Shown here: piece after piece, positions 1 through 44,472 of the stretch
How positions within the stretch are numbered: position 1 is the first letter of the stretch
How the letters are laid out: each line of letters starts with the position of its first letter
Assembly (NCBI GenBank): GCA_001768615.1
Contig: MELE01000214.1
Coordinates: forward strand, 2,913 to 47,384
Length of the DNA stretch: 44,472 bases
Source of the DNA: Acidobacteria bacterium RIFCSPLOWO2_12_FULL_67_14b
Lineage (GTDB): Bacteria > Acidobacteriota > Vicinamibacteria > Vicinamibacterales > UBA2999
Direction: 5' to 3'
Translations under genes and position numbers: made by a program
Notes under the pieces: model-generated
Told to the model about the DNA's origin: nothing
Databases searched by the model: none
The model's input: the letters and a program-made list of their open reading frames with translations, nothing else

Positions 1-622
1 ACTCGCCTGGACCCATCAGCGTGTTCTCGATAATCCAGACGACGCCGTCGATCACCTCGCCGAGGTTGTGCGGCGGGATGTTCGTGGCCATGCCCACCGC
101 GATGCCGGTCGAGCCGTTGACCAGCAGGTTGGGATAGGTCGCCGGAAACACCGTGGGCTCGGTCGTCGTTTCGTCGAAGTTCGGGACGAAGTCTACCGTG
201 TCCTTGTCGAGGTCTTCCATCAGGCTTTCGGCGAGCGCCTCGAGCCTGGCTTCCGTGTAGCGATAGGCGGCCGGCGGGTCGCCATCGACCGAGCCGAAGT
301 TGCCCTGGCCGTCGACCAGGGTCTTGCGCATGTTGAAGTCCTGGGCCAGGCGCACGAGCGTGTCGTACGCGGGCTGGTCGCCGTGCGGGTGGTAGTTGCC
401 GATGACCTCGCCGATCACCTTCGCGCACTTGCGGTAGGCGCGGTTCGAGGCGAGCCCCATCTGGCTCATCGCAAAGAGCACGCGGCGATGCGCGGGCTTG
501 AGCCCGTCGCGAACGTCGGGCAGCGCCCGCCCGATGATTACGCTCATCGCGTAATCCAGGTACGAGCGCTTCATCTCGTCTTCGATGTTGACAAGCGTGC
601 GGGTTTGCTCGGTCTGCGGCAT
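1..622 (-). CDS. gyrA: DNA gyrase subunit A, N-terminal part (cut by window edge)
   Basis: On the minus strand, translation from the ATG at 622 gives [20 protein letters not shown], the usual GyrA opening, followed by [21 protein letters not shown]. GyrA is the breakage-reunion subunit of the type IIA topoisomerase that introduces negative supercoils. Visible parts are the start of the winged-helix catalytic core, the quinolone-pocket motif [11 protein letters not shown] (residues 78-88) and the region before the active-site Tyr (AAYRYTE). The gene runs off the left edge, so only about 207 residues are seen. Numbering matches E. coli, with Gln at 83 and Pro at 84 where E. coli has Ser and Ala. 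It follows gyrB with a 45-bp gap holding a GC hairpin. The plus-strand ORF at 68-637 is a shadow. Confidence 0.95.
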
Positions 623-633
623 GGAAGGTCATC

Positions 634-658
634 GTAGGGCCCCCCTCAAAGGGGGGCC
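634..658 (+). repeat. GTAG-led GC hairpin between gyrB and gyrA
   Basis: GTAG is followed by a 9-bp perfect stem GGCCCCCCT/AGGGGGGCC with a CAA loop. It matches the GTAG + hairpin plan of the other REP-like elements here, with a 3-nt instead of 2-nt loop. It sits in the gyrB-gyrA transcription path and could attenuate read-through, but there is no T-run on the minus strand. Confidence 0.6.
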
Positions 659-667
659 CTGCAGGTA

Positions 668-3271
<2,604 letters not shown>

Positions 3272-3277
3272 TTATTA

Positions 3278-3302
3278 GTAGAGGCGGGTCTCCAGACCCG
3301 CC
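3278..3302 (+). repeat. GTAG-REP hairpin between dnaN and gyrB
   Basis: GTAGA followed by GGCGGGTCT-CC-AGACCCGCC, a 9-bp perfect stem. It fills nearly the whole 38-bp gap between the dnaN stop and the gyrB start. It has the same design as the copies at 961, 6429 and 32160. Confidence 0.8.
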
Positions 3303-3309
3303 TGCAGTC

Positions 3310-4419
3310 TCAGACGCGCATCGGCATGATGACGTAGGTGTAGTCGTAGCCGTCGGCGCCCACGGGCTTCATCACGGCCTGGCTCACTTCGTCCTTGAGC
3401 TCGAGCGCCACGACTTCGGATTCGACAACGCCCAGGAAGTCGAGCACGTATTGGGCGTTGAAGCAGATGGTGAGCGACGGCCCGTTGTATTCGATGGCGA
3501 TGGGCTCGCGCGCTTCACCAAATTCAGGGCTGCTGGACGTGACCTCGACCTTGCCCTTGTCGAGAATCATCTTCACCGCGCGCGACCGCTCGTTCGAGAG
3601 GATCGCCACACGGCGCACCGCCTGGGTCAGGCGATCCCGCTCGAATTCCACGTGCTTGTCGTTGCCGCGGGGAATCACTTTTTCGTAGGCGGGAAACTGT
3701 CCGTCGATCATGCGCGAAATCAGGAGCCGCGGGCCGATTTCGAAGAACAAGTGGTTCTCGCCGCGCTCATACTTCACATCGACGTCGCCATCCGCGAGCA
3801 GGCGGCCGAGTTCCGCCAGCGTCTTCCGCGGCAGGATGGCCTTGATGTCGTCACCCTTTGTGCCCTCGTGCTTGACGATGACCAGCGCCAGGCGATGGCC
3901 GTCGGTGGCCACAAACGTCATCGAGTCGGGCTTGAGCACGAACTGCGCGCCATTGAGGTAGTAGCGCGTGTCTTCACCCGTGATCGCAAACTGTGTGAGT
4001 GCCACCATCTGCGCCAGCGACTTGCCCTTGATCGTGGCCTTCGCGCCGCCACCCGCTTCGGGAAGGCTTGGAAAATCTTCGCGCGGCAGCGCCGGCATCT
4101 TCGAGCTGAACTGCCCGCCCGACACTCGCACGGTCGTGCCGCCCTTGTCGGTTTCGATGTTGACGTCGCCGTCCGGCAACGCACGCACCACCTCATACAG
4201 TTTCTTTGCCGGCAGCGTGGCCGACCCCGGCTTCCCGACCACCGCTTCGCAACGGCTCCGCAGCGCCACCTCGAGATCGGTTGCCAGCAGCGTCACTTCG
4301 TTGCCCGAGGCTTCGAGCAACACGTTCGCCAGAATTGGAATGGTGTTCTTGCGCTCGACGATCTGCTGGAAAAATTGCAGTTCCCGCACAAGATCGGCTT
4401 TCCTGGCGACCAGTTCCAT
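3310..4419 (-). CDS. dnaN: DNA polymerase III sliding clamp (beta)
   Basis: This 369-aa protein has the length and ends expected of the beta clamp. It starts MELVARKADLVRELQFFQQI, and ends DYTYVIMPMRV, the conserved clamp tail (usually YVVMPMRL). The homodimer ring tethers DNA polymerase III and other enzymes to DNA. The segment KNTIPILANVLLEA is typical of domain 1. It lies between dnaA and gyrB on the same strand, the classical origin cluster. The 223-bp gap to dnaA contains DnaA-box-like sites. No truncation or frameshift is seen. The opposite-strand ORF 3265-4464 is a shadow. Confidence 0.97.
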   Translation of the reverse strand: MELVARKADLVRELQFFQQIVERKNTIPILANVLLEASGNEVTLLATDLEVALRSRCEAVVGKPGSATLPAKKLYEVVRALPDGDVNIETDKGGTTVRVSGGQFSSKMPALPREDFPSLPEAGGGAKATIKGKSLAQMVALTQFAITGEDTRYYLNGAQFVLKPDSMTFVATDGHRLALVIVKHEGTKGDDIKAILPRKTLAELGRLLADGDVDVKYERGENHLFFEIGPRLLISRMIDGQFPAYEKVIPRGNDKHVEFERDRLTQAVRRVAILSNERSRAVKMILDKGKVEVTSSSPEFGEAREPIAIEYNGPSLTICFNAQYVLDFLGVVESEVVALELKDEVSQAVMKPVGADGYDYTYVIMPMRV

Positions 4420-4642
4420 AGCGGATCTATCCTCTTAGAATTAAGGAAAAGGCGAAGACAATAAAGTATACAGGAAGTAGGTCCTGTTTACTAAATTTCC
4501 AACCGCCGTAAAGCCTTTTGAATCAAATATTTAAACTGTGCATTTTTCTGTGGATTAAGGGCGGGTTGCCGGACACGATTTAAGGGGTCTTTCGCCCCAT
4601 CCACAGGGTTCCACAAAACGTTCACAGGTGAAGGTGTGGATA
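4420..4642. promoter_or_regulatory. dnaA-dnaN intergenic region with DnaA-box-like sites
   Basis: An AT-richer stretch (about 4440-4560) precedes a cluster of sites close to TTATCCACA: TGTGGATTA (4549-4557), CCATCCACA (4597-4605), GGTTCCACA (4607-4615), ACGTTCACA (4618-4626) and TGTGGATAT (4635-4643). Each differs by one or more bases from the strict consensus. A dnaN promoter is also expected here. It is one candidate half of the origin; no gene is seen in it. Confidence 0.6.
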
Positions 4643-6022
4643 TTATTTAAATTGGTCCAATAACGTCTTAACCTGGTGGTCGAATTCAGGCGTTTTCTTC
4701 CGCATTTCCTCGACTTTTTTGATCGAGTGAATCACCGTCGAGTGGTGTTTTCCGCCAAAGCTCCGGCCAATCTCGGGTAGCGACGCGTGCGTGAGCGCCT
4801 TGCAGAGATACATGGCAATTTGCCGCGGCATCGCCACCGATTTGGAGTTATTGCGTGACTTGATCTCGGAGAGTTTAAGCTGGTAATACTCGGCCGTGAA
4901 TTTCTGAATCTGCTCGATCGTGACGGCCTTCTCTTCGTGATCGAGGACGTTGCGCAGCACATCCTGCGCCAGTTCGATCGTCAGCGACTGGTTCTTGAGC
5001 GACGCGTATGCGAGCAGGCGGATCAGCGATCCTTCCAACTCGCGGATGTTCGACTTGATGCGGCTCGCCATATACATCGCGACGTTGTCGGGCAGCGGCA
5101 CCGCCTCGCCTTCCGCCTTCTTCTTCAGGATCGCGACCTTGGTTTCGAGGTCCGGCGACTGGATATCCGCAATCAATCCCCATTCGAAACGCGAGCGCAG
5201 CCGCTCTTCCAGAGCGGGAATTTCATGGGGAGGACGGTCGCTGCTGATCACGATCTGCTTCTGCGCGTCGTGCAGCGCGTTGAACGTGTGGAAAAACTCG
5301 TTCTGCGTGCCTTCCTTACCGGAGACAAACTGGATGTCGTCGACCAGCAGCACGTCGACGCTGCGATAGCGCGAGCGGAAGTCGAGGATGCGATCGAAGC
5401 GCACCGCGTTGATCATCTCGTTCATGAATCGCTCGGACGAGATGTAGGTCAGCACGAGCCCGGGATGATGCTGCACCACGTAGTGGCCGATCGCGTGCAT
5501 CAGGTGCGTCTTGCCGAGGCCGACGCCGCCGTGGATGAACAGCGGGTTGTACGATCGCGACGGCGTCTCGGCCACCGCGCGGCAGGCCGCGTGCGCAAAC
5601 TGGTTCGACGGCCCGACGATGAACGAGTCGAATGTGTAGCGGGGAATAAGGCTGCCGACGCGCGCGGGCTCTTCCGCGATCGCCGGCGGCGCCTCGGTGA
5701 CCACGGCGTGGGGCGCCGCGACGGGCGTCGCCTCGACGTGTCTGGCTTCCGGCCTTCGCGACGCCCCGGCGCCGGCCGCGGCGTCAGGCACGAACACCAG
5801 CGTGGCTTCCGGGCGGCCCGCGTCCCTCAGCGCCTCGGCCAGCACCACCGAGTAGTGTTTGGGCAGCCACTCGACGAATAGCGGGTTTGGGACGCGTATC
5901 GAGAGCCGAGTCCCGTCATCGTCAAGCAGGCTCGTAGGCTTGAACCAGGTCGAAAAGCTGTGCCGCCCAACCTGTGCTTCGATCCGGCTGAGGACCCGGT
6001 CCCAGATGCTCGTGCTAGACAT
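4643..6022 (-). CDS. dnaA: Chromosomal replication initiator DnaA
   Basis: This 459-aa initiator binds DnaA boxes and opens the origin as an ATP-bound oligomer. Domain I is seen at the start (MSSTSIWDRVLSRIEAQVGR), followed by a short Ala/Pro-rich domain II around residues 85-125. The AAA+ domain III has Walker A GGVGLGKTH (about 160-168), Walker B LLVDDIQF, and the sensor segment SSDRPPHEI. Domain IV carries the box-recognition signature FGGKHHSTVIHSIKKVE near the C-terminus. ATG at 6022 gives the usual N-terminus. Box-like sites lie on both sides of the gene, consistent with autoregulation and a nearby origin. The gene diverges from rpmH. Confidence 0.98.
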   Translation of the reverse strand: MSSTSIWDRVLSRIEAQVGRHSFSTWFKPTSLLDDDGTRLSIRVPNPLFVEWLPKHYSVVLAEALRDAGRPEATLVFVPDAAAGAGASRRPEARHVEATPVAAPHAVVTEAPPAIAEEPARVGSLIPRYTFDSFIVGPSNQFAHAACRAVAETPSRSYNPLFIHGGVGLGKTHLMHAIGHYVVQHHPGLVLTYISSERFMNEMINAVRFDRILDFRSRYRSVDVLLVDDIQFVSGKEGTQNEFFHTFNALHDAQKQIVISSDRPPHEIPALEERLRSRFEWGLIADIQSPDLETKVAILKKKAEGEAVPLPDNVAMYMASRIKSNIRELEGSLIRLLAYASLKNQSLTIELAQDVLRNVLDHEEKAVTIEQIQKFTAEYYQLKLSEIKSRNNSKSVAMPRQIAMYLCKALTHASLPEIGRSFGGKHHSTVIHSIKKVEEMRKKTPEFDHQVKTLLDQFK

Positions 6023-6130
6023 GCCTGTAAACAGCTACAAATAAAGAACTTATCTTCTCAGAAAACCCTGCTTTTCCACAAGGTTTTCCACAGGTGTGGA
6101 AAACTCCCTCCGGACCGAAGGGCAACTCTA
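6023..6130. promoter_or_regulatory. dnaA upstream region with three TTTTCCACA boxes
   Basis: Two direct copies of TTTTCCACA (6072-6080, 6084-6092) and one inverted copy TGTGGAAAA (6095-6103) lie within 32 bp, beside an AT-rich stretch (6040-6070). They differ by one base from TTATCCACA and sit between divergent dnaA and rpmH. That placement fits an origin subregion, a dnaA autoregulatory site, or both. Confidence 0.65.
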
Positions 6131-6137
6131 ACATGCA

Positions 6138-6212
6138 GACCCGGGCTCGGGGCTCCGGGCGCCGGGATCTGATCGAGTTTCTTGCCGGAGCCCGGATCCC
6201 GGAGCCCGATCG
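6138..6212. repeat. GC-rich 'GGGCTCCGGG' inverted repeat
   Basis: Copies of gggctcggggctccgggc are followed by the inverted form gccggagcccggatcccgg about 30 bases on. They can pair into a long GC hairpin. Related CCGGGCTCCGG blocks occur before mnmE (9290-9350), inside mfd (28370-28400) and inside dusB (34018-34082). Confidence 0.6.
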
Positions 6213-6215
6213 ACC

Positions 6216-6245
6216 TTTACACGTCGAAACGTAGCGGCACATAAT
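6216..6245 (+). promoter_or_regulatory. Possible rpmH promoter
   Basis: TTTACA (6216-6221) and CATAAT (6240-6245) are spaced by 18 bases, 23 bp before the rpmH start. This resembles a sigma-70-type promoter. It is judged by eye only. Confidence 0.35.
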
Positions 6246-6267
6246 TGTAGGTTCGACCGAGGAGAAA

Positions 6268-6432
6268 ATGGCCAGATCCAAGAAGGGCAAGCGAACGTTT
6301 CAACCGAATACCCGGCGCCGCGCCAAAACGCACGGCTTCCTGGTTCGCATGGCAACCAAGGACGGCCGGCAGGTCTTGAAGCGCCGCCGCGCCAAGGGGC
6401 GCAAGCGCCTCACCGTTTCCGACGAGAAGTAG
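6268..6432 (+). CDS. rpmH: Ribosomal protein L34 (bL34)
   Basis: This 54-aa ORF is too short for the supplied track. ATG at 6268 follows GAGGAG. The protein opens [14 protein letters not shown] and continues [16 protein letters not shown] and [16 protein letters not shown], the family signature. It is a small basic protein of the 50S subunit. Compared with the usual MKRTFQPS opening it has a short extra basic N-terminus, so a start a few codons downstream cannot be excluded, but no ATG is available there. It leads the operon rpmH-rnpA-yidD-yidC-khpB. Its TAG stop is part of the GTAG that opens a REP hairpin immediately downstream. Confidence 0.96.
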
Positions 6433-6453
6433 AGGCGGGTCTTTAGACCCGCC
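6429..6453 (+). repeat. GTAG-REP hairpin after rpmH
   Basis: GTAGA plus GGCGGGTCT-TT-AGACCCGCC. The TAG of GTAG is the rpmH stop codon. The hairpin may also act as an attenuator between rpmH and rnpA. Confidence 0.8.
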
Positions 6454-6465
6454 CTGGGGTAAGTC

Positions 6466-6798
6466 GTGCCCACGTTCCGTCCTGACGAACACGTTCGGAA
6501 ACGGGCTGATTTCGAGCTCATCTATAAGACGGGCTTCAAACGCTCCGGCCGCCTCATGACCATGATTACGCGAGACAGAGAGGCCGGACGCGCCCGTCTC
6601 GGTATTGCCGCCACCCGCAAGATGGGCGAGGCGGTCGAACGAAACCGCGCAAAACGGCTCGTCCGCGAGCTCTTTCGCCATCACAAGCCGGCCGGGAGCA
6701 TTGACGTGGTCGTCGTGCCCCGGCGCGAAATGCTCGATGCACCCTATGCCCGCGTCGAGGCCGAATTCCGGAACTTACTCAGCCGGCACCGTGGATAG
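6466..6798 (+). CDS. rnpA: Ribonuclease P protein component
   Basis: This 110-aa basic protein is the C5 subunit of RNase P, which helps the catalytic RNA mature tRNA 5' ends. It starts at GTG 6466 (MPTFRPDEHVRKRADFELIY). The RNR motif is present as RKMGEAVERNRAKRLVREL, the family hallmark. The length is normal. It sits in the standard place between rpmH and yidD and overlaps the yidD start by 8 bp, suggesting coupled translation. Confidence 0.95.
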   Translation: MPTFRPDEHVRKRADFELIYKTGFKRSGRLMTMITRDREAGRARLGIAATRKMGEAVERNRAKRLVRELFRHHKPAGSIDVVVVPRREMLDAPYARVEAEFRNLLSRHRG

Positions 6799-7027
6799 AA
6801 TCGCGCTCGCGCTGATTCGCGTATACAAGATCGTGCTCTCGCCGCTGTTTGCCGGCAGTTGCAGGTACACGCCTGGCTGCGCGGATTACATGAGCGAATC
6901 GATCGCGCGCTTTGGATTCCTGCACGGCGGCTGGCTCGGCACCAAGCGCCTTTGCCGCTGTCACCCTTTCGGCGGACACGGATTCGATCCCGTCCCCCAC
7001 CAGATCACCAGATCAACAGGTCAATAG
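6791..7027 (+). CDS. yidD: Membrane protein insertion efficiency factor YidD
   Basis: This 78-aa protein starts at GTG 6791, overlapping rnpA. The family signature is clear: LIRVYKIVLSP, then CRYTPGCADY with its paired Cys, then GTKRLCRCHPFGGHGFDPVP. YidD is a small membrane-associated helper of YidC-dependent insertion. The longer ORF in the track (from 6605) extends back through rnpA and is not the gene. The last residues come from a short repeat (cagatcaccagatcaacagg) that also fills the gap to yidC. Confidence 0.93.
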   Translation: MDRIALALIRVYKIVLSPLFAGSCRYTPGCADYMSESIARFGFLHGGWLGTKRLCRCHPFGGHGFDPVPHQITRSTGQ

Positions 7028-7035
7028 ATCATTAG

Positions 7036-8829
7036 ATGGAACGCCGAGTACTCATCGCAATAACACTGTCATTCCTGGTGCTGTTCCTCTTTCAGCGCTT
7101 TGTGATGCCTCCCGCCTCCGCGCCTCGAACCCCTGGCGCTACGGCGGGGCAGGCCCCCGTCACGCCGACCGCGCCAGGGAATACGTCCGGGTTAACGTCG
7201 CCGCCACTGACCGCCGGCAACGCTTCACCCGCTTCCGCCTCCGCTCGCGAGAGTTCTGGCGAGCTGCGGCGAGACCTCGCCGAAGCGGCCTCCGGCCGCG
7301 AAGGCGGGCCCGTTGCACCTGCCATTACCCTTGGCGAAACCGGCGAGCGCGAGATCGTCGTCGAGACGACGACCGTGCGAGCGGTGTTCACCAACCGCGG
7401 CGGAAGGCTCGTGCGCTGGACGCTCAAGGGCTATCGGAACGATGAAGGCGCGCCGCTCGAGCTCGTGCCCGATGGCGCCGGCCCCGACGCGGTGAAGCCG
7501 TTCTCGCTGGTGGTAGACGATGCCGACGTGACGTCGCGGCTGAACAACAGCTTCTACGTGGTGAAGGATGCTGCGGGTGGCGACAAACCTGCGGGTTTGG
7601 CGGCAGCCATCGACGCCACCGCCGAACCGCAATCGATCGTCTTCGAAATGAGCGCGGCCGACGGCCTCTCCGTCAAGAAGACCTTCACCGTGCAGCCGAC
7701 CGGGTACGTGGTTTCGTTCGCCGGCGTCGTGCAGCTCGGCCAGGCGCGGCTCAACCCGACTATCCACTGGGGGCCCGGCCTCGGCGACGACATCGCGCGG
7801 TCTCCGCCCGCGTCGTTCTTCTCGCCAAGCTACAACACGCCGGCGCAGCCCATCGTCTACAAGGAGGGCAAGGTCGAACGCGTGCCGCCCACGACGTCGG
7901 GATCGCAGGAAGGCGCGTTCCGCTATGCCGGCGTGGACGACCACTACTTCGTGTCGATTGTCCTCAACGACGAGGCGGCGGTCCCGTTCCGCATCGACTA
8001 TGCGCCGGTGAACGTGCCGCAGGCGTCCGACCCGGCCATCATCGGCAAGTACTCGGCGTACGCCATCCGCTACCAGTCGCCGCAGGAGCAATCGCGGTTC
8101 TTCTTCGGCCCCAAGGCCTTCGACGACCTGCGCGGCATTGATACCGAGCTCACGCGCGTCATCAACTTCGGCATGTTCTCGTGGCTCGCGGTGCCGCTGC
8201 TCGGCGCGCTGAAATGGGTCCACGGCTTCATCGGCAACTGGGGCTTTGCCATCGTCGTGCTCACGATCCTGATCAACATCGCGATGTTCCCGCTGCGGCA
8301 CAAGAGCGTGGTCTCGATGCGGAAGATGCAGGAGCTCCAGCCGCAGATGAAGGCGATCCAGGATCGCTACGCGAAGTTCAAGGTCACCGACCCCGAGCGC
8401 CAGAAGATGAACACCGAGGTGATGGCGCTCTACAAGGCCCGGGGCGTGAACCCCGCCAGCGGCTGCGTGCCGATGCTGCTCACCATGCCGTTCCTGTTCG
8501 CGTTCTACGCCATGCTGTCGCAGGCGATCGAGATCCGCGGCGCGCATTTCGTCGGCTGGATCAACAACCTGTCAGCGCCGGACCCGCTCTTCATCTCGCC
8601 GCTGATCATGGGCGCGACGATGTTCTGGCAGCAGAGAATGACGCCGACGACGATGGATCCGGCGCAGGCGAAGATCATGATGTTCATGCCCGTGATGTTC
8701 ACGTTCATGTCCCTGTCTTTCCCGAGCGGTCTTGTGATTTACTGGACGGTCAGCAACGTCTGGGGCATCGGGCAGCAGTACTTCACCAACTACCTGATTG
8801 GCAGCCCGGCGAAGCCGGCGGGCAAATAA
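7036..8829 (+). CDS. yidC: Membrane protein insertase YidC
   Basis: This 597-aa Oxa1/Alb3/YidC-family insertase folds and inserts inner-membrane proteins alone or with Sec. An N-terminal membrane helix (VLIAITLSFLVLFLFQRFVM, about 5-24) is followed by a Pro/Ala-rich linker. A large periplasmic beta domain runs to about residue 370. The conserved five-helix core begins near FGMFSWLAVPLLGALKWVHG. The core includes MRKMQELQPQMKAIQDRY and the tail SFPSGLVIYWTVSNVWGI. This is the Gram-negative two-part architecture. Around residues 181-190 the periplasmic domain contains a sequence resembling the GACAAACCT hairpin repeat (7577-7602), decayed. Confidence 0.97.
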   Translation: MERRVLIAITLSFLVLFLFQRFVMPPASAPRTPGATAGQAPVTPTAPGNTSGLTSPPLTAGNASPASASARESSGELRRDLAEAASGREGGPVAPAITLGETGEREIVVETTTVRAVFTNRGGRLVRWTLKGYRNDEGAPLELVPDGAGPDAVKPFSLVVDDADVTSRLNNSFYVVKDAAGGDKPAGLAAAIDATAEPQSIVFEMSAADGLSVKKTFTVQPTGYVVSFAGVVQLGQARLNPTIHWGPGLGDDIARSPPASFFSPSYNTPAQPIVYKEGKVERVPPTTSGSQEGAFRYAGVDDHYFVSIVLNDEAAVPFRIDYAPVNVPQASDPAIIGKYSAYAIRYQSPQEQSRFFFGPKAFDDLRGIDTELTRVINFGMFSWLAVPLLGALKWVHGFIGNWGFAIVVLTILINIAMFPLRHKSVVSMRKMQELQPQMKAIQDRYAKFKVTDPERQKMNTEVMALYKARGVNPASGCVPMLLTMPFLFAFYAMLSQAIEIRGAHFVGWINNLSAPDPLFISPLIMGATMFWQQRMTPTTMDPAQAKIMMFMPVMFTFMSLSFPSGLVIYWTVSNVWGIGQQYFTNYLIGSPAKPAGK

Positions 8830-8838
8830 GGGACGCAT

Positions 8839-9282
8839 ATGGCGACGGCGGATATCACGGCATTCGTGCAGAAGGTGGTCGACGCGATGGACCTGGATCT
8901 CGAGGCCACGGCCGAAGAGATGCCCGACGGGGTCCGCATCAATCTCAACGGCGAGGACGGCAACGTCCTGATCCGCCGGCAGGGCGAAGCGCTCGCGGCG
9001 CTGCAGCACATCGTCGCCGCCATCTATCGCCACGAGGCCTCGGAAGGCCGGCGCCTCGTCGTCGATTGCATGGGATACCGCAAGGGCAAGGACGATGAGC
9101 TGAGGCAGATGGCGATCTTCCTGGCGGGCAAGGCGAAAGACAGCGGCCTGGCGCAGGAGATCGGCCCGCTCAATCCCTACGAGCGCCGCATCGTCCACCT
9201 CGCGGTCGCGGAAGTCGACAAGGTGACGTCGGAAAGCATCGGCGACGCGTTCGAGAAAACGGTCATCATTTCGGTCAAGTAA
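8839..9282 (+). CDS. khpB: KH/R3H RNA-binding protein KhpB (Jag)
   Basis: This 147-aa protein has a KH-like domain (GVRINLNGEDGNVLIRRQGE, about 32-51) and a C-terminal R3H domain (LNPYERRIVHLAVAEV, about 112-127). It lacks the N-terminal Jag_N domain of Firmicute Jag. The family binds RNA and, in Gram-positives, acts with KhpA in cell-division control. Its place after yidC is conserved widely. It starts 9 bp after the yidC stop, so the two are probably co-translated. Confidence 0.92.
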   Translation: MATADITAFVQKVVDAMDLDLEATAEEMPDGVRINLNGEDGNVLIRRQGEALAALQHIVAAIYRHEASEGRRLVVDCMGYRKGKDDELRQMAIFLAGKAKDSGLAQEIGPLNPYERRIVHLAVAEVDKVTSESIGDAFEKTVIISVK

Positions 9283-9287
9283 TCTGC

Positions 9288-9350
9288 CGGGCTCCGGCAT
9301 CCGGGCTCGGGGCTCCGGATATTCGCATTCTCGGAGCCCGGAGCCCGGCA
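9288..9350. repeat. CCGGGCTCCGG inverted repeat before mnmE
   Basis: The 69-bp gap between khpB and mnmE is made almost wholly of CCGGGCTCCGG-type blocks, in direct and inverted form, able to form a GC hairpin. The repeat reaches to 2-3 nt before the mnmE ATG, leaving no clear Shine-Dalgarno site. Confidence 0.65.
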
Positions 9351-9351
9351 A

Positions 9352-10764
9352 ATGGTCTTCTCCACCTCAGACACCATCGTCGCAATCGCGACGCCGAGCG
9401 GCCGTGGCGGCATCGGCGTCGTTCGCCTGAGCGGCCCGGACGCCGCGCGAATCGCGGGCGCGCTCGTGGGCCGCGACAAGCCCTTCGAGCCCCGTCACGC
9501 CACCTTCGCGAAGCTCGTTGTGGAGTCCGGCTTCTCGACCGCCGAAGCCTCGGCGAAGGCGGTCAGCCGGACCAACAGCCTCCATCGCATCGGCGACGAG
9601 CTCGTCGTCACGGCGTTCCCGGCGCCGCAGTCCTACACCGGCGAAGACGTGGTCGAGATCTCTGCGCACGGTAGCCCCGTGGTGCTGTCCGCGATCCTCA
9701 CGCGCGCCATCGAAGCCGGCGCGCGGCTGGCCGAACCGGGCGAGTTCACCCTTCGCGCCTTTCTCAACGGCAAGCTCGATTTGATCCAGGCCGAGGCCGT
9801 CGCCGATTTGATCGATGCCGTCACGCCGCTCCAGGCGCGCGCGGCCTTCGATCAACTCGAAGGCACGCTCACGGTGGCCATCGGCGCCATCGAGGGCGCG
9901 CTCTTCGACGTGATGGCGCGGCTCGAGGCGTCGCTGGATTTTCCGGACGAGGGCTATCACTTCGTCGAGCCCGCGGCGGCGGTGGCGGCCATCGCGCAGG
10001 TGATGGCCGGCATCGACACGCTGCTCGCGCACGCGGCGCGGGGGCGGCTCGTCCGCGAGGGCGCGCAGGTGGCCATCGTCGGCGCGCCGAACGTGGGGAG
10101 GACGAGCCTGTTCAACGCGCTGCTCAACGCCAACCGCGCCATCGTGACGCCGATTCCGGGCACGACGCGGGACCTGCTGACCGAGCGCGCCGACATCGGC
10201 GGCCTGTCGCTGGGCTTGATCGACACGGCGGGCGTGCGCGAGGCGGCGGATCCGATCGAGCAGGAAGGCGTCTCACGCGCGCGCGGGACGCTGGCGGTTG
10301 CGGATTTGGTTCTGGTCGTGCTCGATCGATCGCGGGCGTTGTCGGACGACGACCGCGCGCTACTGGAACTGACGGCGTCACTGCCGCGACTGATCGTCGT
10401 GAACAAGATCGATCTTCCGGGGCTGTTGGATTTGACGACAAGCGGTTCCCTCCCGACAAGTAGTGCCAGCGTGAAGACCGGCGAAGGCCTCGACGCCCTC
10501 ATCGCCGAAATCGCCCGCGCGCTGAACGCCGGCGACTGCCGTCGCGATACCCCGGCGATCACGAACATCCGTCACACGCAGCTGCTCGAACGCGCGCGGG
10601 CGTCGCTCGCGCGCGCGAACACCGCGCTCGAGGGCGCCGTGTCGGAAGAGTTCCCGCTGGTGGATCTGCAGGACGCGTCCCATGCGCTGCAGGAGATCTC
10701 CGGGCGCCGGACGACGGACGATCTGCTGCGGCACATCTTCGAGAAGTTCTGCATCGGGAAGTGA
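9352..10764 (+). CDS. mnmE: tRNA modification GTPase MnmE with altered P-loop
   Basis: This 470-aa protein matches MnmE in full. The tetrahydrofolate-binding N-domain carries GRGGIGVVRLSGPDA. A helical domain follows, with an inserted Ras-like G domain (about 240-380). The end is the catalytic tail FCIGK. With MnmG it modifies U34 of certain tRNAs. G-domain motifs are GAPNVGRTS (G1), PGTTRD (G2), DTAG (G3) and NKID (G4). The G1 Lys expected in GxPNxGKS is Arg here (residue 250, codon agg at 10099), a striking change in an otherwise intact protein. It is separated from mnmG by a 294-bp repeat array. Confidence 0.95.
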   Translation: MVFSTSDTIVAIATPSGRGGIGVVRLSGPDAARIAGALVGRDKPFEPRHATFAKLVVESGFSTAEASAKAVSRTNSLHRIGDELVVTAFPAPQSYTGEDVVEISAHGSPVVLSAILTRAIEAGARLAEPGEFTLRAFLNGKLDLIQAEAVADLIDAVTPLQARAAFDQLEGTLTVAIGAIEGALFDVMARLEASLDFPDEGYHFVEPAAAVAAIAQVMAGIDTLLAHAARGRLVREGAQVAIVGAPNVGRTSLFNALLNANRAIVTPIPGTTRDLLTERADIGGLSLGLIDTAGVREAADPIEQEGVSRARGTLAVADLVLVVLDRSRALSDDDRALLELTASLPRLIVVNKIDLPGLLDLTTSGSLPTSSASVKTGEGLDALIAEIARALNAGDCRRDTPAITNIRHTQLLERARASLARANTALEGAVSEEFPLVDLQDASHALQEISGRRTTDDLLRHIFEKFCIGK

Positions 10765-11005
10765 CTTGGGACTCGCCCTTCGGGCTCGTGGGACTCGGCG
10801 CTCCCGCGCCTCGTAGGACTCGACGCTTCGCATCTCGTGGGACTCGGTCCTTCGGACTGTCGTAGGAGTCGCTCGCTCCGCTCGCTCCTTGGGAAGTGCG
10901 TTTTCCCCACGAACGAAGTGAGTCCGACGAGACGCGAAGCGGCGAGTCCCAGGAGTGAGAGCGAAGCCAAACGACTCCCACGAGGCGGCAAAGCCGCCGA
11001 GTCCT
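10765..11005. repeat. Mosaic hairpin array between mnmE and mnmG
   Basis: The region consists of short units of the form gggactcg-X-cttcg-X'-ctcgt, in which X and X' are complementary but differ from unit to unit. The left half runs forward and the right half as reverse complements, around a central aagtgcgttttccccacgaa. The same centre and unit type recur at 27193-27350. It is non-coding; the ORFs called through it are shadows. The remaining 53 bp to mnmG are AT-rich and may hold its promoter. Confidence 0.75.
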
Positions 11006-11058
11006 GGATCAATGTAAGAATGAATGTAGATCTGGCTATAAGTAATACTTATCGATAA

Positions 11059-12909
11059 ATGATAACGATTAGCGAATTAGATGTCATCGTTGTCGGTTCC
11101 GGCCACGCTGGGGTCGAGGCGGCGTGGGCGGCGGCGCGGCTTGGGTGCAGCGTGGGTTTGTGCACGCTTTCGCGCGAAACCGTGGCCCACATGCCGTGCA
11201 ACCCGGCCGTGGGAGGCACCGCCAAGGGTCATTTGGTGCGGGAAATTGACGCGCTGGGTGGGCTCATGGGACGGGCGATTGACGCCACGGGCATCCAGTT
11301 CAAGCTGCTCAACCGCAGCCGCGGCCCGGCGGTGTGGTCGCCGCGGGCGCAGGCGGACAAGCCCCGGTATGGCCAGTGGGTTCGAACAGCGCTCGAGGCC
11401 GAACCGAACATCCACTGGATCATCGGCCGGGCCGGCCGCGTGCTTCTCGAGAGCGGCCGTGTAGCCGGGCTCGCGCTGGAGGACGGCTCGGTTCATCGCT
11501 GCCGATCGCTGGTCATCACGACCGGTACGTTCCTGAACGGGCTGATCCACGTCGGGCCGGAGAAGCGTCAGGCCGGACGGGCCGATGAGCCGCCGTCGAA
11601 GGACCTGGCCGAATCCATCAAGGCGCTGGGAATGCGATGGGGCCGGTTGAAGACGGGGACGCCTCCGCGCCTGGCGAGGCGTTCGATCGACTTCGCTGGT
11701 GGCGTGAAAAGGGGCGTGTTCCACGTGGAACACGGCGATGCCGACCCCATTCCATTCTCCTTTACCGCCACCGAGCCGCCACGGAACCAGATCGCCTGCC
11801 ACCTGATGCATACCACCGGGCGGGTTCACGAGCTCGTGCGCAGCAGCATCCACCAGTCGCCGCTCTTCAACGGCCAGATCGCGGGAATCGGTCCGCGCTA
11901 CTGCCCGTCGCTCGAGGACAAGGTGATGCGCTTCCCAGACCGCGAGCGCCACCAGCTGTTTCTCGAGCCCGAAGGCCTCGACGTCGAAGAGATCTACGTC
12001 AACGGCTTCTCGATGAGCCTGCCCGCCCAGACGCAGGAACAACTGGTCCACGCCCTCCCCGGCCTTGAATCCGCCGAGATCCTGCGCCCGGGATACGCCG
12101 TCGAATACGACTTCGTCCAGCCCACGGAATTGCGATCGTCGCTCGAAACGCACCGCGTGCCCGGGCTGTTCTTCGCCGGGCAGATCAACGGGACCTCGGG
12201 ATACGAAGAGGCGGCCGGGCAGGGGTTGCTCGCGGGAATCAACGCGACACAGTCGGTCCTCGGCTGCGAACCGTTGGTGCTCGGTCGAAACGAAGCCTAC
12301 CTCGGCATCATGGTGGACGACCTCATCACCAGGGGCTGCCTCGAGCCGTACCGGATGTTCACCTCACGCGCCGAATACCGCCTGCTGCTGCGAACCGACA
12401 ACGCCGACCTGAGGCTCACGCCCCGAGGGCGCCGGATTGGGCTCGTCGGCGACGACCGCTGGGATCGGTTCGAACGTCGCCGCGCCCGGTTCGACGCCAA
12501 TCTCGATCGGCTCCAGCGGAGCTGGGTCCGCGTCGACGGCGGCGCCCGCGTGCCGGCTTCACAGGCGCTTCGCCGCCCGGAGCTGACGCTCGAGGGGCTG
12601 ATCGCAGCGGGGGACGTGGCGATCGAAACCGTCGAAAACGATCGCCTGCTCGACGTCACGTCGGTGCAGACCGCGGTCAAATATGAGGGCTATCTCGTCC
12701 GACAGGAACAGGCGGTCACCCGCGCCCAGGGCGCCGAGCGCCGGCGCATTCCCGAGGGGTTCCCCTTCGAACGCGTCCCGGGGCTCTCGCGTGAAATGGT
12801 CCAGCGCTTCTCCGAGACCCGCCCCGAAACCCTGGGCCAGGCCCAGCGGATCCCCGGCGTCACCCCAGCCGCCGTCGCCGTCGTGGGGGCCTACCTCGAT
12901 CGGTTTTAG
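11059..12909 (+). CDS. mnmG: tRNA uridine-5-carboxymethylaminomethyl modification enzyme MnmG (GidA)
   Basis: This 616-aa FAD protein partners MnmE in forming cmnm5U34 on tRNA. The Rossmann motif VVGSGHAGVEAAWAAARLG lies at about 10-28. HMPCNPAVGGTAKGHLVREI and LKTGTPPRL are family signatures. The C-terminal helical domain ends IPGVTPAAVAVVGAYLDRF, as expected. ATG at 11059 follows an AT-rich leader. A parS-like palindrome lies inside the gene (11717-11732). It is followed by a 208-bp repeat-bearing gap and rsmG. Confidence 0.97.
   Translation: MITISELDVIVVGSGHAGVEAAWAAARLGCSVGLCTLSRETVAHMPCNPAVGGTAKGHLVREIDALGGLMGRAIDATGIQFKLLNRSRGPAVWSPRAQADKPRYGQWVRTALEAEPNIHWIIGRAGRVLLESGRVAGLALEDGSVHRCRSLVITTGTFLNGLIHVGPEKRQAGRADEPPSKDLAESIKALGMRWGRLKTGTPPRLARRSIDFAGGVKRGVFHVEHGDADPIPFSFTATEPPRNQIACHLMHTTGRVHELVRSSIHQSPLFNGQIAGIGPRYCPSLEDKVMRFPDRERHQLFLEPEGLDVEEIYVNGFSMSLPAQTQEQLVHALPGLESAEILRPGYAVEYDFVQPTELRSSLETHRVPGLFFAGQINGTSGYEEAAGQGLLAGINATQSVLGCEPLVLGRNEAYLGIMVDDLITRGCLEPYRMFTSRAEYRLLLRTDNADLRLTPRGRRIGLVGDDRWDRFERRRARFDANLDRLQRSWVRVDGGARVPASQALRRPELTLEGLIAAGDVAIETVENDRLLDVTSVQTAVKYEGYLVRQEQAVTRAQGAERRRIPEGFPFERVPGLSREMVQRFSETRPETLGQAQRIPGVTPAAVAVVGAYLDRF
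11717..11732. other. parS-like site in mnmG
   Basis: TGTTCCACGTGGAACA is a perfect 16-bp palindrome and a close variant of the ParB site TGTTTCACGTGAAACA. It lies about 2.2 kb before parAB and is read in frame as VFHVEH. Confidence 0.75.
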
Positions 12910-12919
12910 GTTCGAGCAA

Positions 12920-13098
12920 TCCCCAGATCACGAGCTTCAACAGGAGATCATGGGACCACGAGAATCAGGAGGAAGAATATTCTCCTGCGCGGCTCTCGCC
13001 GGGCGATCAAGAACTCAAACAGGAGGTCGGAAGGCCACGAGCACAAAGAGAAGATTCTTTCTCGTGAGTCTCGTGATCTCCTGATCTCCTGTTAAAGA
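12920..13098. repeat. Inverted repeat of 'caggagatca' type between mnmG and rsmG
   Basis: The 208-bp gap holds caggagatcatggg and ccacgagaatcaggagg on the left, and tctcgtgatctcctgatctc on the right, which are imperfectly complementary. The region can form a long broken hairpin. No gene is supported. The end (tctcctgttaaagaatg) may contain the rsmG promoter. Confidence 0.5.
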
Positions 13099-13117
13099 AT
13101 GTGTTGAAATCCCCCCC

Positions 13118-13777
13118 GTGGCCAATCGGGAGTTCCGGGATCGTCTGAAGCGTCGCGCGAAGGCGGCCGGCGTCTCCCTCGAAGCCACGCTGATTGAATC
13201 GCTCGAGACCTACTACCAGCTCCTCGCGAAGTGGAACGCGAAGATCAACCTCACCGCCTTCAAGCTCACGCCCTCGGGAGAAGACGATGCGATCGATCGA
13301 CTTCTGATCGAGCCCGTGGTCGCGGCGCGCTACGTGCCCGACGCCGCGCGCACGCTGCTCGACGCAGGATCGGGCGGCGGCTCGCCCGCGCTGCCTCTCA
13401 AGCTCGCGTGCCCGCATCTGCACCTGCGAATGGTGGAAGTGAAAACACGCAAGGCGGTCTTCCTGCGCGAAGCGGTTCGAACGCTCGGCCTGCGCGATGC
13501 CGAAGTCGAAACCGCCAGGTTCGAAGAGTTGCTGCCTCGAGCGGAGCTGCACGAGTCACTCGACCTGGTGTCAATCCGCGCGGTGCGAATCGAAACGCGG
13601 ACGCTCCTCACACTGCAGGCGTTCCTGCGCACGGGTGGAAGACTGCTCCTTTTCAGAGGACCCGGTGGGATCGATCTCGAAGCCTCCGCGCCGCCGCCGC
13701 TCACGTGGATGGCCACATACCCGCTCGTTGACTCCCTTCACAGCAAACTTGTCGTCCTGAGCAAGACGCGCGTTTGA
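13118..13777 (+). CDS. rsmG: 16S rRNA (guanine-N7) methyltransferase RsmG (GidB)
   Basis: This 219-aa SAM-dependent enzyme methylates G527 of 16S rRNA (E. coli numbering). It starts at GTG 13118. Family signatures are YYQLLAKWNAKINLTAFK, the SAM-binding LLDAGSGGGSPALPLK, and VEVKTRKAVFLREA. The length is normal. It sits in the classical mnmG-rsmG-parA-parB order. Loss of this gene in other bacteria gives low-level streptomycin resistance. Confidence 0.93.
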   Translation: MANREFRDRLKRRAKAAGVSLEATLIESLETYYQLLAKWNAKINLTAFKLTPSGEDDAIDRLLIEPVVAARYVPDAARTLLDAGSGGGSPALPLKLACPHLHLRMVEVKTRKAVFLREAVRTLGLRDAEVETARFEELLPRAELHESLDLVSIRAVRIETRTLLTLQAFLRTGGRLLLFRGPGGIDLEASAPPPLTWMATYPLVDSLHSKLVVLSKTRV

Positions 13778-13804
13778 ATCGGCCGGGCACACTGCGCAAA
13801 TCTG

Positions 13805-13820
13805 TGTTCCACGTGGAACG
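13805..13820. other. parS-like site upstream of parA
   Basis: TGTTCCACGTGGAACG matches the parS palindrome at 15 of 16 positions relative to the perfect copy in mnmG. It lies 62 bp before the parA start, in the 104-bp rsmG-parA gap. That gap also has a TATATT hexamer and a GGTC-AATA-GACC dyad. Confidence 0.75.
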
Positions 13821-13881
13821 AACATGCAATATCCTTTAGTTCGCCAACAGCTATATTGTCGTTTAGGTCAATAGACCGCAA

Positions 13882-14670
13882 ATGGCCAAGATCATCGCCG
13901 TCACAAACCAGAAAGGCGGGGTCGGAAAGACCACCACCGCCATCAACCTTGCCGCCGCCCTCGCCATTTCCGGGCGAACGGTCCTGCTCGTCGACTGCGA
14001 CCCACAGGGAAACGCCACCAGCGGTGTGGGGATGAAAGGCCAGCGGGCCGCCGGAGGAACCATCTATGAAGCCCTCACCCAGGCCGCAGATGACGCGGAC
14101 CGTTTCACCCTCCCGACGATGATCGATCGTCTCAGCCTGATTCCCGCGACGCGCGATCTCTCGGGCGCGGAGATCGAGTTGATCTCGGTCTCCGAGCGCG
14201 AGCGCCGCCTCGAGCGGCTGCTCGAGCCGCAGCGCGACCGCTTCGACTACATCATCATCGACTCGCCGCCTTCGCTCGGCCTGCTCACGCTCAATGCCCT
14301 CGTCGCCGCCGACCGCGTGCTCATTCCCTTGCACTGCGAATACTTCGCGCTCGAAGGTCTCGCCGACCTCGTCTCCACCATGCGGCGCGTGCGCGCCGCC
14401 CTCAACCCGGGCCTCGACATCGAGGGCGTCCTGCTGACGATGAACGACGAGCGCACCAACCTCGGCCAGCAGGTCTCGCGCGACGTGCGCGAGTTCTTCA
14501 AGGACAAGGTCTATCGCACCGTCATCCCGCGCAACGTGCGCCTCGCCGAAGCGCCCAGTCACGGCCTGCCGGCCGTGACCTACGATCCGAAATCCCGCGG
14601 CGCCGACGCCTACTTCGCGTTTGCGAACGAAGTGCTCGAACGCAACCAACTCGCTCCGGCCGTAAGCTGA
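13882..14670 (+). CDS. parA: Chromosome partitioning ATPase ParA (Soj)
   Basis: This 262-aa protein begins MAKIIAVTNQKGGVGKTTTA with the deviant Walker A KGGVGKTT. It then carries VLLVDCDPQGNATSG and YIIIDSPPSLGLLTLNAL. It is a MinD/ParA-type ATPase that moves ParB-parS complexes over the nucleoid. The length and tail are typical of chromosomal Soj. A parS-like site lies directly upstream. The 37-bp gap to parB is a direct-repeat tract. Confidence 0.97.
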   Translation: MAKIIAVTNQKGGVGKTTTAINLAAALAISGRTVLLVDCDPQGNATSGVGMKGQRAAGGTIYEALTQAADDADRFTLPTMIDRLSLIPATRDLSGAEIELISVSERERRLERLLEPQRDRFDYIIIDSPPSLGLLTLNALVAADRVLIPLHCEYFALEGLADLVSTMRRVRAALNPGLDIEGVLLTMNDERTNLGQQVSRDVREFFKDKVYRTVIPRNVRLAEAPSHGLPAVTYDPKSRGADAYFAFANEVLERNQLAPAVS

Positions 14671-14706
14671 AAGCCGAGAGCTGATAGCCGAGAGCTGAGA
14701 GCTGAC
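14671..14706 (+). repeat. Simple repeat 'agctgatagccgag' before parB
   Basis: Tandem copies of an 8-9 base unit (agccgagagctgatagcc) fill the parA-parB gap right up to the parB ATG. Relatives precede atpH and atpA, and lie inside mfd. Confidence 0.7.
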
Positions 14707-14707
14707 C

Positions 14708-15598
14708 ATGGAGAAACGACCCGCCCTGGGCAAGGGCCTGAGCGCCCTCATTCCCGACGCCGGCGACGCGCTGATGTCGTCGCGCGCCTCGCTCGACGTC
14801 GACATCGACCTGCTCGAGCCGAACCACTACCAGCCGCGCGGGCCGATGGACGATGCGAAGCTGGAGGAGCTCGCGCGGTCCATCCGATCGAACGGCGTGA
14901 TCCAGCCGATCGTCGTGCGCCGCGTGCTGTCCGGTGGCGCCGGCCGCGACCGCTACCAGATCATCGCCGGCGAGCGCCGCTGGCGCGCGGCCCAGCGCGC
15001 GCAGCTCACCAGGGTCCCGATCGTGATCAAGGACGTCGGGGCGGACGACAAGAAGCGCCTGCTCGCGATGGCGCTCGTCGAGAACATCCAGCGCGAAGAC
15101 CTCAATCCGATGGAAGCCGCCGCCGGTTACCAGCGGCTCGTCGACGAGTTCCACTTGAAGCAGGACGACATCGCCGCCCAGGTCGGGAAGGATCGCGCGA
15201 CGGTCGCCAACTACCTCCGGCTGCTCAAGCTCCCCGAAGAAGTGCGCGGCGACGTCGCCTCAGGCGCGCTCTCGATGGGCCACGCCCGCGCCATCGTCGC
15301 GCTCACCACGGAAGCGGACCAGCGCCGGCTCGCGCGGGACGTCGTGGCGCGCGGGCTCTCGGTGCGGGAAACCGAGGCGCTCGTGAAGCGCGATCTCGAC
15401 CGGATGGGCCCCGCGAAAGACAAGAAGACGGGCGCGAAGAAGGACGTGCACACGCGCGCCGCCGAAGAGCAGCTGCGGCTGTCGCTCGGCACGCCGGTCG
15501 AGATCAAACGAAGGGGCAAGGGCGGCACGATCGCGATCGCGTTCACGAACGAGAACGAGCTGCAGCGGATCTACGAGTACCTGACCGACAGAAAATGA
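14708..15598 (+). CDS. parB: Chromosome partitioning protein ParB (Spo0J)
   Basis: This 296-aa CTPase-fold DNA-binding protein nucleates at parS. It starts MEKRPALGKGLSALIPDAGD, the normal ParB opening with its ParA-stimulating basic tail. Further motifs are NHYQPRG, the CTP-binding box GERRWRAAQRA, ENIQREDLNPMEAA, and the helix-turn-helix DDIAAQVGKDRATVANYL. The C-terminal dimerisation segment is present. It is followed by a 20-bp hairpin and a T-rich stretch. Confidence 0.97.
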   Translation: MEKRPALGKGLSALIPDAGDALMSSRASLDVDIDLLEPNHYQPRGPMDDAKLEELARSIRSNGVIQPIVVRRVLSGGAGRDRYQIIAGERRWRAAQRAQLTRVPIVIKDVGADDKKRLLAMALVENIQREDLNPMEAAAGYQRLVDEFHLKQDDIAAQVGKDRATVANYLRLLKLPEEVRGDVASGALSMGHARAIVALTTEADQRRLARDVVARGLSVRETEALVKRDLDRMGPAKDKKTGAKKDVHTRAAEEQLRLSLGTPVEIKRRGKGGTIAIAFTNENELQRIYEYLTDRK

Positions 15599-15608
15599 GA
15601 CCACGAAG

Positions 15609-15631
15609 ACCACGAAGATCTTCGTGGTTTC
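15609..15631 (+). terminator. Hairpin after parB
   Basis: ACCACGAAGATCTTCGTGGT is a perfect 20-bp palindrome followed by TTTCC. It is preceded by the direct repeat gaccacgaa. It may terminate parAB or attenuate into selD, whose ATG lies 19 bp downstream. Confidence 0.45.
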
Positions 15632-15647
15632 CTTTGGTGGAGCGGTG

Positions 15648-16694
15648 ATGACACAGCAACAAAGGCGCCGGCTGACCGAGATGGTCAGCTGCGCCGGTTG
15701 AGCGAGCAAACTCGCCGCAGGCGAGCTCGCTCAGGTCCTGAGCGGCATTCCGGTACAAACCGATCCACGCATTCTGGTCGACTACAGGACTGCGGACGAT
15801 GCCGGTGTGTACGCGTGGGAGTCGGGACCGGCGCTGGTGCAGACCGTCGACTTCTTCACGCCGATCGTGGACGACCCGTACGTGTACGGGCAAATCGCGG
15901 CGGCCAATTCCCTGAGCGACGTGTACGCGATGGGCGGGCGGCCGCTGACGGCGCTGGCCATCGCCGCGTTTCCGCAAGACGATGTCGACACCGGCACCAT
16001 CGCGGCGATCTTCCGTGGCGGTTTCGACAAGCTGCGCGAAGCCGGCGTGGCGCTGCTCGGCGGGCACACCGTGCAGGATCGCGAGATCAAGTTCGGCTAC
16101 GCGGTGACCGGCGCCATCGATCCGAGGCGCATCCTCACCAACGCCGGCGCGCGGGTCGGCGATCGGTTGATCCTCACCAAGCCTCTCGGCACCGGCATCG
16201 TCGGCACCGCGATCAAGTTCGGCCGGGCGCCGGCCGGCGTCGTGGAGCGCGCGGTCGAATCGATGCGCACGTTGAACAGGGCCGCGGCTGAAGCCGTCGC
16301 CGGGATGACCGCCGTCCACGCGTGCACCGACATTACGGGGTTTGGCCTGATCGGCCACGCGTCCCAGATGGCCGCCGCGAGCGGCGTGACCATGGCGATC
16401 GAGGCGAGCACCATCCCCGTGATCGAGGGCGTGCTCGACCTGGTGGGCGCCAACAAGTCCGGGGGGACGACCACCAACCGCGAGCATTTCGGAGGGGGCG
16501 TCGAGTTCGGCCCGGATGTGCCCGCCGCCCTCCCGGACCTGGCCTTCGACCCCCAAACGTCGGGGGGCTTGCTGATCGCGGTTTCGGCCGAGGCCGCCAG
16601 ATTGGCCTTTGCGGCGATTGAGAAGGCAGGAGTCCCTGCCAGATTCGTCGGGAAAGTCGAACCCGAGTCGACGCTCCGGATCCGAATCGCCTAA
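15648..16694 (+). CDS. selD: Selenophosphate synthetase SelD, itself a selenoprotein (in-frame UGA)
   Basis: SelD makes selenophosphate from selenide and ATP, the selenium donor for tRNA-Sec and selenouridine. The track starts it at 15807, but the same frame reads back through a TGA at 15699-15701 to ATG 15648. The extended start gives MTQQQRRRLTEMVSCAG, then UGA, then ASKLAAGELAQVLSGIP. This is the known active-site context where SelD has Cys or Sec (GU/C..K). With Sec18 and Lys21 the protein is 348 aa, the normal length. Further signatures are TVDFFTPIVDDPYVYGQIAA, SDVYAMGGRP, LLGGHTVQD and DPQTSGGLLIA. A strong hairpin begins at the UGA. No selA, selB or tRNA-Sec is in the window. Confidence 0.93.
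15699..15733 (+). promoter_or_regulatory. Candidate bacterial SECIS hairpin in selD
   Basis: UGAGCGAG (15699-15706) pairs perfectly with CUCGCUCA (15726-15733). An inner CUCGCC (15711-15716) pairs with GGCGAG (15720-15725) across a GCA loop, leaving a CAAA bulge on the 5' side. The position directly at and after the UGA is right for a SelB-recognised SECIS. The small apical loop lacks an obvious GU, so the exact fold is uncertain. Confidence 0.7.
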
Positions 16695-16821
16695 TTAGGG
16701 CTTTTGACCTAATCACGTTTGGCGCACTCGGCACCAAGCACCCCGAGGCACCCGCCCTTAGGCACACCAGGCACCGTACGCACCCTAGGCACCTTAGTTT
16801 GGGCGTGATAGTCTTAATTGT
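16695..16821 (+). repeat. selD-atp gap with degenerate 'GGCACC' repeats
   Basis: A weak dyad ATTAGG/CCTAAT (16694-16713) follows selD. About ten degenerate copies of a gcacc-containing unit (gaggcacccgcccttaggca) come next. The atp promoter should lie here, but no convincing -35/-10 pair is seen. Confidence 0.45.
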
Positions 16822-17247
16822 TTGTTAACTCCCGATATCACCACGCTCTGGGTCGTCGGATTCCTGCTTCTGTGCACCTTCCTGCTCAACGCGCTGGTGT
16901 TCAAGCCGATCCTCCAGGTGATCGATCAGCGGTCGACCGCGGTCCGCGGCGCCCGCGAGCTTGCCGAGTCCGCCTCGCAGAAAGCCGGCGCGGCGGCGGC
17001 CGAATACGATCGGACGCTCAACAGCGCGCGGGGCGAGGTCTATCGTCAGATGGACGACGTACGCAAGGCCGCGCTCGACAAGCGGGCGACGTTGCTCTCG
17101 TCGACGCGAGCGACCATCGAGCAGGAACTCGAGACGGCGGCCGCGCGCGTGCAGCAGGAATCGGTAGCGGCGCGCGCCACGCTCAACCGCGACGCGTCAA
17201 GCCTGGCCGGCGCCATCGTGACGCGCGTGCTGGGTCGTGCTTCCTAA
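16822..17247 (+). CDS. ATP synthase F0 subunit b' (AtpF-like, first copy)
   Basis: This 141-aa protein starts at TTG 16822 (no ATG in frame before the membrane segment). It has one N-terminal membrane helix (LWVVGFLLLCTFLLNALVF, about 9-27), the FKPIL.VIDQR boundary typical of b subunits, and a long Ala/Glu/Arg-rich helix forming the peripheral stalk. It is shorter than the second b-type gene just downstream, fitting a b/b' heterodimer. The start has no clear Shine-Dalgarno site. The absence of a and c subunit genes next to it is notable. Confidence 0.85.
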   Translation: MLTPDITTLWVVGFLLLCTFLLNALVFKPILQVIDQRSTAVRGARELAESASQKAGAAAAEYDRTLNSARGEVYRQMDDVRKAALDKRATLLSSTRATIEQELETAAARVQQESVAARATLNRDASSLAGAIVTRVLGRAS

Positions 17248-17260
17248 GCAACAAGGGTGA

Positions 17261-17911
17261 ATGGGACCTCGTAACGTGACGAACACATTCCTCGCCGCTT
17301 GTGAATTAAAGCGCAAAGTATTGGCGACCCTGTTTCTCACGGGCGTTGTCGCGACTTGTGCCTTCGCACAAGAACATGCACCCGCTGCACCCGGTGCACA
17401 TGATGCACCCGAGGCACACGCCTTGAGCATCACCGACATGATCCTCGGCCTCGGCTGGCCCCTTGCCAACTTCGCGATCTTCATCGGCGTCCTCTATTAC
17501 TTCCTGAACCAGCCGATCCGCGACTACCTCGCCGGCCGCAGCGCGACCATCCGCAAGGACCTGGTCGAAGCCGCGGAACTGAGGGCCTCGGCGAACGCCC
17601 AGCTCGCCGCCATCGAACAGAAGCTCCAGGCGCTGCCCGGCGAGCTCGACGCGCTGCGCACCCGCGGCGCCGCCGAGATCGCCGCCGAAGAGAAGCGCAT
17701 CGCCGCCGCCGCGGCCGCCGAGCGCGACCGCTTGCTCGAGCAGACGCGCCGCGAAATCGATCTGCAGGTCCGGCTCGCGAAGAAAGAGATCCTGGAACAC
17801 GCGGCGGATCTCTCGGTGCAACTGGCAACCGAGCGGATCAAGAAGGAAGTGACTCCGGAAGATCAGTCGCGCCTGGTCGATCGCTATCTCGATCAAGTCA
17901 AGAAGAGTTGA
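17261..17911 (+). CDS. atpF: ATP synthase F0 subunit b with N-terminal signal-like segment
   Basis: This 216-aa protein begins with a basic then hydrophobic stretch ending ATCAFAQEHA, which looks like a cleavable signal. A His/Ala/Pro-rich linker and a second membrane helix (WPLANFAIFIGVLYYFLNQP, about 67-86) follow. The rest is a long stalk helix rich in Ala, Glu and Lys. Double N-terminal hydrophobic segments are seen in b subunits of several Acidobacteriota and related phyla. ATG 17261 is chosen; GTG 17276 is an alternative. It follows b' by 13 bp and precedes atpH, so it is part of the same operon. Confidence 0.88.
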   Translation: MGPRNVTNTFLAACELKRKVLATLFLTGVVATCAFAQEHAPAAPGAHDAPEAHALSITDMILGLGWPLANFAIFIGVLYYFLNQPIRDYLAGRSATIRKDLVEAAELRASANAQLAAIEQKLQALPGELDALRTRGAAEIAAEEKRIAAAAAAERDRLLEQTRREIDLQVRLAKKEILEHAADLSVQLATERIKKEVTPEDQSRLVDRYLDQVKKS

Positions 17912-17940
17912 GAGCCGAAAGCTGAGAGCTGAACGCTGAC
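17909..17940 (+). repeat. Simple repeat before atpH
   Basis: The tract gagagccgaaagctgagagc and related units fill the atpF-atpH gap up to the ATG. It belongs to the same family as the tracts before parB and atpA. Confidence 0.65.
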
Positions 17941-18486
17941 ATGTCCTTGAGAACCTCGGCCAACCGGTACGCCAAAGCGCTCTTCGACGTCGCGCTCGAG
18001 GAGAAGAACGACCTCGCGCAGGTCGACCGCGACCTGCAGGCTGTCGTGGGGATGATGCAGGCCAGCCCCGACCTGGCGCAGGCCGCCGGCCGCGCCGGCG
18101 TGACCGAGGCCGAGCGCAAGTCGTTGATGGAAGCCGTGGCGACCGCGATGGGCCTGTCGTCGCCGGTCAAGAAGCTGCTGGTCCTGCTGGCCGCAAGCCG
18201 GAAACTGAACCTGGCTCCGGATCTCGCCGGCGCGTACCGCGAACGGCTGCTCGCGCACCAGAACATCGTGCGCGCCGAGGTGGCCAGCGCGGCGCCGCTG
18301 TCGCCGGAGAAGACCAAGGCGCTCGAAGAGAGCCTCGCGAAGGTCACGGGCAAGAAGGTCGATCTCTCGGTCAGCGTCGATCCCGAGCTGCTCGGTGGCA
18401 TCGTCGCGCGGATTGGCAGCACGGTGTACGACGGCAGCGTGAAGACACAGCTGGCACGCATGCGCCAGCAGTTGGTGGAGAAATAA
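17941..18486 (+). CDS. atpH: ATP synthase F1 subunit delta
   Basis: This 181-aa subunit links F1 to the b stalk (OSCP-type). It opens MSLRTSANRYAKALFDVALE, the family hallmark, and ends with ARIGSTVYDGSVKTQLARMR, the conserved C-terminal motif (GG...G....D.S....L..L). The length is typical. It lies between the b subunit and atpA, both gaps being simple-repeat tracts. Confidence 0.95.
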   Translation: MSLRTSANRYAKALFDVALEEKNDLAQVDRDLQAVVGMMQASPDLAQAAGRAGVTEAERKSLMEAVATAMGLSSPVKKLLVLLAASRKLNLAPDLAGAYRERLLAHQNIVRAEVASAAPLSPEKTKALEESLAKVTGKKVDLSVSVDPELLGGIVARIGSTVYDGSVKTQLARMRQQLVEK

Positions 18487-18531
18487 GAAAGCCGAAAGCT
18501 GAAAGCCGAAAGCTGAAAGCTGAGACCTGAG
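18487..18531 (+). repeat. Simple repeat before atpA
   Basis: Five or so copies of a gaaagccgaaagctgaaagc type unit run to the atpA ATG at 18532. No separate GGAGG-like ribosome site is visible; the purine-rich repeat itself may serve. Confidence 0.7.
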
Positions 18532-20067
<1,536 letters not shown>

Positions 20068-20104
20068 GGAAGGCAGAAGGCAGAAGGCAGAAGGCAAAAA
20101 GTAA
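20068..20104 (+). repeat. 'gaaggca' tandem repeat before atpG
   Basis: Four tandem copies of the 7-mer gaaggca lie between the atpA stop and the atpG ATG. The same 7-mer precedes atpC (22487-22509). GAAGG-rich units could act as ribosome-binding sequence. Confidence 0.7.
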
Positions 20105-22485
<2,381 letters not shown>

Positions 22486-22486
22486 C

Positions 22487-22509
22487 AAGGCAGAAGGCAG
22501 AAGGCAGAA
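22487..22509 (+). repeat. 'ggcagaa' tandem repeat before atpC
   Basis: aggcagaaggcagaaggcag fills the atpD-atpC gap. It is the same unit as the tract before atpG. Confidence 0.65.
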
Positions 22510-22510
22510 C

Positions 22511-22921
22511 ATGGCGTTGCCCACGAAACTGACGCTGCACATCGTGTCGCCCGACCAGTCCATCTCGCAGGAGGTGGACGAGGTCTCGCTGCCCGGCAGC
22601 GAAGGCGACTTCGGCGTGCTGCCCGGGCACACGCCGTTCTTCACGTCGCTGCGGACCGGCGCCATGTGGTACCGGCAGGGATCGGACAAGCACTTCCTGG
22701 CGGTGTCGGTGGGTTTCGTGGAAGTGCTGCCCGGCGCGGTGTCGGTGCTCGCGCAGGTGGCCGAGCGCGCCGAGGACCTGGACCAGGCCCGCGCCGAGGC
22801 CGGGATGACGCGCGCCGAGGAAGTGTTCCAGGCCCTGCCCCACGAGATCGATTTCGAGCGCGCGCGGCTGGCCATGCTCCGTACGCTTCAGCAGCTGCAG
22901 GCGGAAAGCCGGAAGATGTAG
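22511..22921 (+). CDS. atpC: ATP synthase F1 subunit epsilon
   Basis: This 136-aa subunit forms the foot of the rotor and regulates hydrolysis. It starts MALPTKLTLHIVSPDQSISQ. The beta-sandwich motif LPGSEGDFGVLPGHTPF is the family hallmark, and two C-terminal helices follow (RAEEVFQALPHEIDFERARL). The TAG stop is part of the GTAG that opens a REP hairpin. It ends the atp block. Confidence 0.95.
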   Translation: MALPTKLTLHIVSPDQSISQEVDEVSLPGSEGDFGVLPGHTPFFTSLRTGAMWYRQGSDKHFLAVSVGFVEVLPGAVSVLAQVAERAEDLDQARAEAGMTRAEEVFQALPHEIDFERARLAMLRTLQQLQAESRKM

Positions 22922-22940
22922 TGTCCGGCTGTAGCCGGAC
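22918..22940 (+). repeat. GTAG-REP hairpin after atpC
   Basis: GTAG, T, then GTCCGGCT-GT-AGCCGGAC. The TAG is the atpC stop. The element fills the 25-bp gap to the next gene and could act as an operon-end hairpin. Confidence 0.75.
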
Positions 22941-22946
22941 CCTGTG

Positions 22947-23741
22947 ATGTTCCAAAACCTCGCCAGCCTTACGCGCTACCGGGCGCTGATCCAGACGCTG
23001 GTCGTTCGCGACCTGAAGGCGCGCTACCGCGGGTCGGTGCTCGGTTTCTTCTGGTCGTTCTTCAACCCGGCGCTCCTCCTCTTCATCTATACCTTCGTCT
23101 TCACCAAGGTCCTTCCGGCGAGCCATCCGAAAGACATGGAGCCGTTTGCGCTCTTCATGTTCTGCGGCATCCTGCCCTGGACCTGGTTCTCCTCGTCCTT
23201 GCTCGAATCGTCCAATACGCTGATCGCGGGCGGCAACCTGATCAAGAAGGTGCTGTTCCCCGCGGAGGTGCTGCCGATCGTCACCGTGCTGGCGAACATG
23301 GTGCACTTCTTCCTCGGCCTGCCGATCCTCGCGGCCTTCGTGCTCTATTACCAGCGCCCGGTCGACCCGCTGGAGCTGTTGTGGTTCCCGGTGATCGTGC
23401 TCGTGCAGCTGGTGCTGACGACGGGCCTGGCGCTGTTCCTGTCGGCGTTGACCGTGCACTTCCGCGACCTGAAGGACCTGCTCGGCAATCTGCTGACGCT
23501 GTGGTTTTTCGCGACGCCGATCATCTACTCGATGGAGATGGCGCCGTCGAACATGCACTGGTGGCTGAACCTGAACCCGATGACCCACCTGATGCGCTCG
23601 TACCAGGAGGTCCTGTTCTTCGAAGGCCCGCTCGGCCACCAGCGCTGGCTCGCCGCCCTCGGCGTGATGTCCGTGGTCATTTTCATGGCCGGATACTTTG
23701 TGTTCGATCGGTTGCGCGATAGTTTTGCGGAGGAAGTGTGA
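22947..23741 (+). CDS. ABC-2 type polysaccharide export permease (Wzm/TagG-like)
   Basis: This 264-aa integral membrane protein has about six hydrophobic segments. It opens MFQNLASLTRYRALIQTLVV and has DLKARYRGSVLGFFWSFFNP, the conserved cytoplasmic entry of O-antigen and teichoic-acid exporters. NPMTHLMRSYQEVLFFEGP near the end is also typical. With the Wzt-like ATPase downstream it would export an undecaprenyl-linked glycan across the inner membrane. ATG 22947 is preferred over the adjacent GTG 22944. Confidence 0.92.
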   Translation: MFQNLASLTRYRALIQTLVVRDLKARYRGSVLGFFWSFFNPALLLFIYTFVFTKVLPASHPKDMEPFALFMFCGILPWTWFSSSLLESSNTLIAGGNLIKKVLFPAEVLPIVTVLANMVHFFLGLPILAAFVLYYQRPVDPLELLWFPVIVLVQLVLTTGLALFLSALTVHFRDLKDLLGNLLTLWFFATPIIYSMEMAPSNMHWWLNLNPMTHLMRSYQEVLFFEGPLGHQRWLAALGVMSVVIFMAGYFVFDRLRDSFAEEV

Positions 23742-23743
23742 CA

Positions 23744-23846
23744 ATGCATCGCACAGAAACACAGAAGCACAGAAACACAGAACGCTCCTCTTCTTTGAAA
23801 AGCGTTTTCTGTGTTTCCGTGTTTCCGTGTTTCCGTGTGACGCATT
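23744..23846. repeat. 'cacagaaacacagaagc' long imperfect hairpin
   Basis: Repeats of cacagaaacacagaagcaca on the left face ctgtgtttccgtgtttccgt on the right across a short centre (ctcctcttctttgaaaagc). They can fold into a roughly 45-bp arm hairpin. It separates the permease from its ATPase. ORFs called through it are extensions, not genes. Confidence 0.7.
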
Positions 23847-23868
23847 TCGGAGCGCGGCGGTTGGCTCC

Positions 23869-25242
23869 ATGAAGCCCGCCATCGACGTCGTCAACGTCTC
23901 GAAAGTCTACCGGCGCTACGCGCGGCGGAAGCAGTTCGCCACGCTCAAGTCGGCCCTCCTGGACGGCAGCCTGATCGGCGATCTCAAGCCGGAAGAGACG
24001 TTCCCCGCGCTTCGCGGCGTCTCGTTCTCGGTCCCGAAGGGTTGCACCTACGGCGTGATCGGGCGGAACGGATCCGGCAAGAGCACGCTGCTCAAGTGCG
24101 TGGCGGGCATCACGCGTCCCACTGAAGGCCGCATCCATGTCGACGGCCGCATCTCGGCGCTGATCGAGCTGGGCGCGGGCTTCCATCCGGAGATTTCGGG
24201 CCGCGAGAACATCTTCATCAACGGCATCATGCTGGGACTCACCAAGAAGGAGATCCTGCGCCGCTTCGACGAGATCGTGGAGTTCGCCGAGATGCGGGAC
24301 TTCATCGACGCGCCGGTGAAGACCTACTCGTCGGGGATGTACATGCGCCTCGGGTTTGCCGTGGCCATTCACGTGGATCCGGAAGTGCTGCTGGTCGACG
24401 AAGTGCTCGCCGTGGGCGACCAGGGCTTCACGCACAAGTGCCTCGACAAGTTCTCGGAGTTCCGCCGGCGCAACAAGTCGATCCTGCTGGTCACGCATTC
24501 GCTCGATCTGGTCGAGAAGTTCTGCGACGAGGCCCACTGGCTCGATCACGGCAAGACGAAGGGCGAGGGCGACCCCAAGCGCGTGGTCGCCGCCTACGTC
24601 ATCGACGTCGAAGACAGCGAAGAGAACGACCTGGCGAAGGCCGAATCGGCTCGGGTTGCCGCCTCCGCCTCGGCGCCGGCGACAACCACCTCAGAGCAGG
24701 AGCAGGTAGCGCGGAACTTCAGTTCCGCGGAAGCGGAAGGCCCGGAGAATCCGGTGGACGATGGCCCGAAGGACGGGTTCAAGTCGGCCGAAGGCCGGTG
24801 GGGCACGCGGGAGATCGAGATCACGGGGGTGTCCATCACCGGCCCCGACGGCGAGGCCGGCCACGTGTTCCAGAGCGGGGATGCGGTGCAGGTTCGCATG
24901 GAGGTGAAGGCCGGCGAAACGATCACCGATTTCGTGTTCGGCCTCGGCCTGTTCAACGCCGACGGCGTGTGCATCTACGGGACCAACACGAACCTGGAAG
25001 AGTTTCAGCCGACCGAAATCACGGGCGAAGCCGTGGTGACCTTCACCATCGATCACCTGGATCTCGTGGAGGGCACCTACCGCCTCGACCTGGCCGCGCA
25101 CAAGGCCGACGGCTATCCGTACGATTACCACCGCCTGCTCTATACCTTCCGCGTCAAGTCACGGGTGCGGGACGTCGGCATCTATCGTCCGGATCACAAA
25201 TGGTCGTTCGCGGGGGGAATCAAATTCCAGGGGGGAGCTTGA
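23869..25242 (+). CDS. Polysaccharide ABC exporter ATPase with C-terminal glycan-binding domain (Wzt-like)
   Basis: This 457-aa protein starts at ATG 23869 (MKPAIDVVNVSKVYRRYARR). The ATPase half has Walker A GRNGSGKSTLLK, the signature YSSGMYMRLGFAVA and Walker B VLLVDEVLAVGD. The C-terminal part (about 300-457, beginning GTREIEITGVSITGPDG) resembles the Wzt C-terminal beta-sandwich that reads the glycan's terminal cap. The linker (about 250-300) is Ala/Glu-rich and contains an in-frame REP hairpin encoding QVARNFSSAEAEG. It pairs with the permease just upstream. The long track start at 23698 runs through the hairpin repeat and is not used. Confidence 0.92.
   Translation: MKPAIDVVNVSKVYRRYARRKQFATLKSALLDGSLIGDLKPEETFPALRGVSFSVPKGCTYGVIGRNGSGKSTLLKCVAGITRPTEGRIHVDGRISALIELGAGFHPEISGRENIFINGIMLGLTKKEILRRFDEIVEFAEMRDFIDAPVKTYSSGMYMRLGFAVAIHVDPEVLLVDEVLAVGDQGFTHKCLDKFSEFRRRNKSILLVTHSLDLVEKFCDEAHWLDHGKTKGEGDPKRVVAAYVIDVEDSEENDLAKAESARVAASASAPATTTSEQEQVARNFSSAEAEGPENPVDDGPKDGFKSAEGRWGTREIEITGVSITGPDGEAGHVFQSGDAVQVRMEVKAGETITDFVFGLGLFNADGVCIYGTNTNLEEFQPTEITGEAVVTFTIDHLDLVEGTYRLDLAAHKADGYPYDYHRLLYTFRVKSRVRDVGIYRPDHKWSFAGGIKFQGGA
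24706..24729 (+). repeat. GTAG-REP hairpin inside the Wzt-like gene
   Basis: GTAG directly followed by CGCGGAACT-TC-AGTTCCGCG, a 9-bp perfect stem with the CT-NN-AG core. It is in frame, in the linker between ATPase and binding domain. Confidence 0.75.
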
Positions 25243-25700
25243 CGCTGAACGACGCCGTGAGGCTTGTCTCGCGCGCGCGCGCGGCGGGGGAAACCGTGGT
25301 CTTCACCAACGGCGTCTTCGATCTCCTTCACCCCGGCCACATCCGCTACCTCCGCGACGCGAAAGCGCTCGGCGACGTCCTGATCGTCGGCCTCAACAGC
25401 GATCGCTCCGCGCGCGCGCTCGGCAAGGCGCCCGGCCGTCCGATCAATCCCGAGCAGGAACGCGCCGAGGTGCTGGCCGCGCTCGCCCCGGTGGATGCGG
25501 TCGTGATGTTCGATGAAGACACGCCGCACGCGATCGTCTCGGCGCTGCAACCCGACGTGCTGGTGAAGGGCGCCGACTGGGGCGAGACCGAGATCATCGG
25601 CCGGGACGTGGTCGAAGCCCGCGGAGGACGCGTGGTGAGAATCCCGCTGGCGGCCGGGTATTCGACGACGGCGATGGTCGATCGGATTCGACGCGGCTAA
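25239..25700 (+). CDS. Heptose-1-phosphate adenylyltransferase-like protein (RfaE/HldE domain II type)
   Basis: This 153-aa nucleotidyltransferase contains VVFTNGVFDLLHPGHIRYLR with the HxGH motif, then VGLNSDRSARALGK, LVKGADWGETEIIGRDVV and the tail GYSTTAMVDRIR. These match RfaE domain II, which transfers AMP to D-glycero-beta-D-manno-heptose 1-phosphate for LPS core or related glycans. TTG 25239 overlaps the upstream stop (TTGA) behind a GGGGGAG, so coupled translation is likely. GTG 25257 is an alternative. The kinase domain (domain I) is absent. Similar CDP-glycerol or FAD synthetase-type enzymes are less likely given the GADW segment. Confidence 0.85.
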   Translation: MTLNDAVRLVSRARAAGETVVFTNGVFDLLHPGHIRYLRDAKALGDVLIVGLNSDRSARALGKAPGRPINPEQERAEVLAALAPVDAVVMFDEDTPHAIVSALQPDVLVKGADWGETEIIGRDVVEARGGRVVRIPLAAGYSTTAMVDRIRRG

Positions 25701-25715
25701 CCAGCCCTCAGGCCC

Positions 25716-26468
25716 TCATTCCCAGTTGGCATCCTCGAGCAGCGGCGTGCCGCGCCTGACGAAGATCGCATCGCCCATGCGGAGGCGGTTGTCGCGCGGG
25801 CGCGGGGCGAGGGCGGCGAAGTCGTACAGGTCGAAACCGCGCGCGTCGAGGTAGTTCAGCAGCCCGGTGAATGTTGTGCCGCCGATGCGATGGATGTCGA
25901 AGAACGACACCTCGGAGACGATCACCTCGATGCGCGGCAGCAGCGCCGCGGCGCCGTCCAGCACGGAGATTTCGTGGCGCTCGACATCGAGCTTCAGCAA
26001 CACGCGATCGCCGGCGGCGATCGCCGGCCCCACCAGATCGTCGAGCGTGGTTGAGGGATAGATGGCGCTCAGCTCGTCCGCAAACCCCGTGGCCGGCGCG
26101 ACCCAGGCGCCGGTGTTCCGCTGATCGGTGGCCGCGGAGATCATCCGCACTTCCGCGACGTTGGGCGATGTGATCGCCGTGCGGTGAATCGAAAATCGCG
26201 GTGAGGTGAACCTGGCCTCGAGCGCCGGCCAGCAGCCGGGCTGCGGCTCGATCACATGAAAGCGCGCGCCCGGGAAGATCCCGCTTGCCAGGGTGGACCA
26301 CTGGCCGACATTCGCGCCGCCATCAATCACCACGGCCGGCACGAACCCCAAGTGCACCAGATTACCCAGGGCCTCCCCCATGGCATCGAAGCGGTTCTCG
26401 GGCCGGCTGGCCCACCCGACACGAAGCCCGAGAGCCCGGAAGAAGCGCTTCGCCAGGCTGCAAAGCAT
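25716..26468 (-). CDS. FkbM-family SAM-dependent methyltransferase
   Basis: On the minus strand the C-terminal 250 aa of a longer track ORF form an FkbM-type methyltransferase. Motif I is VVIDGGANVGQWS. LLKLDVERHEISVLDGA matches the family block LKIDVEGxExxVLxG, with Arg in place of Gly. The end carries RMGDAIFVRR. Members methylate sugar or glycolipid hydroxyls, fitting the neighbouring polysaccharide genes. ATG 26468 is chosen because it leaves 51 AT-rich bp to the divergent vapB; ATG 26498 is possible. The track's upstream extension to 27329 overlaps vapBC and is a shadow. Confidence 0.82.
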   Translation of the reverse strand: MLCSLAKRFFRALGLRVGWASRPENRFDAMGEALGNLVHLGFVPAVVIDGGANVGQWSTLASGIFPGARFHVIEPQPGCWPALEARFTSPRFSIHRTAITSPNVAEVRMISAATDQRNTGAWVAPATGFADELSAIYPSTTLDDLVGPAIAAGDRVLLKLDVERHEISVLDGAAALLPRIEVIVSEVSFFDIHRIGGTTFTGLLNYLDARGFDLYDFAALAPRPRDNRLRMGDAIFVRRGTPLLEDANWE

Positions 26469-26519
26469 CAATACATCATATATCAAGGCATCAAACATCA
26501 CTATGGTATGCTGGGAAAC

Positions 26520-26807
26520 ATGCGCACCACCCTCACGCTCGACCCGGACGTGGCTGCACTGCTCAAGAAGGCGGTGGCAAGGGGCGATCGCAGCTTCAAG
26601 GACGTCGTGAACACGGCGCTTCGGAGGGGTCTGGAAGCTGCGGAGAGCGCGCCGAAACCCAGGAAACGGTTTGTCCAACGCGTCTGGCCCAACGGCGGCG
26701 GTGTGTTCCTCAAGTCGCCGCAGGAAATAAAGCAACTGCTGCTCGACGAAGACGTCGAGAGGTTCCTTGAAGTTACTCGACGTCAATCTCCTCCTGTACG
26801 CGACTAA
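26520..26807 (+). CDS. VapB-type antitoxin (ribbon-helix-helix)
   Basis: This 95-aa protein begins MRTTLTLDPDVAALLKKAVA at ATG 26520, with GGGAA upstream. The strand-helix-helix start is typical of RHH antitoxins, followed by SFKDVVNTALRRGLE. The C-terminus (about 50-95) is the extended toxin-binding tail. It overlaps the PIN toxin start by about 41 bp. It would repress its own operon and neutralise the toxin. Confidence 0.85.
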   Translation: MRTTLTLDPDVAALLKKAVARGDRSFKDVVNTALRRGLEAAESAPKPRKRFVQRVWPNGGGVFLKSPQEIKQLLLDEDVERFLEVTRRQSPPVRD

Positions 26808-27192
26808 CCCGCAATCGCCCCAGCACGACAGGGCGCGGACCTGGTTCGACGACACGATGAATGGAGTCGACCGCCTGGGAATGCCCTGGCACACGCTGGT
26901 TGGGTTCCTGCGGATGTCGACGCAGCCGGAGTCGTTTCGACCGCCGCTGTCGATGGACACGGCGTTGTCGTTTGTGGAGGAATGGCTCGAGTGGGACACG
27001 GTGTGGGTTCCACAACCCGGCCCGGACCACGCGACGATTCTCGCGACGTTACTGAGGCAAACGCCGCGTAGCCGAATCGTGCCGGATGCCCACCTGGCCG
27101 CCCTGGCGATCGAGCATGGCCTGACGCTCTGCTCGGCAGACTCGGACTTCAAGCAATTCGCCGGTTTGCGCTTCCTTAATCCGCTCGAGTAG
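26767..27192 (+). CDS. VapC-type PIN-domain ribonuclease toxin
   Basis: This 141-aa protein starts at TTG 26767 (MKLLDVNLLLYATNPQSPQH). The start is fixed by the first catalytic Asp in LLDVN. The other PIN acidic positions are in PDAHLAALAIEHGLTLCSAD, which ends with the SxDxDF-type motif (SADSDF). VapC toxins cleave tRNA or rRNA. The antitoxin is immediately upstream and overlapping. A hairpin array follows. Confidence 0.88.
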   Translation: MKLLDVNLLLYATNPQSPQHDRARTWFDDTMNGVDRLGMPWHTLVGFLRMSTQPESFRPPLSMDTALSFVEEWLEWDTVWVPQPGPDHATILATLLRQTPRSRIVPDAHLAALAIEHGLTLCSADSDFKQFAGLRFLNPLE

Positions 27193-27350
27193 GACTCGGC
27201 GGCTTCGCCGCCTCGTGGGGGTCGCTCGCTTCGCTCGCTCCTGGGACTCCTCGCTCCGCTCGTCGTGGGACTCGGGCTCTTCGAGCCCTCGTGTAAGTGC
27301 ATTTCCCCTACGAACGAAGTGAGTCCCACGAGGCGCGAAGCGCCGAGTCA
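27193..27350. repeat. Second mosaic hairpin array, between vapC and mfd
   Basis: Units such as gactcggcggcttcgccgcc and gactcgggctcttcgagccc each form a small hairpin. The centre aagtgcatttcccctacgaa matches the centre of the array at 10765-11005, and the right side is inverted. The remaining 36 bp to mfd show no clear promoter. Confidence 0.75.
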
Positions 27351-27386
27351 TGTCATAATCAAGAGTTCTTGTAAGCAGGTTCGTGA

Positions 27387-31040
<3,654 letters not shown>

Positions 31041-31122
31041 GACTTGAGGCCTGAGGCTTGAGACTTGACCCCAAGCCCCAAGCCCCAAGCCCGTATCAAC
31101 CCCCGTATAATCGATAGAAGCC
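31041..31122 (+). repeat. Direct repeats and a TATAAT before the SurA-like gene
   Basis: Tandem gagacttgagacttgaggcc and cccaagccccaagccccaag tracts fill the gap. TATAAT lies at 31106-31111, only 11 nt before the ATG, so it is either a chance match or serves a very short leader. Confidence 0.5.
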
Positions 31123-32163
31123 ATGAAATTACGAATTGCCGGTTTGGTCGTTATCGGATTGGTGGTGGGTCTGGCGTCGCCGCAAGCTGACATTCTCGAG
31201 CAGGTGCTCGTCAAGGTGAACGGCGAGATCATCACCAAGACCGACCTCGAGGCGCGCCAGATTGCCGCCCTTCGGCAGAAGCAGCCGAACCTGCGGCCCG
31301 ATAGCGATGCGGAGCTGCAGAAGGCGCTCGCCGAGATCACCCCGGAGGTGATCGTCGACGCGGTCGAAGAGCTACTGATGGTCCAGCGCGGCAAGGAGCT
31401 GGGCTACACGATGTCCACCGAGCAGTTCACCGGCATCGTCGAGAACATCAAGAAAGAAAACAAGATCGAAAGCGACGCCGCCCTCGAGGCGGCGCTCAAG
31501 CAGGAAGGCATGACCATGGCCGACCTGCGCCGGCAGCTCGAGCGCACCATGCTCGTGCAGCGCGTGCAGCAGACCGACGTCATGGCGAAGCTGCAGGTGA
31601 CCGACACCGAGCTCAGGGCGTACTACGAGACGCACAAGGACGAATTCGCCACCACGCCGCAAATCACGCTCCGCGAGATCACCATCGCCGTGCCGGTGAC
31701 CGCGCAGGGCATCAACGTGGCGCAGGACGATGCGGCGAAAGAGAAGGCGGAGGATGTCCGCAAGAAAGCCGCGGCCGGCGAGCCGTTCGCGCGGCTGGCG
31801 GCGGACTTCTCGGACTCTGGTTCCAAGGCCAACGGCGGCCTGGTGGGTCCGCTGAGCAAGAGCGACCTGTCGGAGGAGCTGCAGAAGGCCGTGGCCGGCC
31901 TGAAGACTGGCGACCTCACGCCGGTCACGCGGACGACGCGCGGCTACCAAATCGTCAAGATCGAAGCGTTGCAGGAGACGACCACCAAGTCGTTCGAGGA
32001 CGCGAAGAACGAGATCGCCGACAAGATCGCCAACGACAAGCGCAGCGGCGAGTACACGAAGTTCATCGAGCGCCTGCGCGCCGAGGCGATCATCGACTGG
32101 AAGAACGACGAGATCAAGAAGGCGTACGAGCTGGGCCTGAAAGCCCGGCCCACGGAATCGTAG
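31123..32163 (+). CDS. Periplasmic peptidyl-prolyl isomerase, SurA/parvulin type
   Basis: This 346-aa protein starts with a signal-like segment (MKLRIAGLVVIGLVVGLASP). A SurA N-terminal region follows (VLVKVNGEIITKTDLEARQI), then a parvulin rotamase domain (about 180-285) with ITLREITIAVP, FARLAADFSDSGSKANGGLV and GYQIVKIEAL. Such chaperones fold outer-membrane proteins in the periplasm. The order mfd then SurA-like recurs in Acidobacteriota as far as I recall. There is one rotamase domain, against two in E. coli SurA. The TAG stop is part of a GTAG-REP. Confidence 0.88.
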   Translation: MKLRIAGLVVIGLVVGLASPQADILEQVLVKVNGEIITKTDLEARQIAALRQKQPNLRPDSDAELQKALAEITPEVIVDAVEELLMVQRGKELGYTMSTEQFTGIVENIKKENKIESDAALEAALKQEGMTMADLRRQLERTMLVQRVQQTDVMAKLQVTDTELRAYYETHKDEFATTPQITLREITIAVPVTAQGINVAQDDAAKEKAEDVRKKAAAGEPFARLAADFSDSGSKANGGLVGPLSKSDLSEELQKAVAGLKTGDLTPVTRTTRGYQIVKIEALQETTTKSFEDAKNEIADKIANDKRSGEYTKFIERLRAEAIIDWKNDEIKKAYELGLKARPTES

Positions 32164-32184
32164 TGGCGGGTCTTTAGACCCGCC
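32160..32184 (+). repeat. GTAG-REP hairpin after the SurA-like gene
   Basis: GTAG, T, GGCGGGTCT-TT-AGACCCGCC. The hairpin is identical to the one after rpmH. The TAG is the stop codon of the upstream gene. Confidence 0.8.
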
Positions 32185-32206
32185 CATTAGACGCGCCTAT
32201 CCCGAC

Positions 32207-32698
32207 ATGGATCCGAGCTGGTATGCGATCCGCACGCGATCGCGGCACGAGAAGATCGTCCGCGATCAGCTCGACAAGAAGCTGGTCGAGGTCTTCCTTC
32301 CCACCATCGGCCGCTGGAGCCACTGGAAAGACCGCAAGAAGAAGATCGACTGGCCGCTCTTTCCCGGCTACTGCTTCGCGCGGTTCATCCCGGATGACCG
32401 CATCGGCATCCTCAAGGCGCACGGCGTCGTCTCGATCATCAGCAACAGCGGCATGCTGTCGCCGATTCCGGACATTGAAATCGAAAGCATCCGCACGCTC
32501 GTCGAGAGCGAGCTCGCCTACGATCCGGTCCCGCTGATCAAGGAGGGCGACATGGTCCTCGTCACGCACGGCCCGCTCAAGGGCGTGGTCGGGCGGCTGG
32601 TGCGCAAGGGCGCGCACGCCCGGCTCGTGCTGTCGGTGGATCTCATCGGCCAGGCCGTGAGCGTGGAAGTGGATGCGTCGGACGTCAAAGCGTATTAG
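32207..32698 (+). CDS. Specialised NusG paralogue (UpxY/LoaP/RfaH-like antiterminator)
   Basis: This 163-aa protein opens MDPSWYAIRTRSRHEKIVRD, the NGN-domain start shared by NusG paralogues. It continues DWPLFPGYCFARFIP and ends with a KOW module (KEGDMVLVTHGPLKGVVGRL). Housekeeping NusG normally lies with secE and rplK, which are absent here, so this is probably a locus-specific antiterminator. UpxY, LoaP and RfaH relatives promote read-through of long polysaccharide or secondary-metabolite operons. Nearby glycan genes fit that role, but the target is not shown. Its end overlaps the next ORF. Confidence 0.85.
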   Translation: MDPSWYAIRTRSRHEKIVRDQLDKKLVEVFLPTIGRWSHWKDRKKKIDWPLFPGYCFARFIPDDRIGILKAHGVVSIISNSGMLSPIPDIEIESIRTLVESELAYDPVPLIKEGDMVLVTHGPLKGVVGRLVRKGAHARLVLSVDLIGQAVSVEVDASDVKAY

Positions 32699-33107
32699 CG
32701 CCGTCGCGATCGGGACGGCGGCGGCCGTGCTGATCGCCGAGCTCGCGTTGTCGTCGACCAGTTTCCCCTCCGACAGCGTGGCCATCATTCCCGATCCGTA
32801 TCTGCATCACGTGCATCTGAAGAACCGCACGTTCGTGGCGCATCATCCGTCGGGGGAGTTCGTCTTCATGGCCGTGCCGTCCAGCTACAAGCTTCACGGT
32901 GGCGACGTGATCGGCAAGGCCGACTTCCACGCCCGCGTCAAGGCGTTTGCCGGGGCGAACGGGCTCCGCTTCCTGGACCTCTATTCGCCGTTCGACAAAG
33001 CCACGGCAGCGGGGACTCCCTTGTTCTTCAAACACGACGTACACTTCACTGCTGAGGGCCACGCCGTCGCCGCCGAAGTGGCTGCGGCATTGTTTCCGGG
33101 CACGTAG
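32673..33107 (+). pseudogene. Internally deleted SGNH/GDSL-hydrolase-like gene
   Basis: The 144-aa reading frame has an N-terminal hydrophobic segment (VAIGTAAAVLIAELAL), then PDPYLHHVHLKNRTFVAHHP. It jumps to a C-terminal block VFMAVPSSYKLHGG ... RFLDLYSPF ... HDVHFTAEGHAVAAEV. The end matches the Asp-x-x-His catalytic region of SGNH hydrolases, but the GDS serine block and most of the fold are missing. This looks like an in-frame internal deletion of a gene of about 300 codons. It overlaps the NusG-like gene by 26 bp. Its TAG stop is in a GTAG-REP. It might still be translated. Confidence 0.6.
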
Positions 33108-33129
33108 GGACAAACCTTCAGGTTTGTCC
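33104..33129 (+). repeat. GTAG-REP hairpin before dusB
   Basis: GTAG directly followed by GGACAAACCT-TC-AGGTTTGTCC, a 10-bp perfect stem. It occupies the gap between the SGNH remnant and dusB and supplies the remnant's TAG stop. Confidence 0.8.
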
Positions 33130-33136
33130 AAAAGAC

Positions 33137-34273
33137 ATGACGATCAAGATCGGATCCGTCGCGCTGCAATCTCCGTTTGTCGTCTCGCCCATGGCGGGTA
33201 TGACCGACACCGCGTTTCGCCGCCTGGTGAAGCGCCAGGGTGGGTGCGGCCTCGTCGTGTCCGAGATGGTCAGCAGCGAGGGGCTGGTGCGCGGCATCGA
33301 TCGCACGCTCGAGTACGCCGAGTACACCGAAGAGGAGCGGCCCGTCTCCATCCAAATCTTCGGCGGCGAGCCGGCGCGGATGGCCGAAGCGGCGCGCGTG
33401 GTCGAGCAGATGGGCGCCAACATCGTCGACGTCAACATGGGCTGCCCGGTGCCGAAGATCGCGAAGCACAACGCGGGCTGCAGCCTCATGCGCGAGCCGG
33501 CGCACGCCGCGGAGATCATCGCGGCGATGACGAAGGCGGTGACCATCCCCGTCACGGTGAAGATGCGCAAGGGGTGGGACGACGGGGAGGTCAACGCGCC
33601 GGAGCTGGCCAGGCATGTCGAGGGCGCCGGCGCGGCGGCGATCGCGGTGCATGGGCGCACGGCGAAGCAGAGCTACAGCGGGATGGCGGACTGGGACCTG
33701 GTGTCGATGGTGGCGCAGGCGGTGTCGATTCCGGTGTTCGGATCCGGCGACTGCATCGAGCCCGAAGACATCGTCTCGCGCATGCGCGCCGGCGTGAGCG
33801 GCGTGTTCGTGGGCCGCGGCGTGCTGCGCAACCCGTGGATCCTGGCGCAGGCGCGCGACCTGATGGCGGGCCGCCCGGCCCGCGAGGTCACGCGCGAAGA
33901 GCGCGGCCGCTTCCTGCTCGACTACATGCAATTGCTGTTGAGCGAAAACGTCGATGAAGCTCAGGGTTTTCGCCATACCGCCATATCTCCGGGCTCCCTT
34001 CGACGAAGCTCAGGGCAGGCCGGGCTCCGGGCTCCGGGCTCCGACATTCCGGGCTCCGATATTCCGGGCTCCGACATTCCGGCGGTTGGCCGCGAACGCT
34101 GGGTGATCAACAAGCTGCGCGCGCTGTGCACGTGGTACACGAAGGGGTTCGAAGGGGGCTCGCACCTGCGCATCGGCGTGAACGCGGCGAAGTCGATTCC
34201 CGAACTCGAGGCCCTCATTCACGAATTTTTTGTCGCAGACACACGATGCGCCGCTACGCAACGAGGGGGCTGA
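33137..34273 (+). CDS. dusB: tRNA-dihydrouridine synthase, DusB-like
   Basis: This 378-aa FMN enzyme reduces uridine in tRNA D-loops. It starts MTIKIGSVALQSPFVVSPMA. The catalytic Cys103 is in VDVNMGCPVPK. Further markers are VKMRKGWDD, HGRTAKQSYSGMADW, FGSGDCIEPEDI and GVFVGRGVLRNPWI. Two oddities are visible. About 40 codons (near residues 277-318) are repeat-derived, including a cttcgacgaagctcaggg block and GSDIP tandem units. The last residues (CAATQRGG) and the stop come from the 97-bp palindrome. The fold core precedes both, so activity is likely kept. Confidence 0.92.
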   Translation: MTIKIGSVALQSPFVVSPMAGMTDTAFRRLVKRQGGCGLVVSEMVSSEGLVRGIDRTLEYAEYTEEERPVSIQIFGGEPARMAEAARVVEQMGANIVDVNMGCPVPKIAKHNAGCSLMREPAHAAEIIAAMTKAVTIPVTVKMRKGWDDGEVNAPELARHVEGAGAAAIAVHGRTAKQSYSGMADWDLVSMVAQAVSIPVFGSGDCIEPEDIVSRMRAGVSGVFVGRGVLRNPWILAQARDLMAGRPAREVTREERGRFLLDYMQLLLSENVDEAQGFRHTAISPGSLRRSSGQAGLRAPGSDIPGSDIPGSDIPAVGRERWVINKLRALCTWYTKGFEGGSHLRIGVNAAKSIPELEALIHEFFVADTRCAATQRGG

Positions 34274-34353
34274 TTTTGGCAAAAAGCGTTGGGATGCGCT
34301 CATGAAGCGCACCGTAAGCTTCCCGCTTTTTCCAAAATCACCCCCTCGTTGCG
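34257..34353 (+). repeat. 97-bp palindromic element, copy A
   Basis: Ends CGCAACGAGGGGG and CCCCCTCGTTGCG pair. Inner arms TGATTTTGG..AAAAAGCG pair with CGCTTTTT..CCAAAATCA, leaving two single bulged C bases on the left arm. The loop holds gatgcgctcatgaagcgcac with its own small hairpin. It overlaps the 3' end of dusB and lies 42 bp before the NeuB-like gene. Confidence 0.85.
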
Positions 34354-34395
34354 TTCACGCGGCCGGCATCGTGTCGCTCGGATAAGATCAACTGA

Positions 34396-35436
34396 ATGCT
34401 CCCTGAGCTCAGCATCGGCGGACGTCGGGTCGGGCCGGCGCACGTGCCGCTCGTGATCGCCGAGATCGGCATCAATCACGAGGGCAGTCTCGATGTCGCC
34501 CGCCAGATCGTCGACGCCGCCAAGCGTGCCGGCGTCGAGGTGGTCAAGCATCAGACCCACGTCGTGGATGACGAGATGAGCGGGGCGGCGAAGAAGGTGG
34601 TGCCGGGGAACGCCGACGTCTCGATCTACCAGATCATGGAGCGGTGCGCGCTCTCGGAGAACGACGAGCGGCGGCTCAAGGACTACGTCGAGTCGAAGGG
34701 CATGATCTTCATGAGCACGCCGTTCTCGCGCGCGGCGGCGGATCGGCTCGAGCGGATGAACGTGCCGGCGTACAAGATCGGCTCCGGCGAGTGCAACAAC
34801 TACCCGCTGCTCAAACACATCGCGTCCTTCGGCAAGCCCATCATCCTGAGCACGGGGATGAACACGATCGAGAGCGTTGGCAAGGCGGTCGCGATCTTCG
34901 AGCAGCAGGGCGTGCCGCATGCGCTGTTGCACACGACGAACCTCTATCCGACGCCCCCGCACCTGGTTCGTCTCGGTGCGATGGTGGAGCTCGGCAAGGC
35001 GTTTCCGAAGGCGGTGATTGGTTTGTCGGATCACACGACCGACAACTTGGCCTGTCTTGGGGCTGTCGCGCTCGGCGCATCGATCGTTGAGCGCCATTTC
35101 ATCGACACCATGAGCCGCGTCGGCCCCGACATCGTCTGCTCGATGGACGAAGCGCGCTGCCGCGAACTGATCCAGAGCGCGAAGATTCTTCACGCCGAGA
35201 TCGGCGGCACCAAGGGCCCCGTCAAGGAAGAGCAGGTGACCATGGACTTCGCATTTGCGACCGTGGTCACCATCACGCCGATCAAAGCCGGCGAGGCGCT
35301 GACGAAGAACAACCTGTGGGTCAAGCGCCCAGGCACCGGCTCGATTCCGGCGGAACGCTATGACGAATTGCTAGGCAAGAAAGCCCGCCGCGACCTGCCT
35401 GCCGACACGCATCTGTCGCTCGACGACGTCGAGTAG
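34396..35436 (+). CDS. Sialic/legionaminic/pseudaminic acid synthase (NeuB/SpsE family)
   Basis: This 346-aa protein has the NeuB TIM barrel: VPLVIAEIGINHEGSLDVAR, VVKHQTHVVDDEM, FMSTPFSRAAADRLERMNVP, IGSGECNNYPLL and GLSDHT. A C-terminal antifreeze-like SAF domain follows (ITPIKAGEALTKNNLWVKRP). The enzyme condenses phosphoenolpyruvate with an N-acylhexosamine to a nonulosonic acid. The exact sugar cannot be told from sequence alone. It stands alone, without neuA or neuC neighbours, and is flanked by inverted copies of the 97-bp palindrome. Confidence 0.9.
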   Translation: MLPELSIGGRRVGPAHVPLVIAEIGINHEGSLDVARQIVDAAKRAGVEVVKHQTHVVDDEMSGAAKKVVPGNADVSIYQIMERCALSENDERRLKDYVESKGMIFMSTPFSRAAADRLERMNVPAYKIGSGECNNYPLLKHIASFGKPIILSTGMNTIESVGKAVAIFEQQGVPHALLHTTNLYPTPPHLVRLGAMVELGKAFPKAVIGLSDHTTDNLACLGAVALGASIVERHFIDTMSRVGPDIVCSMDEARCRELIQSAKILHAEIGGTKGPVKEEQVTMDFAFATVVTITPIKAGEALTKNNLWVKRPGTGSIPAERYDELLGKKARRDLPADTHLSLDDVE

Positions 35437-35449
35437 TCGGTACGACGGG

Positions 35450-35665
35450 GTCAGACCCATCCGACGGCGCGGAGAGATGCCTCCCGGCGTTCGCTCTCGT
35501 CTCGCCGGTCAAATGTCGCTCGCCGTATTGAGCGCTTGGCCTATGGGCGTCTAAACGCGCAACTCGGCGCGCGTAGGCTCCGCTCCATTTGACGGTGCTC
35601 CCGGAATCGGCTCGCTCGAACGCTCACGCCGGGAGGCATCTCTCCGCGCCGGGCGGGGTCTGCGA
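35450..35665. repeat. Large unique inverted repeat downstream of the NeuB-like gene
   Basis: A 23-bp arm starting gcggagagatgcctcccggc (35467-35489) has its exact complement at 35627-35649. Outside lie ggggtcagacc and ggggtctg, and inside a second pair GTCAAATG/CATTTGAC (35508-35515/35586-35593). The 140-bp centre has no supported ORF. It could be a mobile-element remnant or a structured RNA. Confidence 0.7.
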
Positions 35666-35684
35666 GGCCTGCTGATGCAGGGCG

Positions 35685-35788
35685 AACCTAACGCCACGAG
35701 GGGGTGATTTCAGAAAAAGCGGGAAGATTACGGTGCGCTTCATGAGCGCATCCCAACGCTTTTTGCTGAAATCAGCCCCCTCGTGGCG
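35685..35788 (-). repeat. 97-bp palindromic element, copy B (inverted)
   Basis: Core 35692-35788. Read on the minus strand it aligns end to end with copies A and D. Its ends are CGCCACG/CGTGGCG where the others have CGCAACG/CGTTGCG, a paired change. The same two one-base bulges are present. ACCTAAC directly flanks the core on the plus strand. Confidence 0.85.
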
Positions 35789-35884
35789 CGTGAGCCGCAG
35801 CGTACGCCGAGCGACTACTCGAACTGCAAGGCAATCACGAACAGCGTCAGCAGCACCCCGGCGCCGGCGGCCAGAGGCTCATAC

Positions 35885-36067
35885 ATTGCCAATCGTCGAT
35901 TGACCGATTTAGTGACTGTTTGGTGATTTCGCGATTTGGCGATTTGGTGAGTCGATTTGGCGAATCATCAAATCGCCGATTCGCCGATTCGGCAATCGAG
36001 TCACAAATTGCCCAAATCGCGAAATCGCCAAACAGTCGCAAAATCAGTCAATCAACAATCGACAATG
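35885..36067. repeat. AT-richer inverted repeat upstream of the kinase gene
   Basis: The left half (ttagtgactgtttggtgatt, cgcgatttgg) and right half (ccaaatcgcgaaatcgccaa, acagtc) are imperfect reverse complements over about 55 bp each. Copies lie at 41036-41158 (half) and 43424-43640. It reaches to 15 bp before the kinase start and must contain or displace its promoter. Confidence 0.7.
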
Positions 36068-36082
36068 TAGAATTCCTCCCGA

Positions 36083-38731
<2,649 letters not shown>

Positions 38732-38737
38732 CGAGCC

Positions 38738-39142
38738 TCATGTCACGAGCGTCGCGCCGGTGAGGCTCATGTGCCGATCGGTGGACCAGCACACGCGAAT
38801 GCGCCGGCTCGACATCACGGCAAGGCCGTGGGCGTCGGCCAGCGTCAGTGCCTGATCGCTGAACTTCCTGAGCAGCACCCTGGCGCCGGTGATGGCGTCG
38901 ATGTCGAAGGCCTCGATGGTGAGGGCCGGCAGCGCCTCCACGAAATTCAGGAACTCGAGTGCGCGGCGCTGGTCGTATCGGCGCAGGAACCACCCGTGGC
39001 CTTCGGCGACGACCAACGTCGATGTGGTCAGCGGAGGCGGGTCCGAGAAGAGGCGGCGGAACAGGGGGTGATAGCTGTCGGACTTGTCGAGAAAGGCAAT
39101 GAAGGCCGCGGTGTCGATGTAGCAGTCAGTCTTTCGAGCCAT
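38738..39142 (-). CDS. PIN-domain toxin
   Basis: This 134-aa protein starts MARKTDCYIDTAAFIAFLDK, with the first PIN Asp in YIDTAAF. Further features are VVAEGHGWFLRRY and, near the end, LTLADAHGLAVMSSRRIRVC and WSTDRHM. The expected ribonuclease activity would be controlled by the RHH gene whose 3' end it overlaps by 17 bp. Its own 3' end lies 6 bp from the kinase stop, converging. Confidence 0.85.
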   Translation of the reverse strand: MARKTDCYIDTAAFIAFLDKSDSYHPLFRRLFSDPPPLTTSTLVVAEGHGWFLRRYDQRRALEFLNFVEALPALTIEAFDIDAITGARVLLRKFSDQALTLADAHGLAVMSSRRIRVCWSTDRHMSLTGATLVT

Positions 39143-39356
39143 ACACGACCTCGTCCACGGTCTGGCTCGATCGCGGGTTGCCCGATTCCACCAAGCCCGC
39201 ATAGCGCATCCACGGCGCCTTCTGTCCGCTCGGCGGGAGGCCCAGTCGGATCGCCCGGCGCACGAACTCCGCCACCGAGACCCCCAACGCCGTGGCCTCG
39301 CGCTTGACGAGCTCGTACTCCCGCTTGTCGAGGGTGATCTGGGTCCGCATCATCAT
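39126..39356 (-). CDS. Ribbon-helix-helix antitoxin
   Basis: This 76-aa protein (MMMRTQITLDKREYELVKRE) has a typical RHH opening with TQITL as the DNA-contacting strand. GVSVAEFVRRAIRLGL forms the helices, and an acidic or polar toxin-binding tail follows. ATG 39356 follows a GGTAGG eight bases upstream on the minus strand. The track's longer ORF extends into transposase remnants and is not the gene. It forms a unit with the overlapping PIN gene. Confidence 0.85.
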   Translation of the reverse strand: MMMRTQITLDKREYELVKREATALGVSVAEFVRRAIRLGLPPSGQKAPWMRYAGLVESGNPRSSQTVDEVVYGSKD

Positions 39357-39439
39357 GTTATCACCTACCATCTTCATGATAACACACGGGTCCTGCTCGC
39401 CGCTCTCTGAGTCTGGCCACCGTTCGTTCGCGCTTCGGC

Positions 39440-39490
39440 GTGCACCCGAGCACCCGAGCACCCAAGCACCCAAGCACCCAAGCACCGGAT
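39440..39490 (+). repeat. 'gcacccaa' tandem repeat
   Basis: Six tandem copies of an 8-base unit, gcacccga then gcacccaa. It separates the antitoxin promoter from the transposase remnant. Confidence 0.75.
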
Positions 39491-39499
39491 AGCCGATCG

Positions 39500-40165
39500 G
39501 CCGCCCTAGCTTACGGCGAGCGGCTGCGATCGTGGCGAACTCCCTGGCGGCGAGCCCATCGAAGGATACGGTCGATGCGGCCAGGCTTCCGAGGGCAACT
39601 TCGGCGCGTTGGGCCAGACTCGACTTGCGCTTCCCGTCGGCGCGCAAGGCGATAATCGCGTCGGCTCCGGCGACGGTCCAGTGCATGCCGGCGCGCTTGA
39701 GCCGCGTGCCGATCGCCGTCTTGCAGCCGGCCTCGACCACGCCGGTTGAGGTGCACAGACCCTGGGCGCGGAACTCGGGGTAGCGCATGCGGTGGTGGTT
39801 CTCCGTGACGTAGCCCAGACACTTCGACCTCCGCCTTGCGCACCGGCACCCCGGTGCCATCCATCCCCAGGTACAACGTCGGCGCTAGCGGCTCGCTGGG
39901 CACCGGCGGTTCGATGACGCGCTGTTCGTCCGCGGCGACCTCGCGCCCCAGGGCTTCCGCCGCCCGCTCCACGTGCGTGGTCGGCACCTCGACGCCTGCC
40001 AGCTCGCGCAACAGCTCGTGACCCTCCTCGAAGCTAACCATCGCCCCCCCGCCCCACCATGCGCAAGACGCCCGGCGAGAGCGACGCACCCTCAACCCCC
40101 AGTGCGCGGTCGCGCGGGCAGAAGCCCGCCTCACAGGGCGCGCAGCTTGACCGGCTCTGCGCCAC
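39500..40165 (-). mobile_element. Decayed ISKra4-family transposase
   Basis: On the minus strand, three pieces of one transposase appear in different frames. A Cys-rich block reads GFCPRDRALGVEGASLSPGV (about 40130-40050). It shifts frame at a G-run into VSFEEGHELLRELAGVEVPT and TLYLGMDGTGVP. An internal deletion near 39830 then joins to CLGYVTENHHRMRYPEF and RLKRAGMHWTVAGADAIIAL. These blocks match the ISKra4 family from memory. With a frameshift and a large deletion it cannot be active. No terminal inverted repeats were identified, so the ends are approximate. Confidence 0.75.
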
Positions 40166-40182
40166 CGGCGTAATGTAGTCAC

Positions 40183-40485
40183 ATGAAGGACCACACAGCC
40201 GCGCGGCGGGGATCGGCGCGGAAGGTTGTCGGCGTCCGGGAACTGAAGACGCATGCCGCCGGCATCCTGCGCCACGTAAGAGAGGCGCGTGCGTCGTACA
40301 TCCTGACGCACCGGGGCCGGGCCGTCGGCATGATCCTTCCCCTCGAGCCGGCCGAAGATGCCTCGACGACTTCTGAAGACGCCGCGGCCGCGTGGGACGC
40401 GTTCGTGCGCGCGGGGCGGCGCCTCGAACGTCAATTCCGTCCGGGCGTCAGCGGCGTCGACCTCCTCTCCGCCATGCGCCGATAG
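40183..40485 (+). CDS. Phd/YefM-type antitoxin
   Basis: This 100-aa protein has KVVGVRELKTHAAGILRHVR, the Phd/YefM start in which a basic N-terminal fold binds DNA. It continues SYILTHRGRAVGMILPLEP. The C-terminal half is the toxin-wrapping tail. The next gene, 1 bp downstream, is a PIN toxin. The start at ATG 40183 lies directly after the IS remnant. Confidence 0.85.
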   Translation: MKDHTAARRGSARKVVGVRELKTHAAGILRHVREARASYILTHRGRAVGMILPLEPAEDASTTSEDAAAAWDAFVRAGRRLERQFRPGVSGVDLLSAMRR

Positions 40486-40486
40486 G

Positions 40487-41014
40487 ATGGCAATCGGTCG
40501 ACGGAATCCACGTGGGCCGGTTCGAACCCGTCGTTCCGGGAATCTCCGGTACACCGTTGACGCGAGCGTCTTCATCAACGCGTTCAATCCACACGAACCG
40601 GGTCACGCGGCGAGCCTGGCGATTCTGGCCGCGATTCAGGAAGGCGGCGACCCGGTCATCGTGCCGACATTGTTGCTCCCTGAGATGGCATCGGCCGTGG
40701 CTCGAGCGAGCCACGACGGTGCCGGGGCCCTCGAGTATGCGACCGCGACGGCGGCCCTTCCGCACCTCTCGCTCGTCGCGTTGACGTCGACGACGGCCCG
40801 GCAGGCGGCCGAGTTGGCGGCCACGCACCGGCTGCGTGGCGCTGACGCCGTCTACGTCATGGTCGCGCGAAGGTACGGAACGACGCTCGTGTCGCGAGAC
40901 GATGAGCAGCGTTCGCGCGGGTCCGTGGTCGTGGTCTGTCAGACCCCCGAAGAAGCCCTGAGCCATCGGCAGACGATCGAGCGGACCCGGCGATCACGCG
41001 TCAAGAAACCGTGA
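40487..41014 (+). CDS. PIN-domain toxin (partner of Phd-type antitoxin)
   Basis: This 175-aa protein is read from ATG 40487. After a basic N-terminal extension it has RYTVDASVFINAFNPHEPGH with the first PIN Asp. Further on are LLLPEMASAVARA and the acidic HRLRGADAVYVMVARRYGTT and LVSRDDEQ. The roughly 20-residue extension before RYTVDAS suggests a later start (for example a non-ATG codon) is possible. The toxin-antitoxin arrangement is standard. Confidence 0.85.
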   Translation: MAIGRRNPRGPVRTRRSGNLRYTVDASVFINAFNPHEPGHAASLAILAAIQEGGDPVIVPTLLLPEMASAVARASHDGAGALEYATATAALPHLSLVALTSTTARQAAELAATHRLRGADAVYVMVARRYGTTLVSRDDEQRSRGSVVVVCQTPEEALSHRQTIERTRRSRVKKP

Positions 41015-41035
41015 CCCTCGCCCGTCACGGCCGCC

Positions 41036-41158
41036 AATCTTCAATCTTCAATCTTCAATCGACAATCCCGCAATCTCAAAATCGAATCACCCAATCACCA
41101 AATCACGAAATCACCAAACAGTCGCCCAATCGATCAATCAGCAATCGGCAATGCGTCG
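41036..41158. repeat. AT-richer repeat, half copy
   Basis: Tandem aatcttcaatcttcaatc is followed by atcacgaaatcaccaaacag. This matches the right half of the inverted repeats at 35885-36067 and 43424-43640. It fills the gap between two convergent toxin genes. Confidence 0.7.
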
Positions 41159-41160
41159 TT

Positions 41161-41568
41161 CTACGCCAAACGCAGCCAGTTCTCGAGCGCCAGCTTGTCG
41201 ACCCGGGCAAACTCACGCTCGTTGTCGGTTACCACCGTGCAGCCCAGGCTCACCGCCTGAGCGGCGATGAGCAAATCGTTGCCACCGATCGGTTGACCAG
41301 CGTGTTCAAGTTGGGCGCGGAGCGTACCGTAATTGGAGTCGGCGGGCGCTTCGAAGGGCAGGACATCAAGCACACCGAGTACCGCTTCGAGTTGGGCAGA
41401 CAGTCGCGCCGATCCCTTCTTCGCGGCGCCGTAGCGGAGTTCCGCGGCGACGATGATGCTGGTGCAGACGTGTGCCTCACCGACGGCGCGGATCTCCTGC
41501 GCCACGCGGCCCTGCGGATGACGGACGAGATCCGACACGATGTTGGTGTCGAGCAGGTACCGCATCAA
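41161..41568 (-). CDS. vapC: VapC-type PIN toxin
   Basis: This 135-aa protein is a textbook VapC: MMRYLLDTNIVSDLVRHPQG with the catalytic Asp, CTSIIVAAELRYGAAKKG with the Glu, and IGGNDLLIAAQAVSLGCTVV ending in TDNEREFARV with the remaining acidic residues. It overlaps the vapB stop by 4 bp, so translation is coupled. The family cleaves initiator tRNA or rRNA. Confidence 0.93.
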   Translation of the reverse strand: MMRYLLDTNIVSDLVRHPQGRVAQEIRAVGEAHVCTSIIVAAELRYGAAKKGSARLSAQLEAVLGVLDVLPFEAPADSNYGTLRAQLEHAGQPIGGNDLLIAAQAVSLGCTVVTDNEREFARVDKLALENWLRLA

Positions 41569-41810
41569 AAATCAACGGGGTCGACCGGCAGCTCTGCGAT
41601 TGACGGGAAATCCTCATCGAGCGGCGCGAGAGTGGCCAGCCGCGCCAGAAGGGACGTCGGCGGGGCCGGTTCGATGATCAGCCGTTCACCGTCCTTGCGC
41701 ATGATGGCGTCCTCTCCCGGAAGCTCGAATTCGCGTGGGATCCGGACGGCCTGGTTTCGACCGTTCTTGAAAAGCTTGACGTGCCGCCCGCGGAGCAAAG
41801 ACTCTGACAT
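41565..41810 (-). CDS. vapB: VapB-type antitoxin (AbrB/MazE fold)
   Basis: This 81-aa protein is read from MSESLLRGRHVKLFKNGRNQ. The swapped-hairpin DNA-binding motif is VKLFKNGRNQAVRIPREFEL. The C-terminus (FPSIAELPVDPVDF) would fill the toxin active site. Two ATGs are possible (41810, or 41822 adding MLWH). A 24-bp palindrome overlaps both, which fits autorepression. Confidence 0.9.
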   Translation of the reverse strand: MSESLLRGRHVKLFKNGRNQAVRIPREFELPGEDAIMRKDGERLIIEPAPPTSLLARLATLAPLDEDFPSIAELPVDPVDF

Positions 41811-41828
41811 ATGCCACAGCATATGTCA
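41805..41828. promoter_or_regulatory. vapBC operator palindrome
   Basis: TGACATATG-CCACAG-CATATGTCA has perfect 9-bp arms over the vapB start codon(s). This position and symmetry are typical of VapB-VapC autoregulatory operators. Confidence 0.65.
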
Positions 41829-41854
41829 TGCCGTCCAGGCAGTCAAGCAGGGGG

Positions 41855-41905
41855 CGGGCTGATTTTGGCAAAAAGCGTTGGGATGCGCTCAATGAACCGT
41901 ACGGG
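41855..41905 (+). repeat. Truncated copy of the 97-bp palindrome (C)
   Basis: gggctgattttggcaaaaag and cgttgggatgcgctc match the left half of copy A. The sequence then breaks down at aatgaaccgtacgggg, so the right arm is lost. The rest of the gap to 41990 shows no gene. Confidence 0.75.
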
Positions 41906-41993
41906 GAGACGCGCGGCGCATGTCAGTCCTTACGCGCCCTGAGCAGTGCGTCCAGCAGAAGGGTTCGTGCTGCGCAAGTAAGTCCAGTGTTCG

Positions 41994-42033
41994 AGTATAT
42001 ACTGCCGTCACTTTGCACAGTAAAATGACGGCA
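41994..42033 (+). promoter_or_regulatory. Palindromes upstream of the DUF4143 ATPase gene
   Basis: AGTATATACT (41994-42003) is followed by TGCCGTCA/TGACGGCA arms (42003-42010 and 42026-42033), ending 2 bp before the ATG. This looks like a promoter with an overlapping operator. Confidence 0.45.
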
Positions 42034-42035
42034 TC

Positions 42036-43196
42036 ATGGCACAGAGCCGTTATCCGCGGCTATTCCGGGCCCCGAAAGGGAGCTTCTTCCTCCTTGGCGT
42101 GCGGGGGACCGGCAAGAGCACCTGGACACGGAACGCGTTTCCCGGCGCACATATCGTCGATCTTCTGGATGAATCGCGCGCTCAGCAACTGCTCGCCAAT
42201 CCTGGCCTCCTGGCCCTGGAGCTCCGGGCATTGCCGCGCGAAACGGTCGTGGTTCTCGACGAAATCCAGCGCGTGCCCGGGTTGCTCAACGAGGTCCATC
42301 GCGCCATCGAAGCCAGCGCGCGCCGGTTCGTGCTCCTGGGCTCCAGTGCCCGTCGCCTCAAGACCGCGAATACCAACCTCCTCGCGGGGCGGGCCACCCT
42401 CCAGACGATGTACCCGCTCGTGCCCGCCGAACTCGGGAAAGACTTCGCTCTCGACCGCGTCCTGCGTTTTGGGAGCATCCCGCTCATCTGGCAGGCCGCG
42501 GATCCCCGCGCCACGCTCGACGCCTACGTGCAGCTCTACGTCCGTGAGGAAATCCGCGTCGAGGCCTTGGTGCGGAACCTCCCCGGGTTCCTCCGGTTTC
42601 TGCCCGTCGCGGCGCTCTTCCACGGACAAGTCATCAACGTCGCCGGTCTGGCACGCGACGCGGCAACGGCGAGGACGACGGTGGAAGGGTATCTCGGCAT
42701 TCTGCAAGACACGCTGCTGGCGACACTGCTGCCGGCCTTCGAGTCGCGGCTGCGCGTGCGCGAGCGCCGCCATCCGAAGCTCTATTGGGTCGACCCGGGA
42801 GTGGTGCGAGCCGCCAAGCGGCAGCTTGGCCCGGTTTCGTCCGAGGAGCGCGGGCCGCTCGTCGAAGGGTGGATCCTCACGACTCTCCGCGCTCATAACG
42901 GCGACGCCGGCGTGTTCGAGGACATTTGGTACTGGGCACCGGCCCAGGCCCGCCAGACGGAAGTCGATTTCCTGCTGCGCCGCGGGCGGGAATATCTGGC
43001 GCTCGAGGTCAAGGCGCAGGCACGGTTTTCAACCTCGCAGCTCGATGGATTGCGCGCGATCGGCGAACTTCCAGCTCTCACCAGACGCGTCCTCGTGTAC
43101 CTCGGTGACCGGCAACTGAAAACCGAGGACGGGATCGAGATCTGGCCGCTCGAGACATTTCTCGAGCGGCTGGCTGGTCGGACGCTGTGGCCGTGA
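42036..43196 (+). CDS. AAA ATPase with DUF4143 domain
   Basis: This 386-aa protein has a P-loop near the start (FFLLGVRGTGKSTWTRNAF), Walker B-like TVVVLDEIQRVPGLLNEVHR, and a sensor segment FVLLGSSARRLK. The C-terminal half matches DUF4143, with the nuclease-like end TEVDFLLRRGREYLALEVKA, which resembles a PD-(D/E)xK core (E..D..ExK). Members are common beside toxin-antitoxin genes; their function is unsettled. It is complete, with its own palindromic upstream region. Confidence 0.88.
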   Translation: MAQSRYPRLFRAPKGSFFLLGVRGTGKSTWTRNAFPGAHIVDLLDESRAQQLLANPGLLALELRALPRETVVVLDEIQRVPGLLNEVHRAIEASARRFVLLGSSARRLKTANTNLLAGRATLQTMYPLVPAELGKDFALDRVLRFGSIPLIWQAADPRATLDAYVQLYVREEIRVEALVRNLPGFLRFLPVAALFHGQVINVAGLARDAATARTTVEGYLGILQDTLLATLLPAFESRLRVRERRHPKLYWVDPGVVRAAKRQLGPVSSEERGPLVEGWILTTLRAHNGDAGVFEDIWYWAPAQARQTEVDFLLRRGREYLALEVKAQARFSTSQLDGLRAIGELPALTRRVLVYLGDRQLKTEDGIEIWPLETFLERLAGRTLWP

Positions 43197-43299
43197 GGCC
43201 AGGCGGCGTTACGTGCAACGTGCTCGAGGATCCTTATTTGACCGATCGCAGTGCAGTGGCGAGCGCCACCAGACCAGGCGGCGGTGAACTACTGGTTCC

Positions 43300-43408
43300 G
43301 CGCCAATGCCGCGGCGGCGCCGCCGGCATCAAGCCGACGATGCAGCCGAGGAACGAGAAGTACCGGCTGCACAAGGTCGGCGACAAATGGCGGTTGCTGC
43401 CACCGTGA
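43300..43408 (+). pseudogene. Partial, internally deleted copy of the kinase 3' end
   Basis: atgcagccgaggaacgagaa and the following bases to the stop match the kinase gene's last 84 bp (38648-38731) with about 7 differences, mostly silent. Just before lies gccgcggcggcgccgccgg, which matches 38268-38286. So about 360 bp are missing between two collinear blocks. It encodes only YRLHKVGDKWRLLPP-type tail residues and has no kinase domain. The track ORF at 43187 through it is not convincing as a gene. Confidence 0.7.
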
Positions 43409-43423
43409 AGCGTGGGCAACACA

Positions 43424-43640
43424 TTGACGATTGAGCGATCGGCGATTTAGTGACTGTTTGGTGATTGCCAATTGTCGATTGGGCGACTCGATTGCAGATT
43501 CCCGATCGCACGATTGGCTGCCCCGTCACCGCCGCCAATCTTCAATCGACAATCGACAATCCCGCAATCGAATCACCCAATCCCAAATCACGAAATCACC
43601 AAACAGTCGGCAATCGTTCAGTCGCCGATTGGCAATGCTG
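43424..43640. repeat. AT-richer inverted repeat, third copy
   Basis: ttagtgactgtttggtgatt on the left and atcacgaaatcaccaaacag on the right are inverted, with caatcgacaatcgacaatcc between. It belongs to the same family as 35885-36067. Confidence 0.7.
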
Positions 43641-43714
43641 TGACCCCAGCCCTGTGAGCACGGGTCCGGCGACAGAGAGCGGCGTGGTGGTCTGGACGGG
43701 GTTAGAATGGAGGC

Positions 43715-43921
43715 GTGTCCACGCCTGATCGCCCGATGACGTTGCGGATCGCGCCGCAGTCCGATTCGGAGCGGCTGAATCGCGAATACTGGGAGGGCAT
43801 CCCGCCCCACGAGCGGCTCGCGCAGGTTTGGGATCTCGTGCGTGAATACACCGCGTGGAGGACGCCCGATGCCGGTGAATCCCGACTTCAGCGATCTGTT
43901 CTCCGCGTTGAACGACGCTGA
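43715..43921 (+). CDS. Small protein upstream of the nucleotidyltransferase
   Basis: This 68-aa ORF starts at GTG 43715. It has REYWEGIPPHERLAQVWDLV and ends RLQRSVLRVERR. Similar small proteins of this pattern precede nucleotidyltransferase-like genes in many genomes, as far as I recall. It overlaps the next gene by 53 bp, so the pair is probably translated together. No function is assigned; an antitoxin or chaperone role is a guess. Confidence 0.65.
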   Translation: MSTPDRPMTLRIAPQSDSERLNREYWEGIPPHERLAQVWDLVREYTAWRTPDAGESRLQRSVLRVERR

Positions 43922-44321
43922 CACCCGCTACCTGATGGTTGGGGGCTACGCGGTTTCCTTTCACGCCGAACCCCGTTTTACCAAAGACCTCGACGTCTGG
44001 GTGGAGCCAACGCCGGCAAATGCGGTGGCCGCTCACCGAGCGCTGTCCGCGTTCGGCGCGCCGATGGCGGATGTGCGGCCGGCGGACCTGTCGAAGCCAG
44101 GACTGATCGTTCAGCTCGGTGTCCCCCCGAACCGCATCGATATTGTGACATCGATCGACGGCGTCTCGTTCGAGCAGGCATGGGCCGGCAGAGTGGACTC
44201 CGTTTACGGCGACGTGCCCGTCCATGTCATTGGGCGGCGAGAGCTGGTATTGAACAAGAGAGCGTGCGGACGTCCGCAGGACCTGGTAGACGCCGACCAG
44301 TTGGAGAAGTCAGCGCCCTGA
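43869..44321 (+). CDS. Nucleotidyltransferase-fold protein (DUF6036/AbiEii-like)
   Basis: This 150-aa protein starts at ATG 43869 (MPVNPDFSDLFSALNDADTR). YLMVGGYAVSFHAEPRFTKD followed by LDVWV matches the GG...A....RxTxDxD core of minimal nucleotidyltransferases. The third acidic residue is in RIDIVTSIDG. KRACGRPQDLVDADQLEK near the end is the usual tail (GRPKDL.D...L). Such proteins often serve as toxins that add nucleotides to tRNA or proteins; the small upstream gene may be its partner. The track start at 43842 adds nine unlikely residues. Confidence 0.82.
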   Translation: MPVNPDFSDLFSALNDADTRYLMVGGYAVSFHAEPRFTKDLDVWVEPTPANAVAAHRALSAFGAPMADVRPADLSKPGLIVQLGVPPNRIDIVTSIDGVSFEQAWAGRVDSVYGDVPVHVIGRRELVLNKRACGRPQDLVDADQLEKSAP

Positions 44322-44344
44322 GCGCCACCAGGCAGCGGCTCACA

Positions 44345-44449
44345 CGCAACGAGGGGGGTGATTTCAGAGCAAAGCGTTGATGCGCTCATGAAGCGCACCG
44401 TAAGCTTCCCGCTTTCTCTGAAATCACCCCCTCGTTGCGTTAAGTTCGC
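44345..44449 (+). repeat. 97-bp palindromic element, copy D
   Basis: Core 44345-44439 (95 bp). Its inner arms TGATTTCAGAG..AAAGCG and CGCTTT..CTCTGAAATCA differ from copy A at paired positions yet still match each other. The loop gatgcgctcatgaagcgcac is identical. GTTAAGT follows the core, matching GTTAGGT at the same place in copy B. The 23 bases to the window end show nothing further. Confidence 0.85.
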
Positions 44450-44472
44450 CCGCAGTCGGTCGCGCTTCGGCG

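What the first reader, a model, noticed from the sequence alone, without database searches (positions are those of the whole stretch)
34257..44439. A 95-97 bp palindromic element family with co-varying arms, fixed loop and two conserved bulges
Full copies lie at 34257-34353, 35692-35788 (inverted) and 44345-44439, with a truncated copy at 41855-41905. Copies differ at both partners of a base pair: CGCAACG/CGTTGCG against CGCCACG/CGTGGCG, and TTTTGG/CCAAAA against TTTCAG/CTGAAA against TTTCAGAG/CTCTGAAA. So the fold, not the sequence, is kept. The loop gatgcgctcatgaagcgcac and a one-base bulge at each of two positions on the same arm are constant. Bulges on one arm plus GTTAGGT or GTTAAGT (GTTRRRY) beside two copies recall integron attC sites, but the other boundary lacks RYYYAAC and no integrase is seen. 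It may be a MITE, a REP-like element or an attC relative recognised as single-stranded DNA.
Basis: partly seen in the sequence, partly recalled or inferred. Interest (0 to 1): 0.85.

Follow-up and report, generated by a model that had tools for sequence, protein, structure and literature searches.

The report
Repeated DNA hairpin at gene ends
A roughly 115-base palindromic DNA repeat has spread to a dozen or more places in each of two related Acidobacteriota species, nearly always just after the end of a gene and in one orientation; it is a new local family of a known kind (ERIC/REP-like repeats), not an integron recombination site.

Summary
The palindromic repeat is real and dispersed. The assembly holds 12 full or nearly full copies and 4 half or fragmentary ones; a congener (G006) holds 17 near-complete copies and two fragments of a diverged subfamily (~80% identical). 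No other of 193 genomes in the class has a match. The element is longer than described: its base is GGCTCAC...NNN-GTTCGCC, about 115 bp. Arm changes are paired (9 of 30 pairs, 52 cells) but almost never pass through G-U. That fits a DNA palindrome whose arms are copied onto each other as well as selection on a fold. It is not attC: GTT/AAC is not conserved, GTTRRRY fits only 3 of 10 copies, and a rule that finds true attCs beside integrases of three congeners finds none here. Copies sit mostly 10-60 nt after stop codons of ordinary genes (dusB, panE, mnmE, arginase) in one orientation (14:1), often followed by a second ~190-bp palindrome. Orthologous panE and mnmE ends in relatives lack it, so it has moved. 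No transposase is flanked by it. Best reading: a new ERIC/REP-class extragenic palindrome (MITE) whose copies persist as 3'-end hairpins.

The parts
34245..34370 (+). Palindromic element copy 1 (main stem 34257-34353) with its own outer arms GATGC-GCCGC / GCGGC-CG-GCATC; the dusB stop codon lies inside its left arm
   Evidence: sequence; fold; alignment; Dus domain
35681..35796 (-). Palindromic element copy 2, ends GGCTCAC / GTTCGCC, main stem 35692-35788, arm change CGCCACG/CGTGGCG
41856..41891 (+). Left-arm fragment, broken inside the apical loop after GATGCGCTCA
   Evidence: (D10, I7)
44337..44450 (+). Palindromic element copy 3, ends GGCTCAC / GTTCGCC, main stem 44345-44439, 15 nt after the stop of the ORF at 43842-44321
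35465..35651 (.). Second palindromic element (P2, about 187 bp), 29 nt from the right end of copy 2; about 23 matches in G000 and 49 in G006
   Evidence: (I11)
33137..34273 (+). dusB-like gene (Dus, PF01207) whose 3' end runs into copy 1
34396..35436 (+). neuB-like gene (PF03102 + SAF) between copies 1 and 2
43842..44321 (+). ORF of 159 aa upstream of copy 3; no Pfam family; a homologue lies beside a copy in G006 C93

Best explanation
A lineage-specific family of mobile, non-coding extragenic palindromes (class of ERIC, REP/REPIN, YPAL, NEMIS): about 115 bp that fold into one hairpin with a ~30-bp stem and a partly fixed ~35-nt apical loop. Shown: it is dispersed at non-orthologous sites in two species of one genus, it is absent at orthologous sites of relatives, and it lies in one orientation just downstream of stop codons. 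Inferred: (1) it spreads as a non-autonomous element whose enzyme reads the fixed loop or base on one strand; that enzyme is not identified. (2) Its arms stay complementary because replication template-switching copies one arm onto the other, helped by selection on the hairpin. (3) Copies are tolerated or kept only behind genes, where the transcribed hairpin blocks 3' exonucleases or read-through.
For: 12 full or near-full copies and fragments in G000, 17 near-complete copies plus fragments in G006, none in 7 other congeners nor elsewhere among 193 class genomes. Empty orthologous 3' ends at panE (8 relatives, G006 included) and mnmE (8 relatives, G000 included). The dusB-neuB junction carries unrelated repeats or a VapBC-like pair in the other relatives where it could be read. 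Same-strand stop within 75 nt of the 5' side only in 14 copies, opposite-strand stop on the 3' side only in 1, p = 0.001; upstream genes are ordinary. Two-sided changes are all Watson-Crick to Watson-Crick; G-U appears only in 3 cells that are an alignment artefact of the sliding bulge. All four partial copies inspected break inside the apical loop, as expected if the hairpin extrudes and is cleaved.
Against: No transposase is flanked by the element: the four Y1 transposase loci checked in the two host genomes carry other terminal repeats. No target duplication could be read, because 3' flanks are hypervariable. RNA function and termination are untested, and no U-tract follows the stem. The family is small and known from MAGs.
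Confidence: 0.7

Rival explanations
1. Integron attC site or attC-derived lone site, folded from the bottom strand and recombined by IntI.
For: Bulged hairpin; element downstream of genes in a fixed orientation like cassettes; a real IntI in the assembly and in four congeners.
Against: GTT/AAC becomes GTC/GAC in G006 and GTG/CAC in L037; GTTRRRY falls on a variable NNN. The attC rule finds 60-95 bp GCC(T/C)AAC...GTT(A/G)GGC sites beside IntI in G005, G001 and G007 but none in any copy. Upstream genes are dusB, panE, mnmE and arginase family. Copies are single, not arrayed.
Confidence: 0.03
2. A 3'-UTR RNA element (terminator or mRNA stabiliser) kept by selection on the RNA fold, with orientation set by function.
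For: Strict placement and orientation after stop codons; RNA fold -62 to -75 kcal/mol; the fixed loop implies a sequence-read part; few T-tract terminator-like sites near genes (20 against 13.3 by chance).
Against: No U-tract; no G-U intermediates; one-sided changes are A.C on the sense strand (G.T on the antisense strand), the opposite of what a sense RNA should tolerate (few events); absent at the same genes in all relatives.
Confidence: 0.2
3. A TIR-repeat family mobilised by a Y1 (IS200/IS605-type) transposase, as in TIRtrons of Acidobacteria (PMC3733652), the source transposon being lost or unassembled.
For: Y1 transposases in all nine congeners, and most of those inspected are flanked by long TIRs, several with a GGGGTC motif; TIR repeat families are known in Acidobacteria (PMC3733652).
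Against: No Y1 locus inspected carries this hairpin or a full P2; congeners with Y1 genes lack the hairpin.
Confidence: 0.15

Closest known systems
ERIC/YPAL-class intergenic repeats (127-168 bp single long stem-loop; PMC2267715)
   Same: Size, single long hairpin, intergenic, dispersed, no coding capacity, probably non-autonomous mobile element
   Different: No sequence relation tested; marked orientation bias behind stop codons; strongly fixed apical loop; restricted to two species of one genus
REP/REPIN and GTAG- or CGTC-tagged repeats with RAYT (PMC3733652)
   Same: Palindromic, extragenic, mostly downstream of coding regions
   Different: About 115 bp rather than 20-40 bp, no GTAG or CGTC tag, no associated RAYT found
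TIR repeats of TIRYT transposases in Acidobacteria (PMC3733652)
   Same: Host phylum; moderately abundant, partly self-complementary repeats
   Different: Not found at either end of any Y1 gene inspected
Integron attC sites
   Same: Bulged hairpin downstream of genes
   Different: No R''/R' boxes, no conserved GTT, not beside IntI, single copies behind housekeeping genes

Membership tests
Integron attC | R''/R' boxes RYYYAAC...GTTRRRY with conserved AAC/GTT at the base of the fold | tested here: not met
   Zero hits in all copies on either strand, positive controls found beside IntI of G005/G001/G007; triplet varies
Integron attC | Array of cassettes next to an integron integrase | tested here: not met
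   Copies dispersed singly over many contigs behind housekeeping genes; none on the IntI contig C97
ERIC/MITE-class extragenic palindrome | Short non-coding palindrome, multiple dispersed intergenic copies | tested here: met
ERIC/MITE-class extragenic palindrome | Mobility: empty orthologous sites | tested here: met
   panE and mnmE 3' ends without the element in relatives
ERIC/MITE-class extragenic palindrome | Target-site duplication and terminal repeats shared with an autonomous element | tested here: inconclusive
   3' flanks too variable to define a duplication; no related full-length transposon in the assembly
REP (GTAG/CGTC) with RAYT | 20-40 bp unit tagged GTAG or CGTC and RAYT gene flanked by it | tested here: not met
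   No tag, 115 bp, Y1 loci carry other repeats
Rfam RNA family | Score over the curated gathering threshold | tested here: not met
   Only chance miRNA-hairpin hits far below gathering scores
Intrinsic terminator | GC hairpin followed by a T-tract | tested here: not met
   No T-tract after the stem in any copy

The most novel reading that the evidence does not exclude
A DNA element that copies itself through a single-stranded hairpin read at its fixed loop by an unknown enzyme and inserts directionally behind stop codons, its arms being re-templated on each other, so that strong 'RNA-like' covariation arises without selection on any RNA.
Probability: 0.15. Interest if true: 0.65.

Novelty: new member of a known kind. 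Interest (0 to 1): 0.36.

Why it matters
It adds a new family of directional extragenic palindromes in a phylum where few are described. It is also a compact natural case in which covariation tests would call an RNA structure although the pattern (double transversions, no G-U, breakpoints in the loop) points to DNA-level hairpin processing. The genus seems to keep a species-specific set of palindromes behind the same housekeeping genes, which would make turnover of 3'-end repeats directly testable.

Tried and rejected
Rfam scan: chance hits only. Plasmids: none. Covariance-model search of the order and class: no third species, with the caveat that the first look scores only about 20-25 candidates per genome. 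attC hypothesis: rejected. Y1/RAYT flanking: not found. Gene-cassette hypothesis: rejected, since upstream genes are housekeeping. Apical sub-hairpin TGCGC/GCGCA is supported only in G000; an alternative GCTCATG/CGTAAGC pairing is compatible with both subfamilies (94.9% of cells) but shows no two-sided change.

Full report
Observation. Each folds as a single long hairpin well beyond shuffled controls. Searching the assembly with copy 3 gives 12 full or nearly full copies plus halves and fragments. Alignment shows that the repeat is longer than 95-97 bp: eleven G000 copies share GTTCGCC (or a one-base variant) on the right and ten of them GGCTCAC on the left, the eleventh having lost its left half. 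Between the main stem and GTTCGCC lie three variable bases, and it is these that give GTTAAGT or GTTAGGT in two window copies. The copy at 34257 lacks those ends but carries its own paired outer arms.

Relatives. Among 43 genomes of the family only the window's own and one congener, G006, have the element; G006 has a diverged subfamily (~80% identical) with an 8-bp basal stem GCAGCCGG/CCGGCTGC. A covariance model built from both subfamilies finds no third species among 162 genomes of the order or 193 of the class. What is best kept between subfamilies is the A5-GCG / CGC-T5 stem and the loop segments GTTGGG, GCTCATGAAGCGC and CGTAA.

Covariation. With 30 stem pairs, 9 have changes on both sides; 52 cells change on both sides against 20.1 in column shuffles, and the slid structures give at most 4. 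[quoted passage not shown] The only G-U cells come from a shifted bulge, and true one-sided transitions are A.C on the gene-sense strand. Template switching during replication is known to produce exactly such stem repair (PMC8794818), so the covariation shows a palindrome that is maintained, not necessarily an RNA that is selected. All four partial copies inspected break within the loop (window 41891, G006 C93:821, and L013 and L014 on C249), which suggests cleavage of an extruded hairpin (inference).

Placement. With the loop defining orientation, the element follows the stop codon of a same-strand gene in most copies. By a conservative codon-score rule 14 copies have a gene tail only on the 5' side, one only on the 3' side (its left flank is masked) and one on both; p = 0.001. 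The rule misses further cases such as copy 3 and the dusB copy. The upstream genes tested are ordinary: Dus, PanE/ApbA, MnmE, HMGL-like, arginase family.

Empty sites. Gene order is conserved across the genus. Behind panE only G000 has the element, and behind mnmE only G006. Behind dusB the other relatives that could be read carry GTAG-type short palindromes, CCGGGATCCCGG repeats, a P2-like palindrome or a VapBC-like gene pair. So the element arrived by insertion, in a zone where each species has its own repeats. One G006 copy (C93:3300-3397) and window copy 2 follow the same small ORF ending GVLLTLF.IALQ, either a shared old site or a repeated hit on a hotspot.

Second palindrome. About 24-45 nt downstream of the hairpin many copies are followed by a second inverted-repeat element, P2 (~187 bp; window 35465-35651). 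P2 is more abundant (23 matches in G000, 49 in G006, traces in G002, G007 and G008), occurs alone, and faces either way.

attC test. The assembly does contain a real integron integrase, as do four congeners over the cut-off. Beside the integrases of G005, G001 and G007 canonical attCs of 60-95 bp (GCC(T/C)AAC...GTT(A/G)GGC) are found by a simple rule; the same rule finds none in the hairpins. The resemblance to attC is therefore convergent.

Mobiliser. Y1 transposases are in all nine congeners. Most of those inspected are flanked by long inverted repeats, several carrying GGGGTC, like the TIRtrons described in Acidobacteria (PMC3733652), but none by this hairpin or a full P2. The responsible enzyme is unknown.

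Verdict. A new lineage-specific family of ERIC/REP-class extragenic palindromes with unusual directional placement behind genes. RNA-level function is plausible but unproven; integron identity is rejected.

Noticed in passing
window 35465-35651; G000 about 23 and G006 about 49 matches: A second dispersed palindrome (P2) with GTCAAAT...ATTTGAC inner repeats, sometimes in back-to-back pairs (e.g. G000 C27:120586-120948), often 24-45 nt downstream of the hairpin.
   Followed up: partly
G000 C97:375-1319 (L126): Genuine integron integrase (TIGR02249, 450 bits) near a contig end with no attC array seen next to it; five of nine genus members have one over the cut-off.
   Followed up: partly
L101, L097, L105, L112, L098, L106: Y1 transposase genes flanked by long terminal inverted repeats, several with a GGGGTC motif, matching the TIRtron layout of PMC3733652.
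   Followed up: partly
window 961, 3278, 6429, 32160 and 30781, 33104: Short GTAG-tagged hairpins (GTAGAGGCGGGTCTTTAGACCCGCC and similar) and GTGGGGACAAACCT..AGGTTTGTCC hairpins near gene ends, like canonical REPs.
   Followed up: no
panE, mnmE and dusB 3' ends in G001-G008 (L173-L195): The same 3' intergenic gaps hold different, apparently species-specific inverted repeats in most genomes of the genus; some enclose an inserted gene.
   Followed up: partly
window 35882-36069, 41057-41153, 43430-43640: Repeated AATCG/GATT-rich inverted repeats (CCAAATCACGAAATCACCAAACAGTCG) between genes.
   Followed up: no
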